From contig NZ_CP087723.1 in NCBI RefSeq assembly GCF_024972735.1, positions 1,798,001 through 1,862,000 of the forward strand: a stretch of 64,000 bases of DNA, read 5' to 3'. The DNA is from Halalkaliarchaeum sp. AArc-CO. GTDB lineage: Archaea > Halobacteriota > Halobacteria > Halobacteriales > Haloferacaceae. Below the pieces are notes generated by a model. That model saw only the letters and a list, made by a program, of their open reading frames with translations. It was not told the origin of the DNA and did not search any database. A program made the position numbers and the translations under genes. Positions 1 through 64,000 of the stretch are shown piece after piece; position 1 is the stretch's first letter; every line of letters starts with the position of its first letter.

Positions 1-1
1 T

Positions 2-517
2 TTGATCGCCGACGAACCGACGACCGCCGTCGACGTCACCGTGCAGGCCCGCCTCATCGAACTGCTCAGAGGACTGACCGGGGGCGGCATGTCGCTGCTT
101 TTGGTCACACACGATCTCCGGGTGGTCGCCGCCCTGGCGGATCGGGTCGTCGTGATGTTCGGCGGCACGGTGATGGAACAGGGACCGGTAGAGTCGGTGT
201 TCGAACGCCCATCACATCCGTACACGCAGGCGTTGTTCGAAAGTTACGACGGACTGGACCGCCGGGGGGAACGGTCCGCGCGCGACGAGATCCCGACGGA
301 CGGCTGTCGGTTCAGACAAGAGTGTCCCCACGCCGTCGACGCCTGCGAGGGTGGAACACAGCCCACGACGTATCCCGCAGGGGACAACAGCACGCACGTG
401 GTCTCGTGTGTCCATTACGCGTCCGGACGGGATCCGGATCCGATTCTCGCGGATGCGAGGGCAGCCAGCCCGGGCGGGGAACCCGAGGCAGCCAACGGAG
501 GGTCGGCCGATGAGTGA
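2..517 (+). CDS. Peptide ABC transporter ATP-binding protein, 5' truncated
   Basis: Only the last 171 residues are inside the window. They begin at the Walker B motif (LIADEPTTAVDV, with the D-loop) and include the H-loop (LVTHDL, about residue 35), so the Walker A and signature motifs lie upstream. The tail has the features of the oligopeptide/dipeptide importer ATPases (DppD/OppD type): a HPYTQALF segment and a Cys-rich stretch CRFRQECP followed by further Cys residues. It would power uptake of peptides or other small solutes together with the ATPase encoded next. Its stop overlaps the next start by 8 nt, which indicates one operon and coupled translation. The permeases and binding protein are expected upstream. 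The substrate cannot be told from the sequence. Confidence 0.9.
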   Translation: MIADEPTTAVDVTVQARLIELLRGLTGGGMSLLLVTHDLRVVAALADRVVVMFGGTVMEQGPVESVFERPSHPYTQALFESYDGLDRRGERSARDEIPTDGCRFRQECPHAVDACEGGTQPTTYPAGDNSTHVVSCVHYASGRDPDPILADARAASPGGEPEAANGGSADE

Positions 518-1778
518 CGAGCCGCCAGTGCTCGGTGTCGACGGGCTGGAGAAGCACTACCCGATCAGGGAGGGGTGGCTGCGTCGCGAGGTCGGTCGGG
601 TTCGCGCCGTCGACGGCGTGACCTTCCGGATCGACCGCGGCGAGGCACTCGGGCTCGTCGGCGAGTCCGGCTGCGGGAAATCCACGACTGCACTGTCGAT
701 CCTCCGGCTCGAGGAGCCGACCGGTGGGGAGGTCAGGTTCGAGGGAACCCCGATCGAGGAACTCGCCGGGGAACAGCTTCGATCGTTCCGGCGACGGGCA
801 CAGCTCATCGTCCAGGATCCGAACGAGGCGTTCAGCCCCAGGATGACCGTCGGAGAGGCGGTAGCGGAGCCGCTCCGCCTGCACGGCATGGACGATTCCG
901 ACCGTCGACGGGAGATCGTCGCCGACGTGCTCGAACGCGTGGGGCTGTCCGCCGCCGACGTCGACCGCTACCCCCACGCGTTCTCCGGCGGCGAGAAACA
1001 GCGGATCGCGATCGCCCGTGCGCTCGTCGTGAATCCGGATCTAATCGTCGCCGACGAGCCCACCAGTGCACTCGACGGCCGGGTCCAGTCGGACGTGCTC
1101 GCCCTGCTGGACGAGATCCGGCGGGAGTTCGACATTGCAGTGCTTTTCATCAGTCACGACATCGACGTCGTGCGCCGGTTCTGTGATCGTATCGCGGTGA
1201 TGTATCTCGGGGAAATCGTCGAAAAGGGCCCAGTGGCGGAGGTACTCGACTCGCCTGCACATCCGTACACCCGCGTCCTGCTCGGATCGGTGCCGAGCCT
1301 CGATCCCGGACAGCGGGAGCTCGAACAACCGCTGACCGACACCGTGCCGGAGCCGGCGAACCCACCCGACGGCTGTCGGTTCCACACCCGGTGCCCCGAG
1401 GTGATATCGCCGGACGAGGTGGACGTCTCCACGGAGGAGTGGCGGGCGATTGCGGCACTCCGGTTCACCGTTGAAACCGGCGAACTCCCCGAACCGATCG
1501 CGCCGGATCGACAGGAGGAGTCGATCACGGCCGAAACGGTTCGCGAGGAGTTCGGAATCGCGGCGACACTATCGGATCCGGGCGCTGAACGGGCCGTGAC
1601 AGCGGCGACCGCAGCGGTCGCAGAGGGCAACCTCGAGGCGGCACAGCGGGAACTCGCCGAGGCGTTCCCGACGGTGTGTGAACGCGACGCGCCGACTGCA
1701 GTCGATCTCGACGGTCAGTCAGTCCGGTGTCATCGGTACGATCCTGAAACGGCCGCCGATCCGCTGCCCTGGAATTGA
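510..1778 (+). CDS. Peptide ABC transporter ATP-binding protein (DppF/OppF type)
   Basis: A complete 422-residue ABC ATPase, partner of the upstream ATPase in a Dpp/Opp-type importer. Visible motifs are Walker A GESGCGKST near residue 51, the signature FSGGEKQRIAIARAL, Walker B DLIVADEPTSALD and an H-loop FISHD. The C-terminal oligopeptide-transporter region contains HPYTRVLL and CRFHTRCP. About 80 acidic residues are inserted between CRFHTRCP and the last Cys pair (VCER...VRCHRY), as often seen in haloarchaeal members. The ATG at 510 lies inside the stop region of the upstream gene. It is preferred over in-frame starts further upstream because the ABC homology (VLGVDGLEKHYPI) begins a few residues after it. 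Confidence 0.92.
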   Translation: MSDEPPVLGVDGLEKHYPIREGWLRREVGRVRAVDGVTFRIDRGEALGLVGESGCGKSTTALSILRLEEPTGGEVRFEGTPIEELAGEQLRSFRRRAQLIVQDPNEAFSPRMTVGEAVAEPLRLHGMDDSDRRREIVADVLERVGLSAADVDRYPHAFSGGEKQRIAIARALVVNPDLIVADEPTSALDGRVQSDVLALLDEIRREFDIAVLFISHDIDVVRRFCDRIAVMYLGEIVEKGPVAEVLDSPAHPYTRVLLGSVPSLDPGQRELEQPLTDTVPEPANPPDGCRFHTRCPEVISPDEVDVSTEEWRAIAALRFTVETGELPEPIAPDRQEESITAETVREEFGIAATLSDPGAERAVTAATAAVAEGNLEAAQRELAEAFPTVCERDAPTAVDLDGQSVRCHRYDPETAADPLPWN

Positions 1779-1831
1779 CGGCTTAGAAAAGACTGGAGAG
1801 TCGCGACCAACCCAAAACAGCCGGCCGGCCT

Positions 1832-2608
1832 TCACTCGAAGGCAACTTCAATCCGAATCACGACGACACGAAGCTGCTCTACGTCGTCGTACTCACACGA
1901 CACCAGCGTGAGACCGTCCTCGCCGGCTCCCGGTTCGGGGTCGTCACAGTCCAGCCCGCTGTCCTCCAGATATCTGCTCCAGGCCCCCGGGTTGTCCGTC
2001 GAGACGTTCACCTCGACACTGTCAAACGAGGTACCATTGACCGGATCGTTCCGTCTGAGGACCTGTTCGGTCCGGACCTGAACGACCTGATCGCCGCTCA
2101 CGGCGACGGAGCCACCCGACGTGAGCCGAACCACGGGGATCACAACGTGGTCGTCGTCGATTACGAACGGGGGCTCGCGAACCATCACACCACCGCCCTC
2201 GCCATCGCTGCGAACGACTGCGCCCCCGGAGTAGGTGACGGTACTGTCGCCGGATTCGAAGGCGATGGAACGGACCTGCTGTGGTGGATAGGTGTACTCC
2301 TCTCCGGTGTCTGGATCGATACCGGTGATTTCGATGTGCGTCGAATCCTCGACCGAAAGTGTCGCCTCGGACATGCGAATCTGGGTCGATCGGCTCGGCG
2401 CCCCGTCCAGGACGATGTCGTCGAGGTTCTCCCCGAGCACCTCGAAGGCTCGTTCGGCGTTGTTTATCCGCTCGTGATCCCTGGCGTCCTGGAGCCCACC
2501 CAGCCCGACCGTATAAACGATCGCGATGGAACCGATTACGAGTGCGAACACGAGAACGAAGCTCAGCGCCTCGCTTACCCCCCGGTTGCCGACCGTCGTC
2601 TCGCTCAC
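1832..2608 (-). CDS. Pilin-like secreted protein (haloarchaeal, DUF7289-like)
   Basis: A 258-residue protein with a short N-terminus (NRGVSEAL) followed by one long hydrophobic segment, about residues 14-36. This is the layout of archaeal type IV pilin-like proteins, whose hydrophobic core packs into a filament or anchors the protein in the membrane. The rest is an extracytoplasmic acidic beta-rich domain with two Cys near the C-terminus. A minus-strand TATA-like box (tttgata, about 2631-2638) sits about 25 nt upstream of the ATG, consistent with a leaderless message. It is convergent with the ABC operon and divergent from the dUTPase-family gene. It resembles the larger pilin-like protein at 20591-22006 in its N-terminal plan. 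The family name is from memory and its exact role is unknown. Confidence 0.72.
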   Translation of the reverse strand: MSETTVGNRGVSEALSFVLVFALVIGSIAIVYTVGLGGLQDARDHERINNAERAFEVLGENLDDIVLDGAPSRSTQIRMSEATLSVEDSTHIEITGIDPDTGEEYTYPPQQVRSIAFESGDSTVTYSGGAVVRSDGEGGGVMVREPPFVIDDDHVVIPVVRLTSGGSVAVSGDQVVQVRTEQVLRRNDPVNGTSFDSVEVNVSTDNPGAWSRYLEDSGLDCDDPEPGAGEDGLTLVSCEYDDVEQLRVVVIRIEVAFE

Positions 2609-2764
2609 AGAGAGACACTCTACGGGGAGGGGTTATCAAAGACACGGCCAGGTTATCAGGAACGAAACTGGCGACTCCGGACAGTCCGCCGACCGAAACT
2701 GGTGTTCCCGCTAGCGGGAAGACGAATCAAACAATGTGCGACCGACGGCGACACGACAGCAGCG

Positions 2765-2771
2765 TTTTATA
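2765..2771 (+). promoter_or_regulatory. TATA-like box for the dUTPase/dCTP deaminase-family gene
   Basis: ttttata lies 22-28 nt before the ATG at 2793, the spacing expected for a leaderless haloarchaeal transcript. It supports 2793 over upstream in-frame starts, one of which (2736) would precede the box. Confidence 0.6.
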
Positions 2772-2792
2772 CCCGGACGCGACAGAGCCGAT

Positions 2793-3269
2793 ATGTTCAG
2801 GTCAGGGAAGTTCGTCGCGCAACGGCTCCGAAAGGCGAACGACGAACCGCTGACGTCCGAGCAGGTACAGCCAAATGGCGTCGATCTGACGCTTGGAACC
2901 ATATACGAGCAGACCAGCCCGGGCCGCATCTGCAGGGACGGGAAAACAGTCGGCGACAGACGGGAACTGGAACCCGCGGACGACACGTTCGAACTCGGAC
3001 CGGGGAACTACGTCGCCGAGTACGGGGAGGTCGTCCGGGTCCCCGACTCGCACGTCGGATTCGTCTTGCCGCGCTCTTCGCTCATGCGCAACAGCGCGAT
3101 GTTGAACACGGCGGTATGGGACGCAGGGTACGAGGGCGTCGGCGAGGGGCTATTGCAGGTGGGCCACGAAATAGAGATCGAGCGGGGTGCGCGGATCGGG
3201 CAGTTCGTTCTCGCTGCCGCCGATCACGAGGGGGTCTACGAGGGTGATTATCAGGGCGAACGGCTGTGA
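2793..3269 (+). CDS. dUTPase / dCTP deaminase family protein
   Basis: A 158-residue member of the Dcd/dUTPase trimeric beta-barrel superfamily, which keeps dUTP low and supplies dUMP for thymidylate synthesis. The signature region is VLPRSSLMRNS near residue 90, followed by NTAVWDAGYEG. The early QVQPNGVDLTLG segment matches the family motif. The tail GARIGQFVLA is also typical. Haloarchaeal proteins of this size in the Dcd family are usually annotated as dUTP nucleotidohydrolase. The sequence does not decide between dUTPase, dCTP deaminase and the bifunctional form. The start is fixed by the TATA-like box. It is divergent from the pilin-like gene. Confidence 0.85.
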   Translation: MFRSGKFVAQRLRKANDEPLTSEQVQPNGVDLTLGTIYEQTSPGRICRDGKTVGDRRELEPADDTFELGPGNYVAEYGEVVRVPDSHVGFVLPRSSLMRNSAMLNTAVWDAGYEGVGEGLLQVGHEIEIERGARIGQFVLAAADHEGVYEGDYQGERL

Positions 3270-3334
3270 TCGGTTGCCCGGATCGGACCGGCGGGACCGA
3301 CTCTTTTAGGTACCGTCCGATCGATTGACAGCAC

Positions 3335-3718
3335 ATGGAACACGTCTCACTCGGCGTACCGCGTGGCGTGCTCGAATCGCTTCCCGAGGAAGAAGACGCC
3401 GCGGAGATGGACATACACCGGGCCGTCGACGGGATCGAGCGCCGGATCAACGACGCGATCGACGAAGCCGACGATCCCGGCGAGGCCGCCAGCTACGTCG
3501 TCGACGCGATCGAACACATGGAATCCCGGATGGAACGGTACGACGAGTTCGTCCCCGAACTCAGGGCGTGGGGCCAGTCCCCGATCTACGCGATGGCGTG
3601 GCGGAACCTGTACGCGGAACTGATTGCACAACTGTACCAGGAGGAGTGGCTCGCGGAGGAACTCGATCGCGAGCGAAACTACCGGCTCGTCGACGACGGA
3701 GTCCGGTTCGACGGCTGA
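3335..3718 (+). CDS. Conserved acidic haloarchaeal protein, function unknown
   Basis: A 127-residue soluble, strongly acidic protein, predicted largely helical. I see no catalytic motif, Cys pair or membrane segment. A TATA-like box (cttttagg, 3303-3310) sits 25-32 nt before the ATG, which supports a real leaderless gene. Codon usage matches the neighbours. It lies between the dUTPase-family gene, in the same direction 65 nt upstream, and a convergent M23-like peptidase gene. I do not recognise a function. Confidence 0.75.
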   Translation: MEHVSLGVPRGVLESLPEEEDAAEMDIHRAVDGIERRINDAIDEADDPGEAASYVVDAIEHMESRMERYDEFVPELRAWGQSPIYAMAWRNLYAELIAQLYQEEWLAEELDRERNYRLVDDGVRFDG

Positions 3719-3750
3719 GTGTTCACCGCGTCGGTCCACCGACGCGGACA

Positions 3751-4713
3751 CTAGTGGCCGGGACCGAGACGAATCGGATCCTCGCTGGGACGGATCGCGA
3801 CCGAAACCTCCTGTCCGACCTCGAAGGAGGCGTTCCGGGTAATCAGTTTGGCGCCGTACTCGGCGTCACGGGCGGCGAAAAGCGAGAGTCCGACGATCCT
3901 GGTTTCGTCCGCGAGGACGTCGACGTCCCGCCAGCGTATGGTCCGTCCGGTCGCCGTGCCGATCCGCGTTCCGAGCAGTTTTACGACCGACTCCGTTTCA
4001 CTGACGTCTGGCGGTTCCAATTTACCGTCGTCGACCGGCCCATCGAGCACACCGCCGCCCTCGTAATGGGTCAAACCGCCGTCCAGCGGCCGGCCGTCGT
4101 CGTCGGCGATCGCAACGAACTCGGCCCCGGGGGCGGGATGGGTCGGCGCGTCCAGCACGGCGTAGGTGCGTCCCGTCTCGACGACAGTTCCGGTCCCGTC
4201 CCAGTCGATTCCCTCGACGGCCGCCGCCACGATGACCGGAAGCGATCCCCGCGCACGAAATGGGTTCCGGTCCGGCGGACGAAATCCCAGATGGATGTGG
4301 TTGTCGACCCACGGACCGAAGAACCCAGATCTGACGAGGTGTCCGATCGGATCGCCGACCGCTATCCGGTCCCCGGGAGCGACCGCTGGATCGACGTGGA
4401 GAATCCGGGCGAACAGACCGTCGGCGTCGGCCGGTTCCCCCTCGACCCGGATTACGATCAGGTGATCACAATCGACGGCGTACGGCCTGTCCGGACAGCC
4501 GACCGTCTTCGTGTCGAGGACCTCCCCGGCGACCGGCGATCGTGCTGTTTCAGTGTCGGGATACAGGTCGATCGCGCGACCGCAATCGTGGGCCGGATAC
4601 GGGGAGTTGTAAAGCGAGAACCGCCGATACCGATACAGGAGATCGGCGGGGAGCCGGACGATCGGGTCGGCGTCGGTGGCCGCCCGGCCGCCCGTGGTCT
4701 GTTCGGCGTCCAT
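3751..4713 (-). CDS. M23 (LytM-like) metallopeptidase domain protein
   Basis: A 320-residue protein with the pattern of M23 zinc peptidases. There is an early His and Asp (H42 and D49 in AHDCGRAID), then a beta-sheet region with RSPVAGEV, a likely catalytic His (H106 in RILHVDP), the family turn GDRIAVGDPIGH, and a C-terminal HxH (H139, H141 in DNHIHLGF). The first His-Asp spacing is longer than the usual HxxxD, so activity is uncertain. Residues after about 150 form a second, unrecognised beta-rich region. No signal peptide is visible, so it is probably cytoplasmic. Because archaea lack murein, its substrate, if any, is unknown. It is divergent from the lipoate-ligase-like gene. Confidence 0.7.
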   Translation of the reverse strand: MDAEQTTGGRAATDADPIVRLPADLLYRYRRFSLYNSPYPAHDCGRAIDLYPDTETARSPVAGEVLDTKTVGCPDRPYAVDCDHLIVIRVEGEPADADGLFARILHVDPAVAPGDRIAVGDPIGHLVRSGFFGPWVDNHIHLGFRPPDRNPFRARGSLPVIVAAAVEGIDWDGTGTVVETGRTYAVLDAPTHPAPGAEFVAIADDDGRPLDGGLTHYEGGGVLDGPVDDGKLEPPDVSETESVVKLLGTRIGTATGRTIRWRDVDVLADETRIVGLSLFAARDAEYGAKLITRNASFEVGQEVSVAIRPSEDPIRLGPGH

Positions 4714-4799
4714 GGGTGCCGTTGGATCCGGTCGGACAAAGGGGCGTCGTCACGTGGGCAAGCGACGACGCCGGTGTCGTTTTCCGTTTCGGCTACGTC

Positions 4800-5540
4800 G
4801 TGTCGGACGTGGCAGTACACGTCGTCCGCGGGTGCCCTGCCGGAATCGAAGCCGATCGGGAACTCGCAGAGCGGCTCCTGGAGATCGCCGCAGAACGGGG
4901 AGAGCCGTGGATCCGAGTCTGGAGGCCGCCCAGACAGCTAGCGTTCGGTCGCCGCGACGCCAACGAACCCGGATACGACGCGGCAAAAGCGGCCGCACGC
5001 AGCAGGGGATTTCCCCCGGTCGAACGGAGTGTCGGCGGGCGGGCCGTCGCGTACGACGGCACCACCACTGCCGCGTTCGCCTACGCTGTTCCGCTGTCCG
5101 ACCCCCGTCGCGGGCTCTCGACGCGATACGACTGGGCGATCGACCGACTCCAGGACGCACTAGAATCGACCGGCGCGAACGTTCGTCTCGGCGAGCCCAC
5201 GGGGGCGTTTTGCCCCGGCGATCACTCGTTGCGTGCGGTTCGAGACCTGAACGGATCGGATCACGAGGGGGTCGAGACGGGCGGGAAGATCGCGGGGATC
5301 GCACAGCGCATTGGAACAGCAAGCGCACTCGTCTCCGGTGTCGTAGTGATCGAGGACACGGCCGAACTACGGAAGGTGCTCGCGGCGGTGTACGATCGGC
5401 TGGACCTCTCGTTCGATCCCGACGCGCTCGGATCGGTAAAAGCGGCCGGCGGGAACGACGATCCGGAAGCGGTGGTCGCCGAGATGGAGTCGGCGTTCGT
5501 GGACGGGCGTCAGTCCGTCGTCGAACGAATCGACCGGTAG
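4800..5540 (+). CDS. Lipoate-protein ligase family protein (LplA/LipB fold)
   Basis: About 246 residues from a GTG at 4800 ([10 protein letters not shown]...). This start is chosen because family proteins begin just before the first strand and the upstream frame overlaps the divergent gene. Family features are [15 protein letters not shown], the glycine-rich [13 protein letters not shown], and the lysine expected to contact the acyl-adenylate in [11 protein letters not shown] (K163). The family attaches lipoate or octanoate to E2 and H proteins of oxo-acid dehydrogenases and the glycine cleavage system. Biotin ligases share the fold, but the GGK segment favours the lipoate branch. No partner lipoate gene is adjacent. 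Confidence 0.8.
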
Positions 5541-5565
5541 CCGCCCGGACGTTCGTTTCGACGTT

Positions 5566-5574
5566 CTTTTTATT
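5566..5574 (+). promoter_or_regulatory. TATA-like box for rps6e
   Basis: ctttttatt lies 22-30 nt upstream of the ATG at 5596, consistent with a leaderless transcript for the S6e gene and the gene that follows it. Confidence 0.6.
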
Positions 5575-5595
5575 GCCCGGGAGCGTTCTCGTGGT

Positions 5596-5976
5596 ATGGC
5601 CGAATTCAAAGTCGTCGTCGCTGACCCCGAAAGCGGCAAGACGTATCAGGCGGAAGTGGACGGACAGGACGCGAACCGATTCATCGGTCGAGAGCTGGGC
5701 GAGGAGGTCGACGGCGCCGCCGTCGGCCTCGACGGCTTCACCCTTGAACTGACAGGCGGGTCCGACGTGTCGGGCCGTCCGATGCGCACCGACGTCTCCG
5801 GCTCGGGTCTCAAAGAACTGCTGCTCGAAGGCGGCGTCGGCTACAAGCCGAACCGCGACGGCGAGCGCAAACGGGTCACCGTTCGGGGCCGCGAAGTGAG
5901 CGACGAGACAGCCCAGATCAACGTGAAAGTCGTCGACGGCGACGGCGACGTCGCAGCGGCGTTCGAGACGGAGTAA
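5596..5976 (+). CDS. rps6e: 30S ribosomal protein S6e
   Basis: A 126-residue protein that matches archaeal S6e over its whole length. The N-terminus [18 protein letters not shown], the central [13 protein letters not shown] and the family signature [11 protein letters not shown] are clear, followed by [19 protein letters not shown]6e is part of the small ribosomal subunit in archaea and eukaryotes. The acidic C-terminal end is typical of halophiles. A conserved haloarchaeal gene starts 14 nt after its stop and is probably co-transcribed. Confidence 0.97.
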
Positions 5977-5990
5977 GCCTCACACTGGAG

Positions 5991-6419
5991 ATGCAAGACC
6001 GGCTCCCCTCCGACGCCGACGCGGTGTCGACGACCCGGGCCACCGTCGACCGTTTCGGCGGAACGCGACGCCCCTGCGTTCGGCTCGGGGATGCGGTCGA
6101 CGTCACTGACGGCGACATCGTCAGGCTCGTTCTCGACCGAACCACCTACCACGCCCGAGTCCACGTCGACGCGAACGGTCCACTCCTTCGGGGGGCGTAC
6201 CGAAACCGTCGCCTGGCGCGGACGCCGGGCGAGGGCGAGAACGAACTCCAGACCTGGCTGGAAAACGTCGGCAAGCAACCCGGTGACGCCCTCGAATTCG
6301 ACGAGGTCGTCGCCGGTGACCTCTACGGACTCAGGGTTCCCGGGAGTCGGACCGTATACTCCGTCAGCCAGGGCCCCAGATCCTCCCTCGCTGACATCGC
6401 CCGCGACCTCGACGGGTGA
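5991..6419 (+). CDS. Conserved haloarchaeal protein (DUF7112-like)
   Basis: A 142-residue acidic protein encoded 14 nt downstream of rps6e, so probably in the same transcript. It appears to contain a small beta-barrel (RLGDAVDVTDGDIVRLVLDR) that resembles nucleic-acid or ligand-binding barrels, followed by a charged loop and a conserved end. The linkage to a ribosomal gene hints at a role near translation, but nothing in the sequence proves it. The DUF name is from memory and should be checked. Confidence 0.7.
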   Translation: MQDRLPSDADAVSTTRATVDRFGGTRRPCVRLGDAVDVTDGDIVRLVLDRTTYHARVHVDANGPLLRGAYRNRRLARTPGEGENELQTWLENVGKQPGDALEFDEVVAGDLYGLRVPGSRTVYSVSQGPRSSLADIARDLDG

Positions 6420-6477
6420 CCGGCAGTTCGACTCCCGGCGAAGAACTGATGATTCTGTCCGCGACAGTCGCCCCCAG

Positions 6478-6837
6478 TCAGGCGAATAGCAACCTGAGAT
6501 TTACGGCCGTGACCGTCACGCCGACCACTGTGAGCAGCGCCGGCGGGAAGTAGTACAGCACAGCGTCGCCGTCCCGGGCCCCCAGATAGCTGATCCACAC
6601 CATCACCAGGAACGCAACGAGCTTTGCCGCGACGAGACCCCACAGACCGAAGGTGTCCATCGCGAGGCGCACGATCGGGTTCCCCTCACTCAGGTGCGGG
6701 ACGAAGTAAACGAGCGCGATGGTCGTCACGACGTCCCCGACACCGTACGCCGCCGTGGCGACGATCCACAGCCAGTAGAACTCGTCTGAACGGCGATTGT
6801 ATATCGGACGGGCACGGGAGCGACGCGAGCGAGACAC
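6478..6837 (-). CDS. Small polytopic membrane protein with YGxGD motif
   Basis: A 119-residue protein read from a GTG at 6837. It has a basic N-terminus (SRSRRSRARP) followed by three or four hydrophobic segments. The motif EFYWLWIVATAAYGVGD in the first segment, then a conserved EGNP and a KLVAF segment, match a second protein in this window (20035-20349). The two are therefore paralogues. A minus-strand TATA-like box (6860-6868) lies 23-31 nt before the GTG, which argues against the longer frame to 6927. It may belong to the DUF5658-type membrane families. Function unknown. It is divergent from nth. Confidence 0.7.
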   Translation of the reverse strand: MSRSRRSRARPIYNRRSDEFYWLWIVATAAYGVGDVVTTIALVYFVPHLSEGNPIVRLAMDTFGLWGLVAAKLVAFLVMVWISYLGARDGDAVLYYFPPALLTVVGVTVTAVNLRLLFA

Positions 6838-6859
6838 GGTAGATCCAGTTTTTGCGAGA

Positions 6860-6868
6860 TAGTAAAAC
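6860..6868 (-). promoter_or_regulatory. TATA-like box for the YGxGD membrane protein gene
   Basis: gttttacta on the minus strand is 23-31 nt before the GTG at 6837. It decides between that start and the longer frame beginning at 6927. Confidence 0.5.
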
Positions 6869-6932
6869 AATTCGACAGCGAGACGAAAACCGGAACCGAA
6901 CGATTCTTTCCGTTCGTGACAAACCACCGGTC

Positions 6933-7619
6933 ATGGGAACCCCGCTGGACGAGCGAGAAGAACAGGTGACGGCAGTGCTTGACAGGTTGTTCGACGCGTA
7001 TCCTGACTCGACGATCTCGTTGAACTACTCGAGTCGGTTCGAGCTCCTCGTTGCGGTGGTGCTTTCGGCGCAGTGTACCGACGAGCGGGTGAACGCGACG
7101 ACTGCGGAACTGTTCGAGGAGTACGAGTCGCCCGAGGACTTCGCGAATGTATCGCAGGACGAACTGGCCGAGCGACTGAACTCGATTACGTACTACAACA
7201 ACAAGGCGGGGTATCTGCGATCTGCAGCCCAAGACATCGTCGAGAAACACGACGGCGAGGTCCCCGATACGATGTCGGAGCTCACGGAGCTGGCCGGCGT
7301 CGGTCGGAAGACTGCAAACGTGGTCCTCCAGCACGGTCACGACGTCGTTGAGGGAATCGTCGTCGACACCCACGTCCAGCGACTCTCGCGGCGTCTCGGG
7401 TTGACGGACGAACAGCGTCCGGAGGCGATTGAGGACGACCTGATGGACGTCGTCCCGAAAGAGAACTGGCAGCAGTTCACACACCTCTTCATCGACCACG
7501 GTCGGGCGACCTGTACGGCCCGGAATCCCGACTGCGAGGACTGCGTGCTGGAAGATCTCTGTCCGTCCTCGAAACTGGACAACGGAGTCGATCTCGCCTC
7601 TGGCGAAGAGTGGTCGTAG
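6933..7619 (+). CDS. nth: Endonuclease III (DNA glycosylase/AP lyase)
   Basis: A 228-residue base-excision repair enzyme that removes oxidised pyrimidines and cleaves the abasic site. The helix-hairpin-helix LAGVGRKTANVV holds the catalytic lysine (K126). The catalytic aspartate is in VVDTHVQR (D145), one residue further away than in the E. coli enzyme. The C-terminal 4Fe-4S loop has the standard C-x6-C-x2-C-x5-C spacing (CTARNPDCEDCVLEDLC). The start at 6933 (MGTPLDEREEQV) fits the normal length; the longer frame adds a basic non-conserved leader. It is divergent from the membrane protein gene and followed by the TFE operon. Confidence 0.95.
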   Translation: MGTPLDEREEQVTAVLDRLFDAYPDSTISLNYSSRFELLVAVVLSAQCTDERVNATTAELFEEYESPEDFANVSQDELAERLNSITYYNNKAGYLRSAAQDIVEKHDGEVPDTMSELTELAGVGRKTANVVLQHGHDVVEGIVVDTHVQRLSRRLGLTDEQRPEAIEDDLMDVVPKENWQQFTHLFIDHGRATCTARNPDCEDCVLEDLCPSSKLDNGVDLASGEEWS

Positions 7620-7673
7620 GGACGTCGACAACCGCGGTCCGAACCGGGGGCGGAAGACCGCCCGCATCCGGAG

Positions 7674-7682
7674 CTTTTAAAC
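7674..7682 (+). promoter_or_regulatory. TATA-like box for the tfe operon
   Basis: cttttaaac is 25-33 nt before the tfe ATG at 7707 and would drive tfe, the DUF2110 gene and the lipoprotein gene as one unit. Confidence 0.6.
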
Positions 7683-7706
7683 GAGTTCCGGACCCACGTA
7701 GCCGTA

Positions 7707-8231
7707 ATGGCTTTTGAGGAGCTCTTGAACGATCCCGTCATCCAGAAATACCTCCACGAACTCGTGGGACCGACGGGGATGCCGGTCGCCGCGGCACCGC
7801 CGGACGGCGAGGTGACCGACGAGGAACTCGCCGAGCGCCTCGATCTGGAACTCAACGACGTTCGACGCGCGCTGTTCATCCTCTACGAGAACGACCTCGC
7901 CTCCTACCGGCGCGTTCGCGACGAGGACTCCGGCTGGCTCACGTACCTGTGGACCTTCGAGTACGAGAACATCCCGGAGAACCTCGAAGAGGAGATGCAC
8001 CGGCTGCTCGAAGCGATCGAAGAGCGTGAGGAGTACGAGCGCAACCACGAATTTTACCTCTGTGAGGTGTGTTCGATCCGGTTCGAGTTCGGGGAGGCAA
8101 TGGAATTCGGATTCGAGTGCCCGGAATGTGGATCGCCGCTGGACTCGATGGAAAACGACCACCTGATCGACGCGATGGACCGGCGACGTGAAGAACTCCG
8201 GGACGAACTCAACGTCGACGTGACGAGCTGA
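7707..8231 (+). CDS. tfe: Transcription initiation factor TFE, alpha subunit
   Basis: A 174-residue archaeal counterpart of the TFIIE alpha N-terminal part. It helps open and stabilise the promoter bubble with TBP and TFB. The first about 95 residues form an extended winged helix (MAFEELLNDPVIQKYLHEL, then RRALFILYENDLASYRR). A linker helix follows, then a zinc ribbon with C-x2-C pairs CEVC and CPEC near residues 115-140. The final stretch is acidic. The stop overlaps the next ATG by one base, so translation is probably coupled. Confidence 0.95.
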   Translation: MAFEELLNDPVIQKYLHELVGPTGMPVAAAPPDGEVTDEELAERLDLELNDVRRALFILYENDLASYRRVRDEDSGWLTYLWTFEYENIPENLEEEMHRLLEAIEEREEYERNHEFYLCEVCSIRFEFGEAMEFGFECPECGSPLDSMENDHLIDAMDRRREELRDELNVDVTS

Positions 8232-8899
8232 TGGTTGTACTCGCTACGAAGTGCTACGTCGCGGGCGACGCCCGGGACCGCGCGTTAGACGGGATGAACG
8301 CGCTCGTCGACAACGCGGTCGGGGAACTCGACGTCGAGTGGACGATTGGCGTCAGGAGCGATGACGACTTCGTCCAGGTCGAGTTCGAGGGAGCGGACGC
8401 GACTGTCGCGGAGAACCTTCTGGCTGAGGAATGGGGCGAGATTCCCGAAGAGATGGAGCCGGGAGAGACGTACGTCGGCACGCTGGAATCGTGGGACGAT
8501 GAGGGGTTCACCCTCGATTCCGGGCGCCCGATCGAGGTGCCCGCCGACGAACTCGGCCTGGGGCCGGGGACCCCGGCCCAGCTCGTGAAGCGATACGGGC
8601 TCGTCCAGCATCTCCCGATGCGGTTCGTCGCCGGCGATCCGCCGAGGCTGGCAGACGCCGAGCGCGATCGGCTGTTCGACTGGAGTCGCGGCACTGGCCG
8701 GGTGAACGTAAACAGCGCGACCCGCGGCGAGGTGCGGGCGACAGTAAACCGGGCGGGACACGCCCAGGACATCGTCACCGTCGAGCGGCTGGGATTGCTC
8801 GAACAGAGCATCGTCTGTAGAGAGGACACCGACCCGCCGGGGCTCCTCGCGGCGATCGGCGGGTATCTCCCCGCCGAACTCCGCTGTGTCGTTCCATGA
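8231..8899 (+). CDS. DUF2110 family protein
   Basis: A 222-residue soluble protein that matches the archaeal DUF2110 family, whose gene commonly follows tfe. The N-terminus (VVLATKCYVAGDARDRALDG) is the most recognisable part. The middle contains a small barrel-like segment (ETYVGTLESWDDEGFTLDSG), reminiscent of OB or S1 folds. The 1-nt overlap with tfe and a 4-nt ATGA overlap with the next gene give a compact operon. The conserved link to TFE suggests a role in transcription or RNA metabolism, which is inference only. Confidence 0.85.
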   Translation: MVVLATKCYVAGDARDRALDGMNALVDNAVGELDVEWTIGVRSDDDFVQVEFEGADATVAENLLAEEWGEIPEEMEPGETYVGTLESWDDEGFTLDSGRPIEVPADELGLGPGTPAQLVKRYGLVQHLPMRFVAGDPPRLADAERDRLFDWSRGTGRVNVNSATRGEVRATVNRAGHAQDIVTVERLGLLEQSIVCREDTDPPGLLAAIGGYLPAELRCVVP

Positions 8900-9705
8900 C
8901 GGTCCGACGTCGACTGCTTCTTGCCGTCGTCGTGCTCGTCCTGCTGGCGGTCAGCGCCGGCTGCCTTGCCTACGTAACCGGTGGGGGCGAGGTTGACGAC
9001 GAGACGCTCGACAGGGAGCCGGCCGAACCGTACGATCTCGACGTCGATCGGGACGGCTATCTCGTCGTGACGACCGAGGCGAACTATCGGGCAGTCTACA
9101 ACGTGACCGACAGGGAGGAAGTTCGTCTCCACCGAGAGACCGGATACGGCACCGAGGAACCGATCGACCTGCACGCGTTCCGGATCCAGTACGCCGACGG
9201 TGACGTCGTCAACGGGTCGACGTTCCGGGCCCACGGTGGGGAGGTCGAACAGACACCCGACGAGATCTGGGTCCGGTTCCCCGAGGATCGCGAGGCGGAC
9301 AAGCTGGCGTTTACGGCCTCGAGTACCCCAAAGCGGTTCGTCGCCCAGGTACCCGTTTCGGGCACCCTCGAAGTGGTCTTGCCCCCCGATCGCCGGATGG
9401 ACTTTTTCCTGTTCGGGAACGTCGCACCACGCGGCTACGAGACGGAAATCCAGGGCGACCGCCAGCACATCATCTGGGACGATTTCACCGGTGACAGGGT
9501 CATCGTCCAGTTTTACCTCCAGCGCGACCTGTGGATCTTCGCCGCCGGACTCGGCGTCGCTGCCGTGATCGCCGTCGTCGGACTGCTTCACTACCGCCGT
9601 CGGATCGAGGAACTCACGCAACGCCGCAAGGAAATGGGACTGGACGTCGAAGAGGAGCTCGACGAGTACGATGACGACGACGAACCGCCGCCGGGGCTGC
9701 GGTGA
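8896..9705 (+). CDS. Membrane-anchored lipoprotein (DUF5803-like)
   Basis: A 269-residue protein with a signal sequence ending in a lipobox (AVSAGC, Cys near residue 23), an extracytoplasmic beta-rich domain, one C-terminal membrane segment (about residues 210-230) and a short cytoplasmic acidic tail with coiled-coil character (RRRIEELTQRRKEM). Having both a lipid anchor and a C-terminal membrane helix is unusual, though the lipobox may instead be a simple signal peptide. It overlaps the DUF2110 stop by 4 nt. The family name is from memory. Function unknown. Confidence 0.75.
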   Translation: MTVRRRLLLAVVVLVLLAVSAGCLAYVTGGGEVDDETLDREPAEPYDLDVDRDGYLVVTTEANYRAVYNVTDREEVRLHRETGYGTEEPIDLHAFRIQYADGDVVNGSTFRAHGGEVEQTPDEIWVRFPEDREADKLAFTASSTPKRFVAQVPVSGTLEVVLPPDRRMDFFLFGNVAPRGYETEIQGDRQHIIWDDFTGDRVIVQFYLQRDLWIFAAGLGVAAVIAVVGLLHYRRRIEELTQRRKEMGLDVEEELDEYDDDDEPPPGLR

Positions 9706-9790
9706 GCAGTTACCCCGCTCGTCGGTTAGGGGGGTCGATCAGGCCGTCAGGGACCGCGCGTTTTTGTGCCCGACGCCCGTCCCGTGAGAC

Positions 9791-10504
9791 ATGGACGTAG
9801 CCATCGTCACCGTGGGCGACGAACTGCTCGCCGGTGACACCCAGGACACCAACTCCACGTGGCTGTGTGGACAGCTGACCGCACGCGGGGTGCGTGTGCG
9901 ACGGGTGACGACGGTCCCAGACGACGTCGGGGAAATCGCCCGCGTGGTCAACGAATACCGCGCCGAATACGACGCAGTGATCTCCACCGGCGGGCTCGGT
10001 CCGACCCACGACGACGTGACGATGGAGGCAGTCGCTGCGGCGTTCGGCCGGACGGTCGAGCCACACGAGGGAGCACTCGCGTGGCTCGAAGACCACGGCG
10101 GATACAGCGCCGAGGACCTGGTCGCCGGGACGACTAACCTGCCAGCGGGCGCGCGGATGCTCCCGAACGAGGAGGGGGTTGCCCCGGGGGCAGTCGTCGA
10201 AACGGTGTACGTCCTGCCCGGCGTCCCTGCCGAGATGAAGGCGATGTTCCAGCTCGTCGCCGACGAGTTCAGCGGCGACCGGACCTACACGACGGTTCTC
10301 ACCACGCCACAGCCGGAGAGCGAACTGATCGACCTCATGGTGACGCTCCAGGAGACGTTCGGGGTATCGGTCGGCTCGTATCCCGGCGAGAACGTCAGAG
10401 TGAAAGTGACCGCCCGGGACCCGGAGACGCTCGAGGACGCGGCGTCGTGGCTGCGAAACCGGATCGAGATCGTCGACTCCCCGGAAGTCTCCGAGACGAC
10501 GTAG
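9791..10504 (+). CDS. CinA-like / molybdopterin-binding (MoCF) domain protein
   Basis: A 237-residue protein of the COG1058 family, with only the N-terminal MoCF-type domain of CinA. Clear motifs are VTVGDELLAGDTQDTNS at the N-terminus and STGGLGPTHDDVTMEAVA near residue 75, the ligand-binding loop of this fold, then LPGVPAEM near residue 145. Bacterial CinA also carries an NMN deamidase domain, which is absent here. Related enzymes act on ADP-ribose or other pyrophosphates, but the archaeal substrate is not settled. A weak T-rich box (9760-9768) lies about 25 nt upstream. Confidence 0.85.
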   Translation: MDVAIVTVGDELLAGDTQDTNSTWLCGQLTARGVRVRRVTTVPDDVGEIARVVNEYRAEYDAVISTGGLGPTHDDVTMEAVAAAFGRTVEPHEGALAWLEDHGGYSAEDLVAGTTNLPAGARMLPNEEGVAPGAVVETVYVLPGVPAEMKAMFQLVADEFSGDRTYTTVLTTPQPESELIDLMVTLQETFGVSVGSYPGENVRVKVTARDPETLEDAASWLRNRIEIVDSPEVSETT

Positions 10505-10546
10505 TCGAGAGAGTCCGGGCCGTCGACGACTCTGTCGGCGGTCGGA

Positions 10547-10660
10547 TCAGCGATACAGGTAGATCAACCAGATCGCGGTGACGAGCAGGGACACCAGAAG
10601 CACCGTCGCACCCATTTCGGCGATCGGTATCGGTTCCGACTGGAGTAAAACCGGGAGCAT
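10547..10660 (-). CDS. Small single-pass membrane protein (37 aa)
   Basis: An open frame of 37 residues: a short N-terminus (MLPVLLQSEPIPIAEMG), one hydrophobic helix (TVLLVSLLVTAIWLIYLYR at the end) and a stop right after it. A minus-strand TATA-like box (catttaat, 10684-10691) lies about 24-30 nt before the ATG, which is what a leaderless haloarchaeal gene should show. It fills the space between the convergent CinA-like gene and the fused dehydrogenase gene. I do not recognise it. Small one-helix proteins of this kind are common and poorly annotated in haloarchaea. Confidence 0.55.
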   Translation of the reverse strand: MLPVLLQSEPIPIAEMGATVLLVSLLVTAIWLIYLYR

Positions 10661-10683
10661 ACGCGTGAGTTTTTCCGGACGGG

Positions 10684-10691
10684 ATTAAATG
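10684..10691 (-). promoter_or_regulatory. TATA-like box for the 37-residue membrane protein
   Basis: catttaat on the minus strand lies about 24-30 nt before the ATG at 10660. It is one of the few AT-rich patches in this intergenic stretch. Confidence 0.5.
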
Positions 10692-10759
10692 ATTTCGTTC
10701 GTCGGGTGGTATCACACCACGGTGGCTTCGGTGAGGCGCACTCGGACCACCGCCCGCAG

Positions 10760-12745
10760 CTATTTACCCTCGAATTCCGGCTCTGAATCGCCCATGAAGG
10801 CGGTGATTCCCTCCATCAGGTCGTCTGTCGCCATGAGGTGACCGAACGCCTGCGCCTCGATCTCGAGCCCGGCGTCGGTGTCCTCTCGACCGTACAGCAT
10901 CGCGCGTTTCGTGTACCGCTGGGCGATCGGCGGTCCACTCGCCATCTCGCGGGCAAGTTCGAATGCTCGATCGTCGAACTCCTCGTTGTCGACGACGTCG
11001 TTGAGGAAGCCGTACTCCTCCATCGTCTCGGCGTCGTAGCGCTCGGCGGTGAAGATGATCTCCTTGGCCCGCCCCTCGCCGACGATGTGGCTGAGGCGCT
11101 GGGTACCCCCCCAGCCGGGGAGCAGCCCGAGGTTGTGCTCCGGCTGTCCGAGTTCCGATCGCTCGGTCGCGATCCGGAGGTCCGCACACGTTGCCAGCTC
11201 CATCCCCCCGCCGAGACAGTAGCCGTCGATGCCAGCGACGACCGGCATGTCACACGCCTCGAGCTTCCCGAAGGTTTGCTGGCCCTTCCGGGAGAGTTCG
11301 ACGCCTGCGATCGGGTCCGCACCGCCGGCAGCCATGCTCTGTACGTCGGCACCCGCCGAGAACGCGCGGTCGCCTTCACCTGTAAGGAGGATCGCTCGCA
11401 CCTCTTCGTGCTCCTCGAGTTCGTCGATCGCCGACGAAAGTTCCTCGAGCAGTTCGTCGCTGATCGTGTTCATCCGGTGTGGCCGCGAAAGCTGGACGTG
11501 ACCGACTCGGTCTTGGATCTCGACGGAAATCGCCTCGAAGTCGAACACGTCCCCCTCGCCTTCGGAGTCGCCCTCGTCCTCGCCGTGGAACGTTCCGCCG
11601 GATTCGGCCAGATCGGTGAGACACGCTTCGGGCTCGTATCGGGCGGCACCAGTGCGGTCGTACAGCTCCTCGAGTGTCTCCACGAGCGTCTCGATCCCCG
11701 CGTCGTCGGCCATCTTCGCTGGGCCGTCGGGGAAGCCGGCACCGAGCATCACCGCCCGGTCGATCGCCGGCGGATCCGCCACGTCGTTTTCGACGAGCCC
11801 GGCGACCTCGTTTGCCATCACTGCGAGCAGTCGCAGCCGAACGTCATCGTCACCCTCGCCGGTCGGGACGTCCGCACCGCCGTCCTCGTAGTCGTAAAAC
11901 CCGGACCCGGTCTTCTTTCCAAGCTCCTCGGCTTCCACCTTCTCGACGAGGACCGGGCACGGTTCGTATGCGTCCCCGAGCTGGTCGTGCATATACTCGA
12001 GTACGTGGTAGCCCACGTCGATTCCGACCTGGTCTGCGAGCTCGAATGCACCCATCGGGAGGCCGATGTCGAACTTGGTCGTAGAGTCGACCTCGGCGAC
12101 GGTCGCATCACCCATCTCGACGATCCAGGCCGCCTCGTTCATCAGCGGGACGAGCACGCGGTTGACGATGAACCCGGGACTGTCCTTTCGGACCCGCACT
12201 GGCGTCTTGTCCATCGCTTCCGCCAGCTCCTCGATCAGCTCCAGCGTCTCCTCGTCCGTGTGAGCTCCCGAGATGACCTCGACCAGCTCCATCCGAACCG
12301 GCGGGTTGAAAAAGTGCATCCCGCAGAACCGCTCTGGGCGTTCTGTGACCTCCGAGAGGTCCGTGATCGACAGGCTCGAGGTGTTCGAGGTGAACACCGT
12401 GTGATCCGGCGCGTACTCCTCGAGTTCCTCGTAGACGTCCCGTTTGATCTCCATCTTCTCGGGGACCGCCTCGATGACGACGTCCGCGTCCTCGACTGCC
12501 TCCTCGAGATCCACGAGCGGGGTTACGCGTTCCAGTGCTGCCTCGGCGTCGTCCTCGGAGATCCGATCCTTCTCTGCGAGTTTGCCCAGACTCCACTCGA
12601 TCTGTTCGTAGCCGTCCTCGACGAACTCCGCTTTGATGTCCCGCATCCGAACGTCGTAGCCGGCCAGCGCCGCAACCTCCGCGATGCCGTGTCCCATGTT
12701 CCCCGCACCGAGTACCGTGACGTGTTCGACGTCGTCGAGCTTCAT
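10760..12745 (-). CDS. 3-hydroxyacyl-CoA dehydrogenase / enoyl-CoA hydratase fusion
   Basis: A 661-residue two-domain enzyme for two consecutive beta-oxidation steps (hydration of enoyl-CoA, then NAD-linked oxidation of the 3-hydroxyacyl-CoA). The N-terminal half has the NAD-binding VTVLGAGNMGHGIAEVAA, the family signature around residue 180 and the C-terminal dehydrogenase domain (MANEVAGLVENDVA). After an acidic linker rich in Glu, Asp and Gly near residue 390, the crotonase domain follows (AISVEIQDRVGHVQLSRP, FSAGADVQSMA, YCLGGGMELA). The start at 12745 (MKLDDVEHVTVLG) precedes the nucleotide-binding fold by the normal few residues. The domain order is opposite to bacterial FadB but usual in archaea. 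Confidence 0.95.
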   Translation of the reverse strand: MKLDDVEHVTVLGAGNMGHGIAEVAALAGYDVRMRDIKAEFVEDGYEQIEWSLGKLAEKDRISEDDAEAALERVTPLVDLEEAVEDADVVIEAVPEKMEIKRDVYEELEEYAPDHTVFTSNTSSLSITDLSEVTERPERFCGMHFFNPPVRMELVEVISGAHTDEETLELIEELAEAMDKTPVRVRKDSPGFIVNRVLVPLMNEAAWIVEMGDATVAEVDSTTKFDIGLPMGAFELADQVGIDVGYHVLEYMHDQLGDAYEPCPVLVEKVEAEELGKKTGSGFYDYEDGGADVPTGEGDDDVRLRLLAVMANEVAGLVENDVADPPAIDRAVMLGAGFPDGPAKMADDAGIETLVETLEELYDRTGAARYEPEACLTDLAESGGTFHGEDEGDSEGEGDVFDFEAISVEIQDRVGHVQLSRPHRMNTISDELLEELSSAIDELEEHEEVRAILLTGEGDRAFSAGADVQSMAAGGADPIAGVELSRKGQQTFGKLEACDMPVVAGIDGYCLGGGMELATCADLRIATERSELGQPEHNLGLLPGWGGTQRLSHIVGEGRAKEIIFTAERYDAETMEEYGFLNDVVDNEEFDDRAFELAREMASGPPIAQRYTKRAMLYGREDTDAGLEIEAQAFGHLMATDDLMEGITAFMGDSEPEFEGK

Positions 12746-12867
12746 GTCCGACGCGTCGAAGCGGCGCCGGTTGAACGTTTCTATCTTACGAACGAACAAC
12801 TGGTGTCGAGTTTATTCCTCCGAAAGAAACAGGCAGGCCTCGGCCTCGAGTTGGCGACAGGCCTCGA

Positions 12868-13065
12868 TCAGGCCTCGACTTCGTAGCCGGCGTCCTCGAC
12901 TGCGGCCACGAGGGCCCCGCGGTCGGCGTCCCCCTCTGCGGTTGCGGTACCGGCCTCGTGATCGGCGCTCGCCGATTCGACCCCCGAAACGCCCTCGAGC
13001 GCTTCGACGACCGCCTCTTCACAGCCATCACACGCCATTCCGGACACGGTGAGTGTCGTAGACAT
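12868..13065 (-). CDS. Copper chaperone-like HMA domain protein (CopZ type)
   Basis: A 65-residue protein consisting of one heavy-metal-associated domain. The metal-binding GMACDGCEEAV near residues 10-20 carries the two Cys (CDGC). The end GYEVEA is typical of the fold. Such proteins bind Cu(I) and deliver it to Cu ATPases or sensors. It is divergently transcribed from a TRASH-domain Lrp-type regulator, which very likely senses metal and controls it. The start at 13065 (MSTTLTVSGMAC) is preferred because the upstream extension runs across the intergenic promoter region. The candidate partner CopA lies at 56692. Confidence 0.9.
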   Translation of the reverse strand: MSTTLTVSGMACDGCEEAVVEALEGVSGVESASADHEAGTATAEGDADRGALVAAVEDAGYEVEA

Positions 13066-13191
13066 ACAGGAAACTACTCCGTCACGAACTATGTGGGTTT
13101 TCCTTTCGTATCCAGTGTCGAGACGGACAGTAAAGTTTTGAACCATAAGCAAACGCAAAACGCACTTGAGGATGGAAAGATACGGAGACAC

Positions 13192-13797
13192 ATGCGCACG
13201 CTCGACGAGACCGATCGCGAGATCCTCCGACTGCTGCTTTCGGATGCCCGACGGCCGTACAGCGACATCGCAGATCGCGTCGGCCTCTCGCCGCCGGCTG
13301 TCTCCGACCGCGTCGACCGCCTCCAGGAGCTCGGCGTTCTCGAGTCGTTCACGGTCACGCTCGACCGGTCGATGCTCACCGAGGGGGCACGCCTGCTGAT
13401 CACCGTGACACTCGCCCCGACAGCGGACCCGGCGGTTGAGGATGTTTCAGCCCACGACAGGGTCGAACACGCGTTCCTGACGGCGGCCGGCGACCTGGTG
13501 TTCGTCGCGATCGTCTCCGACGGGGACGTCAGACCGCTGGTTTCGGAGCTGCTCGGTGAGGACGAAACGCTGCTCAGGGGACTCGAGGTCGAACTCCTCG
13601 CCGGATCGTCGTGGTCGCCCACGCTGGGGAACGCCGAACTGGCCGTCGAGTGCGTCGAATGTGGCAACACCGTCACGAGCGAGGGAGAGTCGGCCCGCAT
13701 CGACGGCACCCTGTATCATTTCTGTTGTGGCTCGTGTCTGGCGAACTTCGAGGAACGGTTCGAACGGCTACAGGAAGGGGCAAAGGAAGGCGCCTGA
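13192..13797 (+). CDS. Lrp/AsnC-type regulator with C-terminal TRASH metal-binding domain
   Basis: A 201-residue regulator. Residues about 4-60 form an AsnC-type helix-turn-helix (LDETDREILRLLLSDARRPY, IADRVGLSPPAVSDRV). The middle is a ligand/dimer domain. The C-terminus (about 158-195) is a TRASH domain with a Cys pair CVECG and then YHFCCGSC, a motif predicted to bind metal ions. This design, together with the divergent CopZ-type gene, points to a metal-responsive regulator of copper homeostasis. The ATG at 13192 starts right before the helix-turn-helix. The target operators were not found by eye. Confidence 0.9.
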   Translation: MRTLDETDREILRLLLSDARRPYSDIADRVGLSPPAVSDRVDRLQELGVLESFTVTLDRSMLTEGARLLITVTLAPTADPAVEDVSAHDRVEHAFLTAAGDLVFVAIVSDGDVRPLVSELLGEDETLLRGLEVELLAGSSWSPTLGNAELAVECVECGNTVTSEGESARIDGTLYHFCCGSCLANFEERFERLQEGAKEGA

Positions 13798-13842
13798 GTC
13801 CGGAGATCCATCGAGTCCGGAGATCCGTCGAGTTCGGAGACC
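13796..13842. repeat. 17-bp tandem repeat, about 2.7 copies
   Basis: gagtccggagatccatc is followed by gagtccggagatccgtc and a shorter, degenerate third copy. It begins at the last codons of the TRASH regulator and runs into the gap before larE. It could be slippage or a transcript-end structure. Confidence 0.7.
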
Positions 13843-13917
13843 GCCCGAAGACGAGGACGAGAGGGTGGTCTCGGAGGGAAAGTGTTAGGGTCGTCTCGCT
13901 CGTGGTACCCACGACTA

Positions 13918-14733
13918 ATGTCTGACATCGCCGGCATCATCCAGGAGATAACGGCGGACCTCGCCTCCAGGGACGGCATCGTTGTCGCGTTCAGTGGCGG
14001 CGTCGATTCCTCGGTCGTCGCCGCACTCGCACACGACGCCCTCGGCGACGACGCCGTCGCCGTGACCGCCAGAAGCGAAACGCTCCCGGAGGCGGAGCTC
14101 GAGTCGGCGAAACGCGTCGCTCGGGAGATCGGAATCCGACACGAGACCGTCTCGTTCAGCGAGCTGGACGACGATCGGTTCGTCGAAAACGACGACAAGC
14201 GGTGTTACTACTGCCGGACGATGCGGTTGGGTGAACTGTCCGACGCCGCAGCGAGGCTAGGAATCGACACCGTCTGTGACGGCACCAACGCCAGCGACGT
14301 CGACGGCGGCCATCGGCCGGGGCTGCAAGCTGTCGAGGAACAGGAGGCGTACTCGCCGCTTCTGGCGCACGACGTCACCAAAGCACAGGTTCGCGCCATC
14401 GCCTCGTCGTACGACCTGTCGGTTGCGGACAAACCGTCGATGGCCTGTCTCTCCTCCCGCATCCCGACCGGACAGGAAGTGACCGAAGCGCGGCTCTCCC
14501 GCATCGAGCGCGCCGAACAGTTCCTGCGCGAGTGGGGGTTCTCCCAGTTCCGCGTCCGGGACCACGACGGGATGGCCCGGATCGAAATCTGCGCGGACGA
14601 ACTCGAAGCGGCGCTGGATCCGACGTTCGCACGGGTCGCAAGAGAACACGTTCGGGACGCCGGCTTCGACACCGTCACCCTGGACCTCGAAGGCTATCGG
14701 ACCGGGAGCGTGAGCCCGGGTGGCGGGAACTGA
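13918..14733 (+). CDS. larE: LarE, sacrificial sulfur transferase for nickel-pincer cofactor
   Basis: A 271-residue PP-loop ATPase. It activates pyridinium-3,5-biscarboxylic acid mononucleotide by adenylation and inserts sulfur. The PP-loop FSGGVDSSV is at residues 25-33, and RCYYCRTM matches a family motif near residue 99. The residue equivalent to the sacrificial Cys176 of the Lactiplantibacillus enzyme is C177, in KPSMACLSSRIPTG, so this is the type that gives up its own cysteine sulfur. It is convergent with larB 45 nt away; larC is not in the window. The cofactor serves lactate racemase-like LarA enzymes. Confidence 0.93.
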   Translation: MSDIAGIIQEITADLASRDGIVVAFSGGVDSSVVAALAHDALGDDAVAVTARSETLPEAELESAKRVAREIGIRHETVSFSELDDDRFVENDDKRCYYCRTMRLGELSDAAARLGIDTVCDGTNASDVDGGHRPGLQAVEEQEAYSPLLAHDVTKAQVRAIASSYDLSVADKPSMACLSSRIPTGQEVTEARLSRIERAEQFLREWGFSQFRVRDHDGMARIEICADELEAALDPTFARVAREHVRDAGFDTVTLDLEGYRTGSVSPGGGN

Positions 14734-14778
14734 TCGGCTTCCCCGAGTGAGTAGGGAGTCGATCAAGTAGGGAGTCGG

Positions 14779-15516
14779 TCAGGTTCTGGCGATCTGTGCC
14801 GCCTGCGCGCCCGCGACGAACCCGGCGTCGATGTTCACCGTCGAGAGCACGGTACAGGACTGCAGCATCCCCGCGAGTGCCGCCTCGCCATCCCCGCCGT
14901 GACCGTATCCGATCGACACCGGCAGGCCGATCACCGGGCTGTCGACGAGCCCGGCGACGACGGTCGGCAGGGCACCCTCCCGTCCGGCGGCGACGACGAC
15001 AGCGTCGGCGTTTGAAAGCGCTTCGGCCTCCGAGAGGATCCGGTGGATGCCGGCCACGCCGACATCGTAGAACGTCTCGACAGTACACCCCATCTCGCCG
15101 GCCGTCACGGCGGCCTCCTCGGCCACCGGAACGTCTGACGTCCCGCCGGAGACCACCGCGACCGTGCCCTCCGGCTCCGGCGGTTCGTACGCGGCAGTTC
15201 GGAGCACGAGGACCCGCGAGTCCGGATACCAGCCGACGTTGGTGGCGAGCGCCTCGAGCGTGTCGACTGCCGCCTCGTCGACTCGGGTGAAAACGACATG
15301 TCCCTGCTCGTCGAGAAACGAATCCGCAATCGAGCGCAACTGGTCGATCGACTTTCCGTCTCCGAGGACGACCTCCGGGATCCCGGCGCGGTCTCCCCTA
15401 CCGGTGTCGAGGCGCGCGAAATCGTCGACGCGAGTGTACCCGTCCAGCTCCCGTCTGGCTTCCTCGACCGTTCGCTCACCCGAGGCGACGTCTTCGAGTA
15501 CGTCCTGTAGATCCAT
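14779..15516 (-). CDS. larB: LarB, nickel-pincer cofactor biosynthesis carboxylase/hydrolase
   Basis: A 245-residue protein matching LarB, which carboxylates nicotinic acid adenine dinucleotide and cleaves it to give the precursor that LarE then sulfurises. The N-terminal part has VVLGDGKSIDQL. The C-terminal half is the PurE-like (AIR carboxylase-like) domain with VVSGGTSDVPVAEEAA, VAAGREGALPTVVAGL and a final STVNIDAGFVAGAQAA. Its gene is convergent with larE, so the two are clustered but not in one transcript. Coverage is full length. Confidence 0.93.
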   Translation of the reverse strand: MDLQDVLEDVASGERTVEEARRELDGYTRVDDFARLDTGRGDRAGIPEVVLGDGKSIDQLRSIADSFLDEQGHVVFTRVDEAAVDTLEALATNVGWYPDSRVLVLRTAAYEPPEPEGTVAVVSGGTSDVPVAEEAAVTAGEMGCTVETFYDVGVAGIHRILSEAEALSNADAVVVAAGREGALPTVVAGLVDSPVIGLPVSIGYGHGGDGEAALAGMLQSCTVLSTVNIDAGFVAGAQAAQIART

Positions 15517-15633
15517 GCACCCCCTCCGGGCGTCGACGAAGAAAAGCTAACCGCCATCCGCCTTGGGGAACGCGTGTTCCATGCGGTGGGAAGAAGTCTC
15601 CGTGAGGGTCGCTCCTGGCGTCCCGGAGACTGC

Positions 15634-16674
15634 TCAGATCCAGCCCTCTTCGACCAGCAGCTCGCCGTTGAGGATCGACGCGCCTGCCGCGCCGCGGATC
15701 GTGTTGTGAGCCAGACAGTTGTACTTCACCCCGTCGACGGTCGTCTCGATCCCGCCGGCGACGACCGCCATTCCCCGTTCGGTCATCCTGTCGAGGCGGG
15801 GTTGGGGCCGGTCGGGCTGTGCTTCGCCGAACACGTGTATCAACTGGTCGGGGGCGCTGGGGAGGTCGATCCCCGGCAGCGATCGCATCGCCGCCCGGAC
15901 CTCCTCGGCGTCCGGTTCCGACGTGAGTCCGGCGAAGACGTTCTCGAGGTGGCCGTCGATCGTCGGGATCCGGTTGCAGGAGGCGGAGACGTCGGCGTCG
16001 TGAAGCTCGAGTTCGGCACCGTCGAACGAGCCAAGCAGCTTCCGGGATTCCGTCTCCATCTTCTCCTCTTCGCCGCCGATGTGGGGAAGGGCGTTGTCGA
16101 TAATCTCCATCGAGGTGACGCCGGAGTACCCCGCCCCCGAGACCGCCTGCAGCGTCGAGACGTGGACGCTTTCGAGCCCGAACTCGTCGAGTGCTGCCAG
16201 GGTCGGGACCATCGTGATCGTCGAACAGTTCGGGTTCTTCACCAGTGCACCGTCCCAGCCACGTTCGTCCCGCTGGACCTCGATCAGTCCGAGATGATCC
16301 GGATTGATCTCCGGAATCGTGAGCGGTACGTCCGGGGCCATCCGGTCGTTCGAGGAGTTCGAGGAGACGACGTAGCCGTCCTCGAGGAACGCCGGCTCGA
16401 TCTCGCTCGCGACGCCCGAGGGGAGCGAGGAGAACAGCAGGTCGACGTCGTCGGGGACCGCCTCTGGAATCGTTTCGACGACCTCCATCCCCGCGACATC
16501 CGCCGGGATCGGGGTGTCGACACGCCACTTCGCCGCCTCCGCGTACCGCTTGCCCGCGCTGGCTTCACTCGCGGTCACCGCGGCGAGTTCGAACGTCGGG
16601 TGGTCGTCGAGAAGCTGGATGAATCGCTGTCCGACCGCGCCGGTCGCGCCGAGAATGCCTACCTGTACAGTCAT
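15634..16674 (-). CDS. asd: Aspartate-semialdehyde dehydrogenase
   Basis: A 346-residue enzyme that reduces aspartyl phosphate to aspartate semialdehyde, the branch point to lysine, threonine and methionine. The NADP-binding start VQVGILGATGAVGQRFIQLL is clear. The catalytic cysteine lies in KNPNCSTITMVP near residue 148, and SGAGYSGV follows. The ATG at 16674 is preferred over the longer frame to 16932, whose extra 86 residues are basic and unlike the family. A weak minus-strand TATA-like box (about 16699-16705) fits this start. Confidence 0.95.
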   Translation of the reverse strand: MTVQVGILGATGAVGQRFIQLLDDHPTFELAAVTASEASAGKRYAEAAKWRVDTPIPADVAGMEVVETIPEAVPDDVDLLFSSLPSGVASEIEPAFLEDGYVVSSNSSNDRMAPDVPLTIPEINPDHLGLIEVQRDERGWDGALVKNPNCSTITMVPTLAALDEFGLESVHVSTLQAVSGAGYSGVTSMEIIDNALPHIGGEEEKMETESRKLLGSFDGAELELHDADVSASCNRIPTIDGHLENVFAGLTSEPDAEEVRAAMRSLPGIDLPSAPDQLIHVFGEAQPDRPQPRLDRMTERGMAVVAGGIETTVDGVKYNCLAHNTIRGAAGASILNGELLVEEGWI

Positions 16675-17105
16675 TGTCTGTGGATGGGCTACAGGGACAT
16701 AAGTCGGTTCGGGTTCGCGTCGAAATCGCCGTCTGAAGCGTCGCCCTGCCGGGACGAACGCGGATCGGTATCGGGGAAGCCCGACAGACAAAACAAGTAA
16801 AGCACCGGGAGCCCTACCATATGCTGCGTGCCTCAAGTCCTCGCCCGAGTTCACCCGGACGGGTGCGATGACAGAGCGACGAACCCGGGCACGCGACAGC
16901 GCGTCCGCGGCACACAGCGGACCGCCCGGCACGAGGGTTTCCCGGTCGACGCGGCACGCCGCCGGAGATGAGACCGGACGTTAGTGTTCCGGGCGATATC
17001 TCGCTTTTGCAGCGACGAGAATGCGGAGCTGCCCGGGCATGTTAACAATCAGTACTTAAAAGATAATAGCTCAATTAATAAACCCCGATCCCCAAGCGCC
17101 GATTG
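16675..17105. other. 431-bp intergenic region between divergent asd and zntA
   Basis: This stretch holds the promoters of asd (leftward) and the Zn/Cd ATPase gene (rightward). The zntA side is AT-rich (17041-17085). Small frames in the GC-rich middle have arginine/serine/proline-rich translations without a plausible promoter, and I did not call them. Confidence 0.6.
17075..17081 (+). promoter_or_regulatory. TATA-like box for zntA
   Basis: ttaataa is 25-31 nt before the ATG at 17106, within an AT-rich patch that also has a second possible box (acttaaaag, 17053-17061). Confidence 0.55.
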
Positions 17106-19493
17106 ATGAGCGACGAAGCCGGCGGGACCGAACGGCTCGAACTCGCGGTCCCGGAGATGGACTGTCCGTCGTGTGCCGGAAAAGTGGAAAACTCGCTCGA
17201 TCGGACTGACGGGATCCTCGCGTACGAAACGCGTCCGACGGCGGGGAAAGTGATCGTCCGGTACGATCCCGACCGTCTCACCCCCGCAAAGCTGGCCGCG
17301 GCCGTCCGACGCGCGGGCTACTCGATTGCAGGGTCGTCTGTTCCACTCCCGGGCGTCACCGACACCACCGCCAACGTGGATGACGATGCCGGAGCTGGTA
17401 AGGACAAAAGCGCCGTCGGCGACCCCGACAGCGTCTGGCACAGCGAGCGGGCCATAAAAACCTGGATCAGCGGGATCTTCGCGATCGCCGGACTCCTGGT
17501 GGAGTTCCTGCTCACCGGGGTCAACGCGGAAGTGGCCGTACTCCTGGGGCGGGAGCTGCTCGTCGCCGACGTGCTCTTTCTCGTCGCGACGGCGGCCGCC
17601 GGGGAGACGATCCTCACGAACGGCTACTACTCCGCCAGAAACCGGAGCCTCGACATCGACCTGTTGATCTCGATTGCGATCATCGGCGCGCTGCTCGCCA
17701 GTTTCGGGTTCGGGGCTGGACTCTACCTGGAGGCGGCGCTTTTGTCGTTCCTGTTCAGCGTGGCGGAACTGCTCGAACAGTACTCCATCGACAGGGCACG
17801 GAGCTCACTCCGGGAGCTTTTGAACCTCTCGCCGGACGAAGCGACTATCAGGCGGGACGGCGAGGAACGGACGATCCCCGTCGAGGACGTCCGGATCGGC
17901 GACGTCGCGATCGTGCGGCCCGGCGAGAAGATTCCGATGGACGGCACCGTCCAGGCGGGTGAAAGTGCCGTCAACCAGGCGCCGATCACCGGCGAGTCAG
18001 TGCCGGTCGACAAGATGCCCGGCGACGAGGTGTTTGCAGGGACGATCAACGAGTCGGGGTACCTGGAGGTCGAAGTCACCGCCGAGGCCGCCGACAACAC
18101 CCTCTCGCGGATCATCCAGCTGGTCGAGGACGCCCGGGCGAACCGGACCGAACGCGAGCAGTTCGTCGACCGGTTCGCCGGCTACTACACCCCGATCGTG
18201 GTCGCGCTGGCGGTGCTCACGGCGATCGTTCCGCCGTTTTTCATCGCCGACGGGCTGACCGTCGAGCTTCTGGCCGGTTACAGCTACACGTTCCCGGGGG
18301 CCTGGGAGGTGTGGTTCCTCTACGGGCTGACGCTTCTGGTGCTCGCGTGCCCGTGCGCGTTCGTCATCTCGACGCCCGTCTCGGTCGTCTCCGGGATCAC
18401 GAGCGCCGCCAAGAACGGCGTCCTCATCAAGGGAGGCAACCACCTCGAGACGATGGGCGAAATCGACACGATCGCGCTCGACAAGACCGGCACCCTCACG
18501 AAAGGGGAGCTGGTCGTCACCGACGTCGTCCCGCTGAACGGCAACAGCGAGGCGGATGTCCTCCGGTGTGCCCGGGGGATCGAGTCCCGGTCCGAGCATC
18601 CCATCGGGGAGGCGATCGTCGAACACGCCGCCGATCGGGGAATCGACCGGCCCTCCGTCGGCGACTTCGAGAGCCTCACCGGCAAAGGCGTCGAGGCGAC
18701 CGTCGGGGAGCGACGACATTACGCCGGCAAGCCCGGGCTCTTCGAGGAACTCGGGTTCGATCTGAGCCACGTCCACGCCGCCACCGACGGCGGGATCGTC
18801 ACCGCAAAAAGCCGGAGCATCTGCGAGCGAAACGACTGTCTCGACCTGCTCGAGGACACGATCCCCCGGCTCCAATCGGAGGGGAAAACGGTCGTGCTGG
18901 TCGGCACGGAGAACGAACTCGAGGGGGTGATCGCCGTCGCCGACGAGCTCCGGCCGGAAGCGAAAGCGACCGTCGACCGGCTCCGGGAGCTCGGGATCGG
19001 TCGGATCGTCATGCTCACCGGCGACAACGAGCGGACCGCAGGTGCGATCGCCGCCGAGGTCGGCGTCGACGAGTACCGTGCAGGACTTCTGCCGGCAGGG
19101 AAAGTCGCGGCGATCGAGGAACTCGGACAGTCGGGGCGCGGCGTCGCGATGGTCGGCGACGGAGTCAACGACGCCCCCTCGCTTGCGACGGCAGACGTGG
19201 GGATCGCGATGGGCGCGGCCGGTACCGACACCGCGATCGAGACCGCCGACATCGCACTCATGGGGGACGATCTCTCTCGGCTGCCGTACCTCTATGAACT
19301 GTCACACCGTGCGAACGGCGTCATCAGACAGAACATCTGGTCGAGCCTCGCGGCGAAGGCGCTTCTGGCTGCCGGCGTCCCGTTCGGACTGGTGCCGGTC
19401 TGGGCGGCGGTGCTGATCGGCGATGCCGGTATGACCGTCGCCGTCACCGGCAACGCCCTTCGGCTCTCCCGGATCTCTCCCGCCGATTCGTAG
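17106..19493 (+). CDS. zntA: Zn/Cd-type heavy-metal P1B ATPase
   Basis: A 795-residue metal exporter. An N-terminal HMA domain has CPSC (C20, C23). The membrane metal site is CPC (C415-P-C417 in LACPCAFV), the phosphorylated aspartate is D459 in DKTGT, and [10 protein letters not shown] is present. The last membrane segments read GLVPVWAAVLIGDAGMTV and VTGNALRL. The Asp in IGDAG and this context are typical of the Zn/Cd/Pb (P1B-2) group, not of Cu pumps, which have MxxSS there. An ATG at 17106 follows an in-frame TTG at 17103; ATG is chosen. It probably exports Zn(II) and Cd(II). No metal regulator is adjacent. Confidence 0.93.
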   Translation: MSDEAGGTERLELAVPEMDCPSCAGKVENSLDRTDGILAYETRPTAGKVIVRYDPDRLTPAKLAAAVRRAGYSIAGSSVPLPGVTDTTANVDDDAGAGKDKSAVGDPDSVWHSERAIKTWISGIFAIAGLLVEFLLTGVNAEVAVLLGRELLVADVLFLVATAAAGETILTNGYYSARNRSLDIDLLISIAIIGALLASFGFGAGLYLEAALLSFLFSVAELLEQYSIDRARSSLRELLNLSPDEATIRRDGEERTIPVEDVRIGDVAIVRPGEKIPMDGTVQAGESAVNQAPITGESVPVDKMPGDEVFAGTINESGYLEVEVTAEAADNTLSRIIQLVEDARANRTEREQFVDRFAGYYTPIVVALAVLTAIVPPFFIADGLTVELLAGYSYTFPGAWEVWFLYGLTLLVLACPCAFVISTPVSVVSGITSAAKNGVLIKGGNHLETMGEIDTIALDKTGTLTKGELVVTDVVPLNGNSEADVLRCARGIESRSEHPIGEAIVEHAADRGIDRPSVGDFESLTGKGVEATVGERRHYAGKPGLFEELGFDLSHVHAATDGGIVTAKSRSICERNDCLDLLEDTIPRLQSEGKTVVLVGTENELEGVIAVADELRPEAKATVDRLRELGIGRIVMLTGDNERTAGAIAAEVGVDEYRAGLLPAGKVAAIEELGQSGRGVAMVGDGVNDAPSLATADVGIAMGAAGTDTAIETADIALMGDDLSRLPYLYELSHRANGVIRQNIWSSLAAKALLAAGVPFGLVPVWAAVLIGDAGMTVAVTGNALRLSRISPADS

Positions 19494-19515
19494 CCGGATT
19501 CCCGTGGTCGCCCGA

Positions 19516-19968
19516 TCAGCCTTCGCCCCCGGTTGCGAGCGGCCCGACGGTGATCCGGGCGTCGTAGACGGTGCGGTCGTGTTCGTCGCGGATCGAGACC
19601 TCGATCGTGTACTCGGCTCTCGGTACCCGATCGTCGGTCTCCACGACCAGCGGCTCGCCCGCCGAGAGGTTCTCCGTCGCCTCGTCGACACGCCGGATTT
19701 CGGTTCCGTTCTCGAAGACGGCGTACGAAATCCGATAGGGGAGCTGTATTTCGGAATCGGGGACGAACGTGTAGACGATACGGTCCTCGTCGGCGTGTGT
19801 GTCCGCCGAGAACACCGCCGGAGACGGCGGATCAGCAGGCTCGGCCGGATCCGGAGTGACCACCAGTCCCCCCAGGATGATCCCGAACGCCAGGCTGACG
19901 ACTGCGACGACCAGCAACAGGGCGAGCACCTGACGCAGCGTGACGTTCCGGTCGAGTGCCGATTCCAT
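19516..19968 (-). CDS. Membrane-anchored extracytoplasmic protein, function unknown
   Basis: A 150-residue protein with a short N-terminus (MESALDRNVTLRQ), one hydrophobic segment (about residues 13-38) and an acidic, beta-rich outside domain. No lipobox is visible, so the helix is probably an uncleaved anchor. It is convergent with zntA and is the last gene of a leftward cluster of small membrane proteins. I do not recognise the family. The domain looks like an immunoglobulin-like or transglutaminase-associated sandwich (RAEYTIEVSIRDEHDRTVYD), which is a guess. Confidence 0.65.
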   Translation of the reverse strand: MESALDRNVTLRQVLALLLVVAVVSLAFGIILGGLVVTPDPAEPADPPSPAVFSADTHADEDRIVYTFVPDSEIQLPYRISYAVFENGTEIRRVDEATENLSAGEPLVVETDDRVPRAEYTIEVSIRDEHDRTVYDARITVGPLATGGEG

Positions 19969-20034
19969 AGCGGTGACTCTCCTCGGTTCCTTATAACCCG
20001 GCGGATCGAGAGATCGGGGCAGAAGCGACGGCAG

Positions 20035-20349
20035 CTATACGGCAGTCACGATGACGACTGCGTTCCAGGCGGTGACCAGCCCGCCGACCGTCGCCAGCGC
20101 CAGCGGCACCGCGACCCGGGCGGGGGTGTACAGGACCGACCAGACCGCGCCGAAGGAGACAAAGACGGCGAGTTTCAGTCCCAGCAGTCCGGCGTACCCG
20201 TACGTCTTCATCGCCGGCGCGGCAAGCGGTCCGGCCTCGGCGACGCCGCCGAACGAGAGACCGACGAGCGTCGAGACGGTGTCGCCGATCCCGTACAGCA
20301 GAACCGCAGCGATCCACAGCTCGCGCTCGTACTGAACCAGAAGCTCCAT
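20035..20349 (-). CDS. Small polytopic membrane protein with YGxGD motif
   Basis: A 104-residue protein with about three membrane segments. It is a paralogue of the protein at 6478-6837: both have WIxAxxxYGxGDxxxT in the first segment, a conserved Glu-Gly/Pro loop, and a KL(A/V)xF segment after a Tyr/Phe-Gly turn. It starts 16 nt after the stop of a 48-residue membrane protein, so the two are probably co-transcribed. The conserved Asp within a membrane helix is worth noting. Function unknown; possibly related to DUF5658-type families. Confidence 0.7.
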   Translation of the reverse strand: MELLVQYERELWIAAVLLYGIGDTVSTLVGLSFGGVAEAGPLAAPAMKTYGYAGLLGLKLAVFVSFGAVWSVLYTPARVAVPLALATVGGLVTAWNAVVIVTAV

Positions 20350-20365
20350 TCGATCGATCCATGGG

Positions 20366-20512
20366 CTAGGGAATCATCAGTGCGACGGCGGCGACCGACA
20401 CGAGGATCGTGAACGTCACGATCAACAGGAAATCGATCGCCGGCGTGAGATAGCTGTCGACGGGGGCTTCCGTCGCGCCGTCGACGTCCAGTCGTGTGGA
20501 ATCGGTTGCCAT
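20366..20512 (-). CDS. Small membrane protein (48 aa)
   Basis: An open frame with a 22-residue acidic N-terminus (MATDSTRLDVDGATEAPVDS) and one hydrophobic helix reaching the C-terminus (ending VAALMIP-like). A strong minus-strand TATA-like box (tactaaaag, 20534-20542) lies 22-30 nt upstream, so transcription probably starts at the ATG and continues into the YGxGD gene 16 nt downstream. Function unknown. The linkage suggests that the two membrane proteins may work together. Confidence 0.65.
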   Translation of the reverse strand: MATDSTRLDVDGATEAPVDSYLTPAIDFLLIVTFTILVSVAAVALMIP

Positions 20513-20533
20513 CTGTACGCTCGGAGGTTTCCA

Positions 20534-20542
20534 CTTTTAGTA
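20534..20542 (-). promoter_or_regulatory. TATA-like box for the 48-residue membrane protein operon
   Basis: tactaaaag on the minus strand, 22-30 nt before the ATG at 20512. Confidence 0.6.
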
Positions 20543-20590
20543 CAAAAAGTTCCGCCCCGAATTATCGGGTGTGATAGAGAGTAGCCGGTG

Positions 20591-22006
20591 TCAGTCGGCC
20601 GTAACTTCGACCCGGTTTTCGGTGACGTGGAGGTAGGTGATCGACGAAATTTCGTCGTTATCTATTTCGAAGTCCAGCGACGCACCTCCCGAGTAAACGA
20701 GATCGGACGGATTCCCGTTGAAATCCACGGATTCGATGACTAACGCGCCCTGGATATTAGGGGATTGTTCTCCTCCGCCGTCGAGGGTAGCCTCCGAGTA
20801 TGGTGCATAAATAAATCCGGTCAACTGTGAGTTGCCAGAAATAGAAACAGTTGTGTTTGACGAGTGGACTAACACGAGCAAGTTCTCTGGATCCTCGTCG
20901 GTGTTCATCTCCGCGTTACCGCTGATTGTCACGTCACCCCTGACGTAAAATGTAACTAGCCCATCACCATCGATATCTGCATCATCCAACGTAACGTCCC
21001 CATCGACCACGAGATCGATATCACCCGACGTAGTGTCAAAAGTTATGTCCTCGAACGATTCATCTTCATCGGCGTAATACGTTCCGTTCTGAATAGTATT
21101 CGATTCGACAGCATCCGAGAGGTCTTTACAGTCTTCTGTCTCACAATAGTCGATCTGATCGTCGATTTGGGGACTAACTGAGGGACGATAGACGCCTTCC
21201 GCCCACTCGCCCTGAATGCTGTTATGTCTATCTTCTACGCCATCTTCATCAGTTGTCGCAACTCCATGTTCGAACGTCTCCTGAAAGGGTACAGTAAGAT
21301 TCACCCACACTGTCCGGTTATCTGGGTCGTGCGTGACGCTCCCGTCAGTTCTGGTCTCGAAGAACTCTTTCCATCCGTAGTGGTAGTCACTGGTCACCTC
21401 AACGTGAACGTGTCCACCCTCGAGAGGATTGGTGTGTGTTTCGTTCGGGAAGTGACGATCGAAGTCGGACTCGCTGACTGTAATCTGGTCGCCGGGTGAC
21501 GCCCCCGACGTGTCGCCCTCGACTTTTACCATCGGAAACGTCAGCGTCCGATCCCGATAATGGTATTCGGGCGGAGACACCATCTTGCTCCAGCCGTTCT
21601 CGGCGCGCCAGACGCCACCACCCTGGTAGGCGACTGTCCGGTCCCCGGATTCGTAGACGACTTTGCCGAACTGTTCTTCGGCGATCGGAACCTCGGTTTC
21701 GTTCTCGTCGATCCACGTGACAGTAATTTCGCCTGCACCCTCGTCGACGTAAACACTCCCGCTCCCGCCGTGTTGACCCAGCCGGACTGACTTCTTCGGC
21801 GACTCCCCGAGCGCGACTTCCGCAGCGCTGGAGTCGAACTGCGTCATCGCCGCCTCCGCCTGGCTCGCCTGGGCGGACTCCTCGACGTCCGCGATCGCCA
21901 CCGCCCCAACCGCGACGACCACGCCGACGACCGCAAGCGAGAGTCCGATCACCAGAATGTACCCGACGACGGCGGACTGCCCCCTGGATCTGCCGACACA
22001 CCCCAT
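20591..22006 (-). CDS. Pilin-like surface protein with C-terminal beta-helix-like domain
   Basis: A 471-residue protein. The N-terminus (CVGRSRGQSAVVGYILVIGL) is a prepilin-like segment with a hydrophobic core, as in haloarchaeal DUF7289 proteins. The last about 150 residues read as repeated short strands (DIDLVVDGDVTLDDADIDG, TFYVRGDVTISG, SISGNSQLTGFIYAPYSEA). These look like a right-handed beta-helix, similar to domains in other pilus-tip or surface proteins (DUF7305-like, from memory). The start at 22006 is favoured because a minus-strand TATA-like box (22037-22044) would lie inside or too near a start at 22033. Codon use in the middle is clearly more AT-rich than the neighbours, suggesting transfer or fast change. 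Confidence 0.75.
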   Translation of the reverse strand: MGCVGRSRGQSAVVGYILVIGLSLAVVGVVVAVGAVAIADVEESAQASQAEAAMTQFDSSAAEVALGESPKKSVRLGQHGGSGSVYVDEGAGEITVTWIDENETEVPIAEEQFGKVVYESGDRTVAYQGGGVWRAENGWSKMVSPPEYHYRDRTLTFPMVKVEGDTSGASPGDQITVSESDFDRHFPNETHTNPLEGGHVHVEVTSDYHYGWKEFFETRTDGSVTHDPDNRTVWVNLTVPFQETFEHGVATTDEDGVEDRHNSIQGEWAEGVYRPSVSPQIDDQIDYCETEDCKDLSDAVESNTIQNGTYYADEDESFEDITFDTTSGDIDLVVDGDVTLDDADIDGDGLVTFYVRGDVTISGNAEMNTDEDPENLLVLVHSSNTTVSISGNSQLTGFIYAPYSEATLDGGGEQSPNIQGALVIESVDFNGNPSDLVYSGGASLDFEIDNDEISSITYLHVTENRVEVTAD

Positions 22007-22036
22007 AGTATTGTGTAAATTGGCCGATAGCACTGA

Positions 22037-22044
22037 CTTAAAAG
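22037..22044 (-). promoter_or_regulatory. TATA-like box for the pilin-like gene
   Basis: cttttaag on the minus strand lies 31-38 nt before the ATG at 22006 and too close to the alternative start at 22033. Confidence 0.5.
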
Positions 22045-22084
22045 CGGCGGCCGAGTTATCACTGTTGATTTTCCGGACGTCCGG

Positions 22085-22990
22085 TCAGTCGAACGAGTGG
22101 ATCCCCGCCGTCGTCACCTCACAGCCGTCCTCGGTGACGAGAAGAGTGTGTTCCGCCTGGCTGACCAGACAGTCTGTGTCCTCTTTTAAGACGGGGTAGC
22201 CCTTCACGACGTCTCGCTGTTTGAGCCGTCGCAGCGCCATCTCGACGCCGGTCCCCTCGAGCCATCTGGCCGCAAACGGGAGCCCGTCGAGTTCTCGAAT
22301 CTGGTCCAGGACGTCACGGGCCCGACGATCGCGGACGCTCCGGTCCCGCTCCAGTTCGAAGATCTCCTCGGTGGCCCCCTCGCCGACTTTGCCCCGCCCG
22401 TCGGTGGCGAACGGTTCGATGGCGATCGCCTGTCCGGGTTCGAGTTCGACCGACCGATCGACGCCGCGGTTGGGGACGTTCGGTCCAGTGTGGGCGTCGT
22501 ACTGCTGGACGCCGTGACCCGAGAGGTTGAGCACCGGCGTGTAACCGTAGCCGCGGATGACGTCCTCGATCGCCCGACCGACCTCGCCGACCGGAACCCC
22601 GGGACCGACCTCGTCGACTGCGGCCTCCAGTGCGGACTCGGAGGCCTCGACGAGTTCGTCGTTGCCAGTGTAGTCGACGGTCACCGCGGCGTCGGCGATG
22701 TAGCCGTCGACGTGGACGCCGATGTCGAGACAGACCATCTCCTCGCCGAACGTGGTTTCGTCCTCGCGTCCCGGCGTGGCGTGGGACGCCTCCTCGTCGA
22801 CGCTTATATTCACCGGGAACGCGATGCCCGCGTCCGCCTCTCGGATCCGATCTTCGGCGTACTCGGCGACCTCGAGGTGGGTCACGCCCGGTTCGATCAT
22901 CTCCCGGGCCTCGTTCATCGTCTCGACCAGGATCTCCCCCGCTTCCCTGTAGCATTCGACGGCGTGCTCGTCGAGGTCTCCGTAACTCAT
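22085..22990 (-). CDS. map: Type II methionine aminopeptidase
   Basis: A 301-residue enzyme that removes the initiator methionine. The dinuclear-metal ligands of the pita-bread fold are visible: Asp in VCLDIGVHVDGYIADAAVTVD, His in LSGHGVQQYDAH, Glu in AIEPFATDG and the last Glu near AEHTLLV. The insertion after the second His marks type II enzymes, the archaeal/eukaryotic kind. The ATG at 22990 (MSYGDLDEHAVECY) is preferred because the upstream extension is not conserved and runs into 20-bp repeats. Confidence 0.95.
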   Translation of the reverse strand: MSYGDLDEHAVECYREAGEILVETMNEAREMIEPGVTHLEVAEYAEDRIREADAGIAFPVNISVDEEASHATPGREDETTFGEEMVCLDIGVHVDGYIADAAVTVDYTGNDELVEASESALEAAVDEVGPGVPVGEVGRAIEDVIRGYGYTPVLNLSGHGVQQYDAHTGPNVPNRGVDRSVELEPGQAIAIEPFATDGRGKVGEGATEEIFELERDRSVRDRRARDVLDQIRELDGLPFAARWLEGTGVEMALRRLKQRDVVKGYPVLKEDTDCLVSQAEHTLLVTEDGCEVTTAGIHSFD

Positions 22991-23044
22991 ACCGTGGGAT
23001 TGAGGCGAGGCTGCCAAAGAGGTTGCGGGAGGCGATTCGACCAC

Positions 23045-23138
23045 CCGACGACACTCGCGATCGTCCGACGACACTCGCGATCGTCCGACGGCGCTCGCGA
23101 TCGTCCGACGGCGCTCGCGATCGCCCGACGACCCTCGC
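23045..23138. repeat. 20-bp tandem repeat, about 4.7 copies
   Basis: The unit ccgacgacactcgcgatcgt recurs four times with one or two changes per copy, plus a partial fifth copy. It lies between the start of map and the stop of the asparaginase-family gene. Each unit contains the palindrome cgcgatcg. There are no spacers, so it is not a CRISPR array. Confidence 0.85.
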
Positions 23139-23148
23139 GCCCGCCGCG

Positions 23149-24060
23149 TCAGCGATCGACGGCGACGCTCGTCTGCATCCCGTCGGTGTTGAAGGCACTA
23201 CCGGCCGCCGAGTCGTCGAGGACGATGATCCCCGCTCCCGACCCCGTGAGTTCCTCGAACTCCTCGATCGCCCGATCGGCCGCCGCTTGGGCGCTGTGAC
23301 CCTCTTCGAGGAGATCGACGGCCCGTCGCGAGAGCGTCACCCGGGCGATGTCCTCCCCCGCCCCAGTCGCAGAGGCCCCGCCGGCGGGCGTACAGTAAAA
23401 CCCGGACCCCACCTGCGGCACGTCGCCGACCCGCCCCGCGAGTGCGTACGATCGCCCGCCGGTCGAGGTCGCAGCAGCGAACGTCTCCCTGTCTGCGGCT
23501 ACGGCGCCGACCGTGTCGTGATCCGGCGCCTGTGTCGCGTCGGACTCGTCGCCTCCACGTTCGCCGGCCTGGTCGTCGCCGCCGCCGAACCGCGAATCCA
23601 GCCAGGCGAGTTGGTCGCGGGGGGAGCCGTCCGGTGGACTCTCGGACTCGAAGGACTCCCGTTTGTCGGCAGTCAGTAGATCCGTCTCGGTTCCGACGCC
23701 GAAGTCCGCCGCGAGATCGACGGCGTGAACGCCCGAAACGAGCACGTGGGGGGTCGCCTCGAGGACGACCCGCGCGACCGACACCGCGTGTTCGACCCCC
23801 GGCATCGAACACGCCGCGCCGACCTCGCGGTCCGATCGCATGACGCCTGCGTCCGTCCTGACGATCCCGTCGGCCTGTACAGCTCCCCCGACGCCGGCGT
23901 TGAACCGCTCGTCGGATTCGAGCACCCGAACGGCCGCCTCGACGGCGTCGAGCGGCTCCGGCGAGGACGCCCCTACCGCCGCCGCCTCGTCGAGTACCGC
24001 CTGTCGTTCCTCGGGTTCATCGGGCGTGCTCCCGGCGCCGCCGTGAACGATCACTCGCAT
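23149..24060 (-). CDS. Isoaspartyl peptidase / L-asparaginase (Ntn hydrolase)
   Basis: A 303-residue member of the N-terminal-nucleophile asparaginase family (IaaA type). The start [11 protein letters not shown] and [20 protein letters not shown] are family hallmarks. The autocleavage site is HDTVGAVA near residue 178, where Thr becomes the nucleophile of the beta subunit. [15 protein letters not shown] and GAGEDIAR follow. A long acidic loop of about 45 residues precedes the cleavage site. It hydrolyses asparagine or beta-aspartyl dipeptides. The start at 24060 gives the normal N-terminus. Confidence 0.9.
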
Positions 24061-24100
24061 GCCCGGGTGAAATCCGGGCGTCGCCTTAAGAACCCGGGAA

Positions 24101-24196
24101 GCGGTCAACTACCCCACCCTACTGCGCTCGGGCAGATGACCTGCCACTCGCTCGTTGAGGGTGGGGCCTCCGCCTTGAATTGGGTGAACCGACCGC
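24101..24196. repeat. Nested inverted repeat, possible orphan IS200/IS605-type end
   Basis: Three nested stems can be drawn: gcggtc (24101-24106) with gaccgc (24191-24196), ccccaccct (24112-24120) with agggtgggg (24158-24166), and ggcag (24131-24135) with ctgcc (24141-24145). The string cgctcgttgagggtgggg resembles, from memory, the ends of haloarchaeal IS200/IS605 (TnpB/IS1341-type) elements. No transposase or TnpB gene is next to it. It may be a remnant, a non-autonomous copy, or a structured leader of icd. Confidence 0.55.
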
Positions 24197-24263
24197 CGTG
24201 CCGTTCCAGTATTGTGAACTATCAACACGACAAGTGTTGTCATCATTCGTTGAAAACGGCAGT

Positions 24264-24270
24264 AACTTTA
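24264..24270 (+). promoter_or_regulatory. Possible TATA-like box for icd
   Basis: aacttta lies 28-34 nt before the icd ATG at 24298, downstream of the nested palindrome. Confidence 0.4.
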
Positions 24271-24297
24271 GGCCCCCCTCGGAAGCTTCGGACGTTC

Positions 24298-25560
<1,263 letters not shown>

Positions 25561-25579
25561 AAAACGGAGGACGGATCCC

Positions 25580-27160
25580 TTATTCGGCCGCGATGACGTC
25601 GTCGATCCGGAGGATCATCGTCGCGGCCTCGGTGGCCGACTGGACGGCTTCCCGCTTTACCGCCGCCGGATCGAGCACGCCGGCCTCGATCGGATCGCCG
25701 ACCTCGCCGGCTCGGCCGGTAGAGATGAGCCCCGCACAGCCCGCCGACTCGTGGAGAGCACGGAGATCCACCATCGCGTCGATCGGATCCAGCCCCGTGT
25801 TCTCCGCGAGCGTCCGCGGGAGCGCGTCGACGGCGTCGGCGAACGCCTCGATCGCGAGCTGTTTGCGACCCTCGACGCTCGCCGCAGAGGCCCGGACGTG
25901 ATCGCTGATCGCGATCTCGGTGGCGCCGGCGCCGGGAACAACCCCGCCGCTGTCGATCGCTGCGACGGTCACGTCGACGGCATCGGTGATCGCGCGCTCG
26001 AGTTCGTCGACGACGTGTTCGGTGCCGCCCCGGAGGAACAGCGTCACCGCCGCCGACGCCGCACCGCCTTCGACGAAGACGAGGTCGTCCTCGTCGTATC
26101 GCTCGACGGTGACGTTCTCGGCGCTGCCCAGATCGCTCTCTTCGATGTCAGTCAGCGTGCCGAGCCGGTTCGCCCCGGTCGCACGTGCGAGCGAACGGGC
26201 GTCCTTCGACTTGACGTTCCCGAACGCGAGGATTCCGGCGTCGGCGAGGTATCCTGCGACGCGGTCGTCGATCTTCTTCGTACAGAAGAGCACGTCGACG
26301 CCGGCCTCCGAGAGGGCCTCGGCGTAGCCCCGGAGTTCGCGGTCCTCGGCCTCGATTGCGGCGTTGAGCTGGTCGACATCCGAGATCGTGTACTCCGCGT
26401 CGATCTCGCTTTCGCGGACCTCGAGTTTCGAATCGAGGACGGCAACGGTCGCGTCTTCGACCGTCCGTGGCATGTTGTCGTCTGCGGGCTCCTCGTCGAC
26501 GAGCACGCCCTCGACGAGGTCCGAGGCGGAGGAGCTCGCGCCGGTTCGGGTGTGGACGTGGACGTCCTCACGATCGATGCCGTCGTCGGTCTCCACCTGC
26601 CGAACCGCGCGAACGACGAGTTCGGCAAGCCGATCGGCGGTGACGTCACCGGTTCCCTTGCCGGTCATCGACGATTCGGCGACGGACACGAGCAGGTCGT
26701 CGTCGATATCGCCGCCGTCGCTGCCGTCGATCACCGCCTCGTCGATCGCATCCTCGGCCAGCCGCGCTGCCTCGTAGTACCCTTCGACGATGACCGTCGG
26801 GTGGAGGTCGTCTTCGAGGAGATCCTCGGCGCGGGAGAGCAGTTCGCCGGTCAGTACCGCCGCCGTCGTCGTTCCGTCGCCGACTTCCTCCTCCTGGGTT
26901 TCGGACACCTCGACGATCATCTGGGCAGCCGGATGCTCAATGTCCATCTCTTCGAGGATCGTCGCCCCATCGTTCGTGACGACGACTGTCCCCGAGGAGT
27001 CGATGAGCATCTTGTCCATCCCGCGAGGACCGAGCGTGGTGCGTACCGCGTTGGCGACGGCTTTCCCCGCCCGGATGTTCGACTCCTGGGCGGCGGCGCC
27101 GGTCGTTCGTTGGCTATCCTCGGAGAGAATGAACAGGGGTTGTTGCATGCGTGCTCCCAT
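25580..27160 (-). CDS. Thermosome (group II chaperonin) subunit, no GGM tail
   Basis: A 526-residue chaperonin subunit that folds proteins in an ATP-driven double ring. Visible motifs are the start [16 protein letters not shown], the ATPase regions [13 protein letters not shown] and [20 protein letters not shown] near residue 85, and [13 protein letters not shown] near residue 400. Most haloarchaeal subunits end in Gly-Gly-Met repeats. This one ends IDDVIAAE and resembles the shorter third subunit type (CCT3 of Haloferax, from memory). An ATG at 27160 is preferred over the GTG at 27166. A strong TATA box precedes it. Confidence 0.93.
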
Positions 27161-27185
27161 AATCACCGGAGAGATGGTTTGCAGT

Positions 27186-27197
27186 TCTATATATAAG
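27186..27197 (-). promoter_or_regulatory. TATA box for the thermosome gene
   Basis: cttatatataga on the minus strand, 26-37 nt before the ATG at 27160. It is among the most consensus-like boxes in the window, consistent with high or heat-induced expression. Confidence 0.65.
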
Positions 27198-27270
27198 TTA
27201 CTATAATCTACGAACTGCTGGGGTAGACAGATAGATAGACAGGCAGACAGATCACCCGAAGCTGTGGACG

Positions 27271-27321
27271 AATCGGGGACGACCGCACGCCAGCGGAATC
27301 AGGGACGACCGCACGCCAGCG
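27271..27321. repeat. 26-bp tandem repeat, two copies
   Basis: aatcggggacgaccgcacgc with the following cagcg is repeated after 26 bp with a single change (27271-27295 and 27297-27321). It lies between the thermosome and cydA promoters and could be a paired binding site or a duplication. Confidence 0.75.
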
Positions 27322-27520
27322 ATCAGATAAAGGGGCACGATATTTCGGCACATCTCTTTCGGCGTTCCCACCAGAACTTCTAACGCGGCTGCTGTCCAAA
27401 TTCAGATGAGAACGACTCGCGTCTCGACTACCCGACCCCCGCCCGACAGGACAGCCCGAACCGGTCAGACCGAACAGTTCGAACCTAACCGACAGCTCCT
27501 GGTCTCACAGACACCGACCA

Positions 27521-29029
27521 ATGTATCCCGATCCAGCGTTCGTCCCAGTCGCATCGTGGCTCCTCGGCGACGCAGGCGCGTCGCTTTGTACTGCCCTCGC
27601 ATCGACCATCGCCCCGGGCGTGCTAAGCGGCGATCCGGAACTTCTGAGCCGGATCCAGTTCGCCTGGACGATCACGATCCACATCGTCTTCGCGTCGCTT
27701 TCCGTCGGCCTCGCTCCTCTCATCGTTTACTTCACCTACAAGGACGTGAAGACTGGAAGCGACCGGTACGCCCAGTTGCGTGACTTCTGGGTGAAGGTGT
27801 TCGCACTCGGATTCGTCATGGGGACGGCAACCGGAATCCCGATGAGCTTTCAGTTCGGGACGAATTTTCCGATCTTCGCCGAGTTCGCCGGCGAATTGAT
27901 TGGGGGTCCGCTGGCGTTCGAGGCGAAGATGGCGTTTTTCCTCGAGGCCGTCTTCCTCGGGGTGCTGCTGTTCGGTCGCGAACGGGTGAGCGACCGGACG
28001 TACGTCGCCTCGTCGGTCCTCGTCGCGATCGGGGCGTGGCTGTCGGCGTTCTGGATCATCGTCGTCAACGCGTGGATGCAGACGCCCCAGGGATTCGATC
28101 TCGCCGGCGACGTCGCGACGATGACCGATCCAGTCGCCGCGATCGTCACGCCGCGGTTGGCGTGGATGTACGTCCACATGCAGCTGTCTGCGGTGATCGC
28201 CGTCGCGCTGCTGGTGGCCGGCGTCGGGGCGTACCTCCTGTGGAAACACGACGGCGACGACGCCTGGCGGACGGCGGTGACGATCGCGCTGGTGGTGCTC
28301 GTGATCTCGGCGCCCGTACAGGCGCTGCAGGGCGACGCCTACGCCAAACACGTCGAGGACACCCAGCCCGCGAAGTTCGCAGCCATGGAGGCCCACTACG
28401 AGACCGACGAGGGCGTGGCACTCCACGTGATCGCGTTCCCCAAGACGCTGGAGGGGTTCACTGATCCGCGGGCGGAGAACCTCTATACGTTGAGCGTACC
28501 GATGTTGGTCTCGTATCTCCTGGAAGGTGACCCCGGTGCGGAGGTGATCGGGCTCAACGAGTTCGAACACACCCCACCGGTGGCGATCGTGTTCTGGTCG
28601 TTCCGCATCATGGTCGGGCTCGGAATGTGGTTCATCTTCCTGGGTCTGTGGGGTACGTATCGACGGTATCAGGGCCGACTCTCCGAAAGCGATCGCCTCC
28701 TGAAAGCGTTGATGTTGTCGACGCCGCTGGGGTTCCTCGCGATGATCGCGGGGTGGTACACCACCGAAGTCGGACGCCAGCCGTGGATGGTGCAGGACGA
28801 ACTGCTCGTGGGTGAAAGCGTCTCGCCGGTGTTGACTGGCGGGGAGGCAACGCTGTCCGTCGCGGCGTTCGTCGTCGTCTTCGGTGGCCTGTTCCTGATC
28901 GCTCTCTACGCGTTCGGTCGGCTGGTCGCGGCCGAGTCGCGACGCCTCTCTACGGCCGACACGAAGCACCCGACTGGACCTGAGCCAACCAGTCCGGGCT
29001 CCTCCGGTGCCGAAGGGGGAGATCAGTGA
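27521..29029 (+). CDS. cydA: Cytochrome bd oxidase subunit I (CydA)
   Basis: A 502-residue membrane protein, subunit I of a bd-type quinol oxidase that reduces oxygen to water. Many membrane segments are visible. Likely haem ligands are His in WTITIHIVFASLSVG, His in WMYVHMQLSAV and Met in FRIMVGLGM. The GRQPW motif near residue 400 and the quinol-loop segment QALQGDAYAKHVEDTQPAK are diagnostic. The quinol loop is short, as in the cyanide-insensitive-oxidase type. cydB overlaps its stop by one base, so the two are co-translated. The C-terminal tail is hydrophilic and low complexity. Confidence 0.95.
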   Translation: MYPDPAFVPVASWLLGDAGASLCTALASTIAPGVLSGDPELLSRIQFAWTITIHIVFASLSVGLAPLIVYFTYKDVKTGSDRYAQLRDFWVKVFALGFVMGTATGIPMSFQFGTNFPIFAEFAGELIGGPLAFEAKMAFFLEAVFLGVLLFGRERVSDRTYVASSVLVAIGAWLSAFWIIVVNAWMQTPQGFDLAGDVATMTDPVAAIVTPRLAWMYVHMQLSAVIAVALLVAGVGAYLLWKHDGDDAWRTAVTIALVVLVISAPVQALQGDAYAKHVEDTQPAKFAAMEAHYETDEGVALHVIAFPKTLEGFTDPRAENLYTLSVPMLVSYLLEGDPGAEVIGLNEFEHTPPVAIVFWSFRIMVGLGMWFIFLGLWGTYRRYQGRLSESDRLLKALMLSTPLGFLAMIAGWYTTEVGRQPWMVQDELLVGESVSPVLTGGEATLSVAAFVVVFGGLFLIALYAFGRLVAAESRRLSTADTKHPTGPEPTSPGSSGAEGGDQ

Positions 29030-30051
29030 TGACGGTCCCGCTGTTCCTCGCCGACGGCTATCTCGTGCCCTGGCTGCCGGAGTTCTGGTTCGGGGTCGTC
29101 GTCTTCACCCTCGCGATGTACGTGTTCCTCGACGGCTTCGACTTCGGGATCGGCATCGTCTACCCTCTGGCTCGCGACGAACGCGAACGGGAGACGCTAC
29201 TGGCTGCGTTCGGGCCGGTCTGGAAGGCGAACGAGGTCTGGCTGGTCGGCTTCGGGACGATCCTTTTGGGAGCGTTCCCGCCGGTGTACGCCCGACTCCT
29301 GAGCGAACACTACCTGCTCGCGATCGCGATCGTCCTCGCGTTGCTGTTCCGGGGCGTTTCCGTAAAGCTCCGCGAGGAGCGCGACGACGAGGCATGGGTG
29401 CGTGCCTGCGACCGGGCGTTCGTCGCCGGGAGCGTGATCTCGCCGTTCCTGATCGGAACCCTCGTCGGCAGCTGGGTGTTCGCGTCCGGAACCGCGAGCG
29501 TCCCGGCCCTGGCGACGGGCGTCCTCCTGGTCGCGCTCTCGGCGACGACCGGAACAGCGTATCTGGGTGTGAAACTCCGTGGCGATCTGCGCGATCGGAT
29601 GGCCGCATACGGCCGGCTCGTCGGCGCGATCTATCTCGGTGCCGTCGTCGTCGTGTTGGGCGTTCTGCTCGCGCTCGACGTTCGGGGTCTCCGGGGGATC
29701 GTTTTTACCCCCGGTGTGCTCGTCCCGGTCGTCGGGACGGTCGCGTTCGGGGTCGCGACGATCGGGTTGGCGAGTCGGCGGGCGTACCGGGGATTCCTCG
29801 CCGCGACCGCCGGGCTGTCGATCTCGCTCGTCGGACTCGTTGCAGCCCTGCTGTATCCGACGATCTACCCGGCTGCAGAGCTTACGGTCAGGGAAGCCGT
29901 CGTTTCCCCGATCCCCCTGAACCTGCTTACGGTGCTCGGACTCCCCGTTCTCCTGCTCGTCGTGGGATACTTCCTGTACCTCTATCGCGTGTTCGAAGGG
30001 CCCGTCGACGTCGGGGACGGCGAGGGAGGATACGGCGTCGGCGACGATTGA
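29029..30051 (+). CDS. cydB: Cytochrome bd oxidase subunit II (CydB)
   Basis: A 340-residue polytopic membrane protein. The N-terminal region WFGVVVFTLAMYVFLDGFDFGIG is the hallmark of CydB, followed by FGPVWKANEVWLVGFGTILLGAFP. It pairs with CydA to hold the haem groups. The ATG at 29029 overlaps the cydA stop (TGATG), which favours it over a GTG three bases earlier. The last about 20 residues are acidic and glycine-rich. No cydC/D-type assembly transporter is nearby. Confidence 0.95.
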   Translation: MTVPLFLADGYLVPWLPEFWFGVVVFTLAMYVFLDGFDFGIGIVYPLARDERERETLLAAFGPVWKANEVWLVGFGTILLGAFPPVYARLLSEHYLLAIAIVLALLFRGVSVKLREERDDEAWVRACDRAFVAGSVISPFLIGTLVGSWVFASGTASVPALATGVLLVALSATTGTAYLGVKLRGDLRDRMAAYGRLVGAIYLGAVVVVLGVLLALDVRGLRGIVFTPGVLVPVVGTVAFGVATIGLASRRAYRGFLAATAGLSISLVGLVAALLYPTIYPAAELTVREAVVSPIPLNLLTVLGLPVLLLVVGYFLYLYRVFEGPVDVGDGEGGYGVGDD

Positions 30052-30159
30052 CCCGACTCGTCGACGTCAGAGCCGAACTCGTCGACGTCGCTTCCGGGAG
30101 GACGGGACGTCCTTCGAAATCCTTTTACTGCTTTCGGGGAGAAATAGGGACAACTAACC

Positions 30160-30468
30160 ATGGAAATCGACGTCATCTCCGAAGAGGAGAACCCAATGTT
30201 GCACCGGACCGACGTCCGCTTCGAGATCTCACACGACGACGCGACGCCCTCGCGACTGTCCGTGCGAGACTCGCTTGCGGCGAAACTCGACAAAGACTCC
30301 GCAGAAGTCATCGTCCACGAACTCGCCACCAAGTTCGGCATGCGCAAGACGGTCGGCTACGCGAAGGTGTACGACTCGCCCGAGATTGCAAAGGACGTCG
30401 AACAGGAATACATGCTCGACCGGAACAAGATCGGCGACGACGGCGAGCAGGCTGCCGAAGAGGCGTAA
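30160..30468 (+). CDS. rps24e: 30S ribosomal protein S24e
   Basis: A 102-residue small-subunit protein. The start MEIDVISEEENPMLHRTDV, the central SVRDSLAAKLDKD and the family end FGMRKTVGYAKVYDS then MLDRNKIG are clear. A TATA-like box (cttttact, 30122-30129) lies upstream. In the haloarchaea I know, the S27ae zinc-ribbon gene sits between this gene and the KEOPS gene. Here only 9 nt separate the S24e stop from the Kae1-Bud32 start. Confidence 0.97.
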   Translation: MEIDVISEEENPMLHRTDVRFEISHDDATPSRLSVRDSLAAKLDKDSAEVIVHELATKFGMRKTVGYAKVYDSPEIAKDVEQEYMLDRNKIGDDGEQAAEEA

Positions 30469-30477
30469 CGCCGCCGG

Positions 30478-32109
30478 ATGCTCGTTCTCGGTCTCGAGGG
30501 CACCGCCTGGTGTGCGAGCGCGGCGGTGTACCACACCGAGACGGACACCGTTTTACAGGAGTCGGACGCCTACGTCCCCGACAGCGGCGGTATCCATCCC
30601 CGCGAGGCGGCCGAACACGTCGCCGACGCGATTCCGACAGTGGTCGGCCGCGTGCTCGACCGGCTGGCGGAGCGCGAGTGGACCGCCGACGCGGGGTCCG
30701 GCGAGGGAACCGCACCGCCGATCGACGCCGTCGCGTTCTCCCGCGGGCCTGGGCTCGGCCCGTGTCTCCGCGCCGTCGGCACCGCGGCCCGAACCCTCGC
30801 CGGACGCTGGGACGTCCCGCTAGTCGGGGTCAACCACATGGTCGCCCACCTGGAAATCGGCCGGCATCAGTCGGGGTTCGATTCGCCGGTGTGTCTGAAC
30901 GCCTCGGGAGCCAACGCTCACCTGCTGGGCTACCGCGACGGCCGGTATCGGGTGCTCGGCGAAACGATGGACACCGGCGTCGGCAACGCGATCGACAAGT
31001 TTACCCGGCACGTGGGATGGTCCCACCCGGGCGGACCGAAGGTCGAGCAAGCCGCAACGGACGGCTCCTACGTCGACCTCCCGTACGTTGTCAAGGGGAT
31101 GGACTTCTCGTTTTCGGGCATCATGTCCGCCGCGAAGGCCGAATACGACGACGGAACGCCCGTCGAGGACGTCTGTTACTCCCTACAGGAAACCGTCTTC
31201 GCCATGCTAACGGAGGTTTCAGAGCGGGCGCTGTCGCTTACGGGCAGCGACGAACTCGTGTTGGGCGGCGGTGTCGGACAGAACGCCCGGCTTCGGGAGA
31301 TGCTCGCAGAAATGTGTGACGCCCGGGGCGCGGGTTTTTCCGTCCCGGAACCGCGGTTCCTGCGGGACAACGCCGGGATGATCGCGGTGCTAGGGGCGAA
31401 GATGTACCGCGCCGGCGACACGATCCCGATCGCCGAGTCGTCGGTCGACCCCAACTTCCGGCCCGACCAGGTGCCGGTGACGTGGCGAAGTCGAGAAGAG
31501 AGCGTCGCCGTCGTTGATCCCGAAACGCGGCTTCGGGGCGCGGAGGCGATCGTCGAGATCGAGGGGGATCGCGTCGTAAAACGCCGGGTTGGGAAGTCCT
31601 ACCGCCACCCGAAACTCGACGAGACGCTCCGGACGACTCGCACCAGGAGTGAGGCACGTCTCACAAGCGATGCGCGGCGGGTGGGCGTCCCCACGCCGCT
31701 CGTGTACGACGTCGACGTCCCGGAGGCGACGCTCACGCTCCAGTTCGTCGGCGACGCCGACCTCGCGGAACGGCTCGATCCCGAACGCTGTCGACAGGTC
31801 GGAGAGCACCTCGCGCGGCTCCACGGCGCCGGGTTCGTCCACGGCGACCCGACCCCACGGAACGTCCGCGTCGACGACGAGCGAACCTACCTCATCGACT
31901 TCGGGCTCGGCTACTACACGGATCACGTCGAGGACTACGCGATGGATCTCCACGTCTTCGAGGGCAGCGTCGCCGGCACCGCTTCCGACGCGTCTGTCCA
32001 CCTGGAGGCGTTCGAGGGGGGCTACCTCGACGGCGGCGAACAGCGGGTGATCGACCGGCTCCGAACCGTCGAGGGTCGGGGACGATACCAGGTCGACGAG
32101 GAACCGTAG
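30478..32109 (+). CDS. Kae1-Bud32 fusion (KEOPS tRNA t6A complex)
   Basis: A 543-residue fused protein of the KEOPS complex, which makes N6-threonylcarbamoyladenosine on tRNA. The Kae1 part (about 1-325) has the ASKHA fold with metal-binding His in VNHMVAHLE and the motif GVGNAIDKFTRH. After a short linker, the Bud32 part (about 335-543) is a small atypical kinase/ATPase with VKRRVGKSYRHPKLD, VHGDPTPRNVRV and LIDFGLGYY. The fused arrangement is usual in haloarchaea and methanogens. It is 9 nt downstream of rps24e and probably co-transcribed. Confidence 0.95.
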   Translation: MLVLGLEGTAWCASAAVYHTETDTVLQESDAYVPDSGGIHPREAAEHVADAIPTVVGRVLDRLAEREWTADAGSGEGTAPPIDAVAFSRGPGLGPCLRAVGTAARTLAGRWDVPLVGVNHMVAHLEIGRHQSGFDSPVCLNASGANAHLLGYRDGRYRVLGETMDTGVGNAIDKFTRHVGWSHPGGPKVEQAATDGSYVDLPYVVKGMDFSFSGIMSAAKAEYDDGTPVEDVCYSLQETVFAMLTEVSERALSLTGSDELVLGGGVGQNARLREMLAEMCDARGAGFSVPEPRFLRDNAGMIAVLGAKMYRAGDTIPIAESSVDPNFRPDQVPVTWRSREESVAVVDPETRLRGAEAIVEIEGDRVVKRRVGKSYRHPKLDETLRTTRTRSEARLTSDARRVGVPTPLVYDVDVPEATLTLQFVGDADLAERLDPERCRQVGEHLARLHGAGFVHGDPTPRNVRVDDERTYLIDFGLGYYTDHVEDYAMDLHVFEGSVAGTASDASVHLEAFEGGYLDGGEQRVIDRLRTVEGRGRYQVDEEP

Positions 32110-32154
32110 CTCCCTGTCCCGAGTTGGGTATCCGATCCGCGGTTTTGCTGTCGG

Positions 32155-32709
32155 TCACTCGAAGTATGGTCCGACGTAGCGAGGAACCCGACGCCGGAGG
32201 AGGGCGTACACGATTCCGACGAACAGCGCGCCCACGAGGAGTTCCCTGATCGGCGTGCCGTACAGGAGTAGCCCGGGGGCTGCAACCCCCGCAGACAGCG
32301 CCAGGTCTTCCGGGGAACCGTCGTATCTGATCCACCGCTTCGGCGTCAGCCATCGACCGGTGAGGTGGACGTAGACGCCTTCGGTCGATTTTCCCTCCCA
32401 CGGCCGGAGCTCGTCTCCACCCCCAAACCAGTCGAGCACGGAGTGAACAGCCGCTGAGAGGAAGAAAAGCGCCGCAGAGACGGTCTCCGGACCGGGAACG
32501 ATCGTTGCGACCCCGAGGGCCGGAACGGCGACGACCCAGTAGAGGACCGGAAAGTGGAGCGTTTTCCGGTGTTTTCCGGAGAACAGATCCAGGTCGGGAA
32601 CGATCCCCCCGGCGATCCCGGCGAGCGCGCCGACGACCGCGAGCTCCGGTGCGACCGCGAGGAGCGGCAACGCGAGCGCCGCGCCGACGGCGACGTGGGT
32701 CGGGGCCAT
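32155..32709 (-). CDS. Membrane-bound metal-dependent hydrolase-like protein (YdjM/DUF457 type)
   Basis: A 184-residue membrane protein with four or five hydrophobic segments. The features are an early His in MAPTHVAVGAAL, GGIVPDLDLFSGKHRKTLHF and a later HSVLDWFGGGDELRPW. This H...DLD...H...HxxxD layout is that of the YdjM/LexA-regulated membrane hydrolase family, predicted to bind metal at the membrane. The substrate is unknown. Its ATG overlaps the cofH stop by one base, so it is translated with cofH. Nothing else links it to F420 synthesis. Confidence 0.85.
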   Translation of the reverse strand: MAPTHVAVGAALALPLLAVAPELAVVGALAGIAGGIVPDLDLFSGKHRKTLHFPVLYWVVAVPALGVATIVPGPETVSAALFFLSAAVHSVLDWFGGGDELRPWEGKSTEGVYVHLTGRWLTPKRWIRYDGSPEDLALSAGVAAPGLLLYGTPIRELLVGALFVGIVYALLRRRVPRYVGPYFE

Positions 32710-34115
32710 CACGGCCGAACAGAGCTCCCGGAGGGGCTGGTCGTCCCGCCCTCCTCGTCCGGTTCGAGCATCGGGGTGCCGTCGGCGTTCGGGCCGAGCG
32801 TCGGTCCGTGCGGCGGATCGTCGGGATCGATCGCGCGGCGCGCCCGGTAGTCGGTGGAGCGCTCGACGGGCGTCCGACCGACCGAGGAGATCAACTCGAC
32901 GTAGTCGGCGACCGTCCGATACTGGCCGAACTCCCCACCAGCCCGTCGGGTGATCTCCTCCGAGAGGATCGTCCCCATGAAGTCGTTCGCTCCGCAGGAC
33001 AGCGTTTTCAGTGCCTTCTCGTCGCCGTATTTCACCCACGACGTCTGGATGTTGTCGACGTTGTCGAGGAACAGCCTGGAGACGGCGATCAGGAGCTCGT
33101 CCTCGGCGTCGCTGGGGCCGCCCTCGACGATCCCCTGGCGGTACAGTTGGGTTCGCTCGTGGACGAACGACAGCGGGACGAACTCCGTGATCCCGCCCTT
33201 GCGGTCCTGGAACTCCCGGATCCGCTGGAGGTGGAGTGCGCGGTGCTTCTCGTTTTCCACGTGGCCGTACATCATCGTCGCCGTCACGTCGAGCCCGGCG
33301 TCGACGGCGCCCGCCATCGCGTCGAACCATCCCCGGGTGTCGATCTTTCCGGGACAGATGACCTCCCGGACCTCGTCGACGAGGATCTCCGCGGCGGTCC
33401 CCGGGACGGAATCGAGCCCCGCCTCCGAGAGGGTGTCGTACACCTCCCGGTACGACCAGTCGGTCCCACGCCGGGCGTGGGAGGCCTCCTCGGGCGTCAT
33501 CGAGTGGACGTGGACGCCGTCGACGGACATCGCCCGGAGCTGTCCGACATACGTCCCGGGGTCGGTGTCGTACCGTTCGGGCGGTTTGTAGTTGACCTCG
33601 CGTGCGGGGTCGTCGAATCCCGAAAGGATCTCGCGGTGCGTTTCGTTCAGCGCGAACGCGGGGTGTAGCCCGGAGACGGAACACACCTCGTAGATCCCCC
33701 GGTCGACGGCGTCGGCGACGATCTCCCGGGATTCTGTGGGCGTCTTCGTGAAGCCGGGATGGTCGACGTCCGACCCCGTCTCGAAGGCGTGAGCGGTGTC
33801 CCTGAAGTTACAGAACAGGCAGTTCGTGTTGCAGGCGGTGGTGACGTTGTTGTTGAGGTTGGCGACGAACGTCACCTCCTCGCCGACGGTCTCCCGTCTG
33901 CGGGCGTCGGCCGCCTGGAGCACTTGTTCCTTGCGCGCCGAATCGATGCCGTCAACGTCGGTCCCTGTCGAGAGGAGTTCGACGGCGTCGTCGACGTCGA
34001 GTCGGTTCCCGTCTCTCGCTTTCGCGAGGGCGTTCTCGAACGACTGGTCGGTCTCGGGGACGTGTTCGAACGCGACGTTCCCCGCGGTCGACCGGCCGGC
34101 GTCCGAGCGAGTCAT
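32709..34115 (-). CDS. cofH: F420 precursor (FO) synthase subunit CofH
   Basis: A 468-residue radical SAM enzyme. It joins 5-amino-6-ribitylaminouracil and tyrosine to begin the deazaflavin ring of coenzyme F420. The SAM cluster motif is C95-x3-C99-x2-C102 in ACNTNCLFCNF. CSVSGLHPAF, MSVDGVHVHSMTPEEA and GTAAEILVDEVR are CofH features. The N-terminus carries about 80 residues before the barrel, as in other CofH. The C-terminal about 40 residues are acidic and low complexity. cofG is not in the window. Confidence 0.95.
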   Translation of the reverse strand: MTRSDAGRSTAGNVAFEHVPETDQSFENALAKARDGNRLDVDDAVELLSTGTDVDGIDSARKEQVLQAADARRRETVGEEVTFVANLNNNVTTACNTNCLFCNFRDTAHAFETGSDVDHPGFTKTPTESREIVADAVDRGIYEVCSVSGLHPAFALNETHREILSGFDDPAREVNYKPPERYDTDPGTYVGQLRAMSVDGVHVHSMTPEEASHARRGTDWSYREVYDTLSEAGLDSVPGTAAEILVDEVREVICPGKIDTRGWFDAMAGAVDAGLDVTATMMYGHVENEKHRALHLQRIREFQDRKGGITEFVPLSFVHERTQLYRQGIVEGGPSDAEDELLIAVSRLFLDNVDNIQTSWVKYGDEKALKTLSCGANDFMGTILSEEITRRAGGEFGQYRTVADYVELISSVGRTPVERSTDYRARRAIDPDDPPHGPTLGPNADGTPMLEPDEEGGTTSPSGSSVRP

Positions 34116-34172
34116 GGGACTGGATGATCGCCGGACGGATAAAAACGCGACGGCATCGGCCCCGGTATCGAA

Positions 34173-35258
34173 CTACTCGGGTGCGATTCCGCCGTCGGTT
34201 CTCGTGAGCAGATACAGCACGAACGACGAGAGCCAGTGTGATCCGGCGTAATCATCGGTGAAGGCGCCGTCGAGGCCGGCTTTTGTGTGTTCCCACGCGC
34301 TCTCCTCGAACAACGTCACGTACGGGTGATCTCCACTGGCCTCCAGTGTCGACGCGATCCCGGCCAGACACCACGCCTTCGAGACGTTCAGCCCGACCAG
34401 GTGGAGCGCAACTCCCTCGTCGGGATCGGAATCGACGCGAACCGGGTCGAGGATCGAATCGAACGGAGCCTCGGTCAGATCGGGGAAGAACTCCACCAGC
34501 CACGCCGCGAACGGATCTGGGTCGTACACCCGATACATCAGATCCGCCTCCGTGAGGGCGGGGGAGACGAAATCCCAGCCGAGCGGCTCGTATTCGACGG
34601 GATAGTCGCGATCGTCGCCGAAGAACTCCCGTGCGGTCTCTTCGGCCTCCGACTCCAGAGAGTCGTCTCCGATGACCCGCGCGTAATCGACGACGCCCGC
34701 GAGCGCGAACGCGGTGTTCCCGTGGGTTCCGACCCTGAAGGGACGGTCCTGTGTGAGAAACTCCGACCGGACGAGCTCCCGGATCGTCGCTTCCAGCGGT
34801 TCGAGTGCCGATCGCCACTCGTCTGCCGTCGGTTCGTCCCACAGCCGCAGCTCGGCGGCGAGCCGGAGGAGCCACGCCCAACCGTACGGCTTCTCGAAGG
34901 ACGGGTTCTCCTCGAACGTCTCGACCTCCGTCCGAACGTTTTCCGGAGTGAGACGTCGATCGATCGTCTCGCGGATCTTCGACTCTCTTGGATGCTCCTC
35001 GAACAGCCGTAGCTGACGTATCAGCGCCCAGTGGCTGTGGACCGCCGAATGCCAGTCGTAACAGCCGAAAAACACCGGATGGTTCTCCCGGGGACGGACG
35101 ACATCGTCCGGAGAGTCGACCGAGCGAACGTAGTGGGGAAACTCCGTCTCGACGGACTCCAGCGGGTGTTGGGAAAGCCGCTCGGCCAGCTCCGGCGTGA
35201 TCCAGTCGCTTTTGCCTCGGACGATCTCGTCGTCGTCGACAGCGTCGAACGGATACAT
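34173..35258 (-). CDS. DUF2891 family protein
   Basis: A 361-residue soluble protein matching DUF2891. Diagnostic stretches are HPVFFGCYDWHSAVHSHWAL near residue 60, KPYGWAWLLRLAAEL near 123, and GTHGNTAFAL near 178. The regular helical pattern suggests an alpha/alpha barrel like those of glycoside hydrolases or epimerases, with conserved Trp/His residues possibly forming a catalytic pocket. No signal peptide is visible. It is divergent from the tethered ferredoxin, with a 17-bp palindrome in between. Function unknown. Confidence 0.88.
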   Translation of the reverse strand: MYPFDAVDDDEIVRGKSDWITPELAERLSQHPLESVETEFPHYVRSVDSPDDVVRPRENHPVFFGCYDWHSAVHSHWALIRQLRLFEEHPRESKIRETIDRRLTPENVRTEVETFEENPSFEKPYGWAWLLRLAAELRLWDEPTADEWRSALEPLEATIRELVRSEFLTQDRPFRVGTHGNTAFALAGVVDYARVIGDDSLESEAEETAREFFGDDRDYPVEYEPLGWDFVSPALTEADLMYRVYDPDPFAAWLVEFFPDLTEAPFDSILDPVRVDSDPDEGVALHLVGLNVSKAWCLAGIASTLEASGDHPYVTLFEESAWEHTKAGLDGAFTDDYAGSHWLSSFVLYLLTRTDGGIAPE

Positions 35259-35299
35259 TGCCCCAGTGTTCCGTCCGTGACTGTAAGTATCCGACGAGG

Positions 35300-35316
35300 G
35301 TGTGGTACTACCACAC
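35300..35316. promoter_or_regulatory. 17-bp palindrome, possible operator
   Basis: gtgtggta-c-taccacac is a perfect inverted repeat around one central base, between the divergent DUF2891 and ferredoxin genes (42 nt and 65 nt from their starts). It has the size and symmetry of a dimeric regulator site. Confidence 0.45.
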
Positions 35317-35350
35317 GCGGTCGGTGATCCGGGCGTCTCCCGAACATATC

Positions 35351-35358
35351 CTTTTTAA
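35351..35358 (+). promoter_or_regulatory. TATA-like box for the tethered ferredoxin
   Basis: ctttttaa lies 24-31 nt before the ATG at 35382. Confidence 0.6.
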
Positions 35359-35381
35359 CGACACCTTCCATAACGCAGTCC

Positions 35382-35972
35382 ATGGTTGACCCATTGGCGC
35401 TGGGACTCGCTACCACGATCGTCCTCGTGGTGGTCGTCTTGCACTTCGCGCGCGGGACCGAGTGGGAGTCGGCCGAAGACATCACCGATCAACTCCTCGA
35501 ACGTCGAGCCCGGACCGTTCCCGAGACCGATTTCCCCGAGCCGATGAACCGCTCGATCGGCGGCGGTGCCTCGGCGGCGGCCGCCGGCGCTGTCGCCGGC
35601 GGCGAGGGGGCGGCCGGCGAAGCCGAACTCGAGGGCGAGGCCGCCGAGGAAACGAGCCCGAGTGAGATCCCCGACGACGAGGTCGAGTACTTCGACGTCG
35701 AGTTCCTCAAGGAGGGCAAGACAGTCGAGGTCGCGAACAACGAAACGCTGCTCGAGGCCGGCGAGGACGAGGGATGGGACATGCCGTACGCCTGCAGACA
35801 GGGACAGTGCGTCTCGTGTGCCGGCCGGATCGCGGACGGCCCGTCCGAAGAGTACGTCGTCCACGACAACCAGCAGATGCTCGAGGCGGCCGAACTGGAG
35901 GAGGGGTACACGCTCACGTGCGTGGCGTACCCCAGAGAGGAGTTCTCCCTGGAGACGAACGAGGCGCCCTGA
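35382..35972 (+). CDS. Membrane-tethered plant-type 2Fe-2S ferredoxin
   Basis: A 196-residue electron carrier. Residues 4-23 form an N-terminal membrane anchor, then an Ala/Gly/Glu-rich linker of about 60 residues (SIGGGASAAAAGAVAGGEGA) leads to the ferredoxin domain. The cluster ligands follow plant-type spacing: C-x4-C-x2-C in PYACRQGQCVSC and the last Cys in YTLTCVAYP. Most haloarchaeal 2Fe-2S ferredoxins are soluble, so the anchor suggests that it passes electrons to or from a membrane partner. The partner is not evident; a P-type ATPase gene is convergent. Confidence 0.9.
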   Translation: MVDPLALGLATTIVLVVVVLHFARGTEWESAEDITDQLLERRARTVPETDFPEPMNRSIGGGASAAAAGAVAGGEGAAGEAELEGEAAEETSPSEIPDDEVEYFDVEFLKEGKTVEVANNETLLEAGEDEGWDMPYACRQGQCVSCAGRIADGPSEEYVVHDNQQMLEAAELEEGYTLTCVAYPREEFSLETNEAP

Positions 35973-36011
35973 TCGATCGTCGCGTCGACTTCTCGACAGA
36001 CGTCGTCGCCG

Positions 36012-38717
36012 TCAGTTGGCTCGATATCGTTTGTGTGCTTCGACGACGAGGATGACGACTGGCGCGATCACGAAGATGAGTAGCCACGTTTGCAGTCGGA
36101 TCGGTTCGACCCCGAGGAGGAACTGGGTCGGACCGAAGTACAGCGCGCCGACGTGGATCGCGAGTGCGAGGGCCGTCCCGACCAGCAAAAGCGGGTTCGA
36201 AAACGGACTCTTCTCGAGGATCGACCGGGTTTCCGAGCGACATTCACCGACGAACATCGCCATCGAAACCACCATGGTCGTGAGGGCGGCCGACTGGGCG
36301 TATCCGAGCGTCGCTCCCCCCGAGAGCACCCACCAGAACACGCCGACGGCGAGAACCGCGAGTACGACACCCACCAGGATCGTTCGTTCCAGAAGTGTCT
36401 GCGACAACAGTCCTGCGTTTGGATCGTACGGCGGCCGGGTGAACTGCTCTGGCTCTCCGGGTTCGAACGCGAGCGCGACGTCCTGGATCCCGTTGTTGAC
36501 CACGTTGAGCCACAGCGCCTGAGCGGGCAACAGCAGCAACGGGAACGCGCCGATCGGCTCCCTCGGGAGGAGGCCGCCGATCGCGAGCCCGAACGCCGCC
36601 AGGATCGCGAGCACCAGCCCGACGCCGGTCGCAAGCAGGAAACTCGTGGCCTTTCTGATGTTCGAAAACACAGTTCGTCCCTCCTCGACGGCGGCGTACA
36701 CCGTCGCGAAGTTGTCGTCGGTGAGCACCATCTCGCTGGCCTCTTTGGCGACGTCGGTGCCGCTTATCCCCATCGCCGCGCCGATGTGAGCCGCCTTCAG
36801 TGCGGGCGCATCGTTGACGCCGTCTCCGGTTACCGCGACCGTTTCCCCCTCGGCCTGCAACAGCGTGACGACCCGGAGTTTCTGAGTCGGACTGATCCGC
36901 GCCAGGACTGCCGTCTCGCGCAGCCGTTCGGTCAACTCGGCGTCGGAAAGCTCCGCGAGCTCCGTGCCGGTGAGCACCGTGTCGGCGTCGAGACCCACTT
37001 CCCGGGCGATCGCGCGGGCGGTGTCGGCGTGATCGCCGGTGACCATCAGGACGCGGATCCCCGCCCGGTTGCACGACTCGATCGCCTCCCGCACGCCCGG
37101 CCGCGGTGGGTCGACCATTCCAACGAGGCCGAGAAACGACACCCCATCAGGGTCGCTGTCGCCCGTGACGTCGCCGTCGGCCCGAGCCATCGCCAGCACC
37201 CGGAGTCCGTCGTTCGCGAGTTCGGTCGCCGCCGTGAGGATCTCCGATTCGTCGAGCCGCGCATCCGCCGTCTCACCGTCGACGTACCGGTCGTCACACA
37301 GCTCGAGGATCCGTTCGGGGGCCCCCTTGAAGTACGTCCGGACGCCGTCGTCGAACCGGTGTGCGGCCGCGGCGTAGCGCCGGTCCGACTCGAACGGGAG
37401 CTGACCGACTTGCGGGTGAGAATCCAACAGCTCGCGACGGTCGAGACCGACCCGCAGACCGGCCGAAAGCAGCGCCGTCTCCGTCGGGTCGCCGACGGGC
37501 GTTGTGCCGTCGTCCGTCTCCTCGATCCGGGCCTCGTTGGCGAGTGTGCCGGCCAGCACCGTCTCCGCGAGGAGTCGCTCGTGATCGATGTCGACCCCCG
37601 TCCCGTCGCGGCTGAACGCAGGTGCCTCGCCGCCACCCTGTGGGTGTTTTCCCGAGCCGGACTCCAACAGGTAACTTCCCTCCGGGGTCCACACGCGCCG
37701 GACGGTCATTCGGTTTTGGGTGATGGTTCCCGTCTTGTCCGAGACGATGACGCTACAGGAGCCGAGCGTCTCGACTGCAGGAAGCCGTCGGATGATCGCG
37801 TTTCGGCCGGCCATCCGCCGTGCGCTGACGGCGAGTGCGACCGTCATGACGACGGGCAACCCCTCCGGGATCGCCGACACGGCGATCGCGACCGCAAGCA
37901 GGAACACGGCGCCGACGGCAATCCCCTGTTGGAGGCCGATCAGGAACACAAGGAGCCCGGCGGCGAGGACGGCGACGGCGATCGCGTTCCCGAACCGGTG
38001 CATCCGCTGTTGCAGGGGGGTGACCGCCCGTTCTGTGCGGCGCATCTCGCCGGCGATCCGTCCGATCTGGGTGTCCAGTCCGGTGGCGACGACCACCCCC
38101 GTGGCCCGGCCGGAGACCACCGACGTCCCCATGTACGCCAGATTCGTTCTGTCGGCCACGGTGGCCTCCGACTCGACCGGTTCGGTTCCCCTCGAGACCG
38201 GAACGGACTCGCCGGTCAACACCGAGTTGTCGATCCGGAGGTCGGTCGCCTCGAGCAATCGCACGTCCGCAGGCACCAGATCGCCCGACTCGAGGGTGAC
38301 GATGTCGCCCGGGACCAGCTGTGCGCTGTCGATTTCCCGGAGGCGCCCGTCACGGAGCGTCGTTGCCTTCGGGGAGACGAGCTTCGAGAGCGCGGCCATG
38401 GCGTTCTCGGCCCGGTACTCCTGGGTGAATCCGATCGCGGCGTTTATTACGAGCACGGCTGCGATCACGACGGCGTCGGTGTAATGGTCGATCGCGACGG
38501 TAACGAGAAACGCGGCCACGAGCACGTAGATCAGGGGGCTTTTGAACTGGTGCAGGAAGATCCGCACGGGGCTCACGACGTCGGCAGTCTCGATCTCGTT
38601 GGGGCCGTGGGTCTCGAGTCGACGGTCGGCCGCCTCGCTTTCGAGCCCATCTCGATCAGTGTCCAGTTCCGCGAGCACCGCCTCGCGGTCGGCCGCGTGC
38701 CAGTCGACGTCCGCCAT
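36012..38717 (-). CDS. P2-type cation-transporting ATPase
   Basis: A 901-residue P-type ATPase related to Ca2+ pumps (PacL/PMR1-like). Visible features are the N-terminal cation-ATPase domain, VLTGESVPV, the transmembrane-4 ion motif AIPEGLPVV, the phosphorylated D327 in DKTGT, KGAPER near residue 470 and [11 protein letters not shown]. The transmembrane-6 stretch LWLNVVNNGIQDVALAFE carries Asn at the place where SERCA has its key Asp, so ion specificity (Ca2+, Mg2+, Na+ or H+) is uncertain. About ten membrane segments are expected. It stands alone between the ferredoxin and an unknown membrane protein. Confidence 0.9.
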   Translation of the reverse strand: MADVDWHAADREAVLAELDTDRDGLESEAADRRLETHGPNEIETADVVSPVRIFLHQFKSPLIYVLVAAFLVTVAIDHYTDAVVIAAVLVINAAIGFTQEYRAENAMAALSKLVSPKATTLRDGRLREIDSAQLVPGDIVTLESGDLVPADVRLLEATDLRIDNSVLTGESVPVSRGTEPVESEATVADRTNLAYMGTSVVSGRATGVVVATGLDTQIGRIAGEMRRTERAVTPLQQRMHRFGNAIAVAVLAAGLLVFLIGLQQGIAVGAVFLLAVAIAVSAIPEGLPVVMTVALAVSARRMAGRNAIIRRLPAVETLGSCSVIVSDKTGTITQNRMTVRRVWTPEGSYLLESGSGKHPQGGGEAPAFSRDGTGVDIDHERLLAETVLAGTLANEARIEETDDGTTPVGDPTETALLSAGLRVGLDRRELLDSHPQVGQLPFESDRRYAAAAHRFDDGVRTYFKGAPERILELCDDRYVDGETADARLDESEILTAATELANDGLRVLAMARADGDVTGDSDPDGVSFLGLVGMVDPPRPGVREAIESCNRAGIRVLMVTGDHADTARAIAREVGLDADTVLTGTELAELSDAELTERLRETAVLARISPTQKLRVVTLLQAEGETVAVTGDGVNDAPALKAAHIGAAMGISGTDVAKEASEMVLTDDNFATVYAAVEEGRTVFSNIRKATSFLLATGVGLVLAILAAFGLAIGGLLPREPIGAFPLLLLPAQALWLNVVNNGIQDVALAFEPGEPEQFTRPPYDPNAGLLSQTLLERTILVGVVLAVLAVGVFWWVLSGGATLGYAQSAALTTMVVSMAMFVGECRSETRSILEKSPFSNPLLLVGTALALAIHVGALYFGPTQFLLGVEPIRLQTWLLIFVIAPVVILVVEAHKRYRAN

Positions 38718-38808
38718 TACGATCGTCCGTGACGTCGACCGGAGTCATCAAAAAACGACCGCCGGGATGGATCATCACACGGGGATTGCTCTGACAGGTG
38801 CTCTGCCG

Positions 38809-39831
38809 TCACGTCGTGTCTCGCTTCCGTTGTCCGTGTCGTTTCCGGATCCGGACTGCGTCGATCGACCGGAGGAACGCGTGGACCGCAAGCACGGAAC
38901 CGAACGCGATCGTTCCGAGCTTGCCCCCGGAGCCCCCGAGATACGGCGTCGTGTACACGACTGCGAGTCCCACGAACGCGCCGGCGAGACCGATCCACCC
39001 GAGATGAGGGATACGTCGAGGATCTGTCATCCCCGCAAAGGAGGCCGAAAAGACCGCGGCAGCCAGCAGATCGCCTGAGGAACCGAACAGGAAGGGCAGC
39101 CCAGCTCCACCCACAACACCGACCAGGCCGGAGGCGAGCACCGGCGTCACCGGCAGCTCCCGATGGAGCCAGAACGTCACTGTGGCCGCGACGGTGGCGA
39201 ATCCGACACCGAGCACCAGCGTTTCGAGAGCCGGGAGCGGACCACTGAGAAACCTCCCCGAGGTGGCAGCAACGGTCGCCAGCACACCCACGAACGCGGT
39301 CGTCCCGAGCTTTCCCCCGATGCCGTGATACACCGGCTGGGCAGCCAGAAACACGGCACTTGCCACCGCTCCGGCGACCAGCGCGTGCCAGTACGTGGAA
39401 AAAAGGGCGGGTGAAGTCATTCCCACGAACGCTCCACAGTACACCGGGACCGCATAGCCAGGGAGCAGCACGGCGGCGACGACACCGACGACTGCGGCGG
39501 CGACGATCGGCGAGAGACCCGGCTCGACGGCGAGCCCGAGTGTGACGACAGTTCCACCGAGGATGGCAAGGACGCTCCGCTCGGCACGAGCCAGGCCGAC
39601 CGGAATCTGGTCGGCAACGGTTCCGAGGACGGTCCACTCGTATCGCGCGGCGGTGAGGATTCCCACCGTGGCAACGAACAGGAGCGCGCCGCCGATCGGT
39701 GAGCCGGCATCGACCACGGCGCCGGCGATGCCGAGTCCGAAAAGTACCGCTGCCACGATCGAAAGCACGCCTAGTCCGCAGATTCCGCCGAGCAAGGTCG
39801 CCTCGCGGAGCCGCCGTTCCGGATCGCTCAC
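38809..39831 (-). CDS. Polytopic membrane protein with internal duplication, unknown function
   Basis: About 340 residues from a GTG at 39831 (SDPERRLREATLL), nearly all hydrophobic, with 9-11 membrane segments. Two blocks of about 55 residues are clearly similar. One reads CGAFVGMTSP ... IGGKLGTTAFVGVLA; the other reads SASFAGMTDP ... SGGKLGTIAFGSVLA. The repeated F-x-GMT and GGKLGTxAF motifs suggest a pseudo-twofold transporter-like fold. The gene starts 61 nt from the divergent AMP phosphorylase start. No family is recognised. The start codon is the weakest point, since no ATG is available near the conserved region. Confidence 0.75.
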   Translation of the reverse strand: MSDPERRLREATLLGGICGLGVLSIVAAVLFGLGIAGAVVDAGSPIGGALLFVATVGILTAARYEWTVLGTVADQIPVGLARAERSVLAILGGTVVTLGLAVEPGLSPIVAAAVVGVVAAVLLPGYAVPVYCGAFVGMTSPALFSTYWHALVAGAVASAVFLAAQPVYHGIGGKLGTTAFVGVLATVAATSGRFLSGPLPALETLVLGVGFATVAATVTFWLHRELPVTPVLASGLVGVVGGAGLPFLFGSSGDLLAAAVFSASFAGMTDPRRIPHLGWIGLAGAFVGLAVVYTTPYLGGSGGKLGTIAFGSVLAVHAFLRSIDAVRIRKRHGQRKRDTT

Positions 39832-39892
39832 GCGTTCGGAAACGTCACGCACCGGGAAAAACTGTCTTGTCCCGTCCGGACGTGCGATCGAT

Positions 39893-41371
39893 ATGGAACT
39901 GGAGACCGTCCATATCGACCTCGACACGGAGACGCCGACGGTCGTGCTCCACGAGGAAGACGCCCTGGAACTGGGAATCCATCCGATGGATCGTGTCCAG
40001 CTCCGCCACGACGGTGGAACCGCCACCGGCGTCGTGAAGGTCACGACCGGGCTCGTCGCGATCGGGCAGATCGGCGTCACACATCCCCTCACCCATCTCC
40101 CGGAGCGTGTCGTCGTCCAGCCGGCGCCCCAGCCCCAGTCGTTGCGATACATCCGGCGCAAGCTCCAGGACGTCGAACTCGACCGCTCGGAGATCCGCAC
40201 GATCGTCCAGGACCTCTACCACGATCGGCTCACCGACGTCGAACTGTCGGCGTACATCGCCGGCGTGTACGCCAACGGCATGTCATTGGGAGAGACGATC
40301 CACATGACCGAGTCGATGGCTGGCGTTGGAGATCGGATCGAGTGGGGGGAGCCGGTGGTCGCGGACAAACACAGCATCGGCGGCGTCCCGGGCAACCGCA
40401 CGACCCCGATCGTCGTGGCGATCGTCGCCGCCGCAGGGGTGAAGATCCCGAAAACCTCTTCGCGGGGAATCACGTCGCCGGCGGGGACCGCCGACACGAT
40501 GGAGGTGTTCTGCGACGTCGAACTGAACGCAGACGAGATCCGGCGGGTCGTCGGAGAGACGAACGGCTGTCTCGTCTGGGGTGGGGCGATCGAGCTGTCG
40601 CCCGTCGACGACCGCATCATCCGGGTCGAAACCCCACTGTCGCTCGACCCCGAGGGACAGGTGATCGCGTCGGTGCTCTCGAAGAAACGGAGCGCGGGCT
40701 CGAGCCACGTGGTGATCGACATCCCGTACGGTGAAGCCGCGAAGGTCACGAGCCACACCGAGGCACGGAAACTGGCCAGGGACTTCAAACGCGTCGGCGA
40801 GCGGCTCGACATGCGGATCCGGTGTGCGATCACCAGGGGCGACGGCCCGATCGGACGGGGGATCGGTCCCGCACACGAAGCACGGGACGTCCTCGAAGTA
40901 CTCCAGGGGGCCGGCCCGCCGGATCTGCGATCGAAAGGCGTCCGGCTCGCCTCGATTCTTTTGGCCGAGTGTGACGTCGACGCCGACGCCGAAGAGATCC
41001 TCGAGTCGGGGCGAGCCCTCGAGACTTTTCGATCGATCGTCGGTGCCCAGGGCGGCGATCCGGACGTCTCGGTCGAGGACATCCGCGTCGGGAAACACAC
41101 GCGGACGCTCACCGCCGGCCGCGACGGCGTGGTCGCCCACGTCGACAACTCGGTGGTGAGCGAACTCGCCAGGCGTGCCGGTGCGCCGAAGGACAGGGCG
41201 GCGGGGCTGCAGATGCACACCGGCGTGGGAAAGGACATTGCCTCCGGCGACCCGATGGTGACGATTTACGCGGACTCGGAGCCGAAACTCGAGGACGCGA
41301 TCGCGCTCTCCGAACGGGCGGACGTGCTCAGAATACTACATCCCGAGGAAACGCTGATCGAACAGCTGTGA
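39893..41371 (+). CDS. deoA: AMP phosphorylase
   Basis: A 492-residue enzyme of the archaeal nucleoside 5'-monophosphate pathway. It splits AMP (also CMP, UMP) with phosphate to ribose-1,5-bisphosphate, which an isomerase and type III RuBisCO then feed into glycolysis. The N-terminal double-psi barrel of about 85 residues (ELETVHIDLDTETPTVVLHE) separates it from thymidine phosphorylase. The core has VVADKHSIGGVPGNRTTP, SSRGITSPAGTADTMEVF and a C-terminal barrel with LQMHTGVGKDIASGD. The partners of the pathway are not in the window. Confidence 0.94.
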   Translation: MELETVHIDLDTETPTVVLHEEDALELGIHPMDRVQLRHDGGTATGVVKVTTGLVAIGQIGVTHPLTHLPERVVVQPAPQPQSLRYIRRKLQDVELDRSEIRTIVQDLYHDRLTDVELSAYIAGVYANGMSLGETIHMTESMAGVGDRIEWGEPVVADKHSIGGVPGNRTTPIVVAIVAAAGVKIPKTSSRGITSPAGTADTMEVFCDVELNADEIRRVVGETNGCLVWGGAIELSPVDDRIIRVETPLSLDPEGQVIASVLSKKRSAGSSHVVIDIPYGEAAKVTSHTEARKLARDFKRVGERLDMRIRCAITRGDGPIGRGIGPAHEARDVLEVLQGAGPPDLRSKGVRLASILLAECDVDADAEEILESGRALETFRSIVGAQGGDPDVSVEDIRVGKHTRTLTAGRDGVVAHVDNSVVSELARRAGAPKDRAAGLQMHTGVGKDIASGDPMVTIYADSEPKLEDAIALSERADVLRILHPEETLIEQL

Positions 41372-41392
41372 GGCGCCGGGTGGGGATCTCAG

Positions 41393-41611
41393 CTATCGGC
41401 CGGGGGCGTCCCCGGCGCTGCCGGGGGTCAGACCGCTTACGACCTCGCCGAGACGGTCGGTCCCGCCGTCGACGAACGACTGGATGGCGCCGAGGACGTC
41501 CCCGACGAAGTCGGGAACCGGCGCGGGGAGGTCAGCGGGCGGTCCCTGGGCGAGCACCGACGCGGCGTCGGCCGTGAACTGTGCGATCGTGAGCGGATCT
41601 AGTTCGATCAT
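41393..41611 (-). CDS. Small acidic protein, unknown function (72 aa)
   Basis: A 72-residue frame (MIELDPLTIAQFTADAASVL) with a Pro/Asp/Val-rich middle (PAPVPDFVGDVLGAI) and a flexible C-terminus. Codon bias and acidic composition match real genes here. It looks like small haloarchaeal proteins I have seen with a PVPDFVGD segment. The ATG at 41611 starts the conserved part; an upstream in-frame ATG at 41641 adds ten residues. No promoter is obvious, so confidence is moderate. Confidence 0.5.
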   Translation of the reverse strand: MIELDPLTIAQFTADAASVLAQGPPADLPAPVPDFVGDVLGAIQSFVDGGTDRLGEVVSGLTPGSAGDAPGR

Positions 41612-41734
41612 TGCAACTGTCCGTCCGAGCCAGGGAAACAAAAGGGGTGAAGACGCCGAACCCGAATCGCCCCCAATTTCCCCGAATTAAGCCCCGTTAA
41701 CCGTCCGACTGCGGTGGATCGTGGGATACTCGGT

Positions 41735-42520
41735 TCAGATCGCCGCGAACCCGTCGAAGACGAGCCGAACGCCGATAACCGCGAGCAAACCGAGGACGAT
41801 CCCGCGCCGCCGCGCTTCGCTCACTCGGTCGCGAAACCCGGCACCGATCCGAACACCCGCAACGGCGGGAACGACAGCACCGATGGATCCGGCGACGAAC
41901 GCGAGATCCGGATACAGCCCGAGGGCCCCCGCGGCCGCGACCCTGACGCCGTTGAGGCCGAGAAACACCATCGCCACGACGCCCACGAACAGTCCATGGG
42001 AGAGGTCACAGCTGCGAACGTACGCCACCAGCTGGACGCCGACGTTGGTGGCGCCGAACAGCACGCCGGAGACTCCGCCGACGCCGGCCATCGCCGCCGG
42101 CGTCTCGACGAAACAGCCGTCCCGAACCCGACCCAATCCGGGGATGGTGATTCTCCGCTGTGCGGTCGCGACGAACCCGAGCGAGACGAGCCCCAGCCCC
42201 ACCCGCAACGGCGCTTCCGGGAGCCGTTCGAGCAGGATCAGTCCGGCGATCGTGCCCAGCAATGCCGCGCCCAACAGCGGCCCGAACCGTCGGCCGCACG
42301 TCCGGAGCTGTTTTCCGGAGAGCTCCCCCACCAGCGAGAGGTTCACCGCAAAGATCGGCAGGATCATGAACACGACGGCCGCCGCCGGATCGACCATCGT
42401 CGCCAGCGCCATCGTCCCGACGACTGCGAAGCCGAACCCGGCGACGCCGTTTACCGCACCGGCGACGGCGGCCACCGCTGCGACGGCGAGGAGGAGTTCG
42501 GGGGTGAACGCGATCGACAC
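41735..42520 (-). CDS. TauE/SafE (TSUP) family membrane transporter
   Basis: A 261-residue polytopic protein with about eight hydrophobic segments. The first repeat motif GAVNGVAGFGFAVVGTM and its counterpart GVGGVSGVLFGATNVGVQ are the paired glycine-rich motifs of the TSUP family, whose members move sulfite, sulfoacetate or other organosulfur anions. The substrate cannot be told. It is divergent from the DUF3179 lipoprotein gene, which is not known to be related. Confidence 0.88.
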   Translation of the reverse strand: MSIAFTPELLLAVAAVAAVAGAVNGVAGFGFAVVGTMALATMVDPAAAVVFMILPIFAVNLSLVGELSGKQLRTCGRRFGPLLGAALLGTIAGLILLERLPEAPLRVGLGLVSLGFVATAQRRITIPGLGRVRDGCFVETPAAMAGVGGVSGVLFGATNVGVQLVAYVRSCDLSHGLFVGVVAMVFLGLNGVRVAAAGALGLYPDLAFVAGSIGAVVPAVAGVRIGAGFRDRVSEARRRGIVLGLLAVIGVRLVFDGFAAI

Positions 42521-42661
42521 GCCGGCTGTACTCCGGAGACCTAGTTAAGTGGTCGCCGGATTGGCGCCTCGGCGGCACGAACGTCCTGGCAGGGAACGTT
42601 TCGTGTAACCGGATTGCACAACCGCGCCACCGTCATCGTCCGTAGCCCCGTGTATTGTACT

Positions 42662-43822
42662 ATGGTAACACGGTACAGGTCAAGACGCTCCATTCTCGCG
42701 GCCGTCGCCGGCACGAGTCTCCTCGCCGGCTGTACCAGTACTGCCCGGCCGGCGACCGGCGGGACGGGCCCGGGGAGTGACCGGGCAGAGGGCACTGGGA
42801 ACGACGTTCCTGCCGACTTCGAGCCCGTTTACGTCGGCGACGATCCACCCGGTGGGGAACCGTCGAAGGCACCCCCGTTCGGCGATCGCGTGCTCCCTTT
42901 GCCCCTCTCGCCGGCGGAGTTGCGCAGTCGCGCCACCGACGGCGGCCCGCCGAAGGACGGGATCCCATCGATCGACGACCCCGAGTTTCTCGAGGTGGGA
43001 GACGCCGAAACGCCCGATGACGACGCGATTGTACTCGGGATGGTCGGCGACGACGAGGCGAAGGCGTATCCGCGACGGGTACTCGTCCAGCACGAGATCG
43101 TCAACGACACACTCGACGGGGTCCCGGTCGCCGTGACGTACTGTCCGCTCACCGGCACCGCGCTCGGGTTCGAACGCGGCGACACCGAGTTCGGCGTCTC
43201 CGGGATGTTGATCAACAACAATCTGATCATGTACGACCGGGAACTGGAGCGCTGGTGGCCACAGATCCCGGCGGTTTCGATTCCCGGCCCCTGGCACGAC
43301 ACGCCGGGTGGTGCGACGCTTCGCGAGTTCGACGTCGTCCGGACGAGGTGGGGTGCCTGGCGGGATCGGCATCCGGACACGGTCGTGCTCTCGGAGGCGA
43401 CGGGCTTTGCCCGAAACTACGGCCGCGATCCGTACGGCGCGCGCGGCTACTACCAGAACGACAATACGATCTTCGGGAACCTCCACGAGAGCGATCGGTA
43501 TCACTCGAAGCGGTGGGTGTACGGCATCCGGGCCGAGGAGGGGGCGACAGCGTTCCTGGCGGATTCGGTCCGCGAATCCGGCGTCGTCCACGGCGCTGTT
43601 GGAGACGTTCCACACGTCGCCGTCTACGACCCCGGACTGGACACGGCGATCGTCTACCGGAATCCGGACGGGGAGACGTTCGAATTCGACGGCGGGGCAG
43701 TTCGGGACGAAAACCGGGACGAGTATCCCCCTAACGATCTCCCCCTCCAGCCGGCGCTCTCGTTCGACGCGTTCTGGTTCGGGTGGTTCGCGTACTATCC
43801 CCAAACCGCCGTCTACGAGTGA
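42662..43822 (+). CDS. DUF3179 lipoprotein
   Basis: A 386-residue exported lipoprotein. The signal (SRRSILAAVAGTSLLAGC) has two Arg and a lipobox with Cys near residue 21, typical of haloarchaeal Tat lipoproteins. The DUF3179 body is recognised by DDEAKAYPRRVLVQHEIVND, then AVTYCPLTGTALGFER. It includes a conserved Cys (TYCPLTG) and a later RDPYGARGYYQNDN. The domain is of unknown function and is outside the cell. A membrane protein gene starts 8 nt after the stop, so the pair forms an operon. Confidence 0.9.
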   Translation: MVTRYRSRRSILAAVAGTSLLAGCTSTARPATGGTGPGSDRAEGTGNDVPADFEPVYVGDDPPGGEPSKAPPFGDRVLPLPLSPAELRSRATDGGPPKDGIPSIDDPEFLEVGDAETPDDDAIVLGMVGDDEAKAYPRRVLVQHEIVNDTLDGVPVAVTYCPLTGTALGFERGDTEFGVSGMLINNNLIMYDRELERWWPQIPAVSIPGPWHDTPGGATLREFDVVRTRWGAWRDRHPDTVVLSEATGFARNYGRDPYGARGYYQNDNTIFGNLHESDRYHSKRWVYGIRAEEGATAFLADSVRESGVVHGAVGDVPHVAVYDPGLDTAIVYRNPDGETFEFDGGAVRDENRDEYPPNDLPLQPALSFDAFWFGWFAYYPQTAVYE

Positions 43823-43830
43823 TCGAACCG

Positions 43831-44406
43831 ATGAAGACCCTCCGACAGGCCGGCACTGCACTCCGGTTGACGTTTCGTAACCGGGGCGCCCGAGGCGTGA
43901 TCGGTGTCACGACCGTCGCGTATCTCCTCGGATACCTCTACGCGATCGAAACACTCCAGGCGGGCGACGGTCGGTTCGGGGTCGTCGTCGCGAGCGAGCC
44001 GACCGTTCAGCTGTTCCGCCGGACGTTCGGGACGTTCACCTACGAGCCGGTGGCGCTGTTCCGGCTCGGTGTCGTCACCTACCAGTTCTCGCTCAACACC
44101 GTCCTCGGACTGGCGCTGGCCTCGCTGGTGGGGCTCAACCTGGGAGTGTCGTATCTCGCCTGGCGCCAGCCCGCCGCCTGCGGGATCGGCTCCCGATCGG
44201 CGGGCGCGCTCGCCGGGATCCCGGCGCTTCTGTCTGGGTCGGCGTGCTGTGCTCCCGTCGTCGTCATCCTGTTGGGCGTCCAGTTGACCGGCGGACTCCT
44301 GCTCGCGTTCGAACTCCTGGTTCCGATCGCAGTCCTACTGCTCGTGGGTACATTGCTGTTGATCGCCCGGCAGATCGATCCCGAACGCGCGGGGGCGGTG
44401 CACTAG
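43831..44406 (+). CDS. Polytopic membrane protein with Cys-Cys motif, unknown function
   Basis: A 191-residue protein with about five membrane segments, encoded 8 nt after the DUF3179 lipoprotein gene. A conserved-looking segment combines a Cys near residue 117 (PAACGIGSR) with a Cys-Cys pair in a membrane-associated helix (LSGSACCAPVVVILLG). Such motifs occur in metal or thiol-handling membrane proteins (MerT-like, for example), but nothing else supports that role. The start (MKTLRQAGTALRL) is the first ATG after the upstream stop. RqcH follows 82 nt later and is probably separate. Confidence 0.75.
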   Translation: MKTLRQAGTALRLTFRNRGARGVIGVTTVAYLLGYLYAIETLQAGDGRFGVVVASEPTVQLFRRTFGTFTYEPVALFRLGVVTYQFSLNTVLGLALASLVGLNLGVSYLAWRQPAACGIGSRSAGALAGIPALLSGSACCAPVVVILLGVQLTGGLLLAFELLVPIAVLLLVGTLLLIARQIDPERAGAVH

Positions 44407-44488
44407 CCGACGCCGAGCGATGCACGAAGCAGATAAACGGTCGGGTCGAAGCCGACACGCCTTTTTCATCGACGTACGATCGAACGGT

Positions 44489-46627
44489 ATGGATCCGAAG
44501 CAGGAGCTGTCGAGCATCGACCTCGCAGCCCTCGTCACCGAACTGCACCGCTACGAGGGTGCGAAGGTCGACAAGGCGTATCTGTACGGCGACGATCTGC
44601 TCCGTCTGAAGCTTCGGGACTTCGATCGCGGGCGCGTCGAACTCCTCGCCGAGGTCGGCGACGTAAAGCGCGTACACGTCTCCGATCCCGAACGCGTTCC
44701 GGACGCGCCCGGTCGGCCGCCCAACTTCGCGAAGATGCTGCGCAACCGGATCGCCGGGGCGGATCTGACCGGGGTCGACCAGTACGAGTTCGACCGCATT
44801 CTCGTCTTCGAGTTCGAACGCGAGGATGCGGACACCACCCTCGTCGTAGAGCTGTTCGGCGAGGGCAACGTCGCCGTCCTCGACGAAAACGGCGAGGTGA
44901 TCGGCTCGCTGGAGACGCTCCGGCTCAAATCCCGAACGGTCGCGCCGGGCGCCCAGTACGAGTTCCCGTCCTCCCGGCTCAACCCCCTGACGGTGGGCTT
45001 CGATCACTTTTCCCGACGGATGGACGAGTCCGACAGCGACGTGGTCCGCACGCTCGCGACACAGCTCAACCTCGGCGGCCTCTACGCCGAGGAGGTGTGC
45101 GCCCGGGCTGGGATCGAGAAGACGACGCCCATAACGGAGGCCGACGAACAGCTGTACCGGGCGGTGTACGACGCGCTGTCACAGCTCCGAGAGCGGCTGT
45201 CGTCCGGCGAGTTCGATCCACGGGTGTACCTCGAGGCAGCCGACGACGGAGACGGACGCGTCGTCGACGTGACGCCGTTCCCGCTCACGGAGCGGGAGTC
45301 ACAGTCCCTGCAAAGCGAGACGTACGACTCCTTCAACGCCGCCCTCGACAGCTACTTCCATCGGCTGGAACTCGCGGATGGAGACGAGGCCGACGCCGGC
45401 GACGAGGGTCCAAAACTCGAGGAAGAGATCGCCCGCAAGCGACGGATTATCGACCAGCAAGAGGGTGCGATCGAGGGGTTCGAGGAGGACGCGAATCGGG
45501 AGCGGCGGCGCGCGGAACTGCTGTATGAAAACTACGACCTCGTCGACGAGGTGCTCTCGACGGTCCAGTCTGCCCGCGAGGAGGGAGTTCCGTGGGAGAC
45601 GATCGAAGAGAAGTTCTCGACGGGTGCCGACCGGGGGATTCCGGCGGCCGAGGCCGTCGTCGACGTCGACGGCAGCGAGGGAACCGTGACGCTCGAACTC
45701 GAAGGGGAGCGTGTCACCGTCGAGGCGGACGTCGGTGTCGAGCGCAACGCCGACCTGCTGTACCAGGAGGCAAAGCGGATCGAAGGGAAAAAGGAGGGCG
45801 CCCTCGAGGCGATCCAGGAGACGCGCGAGGAGCTCGAACGTCTCGAAGAGCGCAAAACGCGGCGCGAACGCGGGGAGCTGGAGGCCGACGATCGGGACGG
45901 ACCCGACGGAGAGGAGGGTGACAAAGAGGATCGCTCTCCCGACTGGCTCGCGCGGTCGTCAATCCCGATCCGGGAGTCCGAGGAGTGGTACGAGCGGTTC
46001 CGGTGGTTCCACACCAGCGACGGGTTCCTCGTGATCGGTGGGCGAAAGGCCGACCAGAACGAGGAGCTCGTCAAGAAATACATGGAGTCGAACGATCGCT
46101 TCTTCCACGCACAGGCCCATGGCGGTCCGGTGACGGTTCTCAAAGCGACCGGGCCGAGCGAACGCTCCCGGGAGGTCGAGTTCCCGGAGACGAGCCTCGA
46201 GGAGGCGGCACGGTTTGCAGTCTCCTACTCTTCGGTCTGGAAGGACGGCCGCGGTGCGGGGGACGCGTACGCGGTCTCGCCCGAACAGGTGTCGAAGACC
46301 CCCGAAAGCGGCGAGTACCTCGAAAAGGGCGGGTTCGTGATCCGGGGGGATCGGACGTACTACCGCGACGTGCCCGCCGAAATAGCGGTCGGCGTGCAGG
46401 TCGAACCGCAGTCGCGGGTGCTCGGCGGCCCGCCGAGCGCGATCGAACCCCGGACGGCAACGATCATCCGTCTCCGTCCGGGCAAATACGCGCAGAACGA
46501 CGCCGCGATGCTGTGTTACCGGGAGTTCAAGGACCGGTTCACCGATCAATCGTTCGTCCGCAAGGTCGCCAGCGCCGACCGGATCCAGGAGTTCCTTCCA
46601 CCCGGAGGAAGTCAACTCGAGATGTGA
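44489..46627 (+). CDS. rqcH: Ribosome rescue factor RqcH (NFACT family)
   Basis: A 712-residue protein of the NEMF/Rqc2/RqcH family. It binds split 60S/50S subunits with stalled peptidyl-tRNA and, in bacteria, adds alanine tails. The N-terminal NFACT-N domain carries PPNFAKMLRNRIAG and the conserved Asp-Arg in EFDRILVFEFE. A long coiled coil (about 290-480) is followed by NFACT-R with WYERFRWFHTSDGFLVIGGR and a Gly/His-rich AQAHGGPV. The ATG at 44489 (MDPKQELSSIDLAAL) is preferred over 44420. A T-rich box lies 20-28 nt upstream. Pelota is encoded 2.3 kb downstream. Confidence 0.93.
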   Translation: MDPKQELSSIDLAALVTELHRYEGAKVDKAYLYGDDLLRLKLRDFDRGRVELLAEVGDVKRVHVSDPERVPDAPGRPPNFAKMLRNRIAGADLTGVDQYEFDRILVFEFEREDADTTLVVELFGEGNVAVLDENGEVIGSLETLRLKSRTVAPGAQYEFPSSRLNPLTVGFDHFSRRMDESDSDVVRTLATQLNLGGLYAEEVCARAGIEKTTPITEADEQLYRAVYDALSQLRERLSSGEFDPRVYLEAADDGDGRVVDVTPFPLTERESQSLQSETYDSFNAALDSYFHRLELADGDEADAGDEGPKLEEEIARKRRIIDQQEGAIEGFEEDANRERRRAELLYENYDLVDEVLSTVQSAREEGVPWETIEEKFSTGADRGIPAAEAVVDVDGSEGTVTLELEGERVTVEADVGVERNADLLYQEAKRIEGKKEGALEAIQETREELERLEERKTRRERGELEADDRDGPDGEEGDKEDRSPDWLARSSIPIRESEEWYERFRWFHTSDGFLVIGGRKADQNEELVKKYMESNDRFFHAQAHGGPVTVLKATGPSERSREVEFPETSLEEAARFAVSYSSVWKDGRGAGDAYAVSPEQVSKTPESGEYLEKGGFVIRGDRTYYRDVPAEIAVGVQVEPQSRVLGGPPSAIEPRTATIIRLRPGKYAQNDAAMLCYREFKDRFTDQSFVRKVASADRIQEFLPPGGSQLEM

Positions 46628-46698
46628 GTTCCGGCCGAAAACCCCGAGGTAACTTATATAGGTTAAATAAACAGCCTAATCGTTAATCCGAGAAGCCA

Positions 46699-46706
46699 GT
46701 ATACTA
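46699..46706 (+). promoter_or_regulatory. TATA-like box for the ferredoxin gene
   Basis: gtatacta lies 20-27 nt before the ATG at 46726. A second box (cttatata, 46653-46660) lies further upstream and could give a longer leader. Confidence 0.5.
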
Positions 46707-46725
46707 GGTGACGAGGGAATTTCCG

Positions 46726-46932
46726 ATGGTAACTGTCGAAGTCGATCAAGACCTGTGTATTGGCGATGAAATCTGTGCCTCGACCGTGCCGGACGTCTTC
46801 GAGATGGACGACATGGACGGGCTCGCGCACGTCGTCGACGGCATGGAGGAGCTCGACGAGGAATCGCTCATCGAGATGGCCCGGGAGGCCGAGCAGGCCT
46901 GTCCGGTCGACGCGATCACCGTCTCCGAGTAA
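46726..46932 (+). CDS. Ferredoxin with Asp in the second cluster position
   Basis: A 68-residue ferredoxin. The first ligand loop reads DLCIGDEICAST, with an Asp where 4Fe-4S ferredoxins have the second Cys, so the spacing is C-x2-D-x2-C. The last Cys is in QACPVDAI. This pattern is known in ferredoxins holding a 3Fe-4S cluster or a 4Fe-4S cluster with one non-Cys ligand. The partner oxidoreductase is not adjacent. A T6 run (46971-46976) downstream may end transcription. Confidence 0.9.
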   Translation: MVTVEVDQDLCIGDEICASTVPDVFEMDDMDGLAHVVDGMEELDEESLIEMAREAEQACPVDAITVSE

Positions 46933-46970
46933 CGTCGCACGCTGAGGAAACGCGCTGATTCTGTGTCGGA

Positions 46971-46976
46971 TTTTTT
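46971..46976 (+). terminator. T-run terminator candidate after the ferredoxin gene
   Basis: tttttt lies 39 nt after the ferredoxin stop. Archaeal RNA polymerase ends at T-rich stretches, and such runs are rare in this GC-rich sequence. Confidence 0.4.
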
Positions 46977-47049
46977 GTCCCCGCTCCGGCCTTCCCATCC
47001 TCTCGCGCTGTCTGTGTGAATGATTCACAGGCACCTGATTGTCAGTTCC

Positions 47050-47107
47050 GACCGGTCGACGGTGATCGCCTGATTCCGCGCGGTTCCGACAGCCCCGACC
47101 GGTCGAC
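47050..47107. repeat. Direct repeats of gaccggtcgac before the DUF4013 promoter
   Basis: gaccggtcgac occurs at 47050-47060 and 47097-47107. The second copy ends next to the TATA box. The core ggtcgacc/accggt is palindromic. It could be a regulator or BRE-associated site. Confidence 0.4.
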
Positions 47108-47108
47108 C

Positions 47109-47117
47109 CTTTTATAC
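47109..47117 (+). promoter_or_regulatory. TATA-like box for the first DUF4013 gene
   Basis: cttttatac lies 23-31 nt before the ATG at 47140, supporting that start over the GTG at 47131. Confidence 0.6.
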
Positions 47118-47139
47118 TCCGCCCCCGAAAGTGTACCGT

Positions 47140-48132
47140 ATGCTCCGGGACGCGCTGGCGGTGCTTCCCCGTTCCGACGACGGGATCGGGACGGCGATCG
47201 TCGGCGGAGTGCTGCTGTTCCTGACCGTCGTCTTCGTTCCGCTGTGGCTCGGGTTGCTGGTCGTCACACCGCTTGCCGTTCTCCTGGCGCCGATCGCGCT
47301 CGCGCCGGCGCTTGTCCTGCGCGGCTACTACGTGCGGGTGATACAAAGCGGGCTCGCGGGGGACACGAGCGTTCCATCGTTCGTCGGGTGGGGCGGGCTC
47401 TATCGGGCCGGCGTCGCCAGCGTGCTGCTTTCGATCGTATTGCTCCTTCCGGCAGTTCTCCTCGTCGCGCTCGGCGCCGCGGCAGGTGCGGTCATCCAGC
47501 TCGGGCGGGTCGACCTCGGCGGGATGGCAGAACCCGTCTACGCGGTCTCGATCGGGTTCGTCGCCGTGCTCCTGATCGGCTACCTGCTCGCGTTCCTGTA
47601 CGTCCGTCCGGCCGCGCTCGCCTGCTTTGCGGCTACCGGACGGCTCGCGGCCGGACTGTCGCCTCGGCGGAACCTCCGCGTGGCTTTCTCCGGCGGATTC
47701 GCCACGGGCTGGTTGGTCGCGATGTTCGTCACGCTGGCCGGGCTGGTCCTCGTCGGACCGTTCCTGGCCGTCCTCGTTGGGTTCCCGCTTTTGTTCGTCG
47801 TCCGGGTGGTCGCGCACAACCTGTACGGGCGTGGGGCGAGCGAGACGCTGGATTGTACGGCTGCAAGCGACGCGAGCGGGGAGCCGGTCGCCGTCGACGC
47901 GGCGGAGGAAGCCGATCCGGTCGCCGCAGAGACGCACGGGGAACTTCCCTCCGAACCGACCCCAGACGTCCAGGTGGGACGACGGGTTCCGCTCACTGCA
48001 AGCGACGTGCTCTCGCGTGCTGCGTCGCGGGAGGGTGAGTCGATTTCGGACGAGTCGTCCGACACAGCCGGGTCCCGGGCGGCGGGTGACGATTCCGGAT
48101 CGTTCGAGTGGGCTGACGTCGACGAGGAGTGA
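47140..48132 (+). CDS. DUF4013 membrane protein with long acidic C-terminal tail
   Basis: A 330-residue membrane protein. The first about 240 residues contain five or six hydrophobic segments with the DUF4013 hallmark LRGYYVRVIQSGLAGDTSVP and a W-G segment after it. The last about 90 residues form a hydrophilic, acidic, probably disordered cytoplasmic tail. The neighbouring gene encodes a shorter DUF4013 protein without this tail, so the two are a tandem duplication. Function of the family is unknown. Confidence 0.88.
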   Translation: MLRDALAVLPRSDDGIGTAIVGGVLLFLTVVFVPLWLGLLVVTPLAVLLAPIALAPALVLRGYYVRVIQSGLAGDTSVPSFVGWGGLYRAGVASVLLSIVLLLPAVLLVALGAAAGAVIQLGRVDLGGMAEPVYAVSIGFVAVLLIGYLLAFLYVRPAALACFAATGRLAAGLSPRRNLRVAFSGGFATGWLVAMFVTLAGLVLVGPFLAVLVGFPLLFVVRVVAHNLYGRGASETLDCTAASDASGEPVAVDAAEEADPVAAETHGELPSEPTPDVQVGRRVPLTASDVLSRAASREGESISDESSDTAGSRAAGDDSGSFEWADVDEE

Positions 48133-48157
48133 AAAACCGATGCGGTTTTCGGGTCAT

Positions 48158-48168
48158 TATTTAAATAG
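48158..48168 (+). promoter_or_regulatory. TATA box for the second DUF4013 gene
   Basis: tatttaaatag lies 22-32 nt before the ATG at 48190. It shows that the second gene has its own promoter despite the tandem arrangement. Confidence 0.65.
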
Positions 48169-48189
48169 TCGGCTAAAGAACCAACAGGT

Positions 48190-48846
48190 ATGTTCGGAGA
48201 CGCGATTTCGTATCCACGGACGAACGACGACTGGCTCCCGACGATCGCGATCGGTGGGATCCTGTTGATTCTCCAGTTCCTGTTGATTCCGATCATCCTC
48301 GTGCAGGGTTATTACGTCCGCGTGCTCCGCGGCGTATCCAGTGGAGAATCGACGGCCCCGTCGTTCACGGACTGGGGCGACCTCTTCGTGGACGGGCTCA
48401 AACTCTTCGTCGTCGGGCTCGGCTACGGGCTGTTGATCGGGATCCCAGTGCTCGTGCTCTCGGCGATCGGTGGCGGCGCCGGCGCTGCCATCGGCGAAGG
48501 GGCTGGCGCGGTAATCGGGCTGATCGTGGGCCTGATCGCGCTCGGCTACGCGATCGTCGTCTCGTACGTCGTCCCCGCGGCGGTCACCAACTTCGCAGTC
48601 GAGGATTCGATCGGTGCTGCCTTCGAGTTCGGCACGCTCCGTGAGATCGTGACGACCGCCGAGTACGCCCGCGGGATCCTGTTCGGGGTTTTCGTCGCGA
48701 TCGTGGGCGGGCTCGTCGGAAGCCTCCTCAGCTTCCTGCTCATCGGGATCTTCGTCCTGTTTTACGTCCAGATTGCCGTCTACTACTGCTTCGCCCAGGG
48801 GTACGCCGACGGACGGGACGCCGCTGGGCTTCCCCGTCCCGCCTAA
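48190..48846 (+). CDS. DUF4013 membrane protein
   Basis: A 218-residue polytopic protein with the DUF4013 signature VQGYYVRVLRGVSSGESTAPSF near residue 38, a W-G motif, and a glycine-rich membrane segment (GGGAGAAIGEGAGAVIG). It is a paralogue of the preceding gene and has its own strong TATA box. A conserved C-terminal YYCFAQGYADGRD is also typical. Function unknown. Pelota follows 64 nt later. Confidence 0.9.
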   Translation: MFGDAISYPRTNDDWLPTIAIGGILLILQFLLIPIILVQGYYVRVLRGVSSGESTAPSFTDWGDLFVDGLKLFVVGLGYGLLIGIPVLVLSAIGGGAGAAIGEGAGAVIGLIVGLIALGYAIVVSYVVPAAVTNFAVEDSIGAAFEFGTLREIVTTAEYARGILFGVFVAIVGGLVGSLLSFLLIGIFVLFYVQIAVYYCFAQGYADGRDAAGLPRPA

Positions 48847-48910
48847 CGGAGAGTCGCCGTGAAGGGATCGAAACGGAAGGGTTGTTAGCCGGGGTATCGA
48901 ATCCAGTTTC

Positions 48911-49978
48911 ATGCGCATCGTCCAGCGCGGCCATGGGGAAGAGGGCCGCGAACGAATCACAGTCGTGCCCGAGACGGTCGACGACCTGTGGCACCTCTCG
49001 CACGTCCTCGAACCAGGGGACCTCGTCGAGGGTGACACGACCCGCCGCATCCAGCGCGACGAGGAGAACCTCCGGGACACCGGCGGCCAGCGGGAACACC
49101 TGCACGTCACCATCGAACTCGAGGACGTGGAGTTCGCCAGGTTCGCAAACAGGCTCCGGGTCGGGGGAGTCATCGTGGGCTGCTCTCGGGAGGACCAGCT
49201 CGGCCACCACCACACGCTCAACGTCGAGGAGCACGACGAGATCACCGTCGAGAAGGTCTTCAAACCCGACCAGATCGACCGGCTCGAGGAGGCGGAAGGT
49301 GCCGCAGAGAACCCCGAGGTCGCCATCGCGACCGTCGAGGAGGGGGCCGCTTCGATCCACACCGTCCAGCAGTACGGCACTGAAGAGTACGCATCGATTA
49401 CGCGACCGACGGGCAAAGGCGAGTACGCGAGGCCGCGCGCGGAGCTGTTCTCCGAACTCGGGGAGGCGCTGTCGCATCTGGATCCCGACGCGATCATCCT
49501 CGCCGGACCGGGATTCACGAAGGGTGACGCCCACAAGTACGTCGACGAGAACTATCCGGAGCTCTCCGACCGCATTTCGGTGGTCGACACCGCGAGCGTC
49601 GGCGACCGCGGCGTCCACGAGGTGCTCAAGCGGGGCGCGGTCGAGGAGGTCCAGACGGAGACCCGGATCGCCCGCGAGGCCGAACTGATCGACGAGCTCA
49701 CCGAGCGGATCGCGGAGGGGGAGAAAGCCTCCTACGGCCCCGAGGCGGTGGCCGAGGCGGCGGAGTTCGGCGCGGTCGAAACGCTGCTCGTGCTCGACGA
49801 GCGGCTCAGAACCGAACGACACGGCGAGGGCGACTGGGAAATCGACGCCGACGAGGTCATCGAGCGGGCCGAACAGCAAGGGGGCGAGGTCGTCGTGTTC
49901 TCCTCGGAGTTCGCCCCCGGCGAACAGCTGAAGAACCTCGGCGGGATCGCCGCTCTGCTCAGATACCGACTCCAATGA
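48911..49978 (+). CDS. pelA: mRNA surveillance protein Pelota
   Basis: A 355-residue homologue of eukaryotic Dom34/Pelota, related to release factor eRF1 but without its GGQ catalytic loop. With an aEF1A-like GTPase it splits ribosomes stalled on truncated or non-stop messages. The N-terminal Sm-like domain has [22 protein letters not shown]. The middle domain has [23 protein letters not shown], and the C-terminal eRF1 domain includes [20 protein letters not shown]. It overlaps the next gene by 4 nt. It lies close to rqcH, which acts after the splitting step. Confidence 0.95.
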
Positions 49979-50490
49979 CCGACGCGGATCTGCCCGACGA
50001 TCCGTCCTCGAAAGCGACGGGGGAACGCTCCTCGTTCGTCTCGCGGTCGGCCGACCGGCTCACCTACTGGGCCGATATGCTGTTTTTCGCGGGCGTCGAG
50101 TTCTCGGTGCTGTCGACGCCAGCATTCTTGCCGGTGTTTCTCGCCCAGACGACGTTTCCCGACACGGTCCCGCTGGCGGGGTTGAGCGCGATCGCGTTTG
50201 GAGTGCTCTCGATTGCGATCTTCCGGAGCCGACAGGTCGACGTCGGGAAGTGGCCCCGGCGCGGGGAGCTCTCGTCGGTGCCGTTCCGAGTCGTCTACTT
50301 CTCGGCGGTGTTCGCGATCGCGACGCTCGGGGTCGCGTCCGTCGCCGTCTCTGCGTTCGACACCGCCGGGTCGTTCCTCTTCGCGATGGTGGCCGGTGGC
50401 GTCGTCGAGGTAGCGGGGATGGCGGCCTTCCCCAGGGCCTACCGGACGCTGTACGGGACTCCGACGACCAACCCGACCGAACGGGTTTGA
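49975..50490 (+). CDS. Membrane protein co-translated with pelota, unknown function
   Basis: A 171-residue protein with an acidic N-terminus of about 30 residues and four predicted membrane segments ([15 protein letters not shown], ...[43 protein letters not shown]). Its ATG overlaps the pelA stop (ATGA), so translation is coupled. That arrangement may only reflect compaction. No family is recognised. Confidence 0.75.
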
Positions 50491-50537
50491 GGCGGGTCGA
50501 ACTGTCCTGCTGTGTGCCGGACGGACCTCCGAATCGG

Positions 50538-51536
50538 CTACTTCCCGGTGAGCGCCTCGCTTGCGGGTGCGAAATCGATCTCGGTGCCGCGTCCGGCCTC
50601 CCGGGCACGCCGGTACAGCAGATACGCCCCGGCGGTCGTTTCGATCCCGGTCCCGCCGGAGTCGAACACCGTCACCTCATCGGGGTCCGTGCGGCCGGGT
50701 TCGACCCCGGCGACGATCTCCCCGAGTTCGGCGTGGACGTGGTCTTCGTCGATCAGTTTCGCTTCCAGTGCCGCCAGAAACGAACCGGCGTCCTGGGTCG
50801 CCCGATCCCGGAGGTCGGGGACGTATTTCGCCCGCGCGATCGTCTCCGGCTCGAGTTCGGTTTTGCCGGGCGTGTACTGCCCCATCGCCGTCACGTGGGT
50901 GCCAGGTTCGACGTCGGCGTCGGCAATCACCGGTTCGGAGGCGTTCGTCGCCGTGACGACGACGTCGGCCCCATCGAGGGCCGCAGCTGCCGACTCGACT
51001 GGCTCGACAGCCGGATCGACGAGGTCGTCCGTCTCTGCGGCGAACGCTTCCCGGTTGTCCGGCGTCGGCGAGTACACCCGGACGTGCTCGAACTCCCGGA
51101 CCGTCACCGTCGCCTTTAGTTGACCACGCGCCTGCGCACCCGAGCCGATGATCGCCAGGTCGGTGGCGTCCTCGCGGGCGAGCGCGTCGACACCGACAGC
51201 GCCGGCTGCGCCGGTCTTGAAGGGGTTCATCGACGCCCCGTCGACGATCGCGAGCGGCTCCCCTGTTTCGGCGTCGAAAAGCGGCGTGACGAACCAGGCG
51301 TCGCCCGCCCCGAACCCGGCCGAGTACATGTACCCGCCCATGGCTCCCGTCTCAGGCAACACGGCAGCGTACCCGGTGAACATCCCAGGCGGATTCTCCG
51401 CTACGAGTTTCGTCCGCGGTTCGGCGGGGGCCCCGTTGCCGCGCTGTCGATACGCCTCCCGCACCGCGTCGACGTACTCTGCCGGCGTTGCGAGATCGGC
51501 CACCTCGTCGCTTCGAAGGAACAGCGCTTCGGTCAT
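50538..51536 (-). CDS. Ornithine cyclodeaminase / alanine dehydrogenase family protein
   Basis: A 332-residue NAD(P)-dependent enzyme of the mu-crystallin/ornithine cyclodeaminase family. Substrate-binding features are EPRTKLVAENPP and GGYMYSAGF. The nucleotide-binding fold is LAIIGSGAQARGQLKATV near residue 126, followed by VVVTATNASEPVI and GTHVTAMGQYTPGKTEL. Members include the archaeal alanine dehydrogenase as well as cyclodeaminases, and the sequence does not decide. The start at 51536 (MTEALFLRSDEVADL) matches the family N-terminus. Confidence 0.9.
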   Translation of the reverse strand: MTEALFLRSDEVADLATPAEYVDAVREAYRQRGNGAPAEPRTKLVAENPPGMFTGYAAVLPETGAMGGYMYSAGFGAGDAWFVTPLFDAETGEPLAIVDGASMNPFKTGAAGAVGVDALAREDATDLAIIGSGAQARGQLKATVTVREFEHVRVYSPTPDNREAFAAETDDLVDPAVEPVESAAAALDGADVVVTATNASEPVIADADVEPGTHVTAMGQYTPGKTELEPETIARAKYVPDLRDRATQDAGSFLAALEAKLIDEDHVHAELGEIVAGVEPGRTDPDEVTVFDSGGTGIETTAGAYLLYRRAREAGRGTEIDFAPASEALTGK

Positions 51537-51605
51537 ATCCGGGGTTGTGGTTCCGGGGGTCAAAACGTGTTCGGCCGATTCGACTGATCGAATCGGACCC
51601 GGAAG

Positions 51606-51857
51606 TCAGTCCGCCTGCGGCGGGCCGCCCTCGCCTCTGGTCGCGGCCGATCGTGCCGACCGCCGGACTGGGGAGTGGTTCGGACGTTCGATGGTCGGAG
51701 CCGCGACGAAGAGGGCGTGGAGCATAAAGAACAGGGAGGGCAGGGCACCGACGAACACGGCGGCCGACAACGGCAACCCGTACGCGCCGAGGATCCCGGT
51801 GATTCCGATCAGCGATACGGGGATGAGGCCGAGAACGTGGTCGTAGTACCCAGTCAT
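51606..51857 (-). CDS. Small membrane protein (83 aa), haloarchaeal
   Basis: An 83-residue protein with two membrane segments (GLIPVSLIGITGILGAYG and AAVFVGALPSLFFMLHALFV) and a basic/serine-rich C-terminal tail (about residues 58-83). The start at 51857 (MTGYYDHV) is chosen because the strong minus-strand TATA box at 51883-51893 lies 26-36 nt before it. The next in-frame start at 51869 would be only about 14 nt away. Function unknown. Confidence 0.65.
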   Translation of the reverse strand: MTGYYDHVLGLIPVSLIGITGILGAYGLPLSAAVFVGALPSLFFMLHALFVAAPTIERPNHSPVRRSARSAATRGEGGPPQAD

Positions 51858-51882
51858 AATCCACTCCATACTATGTAAAATT

Positions 51883-51893
51883 AGTATATAAAA
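51883..51893 (-). promoter_or_regulatory. TATA box for the small membrane protein at 51606
   Basis: ttttatatact on the minus strand, 26-36 nt before the ATG at 51857. Confidence 0.6.
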
Positions 51894-52067
51894 TTTCCCC
51901 GTGACTAATCAATGACCATTCAAACACCATTCCATGGTAACTGTATAACTTATTATTTTTATTCTCTGCGATCGGCGTATTCTGGGCTGCTATGAACGTT
52001 TGACGAACTACTGTGTTCACACCTAACGTGATTTATTCTACGGTAATAATAAGCCGTTTCGAGACGC

Positions 52068-52087
52068 TGTGGATCCGGGAATCCACA
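52068..52087. repeat. Short perfect hairpin
   Basis: tgtggat and atccaca (7-bp arms) flank a 6-nt loop, about 80 nt before the MFS start. It could be an operator or an RNA hairpin in a leader. Confidence 0.4.
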
Positions 52088-52164
52088 CTGGTTGCTCGGG
52101 GTACTCGCTGCAGAGCGTGCCGCCATCGAACAGTTAAACAGTTCGCCGACGAGAGTGACCAGTA

Positions 52165-53505
52165 GTGAACCGCAACGACAGAGCGATCACCGCACTCGTG
52201 ATGATCGCCCACGCGATGGTCCACACCTACGAGATGGCGTTTCCGATCTTCGTGACCATCTGGTTGCTGGAGTTCGAGACGCTGTCGCTCGGCTTCACGT
52301 CGGTTGCAGTCAACGAGGCGACGCTGGGGGTCGTGTTGACGATCGGCTACGGGCTGTTCGGCCTCGGGGCGCTTCCGGGGGGCGTGCTGGTCGACCGTAT
52401 CGGCTCCCGCCAGCTTATCACCGCCTGTCTCGCCGGGATGGGCGGTTCGTACCTCCTCTTGGGGCTGTCTCCGAGCCTGCTCGCCGTCGCCGCGGCGATC
52501 GTCCTGTGGGGCGTCGCCGCGAGCGTCTATCACCCGGCGGGGCTTTCGCTCATCTCGAAGGGAGTCCACGAGCGGGGAACCGGCTTCGCGTACCACGGGA
52601 TCGCCGGCAACCTCGGGATCGGGCTGGGACCGCTCGTGGCCGCGATACTGCTGTTGCTGTTCGACTGGCGGAGTGTGGCGCTTGCGCTTTCGATCCCCGC
52701 GTTGCTCGCGGCGGTGTTCGCCCACCGCGCGCGGTTCGACCCGGAGGCCGCCGTAACGCGTCCGGACGAGACTACCCCCGACGCGACGGCCGGCGACGCG
52801 GCCACAGACGGGGGATCGAAGGCCGAAAGCGGCGTCCAGTCGTTCTCGGAGTTTCTGACCGAATCGAAGCGTCTGTTCGCGGGGAGCTTCGTCTTCGTGT
52901 TCCTGATCGTGATGTTCTCGGGGCTCTACTACCGGGGCGTGTTGACGTTCCTGCCGGAGCTGCTTCGGGCACTGCCCGGCTTCGAGGCCATTCCGATCGC
53001 GGACCTGCTGCCCGGCACGGTCGCGGATCTTCTCGGGGTGGATCCCGCGGACGGCGAGACGCTCGAACCGAGCGATTACTTCTACGCCGGGCTGTTGATG
53101 ATCGGAGTCGTCGGACAGTACATCGGCGGGAAACTCACCGATCGGTTCCCCGTCGAATACGGCATCGCTGGCGCGTTCGGGATACTCGCGGTGCTCGCGG
53201 TGACGTTCCCGATCGTCTCGGGGATGGGTCTGGGCCCGCTTGCCGTCTTCGGTGTGTTCCTGGGCGTGTTCCTGTTCGTCGTCCAGCCGCTGTACCAGGC
53301 GACGGTCGCCGAGTACACTCCGCCGGGGACGCGGGGGCTCTCGTACGGCTACACGTATCTGGGTGTGTTCGGCGTCGGATCGCTCGGCGCAGCCGTGGCC
53401 GGAACCGTACTCGCGTACGCCGACTCGACGGCGCTTTTCTTCGTGCTGGCGGCGTTTGCGACGTCGGCGTCGCTACTGGGGCTGTATCTGGCCCGGTCGA
53501 GATAA
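52165..53505 (+). CDS. Major facilitator superfamily transporter
   Basis: A 446-residue transporter with about 12 membrane segments and a long acidic cytoplasmic loop in the middle (about residues 195-232). The MFS loop motif GALPGGVLVDRIGSRQL between segments 2 and 3 is clear, and a repeat (GGKLTDRF) follows in the second half. The N-terminus (ITALVMIAHAMVHTYEM) resembles fosmidomycin-resistance-type MFS members, but the substrate is unknown. It starts at a GTG, with a TATA-like gttaaaca about 25-32 nt upstream. Confidence 0.88.
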   Translation: MNRNDRAITALVMIAHAMVHTYEMAFPIFVTIWLLEFETLSLGFTSVAVNEATLGVVLTIGYGLFGLGALPGGVLVDRIGSRQLITACLAGMGGSYLLLGLSPSLLAVAAAIVLWGVAASVYHPAGLSLISKGVHERGTGFAYHGIAGNLGIGLGPLVAAILLLLFDWRSVALALSIPALLAAVFAHRARFDPEAAVTRPDETTPDATAGDAATDGGSKAESGVQSFSEFLTESKRLFAGSFVFVFLIVMFSGLYYRGVLTFLPELLRALPGFEAIPIADLLPGTVADLLGVDPADGETLEPSDYFYAGLLMIGVVGQYIGGKLTDRFPVEYGIAGAFGILAVLAVTFPIVSGMGLGPLAVFGVFLGVFLFVVQPLYQATVAEYTPPGTRGLSYGYTYLGVFGVGSLGAAVAGTVLAYADSTALFFVLAAFATSASLLGLYLARSR

Positions 53506-53523
53506 CTGGTCCTACCGGTCGGA

Positions 53524-53940
53524 CTACCCGAACAGTTTGAAGTAGAGATATCGCCAGCCACCGAGGAACAGTGCGCCGCCGCCGAGCATGATGGCCGCGA
53601 ACGTGACGGCGAACCCGCCGGCGAAAAGCGGCGAGGCACGCAGCGCCATCCCGAGGACCGCCGCGAGGATCCAGGATCTGACGGCGAGCGGGATCGACGA
53701 TTTGGCGGACTCGCCCGCGCCGGGAGAGTAGGCACCCACCAGCGGGGCGACGGCGACCCATCCGATAATGAAGGGTGCGACGATACCCGCCCACACCAGC
53801 GGGTTCTCGGCGAGGTAGTCGCCGGGGTTGTGTTGCAGGGCGCCGATCGTGAGAAAAACGAGCAGGAACACGATGTCGCCGACTGCGATCGGTACCGTTC
53901 CGGGATCGATCCGCTCTTCGAGGAACGACGCAACGTCCAT
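53524..53940 (-). CDS. DUF3054 membrane protein
   Basis: A 138-residue membrane protein with four hydrophobic segments. DUF3054 features are VGDIVFLLVFLTIGALQHNPG near residue 20, WVAVAPLVGAYSPGA and a membrane segment beginning at RASPLFAGGFAVTF. The family is found in haloarchaea and actinobacteria and has no assigned function. It is convergent with the MFS gene 18 nt away. Confidence 0.88.
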   Translation of the reverse strand: MDVASFLEERIDPGTVPIAVGDIVFLLVFLTIGALQHNPGDYLAENPLVWAGIVAPFIIGWVAVAPLVGAYSPGAGESAKSSIPLAVRSWILAAVLGMALRASPLFAGGFAVTFAAIMLGGGALFLGGWRYLYFKLFG

Positions 53941-54036
53941 ATCCGGAGTTTACGCTCGGACATAAAGACTTGACTGGATTGAGGCCGTCCCGGCGTTCGG
54001 TGGTCGTCCGTCGGTATCGCAGGACCGACGCGTCGA

Positions 54037-54663
54037 TCAGGCGATGTCGCGGCTCGTGTCCACCGCGACCGTCTCCTCGAGTTTCAGCTTGATCGTTTCG
54101 CCGGGGGCGCGTCCGCCGCGGAACTTCGGCACGGCCAGCCGGTTTACGATCTCGCTTCCGCGGACCTCAGTCTCCAGATCGAAGACGACGTCGGCCATGT
54201 GTTCGGTCATGTCGCGGTTCTCCGGGACGCTGCGGCCGGTCAATCCGTGCAGGACCGCGAGACCGCCGGTGTTTGCCATGTGGGTCTGGACGCTGTTGAG
54301 GAAGTTCCGATACCGCGCCGAGTCGGACGACTCCAGCGGGTCTAGCGTGTCGACGATGAGGTTCGCCTCCTCCGGGAGCGCGCCTACGAGGCGGTTCGCG
54401 TGATCCAGCGGCGCGTCGGCGCCGATGTCCCGAATTGTCGGGTTTCCGGTGCGGGCGGTGGACCGGTCCAGCGCGTCCCTGACTGCCGCTTCCGAGCGAA
54501 CCGTCGTCAGGTACAGTGTCCCACGGGTGGCGGACAGCTCGTGAAGGAACAGCTCCGACTGGCTCGCGGGGTCGGCGTTCAAAAGGACGATACTGCCGGC
54601 CGGGACGCCGCCGTCGAGCTGTCTGTCGAGGACGGTGATTCCGGTCGGCAGTCGCTTCGGCAT
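54037..54663 (-). CDS. RAD55/KaiC-like ATPase-fold protein with degenerate P-loop
   Basis: A 208-residue RecA-fold protein. The start KRLPTGITVLDRQLDGGVPAGSIVL is the KaiC/RAD55 hallmark. The expected Walker A (GxxxxGKT) is replaced by NADPASQSE, so it probably does not bind ATP in the usual way. A Walker B-like strand (NLIVDTLDPL) remains. It is encoded 25 nt after a MinD-like ATPase on the same strand, a pairing seen in other haloarchaea as far as I recall. A regulatory role with that partner is inference. Confidence 0.82.
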   Translation of the reverse strand: MPKRLPTGITVLDRQLDGGVPAGSIVLLNADPASQSELFLHELSATRGTLYLTTVRSEAAVRDALDRSTARTGNPTIRDIGADAPLDHANRLVGALPEEANLIVDTLDPLESSDSARYRNFLNSVQTHMANTGGLAVLHGLTGRSVPENRDMTEHMADVVFDLETEVRGSEIVNRLAVPKFRGGRAPGETIKLKLEETVAVDTSRDIA

Positions 54664-54688
54664 GCACCTGATTTCTCTGGGGAATAAG

Positions 54689-55354
54689 TTAACTGTTGTT
54701 CCGGGTTTTCCACGTCTGATAATCGGGTGGGTTCTCGGCTACCAGACTGTCGATGGCCCGGGCATACGACTCCCGAACGGCCGGTGACGAAAGCGGGCTG
54801 TCGTCCGTTTCCGGGATCGTCGCCAGTACGGGGGCGTCCAGCAGCGATTCGAGACGGGAGCCGGCGGTCGCCGTCCGCGTCGCGATCACGCCGGATACCG
54901 GCGTTCCCACCGCCCTGGAGGCGGCTGCAGTCTTTACCGCTCCCCTGACGCTCGCGCGACAGAGCGTCGTGACAATCACCGTTCGATCGGCGAAGGACAG
55001 CGGCTTCACCGCGTCGGGGGCGATCCCGCAGGGACAGTCCAGCAGCACCGGCGTCGCTGTCGCTTGCAGACGACTCAAGCCCGAAAGCACGTCGGCACGC
55101 TCACCCCAGGAGACGGGTGGTGCCGGAAGCACGTCACAATCGAACCCCTCGGCCCGGCTGCGTCCCGGCCACTCCGGCCCCCAGAGGTGGGAGTTTTCCG
55201 TTCGACTCGGCCGGTTCACGCCTGCCATGGCGTGGAGGTTCGGCATCTCCCAGTCGAGATCGGCAGCCAGAACGGTGTCCGGATGGGCTCGTGCCAGCCC
55301 GAGCGTCGTGGTCGTCTTCCCCGATCCTCCCTTTCCGCCGGCGACGGCGAGCAT
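54689..55354 (-). CDS. MinD/ParA-like ATPase
   Basis: A 221-residue deviant Walker ATPase. The P-loop KGGSGKTT is at residues 8-15 and has the signature Lys of the MinD/ParA/Mrp family. The switch region AADLDWEMPNLHAM and DCPCGIAPD follow. The C-terminus lacks an obvious amphipathic membrane-targeting helix. Such proteins position complexes or regulate partners, here probably the RAD55-like protein encoded 25 nt downstream. A strong TATA box precedes it. Confidence 0.87.
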   Translation of the reverse strand: MLAVAGGKGGSGKTTTTLGLARAHPDTVLAADLDWEMPNLHAMAGVNRPSRTENSHLWGPEWPGRSRAEGFDCDVLPAPPVSWGERADVLSGLSRLQATATPVLLDCPCGIAPDAVKPLSFADRTVIVTTLCRASVRGAVKTAAASRAVGTPVSGVIATRTATAGSRLESLLDAPVLATIPETDDSPLSSPAVRESYARAIDSLVAENPPDYQTWKTRNNS

Positions 55355-55375
55355 GGGGGCTGCTGGCTCGGGCTC

Positions 55376-55385
55376 GTATATAAAC
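55376..55385 (-). promoter_or_regulatory. TATA box for the MinD-like/RAD55-like operon
   Basis: gtttatatac on the minus strand, 22-31 nt before the ATG at 55354. Confidence 0.65.
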
Positions 55386-55426
55386 GACCGCCGAACGGGT
55401 CGGAGGGCCTGCCCGCGATCGGGAGC

Positions 55427-56485
55427 TCAGTCGTCCGTGCTCGCGACTGCGGAGTCGGCTCTGCGTTCCCGGTCCAGTTCGGTGAGGTACTCGTCGGCGT
55501 CGAGGGCGGCCTCTACCCCCATTCCGGCGGCCGTGACCGCCTGCTGGTAGTGGAAGTCGACGACGTCACCGGCGCCGAACAGTCCGGGGACGCCGGTTTT
55601 CGTCTGTCCGCCCCCGCGGCCGCCTTCCGTCAGCAGGTATCCCTCCTCGTCGAACTCGGCGCCGGTCCCCTCGAGGTAGCCTGTGTTCGGCGTGTGACCG
55701 ATCGCGTAGAAGACGGCGCCGACCTCGAACTCGAACTCGTCGACCTCGTCTGCGGTTTCGGGATCCTCGAGTTTCTCCGTCGGATGGCCGTCCGGGTGTT
55801 GCACGAGTGTCACACTCGTGATCCCCTCTTCGGGGCTCCCGTGGAGTTCGGTCACTTCGGTGTTCAACAGGAGTTCGATCTCGCCGTCGTCGACCTTTTC
55901 CATCGTCCGGTCGATCCAGATCTTCTCCGCGCGGAACTCCTCGCGCCGGTGGGCGACGTACACCGTGTCGGCGAACTTGGTGAGGAAGTTCGCCTCCTCC
56001 ATCGCGGCGTCGCCGCCGCCGATTACCAGCATGTCCTCGTCCCGGAAGAACGCGCCGTCACAGGTGGCACACGTCGACAGCCCGTACCCCATGAGCTCGT
56101 CCTCGCCGGGGATCCCCAGCGTTCTGGCGGAGGCGCCGGAGGCGGCGATGACCGCGTCTGCGGTGTACACCTCGCCGTTCGTGAGCTCGACTCGGAACGG
56201 CCGGTCGTCGGCGTCGACTGTCTCGATGATGCCGTTTTTCACGTCCGCGCCGAACTTTCGGGCTTGCTCTTTCATCCGGTTTATCAGGTCCGGTCCGGAG
56301 ATCCCGTCGGGGAAGCCTGGATAGTTCTCCACGTCAGTTGTAAGCGTCAGCTGTCCGCCCGGTTCGTCACCCTCGATCAACAGCGGGTCGTTGTTCGCAC
56401 GGGCCGCGTAAATGCCCGCGCTGAGGCCGGCGATTCCGGTCCCTGCGACGATCAGCGTGCGATGTTCGACCACGTCTTCCGACAT
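55427..56485 (-). CDS. trxB: Thioredoxin reductase (NAD(P)H-dependent)
   Basis: A 352-residue flavoprotein that reduces thioredoxin. The FAD motif IVAGTGIAGLSAGIYAAR has Thr where GxGxxG usually has Gly at the second position. The redox pair is C139-A-T-C142 in STCATCDGAFF. The NAD(P)-binding VIGGGDAAMEEANFL and the final GLFGAGDVVD are typical. The C-terminal tail of about 30 residues is acidic. The start at 56485 (MSEDVVEHRTLIV) avoids a longer, non-conserved leader. It is divergent from copA. Confidence 0.93.
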   Translation of the reverse strand: MSEDVVEHRTLIVAGTGIAGLSAGIYAARANNDPLLIEGDEPGGQLTLTTDVENYPGFPDGISGPDLINRMKEQARKFGADVKNGIIETVDADDRPFRVELTNGEVYTADAVIAASGASARTLGIPGEDELMGYGLSTCATCDGAFFRDEDMLVIGGGDAAMEEANFLTKFADTVYVAHRREEFRAEKIWIDRTMEKVDDGEIELLLNTEVTELHGSPEEGITSVTLVQHPDGHPTEKLEDPETADEVDEFEFEVGAVFYAIGHTPNTGYLEGTGAEFDEEGYLLTEGGRGGGQTKTGVPGLFGAGDVVDFHYQQAVTAAGMGVEAALDADEYLTELDRERRADSAVASTDD

Positions 56486-56691
56486 ACATCTCGATTCGTG
56501 CGTCCCGCGTATGTACGTTTTGATATTGTTCTGCAGGCACACAACTATACCCGTCCCGTTCTTCGGCGGTCACTTTGGAAATGAAATATTAGGTGGGAAA
56601 TTCGCAACGACTTCTGAGATTCTGTCGGGTTACATTTTCACGGACGAAACCACAAGCCGGTTGAACGAGGCCCCCAATAGTACTACTCGTA

Positions 56692-59352
56692 ATGGGTATT
56701 CGCAGAGCGCACATCGAGATCACGGGTATGTCGTGTGCGACGTGTTCTGCCTCCGTGGAGGACGCGACCCTCGAACTCGAGGGCGTATCGGCAGCCGACG
56801 CCAACTTCGCGACCGACGAGGCGACCGTCGAGTACGACCCCGAGGTCGTAAACCTGGAGGAGATCTTCGAGGCGATCGCCGAGGCGGGGTACGAACCGCT
56901 CTCGGAGTCGCGAACGGTCGGCATCGCCGGCATGTCGTGTGCGAACTGTTCGCAGGCGAACGAGACGGCGATCGAGGCGCTGCCGGGCGTGCTCTCGGCG
57001 GACGTCAACTTCGCGTCAGACGAGGCCAGGGTGCGGTACAACCCGGTCGACGTTTCGTTGTCGGAGGTCTATGCCGCCGTCGAGGACGCCGGCTACGAGC
57101 CGATCCGGGAATCGGAGGGGGACGACGGCACCGGGGACGGCGAGTCCGGAACCCGCGAGTCGGCAGCCCGCCGGGAGATGCGAAAGCAGTGGAAGCTCAC
57201 GGTCGGCGGCGGCGTGTTGACCGCGCCGTTCGTCCTCGTGATGATCGACATGTTCTATCCAGGATTTTTGCCCGAAGCCATTCCGGTGTTCGGTTTCTCC
57301 GTCGGCGTCGGCTGGCTCGAGTTCCTGCTGGCGACGGTCCTGATGGCGACGCTCGGACGCGAGTTCCTCCGAGGCGCGTGGCGCGCGTTCTCCAAGAGCC
57401 GGCAGGCGAACATGGACACGCTGGTGGCAATGGGGACGAGCGTCGGCTACGTCTACTCGACGGCGGTTCTTGCCGCCCCCGCATTGATCGGCTACCAGGT
57501 CGCCGGCGGGCTCTACTTCGAGGCGGTCGCGTTCATCCTCTGGTTCATCACGCTGGGCAACTGGCTCGAGGCGCGCTCGAAGGCGCAGGCCAGCGATGCG
57601 TTGCGGAAACTGCTGGAGATGCAGGCCGACGAGGCGACGGTGATTCGGGACGGCGAAGAGCAGATGGTCCCGATCGAGGAGATCGAAGTCGGCGATCGGA
57701 TCAAGGTTCGACCGGGCGAGAAGATTCCCGTCGACGGGGTCGTGGTGGACGGCGACTCTGCGGTCGACGAGTCGATGTTGACCGGCGAGTCCGTCCCCGT
57801 AGAGAAGTCGCCCGGCGACGAGGTCGTCGGGGCGACGGTGAACGAAAACGGCGTGCTGGTCGTCGAGGCGACGAAAGTCGGCCGCGACACCGCCCTCCAG
57901 CAGATCGTCGAGCGCGTAAAGGAGGCACAGTCGCGGCAGCCGGAGATCCAGCGGCTCGTCGACACAGTGAGCGCGTACTTCGTGCCCGCCGTCATCGTCA
58001 ACGCGGTGCTCTGGTCGACCCTGTGGTTTCTGTTTCCCGACCCGTTGTACGCGTTTGTCACGTCGCTTCCGCTGTGGGGCCCGGTGGGCGGAGGTCCGAT
58101 CGGCGTCGAACTCGGCGGGATCCCCGTCATCGAGTTCTCGATGGTCGTGCTCGCCTCCGCGATCTTGATCGCGTGTCCCTGTGCGCTCGGACTCGCGACG
58201 CCGGCGGCGACGATGGTCGGCTCGACGATCTCGGCCACCAACGGCGTTCTGTTTAAAGGAGGCGACGTGCTCGAGAAGGTCCGCGACGTCGACGCCGTGA
58301 TCTTCGACAAGACCGGCACCTTGACCCACGGCGAGATGCAACTCACCGACGTCGTTTCGGTGCAGGAGGCGCGCGCCGACGGTGGGGCGGCTGCCGATCC
58401 GGAGGGAGTCGCCGCTGTCGACTCCGTGGGCGACTCGCTCGGCGCCGAGTCGCTGTTGCTCGCGGTCGCTGCAAGCGCCGAGTCGGGTTCGGAACACCCG
58501 CTCGCGCGGGCGATCGTCGACGGCGCCCACGACCGGGGGCTCGACCTCGAGGAGCCCGTCGAGTTCGAGAACGTCCCCGGACACGGCATCCGGGCGACCA
58601 TCCCCCACGGTGAGGTGCTCGTGGGCAACCGCAAGCTGCTTCGCGAGGAGGGAGTCGACCCCGAACCCGCCGAGGAGACGCTGCTCGAACTCGAACGGGA
58701 AGGGAAGACTGCAATGCTCGTCGCGCTGGACGGACAGCTTCTGGGCGTCCTTGCGACAGCCGACACGGTCCGAGAGAGCGCGAAACGGACGGTCGCGGCG
58801 CTTTCCGACCGCGGGATCGCGGTCCACATGCTCACCGGCGACAACGAGCGTACCGCCCGGGCGGTGGCAGAGGAGGTCAGCATCCCGCCCGAAAACGTCC
58901 GCGCGGAGGTGCTCCCCGATGACAAGGCGGACGTCGTCGACGACATTCAGGCGGACGGCTCCCGCGTCGTGATGGTCGGGGACGGGGTCAACGACGCGCC
59001 GGCGCTCACCGCCGCCCACGTCGGAATCGCGATCGGCTCGGGCACCGACGTCGCGATCGAGTCTGCGGACGTCACTCTGATGCGCGACGACCCGGCTGAC
59101 GTGTTGAAGGCGCTGCGGATCTCCGAGGCGACGATCTCGAAGGTTCGGCAGAACCTCTTTTGGGCGTTCGTCTACAACGCGACGCTGATCCCGATCGCTT
59201 CGTTGGGCCTGCTCAATCCGGCGCTTGCGGGGCTGGCGATGGCGGGGTCCTCGGTGTCGGTGATGGCGAACTCGCTGGCGTTCCGCGGCTACGATCCCCA
59301 CGAGGATTACACGCTCGCGGTGCTCAAGCCGTTCCGCGGGCTGTGGAACTGA
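56692..59352 (+). CDS. copA: Copper-exporting P1B ATPase (CopA)
   Basis: An 886-residue Cu(I) pump. It has two N-terminal HMA domains with MSCATC (C15, C18) and MSCANC (C83, C86), then the membrane CPC (C495-P-C497 in [12 protein letters not shown]), D539 in DKTGT, GSEHPLA and [11 protein letters not shown]. The last membrane segments carry [20 protein letters not shown]; this MxxSS pattern is the Cu(I) hallmark, unlike the Zn/Cd pump at 17106. The CopZ-like protein at 12868 is a plausible metal donor. The next gene begins at the base after the stop. Confidence 0.95.
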
Positions 59353-59916
59353 ATGCCGACGCGACGAACCGTCTTGGGGGCGCTCGGCGTGCCCCTTCTC
59401 ACGGCGACCGGCGGCTGTCTCGGGAGGATTCCCGGGATCGAGGACGCCACTCTTTCTTATAAAGCCATCAGCGTGCGCTGGCTCGAAGCGGACGGACGTG
59501 GATACGGCGCCGACCTCTGTTGGCTGTGGTCCGATGGACAGAGCCGAGTGTACGGCTGGGAGCCCGCAGCGTATCCCGACATCGTTCGGTCGCCGACAGC
59601 GGTTCGGGTCTCGGAAGAAACCGAACGCCAGCTCGAGCGTCGGTTCGATGGAGTGGCGTACGTGGTCGGCTTTTCGGACCCGGATGCAGTCGAGAGGTCC
59701 CCCCTCGAAAACGACCGGGGGCAGGTCGGTGTACCTCGCCGGACGTTCAACCGTTTGCAGTTCGGCGATCGGGCGACGATCCATCGACGCGGATCCGGCT
59801 TCCGGATCCTCACGATCCAGGATGGACGGGGGGAACCTCCGGACGATTGGGAGATAGACGTCCGAGCGACGGATCTCCACGAACAGTTCCCGGACCGCAA
59901 CGTCCCGGAACGGTGA
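59353..59916 (+). CDS. Lipoprotein encoded directly after copA
   Basis: A 187-residue protein with a Tat-like twin-Arg signal and lipobox (RRTVLGALGVPLLTATGGC, Cys at about residue 22). The mature domain is soluble, beta-rich and Arg-rich, with Trp residues (LCWLWSDGQ). No metal motif (HxxH, CxxC or Met-rich) is obvious. The gene begins at the base after the copA stop, so the two are probably one transcript. A copper role is only suggested by position. Unknown family. Confidence 0.72.
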   Translation: MPTRRTVLGALGVPLLTATGGCLGRIPGIEDATLSYKAISVRWLEADGRGYGADLCWLWSDGQSRVYGWEPAAYPDIVRSPTAVRVSEETERQLERRFDGVAYVVGFSDPDAVERSPLENDRGQVGVPRRTFNRLQFGDRATIHRRGSGFRILTIQDGRGEPPDDWEIDVRATDLHEQFPDRNVPER

Positions 59917-60015
59917 ATCTCCTCGGTAACCAGTGGCCAATTCGTGACCGAACTGGGTCCGAGTTCGATATGTTTACGGGCGGAACCAGACTCCTGCTAT
60001 CTCGTGTCAGTACTG

Positions 60016-60026
60016 CTATTTATATT
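60016..60026 (+). promoter_or_regulatory. TATA box for the single-helix membrane protein at 60046
   Basis: ctatttatatt lies 20-30 nt before the ATG at 60046 and supports this start over upstream in-frame ones. Confidence 0.6.
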
Positions 60027-60045
60027 TGGGACGCATCCGTTCTGT

Positions 60046-60363
60046 ATGGCACGCAAAATCACTATGTTCGAACTGCACTTCGACGGCGCCCAGATCGGCC
60101 CTGCCAGTCTGGACTTCGCCGAGGAGGCTCCCGCGAGTGAAAATCACGCGTCGGGCGACGAAATGGAAACCGAGACGGAGATGAGGACCATGGAGCGACC
60201 GTCCGAGGGCCGTCGCCTTCGGACCCTCGTGGCGATCGCCGGCGTCCTCTCGATCGTCTCGCTGATCGGCGTCGCCGTGGGCCGGTTCCGCAGCGACAGC
60301 GAGGACCTCGCAATCGAGATCGCCGACGAAAGCGACGGTGACGTCCTCGAAGAGCGGATCTGA
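60046..60363 (+). CDS. Single-pass membrane protein, unknown function (105 aa)
   Basis: A 105-residue protein. The first half (MARKITMFELHFDGAQIGPA) is hydrophilic and acidic, then a basic stretch (RRLRTL) is followed by one membrane helix (about residues 68-85), and the tail is short and acidic. A strong TATA box supports this start; MFELHFDG, six codons later, is an alternative. No family recognised. Confidence 0.65.
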   Translation: MARKITMFELHFDGAQIGPASLDFAEEAPASENHASGDEMETETEMRTMERPSEGRRLRTLVAIAGVLSIVSLIGVAVGRFRSDSEDLAIEIADESDGDVLEERI

Positions 60364-60593
60364 GCACCGAACTTCCTCTTTCGCCGCCGGTTTTTCCCGA
60401 CCCGTCTCTCGCGGTTTCTGGTCCCGCGATAGCTGTAATTTATTCTTCCTGTAGTTGTAGTATTTCTAACTACTTCTCTACAAAAAATTAAATATGATAG
60501 CCAGGAAGACTCCAAAAGAGACGGTAATCCGCGATCACACTCGACGCTATCCGTTTCGGGTTTGTTCCGAATCGAGGTTGATACTCAGAAACC

Positions 60594-61409
60594 ATGGTCA
60601 ACTTACGCGACGACATCGACGTGTTACACGTAGACGACGACGAACAGTTCGTCGAACTGGCGGCGACGTTCGTCGAGCGCCACGACGACAGGATCGCCGT
60701 CGAGACGGCCACGGATCCAGAGCGAGCGGTCGACCGTCTGACCGGGAGGCGGTTCGACTGCGTCGTCAGCGACTACCAGATGCCGCGGCTCGACGGCCTC
60801 GAACTGTTCGAAGAGGTTCGGGAGCGAGGGGTCGACGTCCCGTTCGTGTTGTTTACCGGAAAGGGGTCAGAGGAAATCGCCAGCGAGGCGATCTCACTGG
60901 GCGTCACGGAGTACCTGCAAAAGGAGACCGGAACGGAACAGTACGAAGTGCTCGCAAATCGCATCCGAAACGTCGTCTCCCAACATCGGGCGGAGACGCG
61001 GATGAAGCGTGGCTATCGCGCGCTCGACGCTGCGCCCGTCGGGGTCCTCCTGGCCGACGTTCGCCAGAAACGAACGCCTGTCGTCTACGCGAATACGCGG
61101 TTTCGAGAACTCACGGGGTGTGATCCGGGCGATCTCCTCGGAGAAGACTTTCGGTCGATCCTCGAGAACGGATCCGTGAGCCACCCCGTCAGGCGACTCT
61201 GTGAGGCGATCCAGGCGGAGGTTCCAGTCTCGGGGGAGCTGATCGGCTACCGGGAGAACGGGGCGGAACTCGAGGCCCGAATCGACGTCGCCCCGATCGG
61301 CAACGAAACCGGGGAGTCTACGCACTTCGTCGGGTTTCTGGCGGAGGTCGACGCCCTGTCGAACGGGGCGGGACTGTCCGATCCGGATCGGGTGGCCGAA
61401 ACGGACTGA
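60594..61409 (+). CDS. Response regulator receiver + PAS domain protein
   Basis: A 271-residue signalling protein. Residues about 9-125 form a receiver domain with the acidic pair in HVDDDEQF, the phosphorylated D60 in VVSDYQMP, a Thr in LFTGKG and the Lys in YLQKETG. Residues about 140-255 resemble a PAS sensor domain (PVVYANTRFRELTGCDPGDLLGE-like, with the typical NTRF and GEDF turns). No histidine kinase or output domain follows, so it is an orphan of the haloarchaeal receiver-PAS kind. AT-rich sequence of about 230 nt precedes it. Confidence 0.88.
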   Translation: MVNLRDDIDVLHVDDDEQFVELAATFVERHDDRIAVETATDPERAVDRLTGRRFDCVVSDYQMPRLDGLELFEEVRERGVDVPFVLFTGKGSEEIASEAISLGVTEYLQKETGTEQYEVLANRIRNVVSQHRAETRMKRGYRALDAAPVGVLLADVRQKRTPVVYANTRFRELTGCDPGDLLGEDFRSILENGSVSHPVRRLCEAIQAEVPVSGELIGYRENGAELEARIDVAPIGNETGESTHFVGFLAEVDALSNGAGLSDPDRVAETD

Positions 61410-61419
61410 TATCTGGCTC

Positions 61420-61501
61420 ATACTGATTACTCTCGACCGTAACCGGACGATCGGCGGGCCGGGTGGCCGATCGACCGGTAAATCGCTACAATAATCAGTA
61501 T
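61420..61501. repeat. 10-bp inverted repeat between convergent genes
   Basis: atactgatta (61420-61429) and taatcagtat (61492-61501) are exact inverted copies 62 bp apart, reaching into the stop codon of the FAH-family gene. This could be a transcript-end structure or the trace of a small element. Confidence 0.45.
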
Positions 61502-62244
61502 CAGGGAACGACGACGTCGTGTTCGAGGGTGCCCACGCCCTCGATTTCTATTTCTACGCTGTCGCCGTCCGCGAGCGCCCCGACCCCCTCCGGCGTTCCC
61601 GTGGCGATGACGTCGCCCGGCTCGAGGGTGAGGTAGGCGGTGATCTCCTGGATCAACGTCGGAACGTCGAAGATGAACTGCGCCCGTGAGCCCTCCTGTT
61701 TGGTCTCGCCGTTCACCCGCAACCGGACGGTCGCGTCAGCCGGCACCTCGTCGGGGGTCGCAATACAGGGGCCGAGAGGTGCGGCGTTGTCGAACGCCTT
61801 CCCGCGGACCCAGTTCTGTTCCTTTCGCTGGTCTTCCCGGTTCGAGAGGTCGTCCATGCAGGTGAAGCCGGCGACGACGTCCATCGCGTCGGCGGCGTCG
61901 ACGTTCCGGCACTGATTGCCGATCACGACCGCCAGTTCCGCCTCCCAGTCGATGCGCTCCTTGCCGGCGGGGACGGTGACGGTGTCGTGGTGGGCTGCAA
62001 GCGCGTTCGGCGGCTTCAAAAACAGAAGCGGCCGGTCGGGAACGTCGCTTCCCATCTCGGCGGCGTGATCTGCGTAATTGCGTCCCACGCAGACGATCTT
62101 GGAGGGCTCACACGGTGGCAGAACGTCGACTTCGGGATCGTCGAGGTCGTAGGTGGTGCCGCCGAAGGCGATGGTTTCAGCGCCGGGATCGAACGTCCCC
62201 CGACGAATCGAGCCGGCCGGATCGCGAAATCGCGCGTAATGCAT
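61501..62244 (-). CDS. Fumarylacetoacetate hydrolase family protein
   Basis: A 247-residue enzyme of the FAH/MhpD superfamily. The N-terminal subdomain precedes KIVCVGRNYADHAAEMG. The metal-binding carboxylates are in DWEAELAVVIG (Asp/Glu) and the following Asp in GFTCMDDLSNRE. GKAFDNAAPLGPCI and GDVIATGTPEGVG complete the signature. Members hydrolyse or decarboxylate 2-oxo acids or acylpyruvates, and many annotated examples act on oxaloacetate or acylpyruvate. The substrate is not clear here. The start at 62244 (MHYARFRDPAG) fits the family. Confidence 0.92.
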   Translation of the reverse strand: MHYARFRDPAGSIRRGTFDPGAETIAFGGTTYDLDDPEVDVLPPCEPSKIVCVGRNYADHAAEMGSDVPDRPLLFLKPPNALAAHHDTVTVPAGKERIDWEAELAVVIGNQCRNVDAADAMDVVAGFTCMDDLSNREDQRKEQNWVRGKAFDNAAPLGPCIATPDEVPADATVRLRVNGETKQEGSRAQFIFDVPTLIQEITAYLTLEPGDVIATGTPEGVGALADGDSVEIEIEGVGTLEHDVVVP

Positions 62245-62297
62245 GGGTAAAACTCCACGCCGGTATTCAAAAGGATTCGTGAGGCGGCGACTTCCCT

Positions 62298-63020
62298 TCA
62301 GGCAAGCAGCAGCCAGCCGCCCCCGATCAGAAACGAAAGCGAGACAAGGAGAGGAAACGCCGCCGATCGGATCCGCGCCTTCGCGATCTTCGAGGGGCTC
62401 TCCTCGCCGATCACGAGATCTCCCTCGAGTGCGACCGTGCCGTCCCTGCGTTCGATCCGTCCGAAAACGACGTACTCGGTGCCGGGATCGATCCGTCGTT
62501 CGACGAAGCGCCGGCGGCCGAGACCCGGGATCGACTGGAGCCACTCGGGTGCATCGGGGACGTTGCGGGCTTCGAGGAATCGACGGACTCGGTCCGGCAC
62601 ACCCCCGTCGGCGTCGGCGGTGACGACCTCGCCGGGGAGGTCGAGGGAGAACCGCCGCGGGGAGGGGTCGACTCGGATCGTCCCCCGGTCGCTTTCGAGG
62701 TCGAACGCGGTGGTTGCGACCCCGTCGTCGAGATACGCGTCGGTCCAGGGCCAGGCGATCCCGAACGGGTGCCGTTCGGTCACCTCGTACTCGAGCCCCA
62801 GGCAGTCGGCGCCCGTAAACGGCGCCTCGATCGTCTCCCCGACTGCGACTGCACGTCCCCGGCAGGCGACGAACTCGCCAGTGGCTCTGAGCTTCCCTGG
62901 TTCGCGGATCTCTGCCGCGAACAGTTTCGGCACCACAACCAGCGACCGGCTGCCGTACCATGCCATCGCGAGACCGAGCGCGATCACGACGAGTCCAGTG
63001 ACAGTCGCGAACATGGTCAT
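62298..63020 (-). CDS. Membrane protein with GIDE/MUL1-like domain, no RING
   Basis: A 240-residue protein with an N-terminal membrane segment (about 4-24), a large soluble domain and a C-terminal membrane segment (about 220-240). The middle reads KLRATGEFVACRGRAVAVGE and CLGLEYEVTERHPFG, resembling the domain of eukaryotic MUL1/GIDE proteins (BAM domain) but without the RING finger. In eukaryotes that domain sits between two membrane helices, as here. Related proteins are common in haloarchaea and uncharacterised. Two ATG choices exist (63020 and 63014). Confidence 0.72.
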   Translation of the reverse strand: MTMFATVTGLVVIALGLAMAWYGSRSLVVVPKLFAAEIREPGKLRATGEFVACRGRAVAVGETIEAPFTGADCLGLEYEVTERHPFGIAWPWTDAYLDDGVATTAFDLESDRGTIRVDPSPRRFSLDLPGEVVTADADGGVPDRVRRFLEARNVPDAPEWLQSIPGLGRRRFVERRIDPGTEYVVFGRIERRDGTVALEGDLVIGEESPSKIAKARIRSAAFPLLVSLSFLIGGGWLLLA

Positions 63021-63240
63021 CTCCCCCGGCTTTGGGTCGTTCTCGCCATCGCGCCGCGCGTGTGATTTGCGGCGCGTCGTGTGGCGAGCTCTGCGGTGCG
63101 ACGTGTGGTGTCAGTTCCGGTTCGGTTCCAGCTCATCAACGAGTGTCGGCCTCCTCGGCGTTCTGTCGTCGGCTTGGAGGCCGTGTAGTATATAAATAGG
63201 TGGTGTGGCGCCGGGAACGTTCGCCGGGATCGGTTCCCAG

Positions 63241-63290
63241 CCGTGTGGCGCGGGAGTGTGCCGTGTGGCGCGGGAGTGTGCCGTGTGGCC
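63241..63290. repeat. 20-bp tandem repeat, two full copies and a half
   Basis: ccgtgtggcgcgggagtgtg is present exactly twice in a row (63241-63260, 63261-63280), followed by a 9 of 10 partial copy. It lies about 70-120 nt before the LiaF-like start. Confidence 0.8.
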
Positions 63291-63327
63291 ACGGCTCGCC
63301 TCCCGCGGAACGAAACTGATACTGCGA

Positions 63328-63336
63328 CTATATATC
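63328..63336 (+). promoter_or_regulatory. TATA box for the LiaF-like gene
   Basis: ctatatatc lies 22-30 nt before the ATG at 63358. Confidence 0.6.
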
Positions 63337-63357
63337 CTCGGCTGCCGTACGAACTGT

Positions 63358-64000
63358 ATGTCTACTATGACCTCCACGACCCGATCGCGACCTCTCCCGT
63401 CCGGCCGATTCCTCCTCGGAGCGCTAGTCGTTCTCGTGGGCGTACTCCTGCTGTTCCAGACCACCGGGATTTTCGAGACCCGCAGCCTCCTGCAGTACGT
63501 TCCGTCGCTGTTCGTCCTGCTGGGGATCTGGCTGTTCGTCCAGAGCGGTTACCGGAGCATCGTCGGACCGGTCGTCATCGTCGGCGTCGCCGGCGCCGTT
63601 CAGCTGAGCGTTCTCGGCTACGCTACCGCCGAGGAGCTGGTTGTCTACTGGCCGGTGCTGGTGATCGCGCTGGGCCTGTCGATCGCGCTGGGACAGTATC
63701 GATCCAGCGTCCGGCGTTCCGACGCGAGCTACACCTCCGGGGTAACGGTGTTCGGCGGCGTCGAGAAGCGAAACACCTCCGAGGCGTTCGTCGGCGGCGA
63801 TCTGACGACGATTTTCGGCGAGACGACGCTGGATCTCCGGGACGCCAAGCTCACCGATCGACCTGCCAGGGTCGACCTGACGGTGCTGTTCGGCGAGGCC
63901 CAGCTGATCGTCCCGCGGGACTGGGTGGTCCAGATGGAGGTCGTTCCCGTGCTCGGGTCGGCCGCAGACGAGCGTCCCCGCCGGGCGCTCGCGGACGATC
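63358..64000 (+). CDS. LiaF-like membrane protein, 3' truncated
   Basis: The first 214 codons of a protein that continues beyond the window. The N-terminus has about three or four membrane segments (RFLLGALVVLVGVLLLF, LLQYVPSLFVLLGIWLF, and two more before residue 115). From about residue 135 a beta-rich region resembles the LiaF C-terminal domain (TSGVTVFGGVEKR, TTIFGETTLDLRDA, VDLTVLFGEAQLIVPRDWVV). In bacteria such proteins respond to cell-envelope stress, but in archaea the role is unknown. The start at 63358 is backed by a TATA box; the in-frame ATG three codons later is an alternative. Confidence 0.82.
   Translation, partial: MSTMTSTTRSRPLPSGRFLLGALVVLVGVLLLFQTTGIFETRSLLQYVPSLFVLLGIWLFVQSGYRSIVGPVVIVGVAGAVQLSVLGYATAEELVVYWPVLVIALGLSIALGQYRSSVRRSDASYTSGVTVFGGVEKRNTSEAFVGGDLTTIFGETTLDLRDAKLTDRPARVDLTVLFGEAQLIVPRDWVVQMEVVPVLGSAADERPRRALADD

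Follow-up and report, generated by a model that had tools for sequence, protein, structure and literature searches.

What is the palindromic sequence that separates two divergent genes in the window (the whole 64,000-nucleotide stretch of Halalkaliarchaeum sp. AArc-CO DNA that was analyzed), and is it a remnant of a mobile element, a guide RNA, or a leader for the adjacent icd gene? The sequence, which proves to be an 80-bp element, lies between an asparaginase-2 family gene (ATG at 24060, 44 bp away) and icd (ATG at 24298, 114 bp away), with an M24 peptidase gene as a further neighbor. The assignment of icd rests on TIGR00183, which fits the 420-aa form of the protein that starts at 24298. 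The icd frame nevertheless stays open upstream across the whole 80 bp (window 23725-25560, plus strand; 611 aa from a GTG), and this longer frame could mislead gene callers. We also observed an inverted repeat upstream of icd, CAACAC-GACAA-GTGTTG at 24223-24239, which is partly conserved in the only other genome of the genus that was compared (hereafter G001) and is a possible operator.

A preliminary description of the locus had reported three nested stems. The perfect 9-bp arms, spaced 37 nt apart, and the hairpin are indeed present, but the outermost stem (GCGGTC at 24101-24106 with GACCGC at 24191-24196) lies mostly in flanking DNA beyond the element and is probably a coincidence. Folding of the plus strand of the region gave -54.8 kcal/mol (z = -2.4 relative to shuffled sequences), and the corresponding z for the minus strand was -1.1. 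The window has no shortage of perfect 9-bp inverted repeats (40, as compared with a mean of 23 and a maximum of 49 in local shuffles), and the palindrome by itself is therefore weak evidence. The decisive evidence is the match of the sequence to the ends of a TnpB element, which far exceeds chance.

Positions 24104-24167 of the window matched C2:1650173-1650236 of the same genome (G000) with 97% identity over 64 bp (E = 2e-24), and positions 24149-24188 matched C2:1648682-1648721 with 98% identity over 40 bp (E = 6e-13). The two matches correspond to opposite ends of a single 1550-bp element (C2:1648687-1650236), in which TTCAC is followed by CCAATTCAAGGCGGAG..., then by tnpB, and finally by ...GTAGTTGAC. 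This IS1341-type element, whose relatives include sequences with 85% identity in another genome (G017) and 83% on a Salinibaculum plasmid, encodes an intact TnpB of 453 aa that scores 124.7 bits against the NCBIfam guided_TnpB model (cut-off 100) and carries the Pfam Cas12f1-like TNB domain. A TnpB elsewhere in the genome with the same end, which the preliminary description had proposed should be sought, thus exists. The element in the window has in common with it the TTCAC target, the left end, the palindrome arms, and the right terminus; it differs in consisting of the ends only, whereas the resident element has an intact tnpB and an omega-RNA scaffold. No TnpA gene stands beside the resident element, and, as had been described, inspection of the adjoining genes revealed neither a TnpA nor a TnpB gene beside the 80-bp element. 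Four TnpA genes are present elsewhere in the genome, one of which, at C2:730745, belongs to an element whose palindromes are similar and whose right end is TAGTTCAC; transposition in trans by a resident TnpA is possible.

Other sites in the two genomes deserve mention. Where the full TnpB element resides (L097, L039), G001 (C1:2491400-2492800, as compared with G000:C2:1648682) has approximately 850 bp between two TTCAC motifs that are missing from G000; this adjacent deletion, which ends exactly at TTCAC, possibly resulted from the action of the TnpB element or from recombination of two copies. At G000:C2:421558-422425 (L041) a left end of the same family (CTCAC followed by CCAATTCAAGG...) precedes not tnpB but two small genes that, judged by eye, resemble a VapB/VapC toxin-antitoxin pair, and no right end was seen there. 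Finally, a related TnpB element at G000:C2:236561-239184 (L042) is interrupted by approximately 1 kb resembling another insertion sequence.

The boundaries of the 80-bp element were revealed by comparison with G001, which shares the neighborhood but is without the 80 bp. With a slash marking the insertion point, the empty site reads ...GGTTCAC/CGGTTCCCGGG... (in a longer reading, ...GGTTCAC/CGGTTCCCGGGTTCTTAAG), and the minus strand of the window reads ...CGGTTCAC/80 bp/CGCTTCCCGGGTTCTTAAG. The alignment therefore places the ends of the element at 24183 and 24104. The target, TTCAC, is on the 5' side of the left end and has not been duplicated, as expected for the IS200/IS605 group. On the icd side, the flank beyond TTCAC (24189-24223) has diverged between the two genomes. 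The termini, CCAATTC and GTTGAC, are not inverted with respect to each other, and the hairpin is internal. The following features of a terminal-only PATE (palindrome-associated transposable element) of IS200/IS605 type were found: a near-terminal palindrome in place of terminal inverted repeats, insertion 3' of a fixed short oligonucleotide that is not duplicated, ends that match a TnpB element, and a length too short to encode a transposase. Thus, the empty site, the TTCAC target, and the same-ended TnpB element together bear out the earlier suggestion of a solo IS200/IS605 (IS1341/TnpB-type) element. The parts of the element are listed in Table 1.

Table 1. Positions in the window of the 80-bp element and its parts
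Feature	Position	Strand	Evidence
Complete fused (terminal-only) IS200/IS605-type element, 80 bp, CCAATTCAAGG...GGTAGTTGAC	24104..24183	-	Empty site in G001; same ends in resident full TnpB element and in second fused copy
Target/TAM-like pentamer TTCAC, flanking the left end, outside the element	24184..24188	-	Present in G001 empty site and 5' of full element; TCTCAC at second fused copy
Left-end-derived segment CCAATTCAAGGCGGAG	24168..24183	-	Identical to left end of full element C2:1648687-1650236
19-nt palindrome arm common to left and right ends of full element; fusion site	24149..24167	-	Arms at 16 and 1486 of 1550-bp element
Right-end-derived segment: inner hairpin, second arm, terminus GTAGTTGAC	24104..24148	-	97% identity to C2:1650173-1650236
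Hairpin arm CCCCACCCT	24112..24120	.	Folding and repeat search
Hairpin arm AGGGTGGGG	24158..24166	.	Folding and repeat search

How could an element consisting of ends only have arisen? The first arm, of 19 nt (GCCCCATCCTCAACGAGCG / GCCCCACCCTCAACAAGCG), and the second, of 12 nt (AGTAGGGTGGGG), are common to the two near-terminal palindromes of the full element. Deletion in silico of the 1550-bp element between its first arms yielded an 80-bp product identical to the element in the window at 78 of 80 positions, and deletion between the second arms yielded, except for a short loop segment, a second fused copy that is present in the same genome. This copy (L040:3333-3421, that is, G000:C2:2893332-2893420, minus strand) is 89 bp in length, follows TCTCAC, and has kept the loop of the left end; at the counterpart of its site G001 has 4.7 kb of other DNA between the flanks and no clean empty site. 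Since the two relics are explained by different pairs of arms, the deletions were separate, and such events have occurred at least twice. The arm in the window joins one base from the left end and one from the right in an order not expected from one crossover within the extant element; the true parent was therefore a close relative of that element. The search for additional copies that the preliminary description had called for yielded, besides the second copy in this genome, fused copies in a Halovenus MAG (L078) and in G057 (L021). A pattern scan of genome contigs gave 12 matches, of which only the one in the Halovenus MAG was haloarchaeal; the other 11 were bacterial and are taken as chance. 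No fused copy was found in viral contigs with the exact pattern, and plasmid records gave only partial matches, none covering at least 80% of the query.

We consider it probable that the 80 bp are the fused ends of an element of the IS200/IS605 group (IS1341/TnpB-only) that inserted, then lost its core, and persists as an inert relic. A full-length element would have inserted by the usual single-strand mechanism of TnpA, supplied in trans, and tnpB would subsequently have been lost by repeat-mediated deletion to leave a single hairpin. The element in the window retains the target site, the left-end foot of the hairpin, and the right terminus; gone are tnpB, the scaffold of the omega RNA, and the foot of the right-end hairpin (GACAA), and the element is therefore probably immobile and neutral. 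That the deletion took place at this locus we infer, as the exact parent allele was not seen here.

Scars of this type are already known in haloarchaea. Dyall-Smith et al. (2011; PMC3119063) described terminal-only PATEs in Haloquadratum, including ISHwa23 of H. walsbyi, in which a TnpB element of 1500 bp is reduced to 52 bp of fused ends via a 19-bp near-terminal repeat. The element in the window is a terminal-only relic of the same kind, with a near-terminal repeat of the same length, a short oligonucleotide target, and no target duplication, although it is 80 bp long, differs in sequence, and belongs to another genus, the likeness being one of description and not of alignment.

An alternative is that the fused form is itself a mobile MITE or PATE that transposed to this site as such, with TnpA acting in trans. 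The four TnpA genes of the genome, with one of them in an element bearing similar palindromes, are compatible with this possibility, as is the finding that the six ISHwa23 insertions peculiar to one Haloquadratum strain are all of the 52-bp form (PMC3119063). Against it, the two fused copies of the genome differ in which hairpin loop was retained, so that they are not copies of each other, and they alone matched the fused pattern among 170 genomes of the family. Moreover, the foot of the right-end hairpin, which is thought to guide right-end cleavage, has been lost. By eye, this foot is GACAA (GCAA once) in full elements that end in TTGAC, TTGAT, or CTGAC, and GAAA or CAAA in those that end in TTTAC; it resembles what we take, from IS608 and ISDra2, to be the right guide sequence, used by TnpA at the right cleavage site. 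The fused element bears the left-end foot GGAG in its place, and the usual right-end cleavage is therefore doubtful. Transposition of the fused form to this site thus appears unlikely, and our analysis favors an inert relic over an active MITE.

It had also been proposed that the locus gives rise to a guide-RNA-like transcript. In that case the 80 bp would be an orphan omega RNA for a TnpB encoded elsewhere, with its guide in the sequence from 24103 downwards. The right-end hairpin and terminus, beside which a guide would lie, are retained, and the intact resident TnpB has the same element ends, but the anatomy of full elements contradicts the proposal. We compared 43 full TnpB elements at their 3' ends (loci including L099-L129). 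A segment TCCAC..GACAA (or GAAA/CAAA) is present 5' of the right-end hairpin in 37 of them by a strict pattern, and the conserved foot is found in none of three fused copies. In 42 of the 43, the terminal nucleotides pair (at six or more positions, G-U allowed) with a segment located 119-176 nt upstream; at the exception (L100) the end was mis-called, and the true end pairs too. Ends and partners covary (GTTGAC with GTCAAC, GTTGAT with ATCAAC, GTTTAC with GTAAAC or GTAGAC, CTGAC with GTCAG, and GGTGAC with GTCACC), as expected of an omega-RNA pseudoknot. The mean number of pairs was 6.72, as compared with 5.35 when ends were swapped among elements (standard deviation 0.17; maximum 5.91 of 500) and 3.91 when the upstream region was shuffled, values that do not amount to a formal probability, since the elements are relatives of one another and three rounds of adjustment went into the end patterns. 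This pairing agrees with the pseudoknot seen in the structure of ISDra2 TnpB, which binds a 116-nt scaffold containing it (PMC10097598).

The 80-bp element lacks both the foot and, within its own length, the pseudoknot partner, because the scaffold was in the deleted core, and a functional omega RNA is therefore not expected from it. The flank does contain a partner of 7 nt, three of whose pairs are G-U, which is taken as chance. Only the 3' terminal hairpin and its position at the end are shared with the haloarchaeal sotRNA or omega RNA (RF02656, RF02657; PMC12558985), which, unlike the element in the window, has a scaffold and a pseudoknot partner. A search of the locus with Rfam gave only a weak and meaningless match, but this negative carries no weight, as Rfam also missed the full parent element; indeed, its models detected none of the three resident TnpB elements tried. 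We regard an orphan omega RNA as scarcely credible, and, judging from sequence, the element most likely makes no guide RNA.

Could the hairpin instead serve the adjacent genes, as a structured leader or regulatory hairpin for icd (also proposed in the preliminary description) or for the divergent asparaginase-family gene? It does lie in their shared upstream region, but the sister species (G001) is without it. The two promoters probably lie within the flanking blocks that are conserved in G001, 24060-24109 (88%) and 24224-24300 (96%); neither block includes the element, which is upstream of the icd-proximal one and probably outside both transcripts. A leader or regulatory hairpin is thus highly improbable, and retention of the fused hairpin for a local role, such as insulation or regulation between the icd promoter and the divergently oriented asparaginase promoter, is very unlikely.

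The relic shows a fate of TnpB elements: through repeated deletions of the core via subterminal palindromes, the nuclease disappears together with the scaffold of its guide RNA. The scars left behind resemble genes for structured RNAs, and pipelines that annotate orphan guide RNAs could mistake them for solo omega RNAs, from which the presence or absence of the pseudoknot and the foot distinguishes them.
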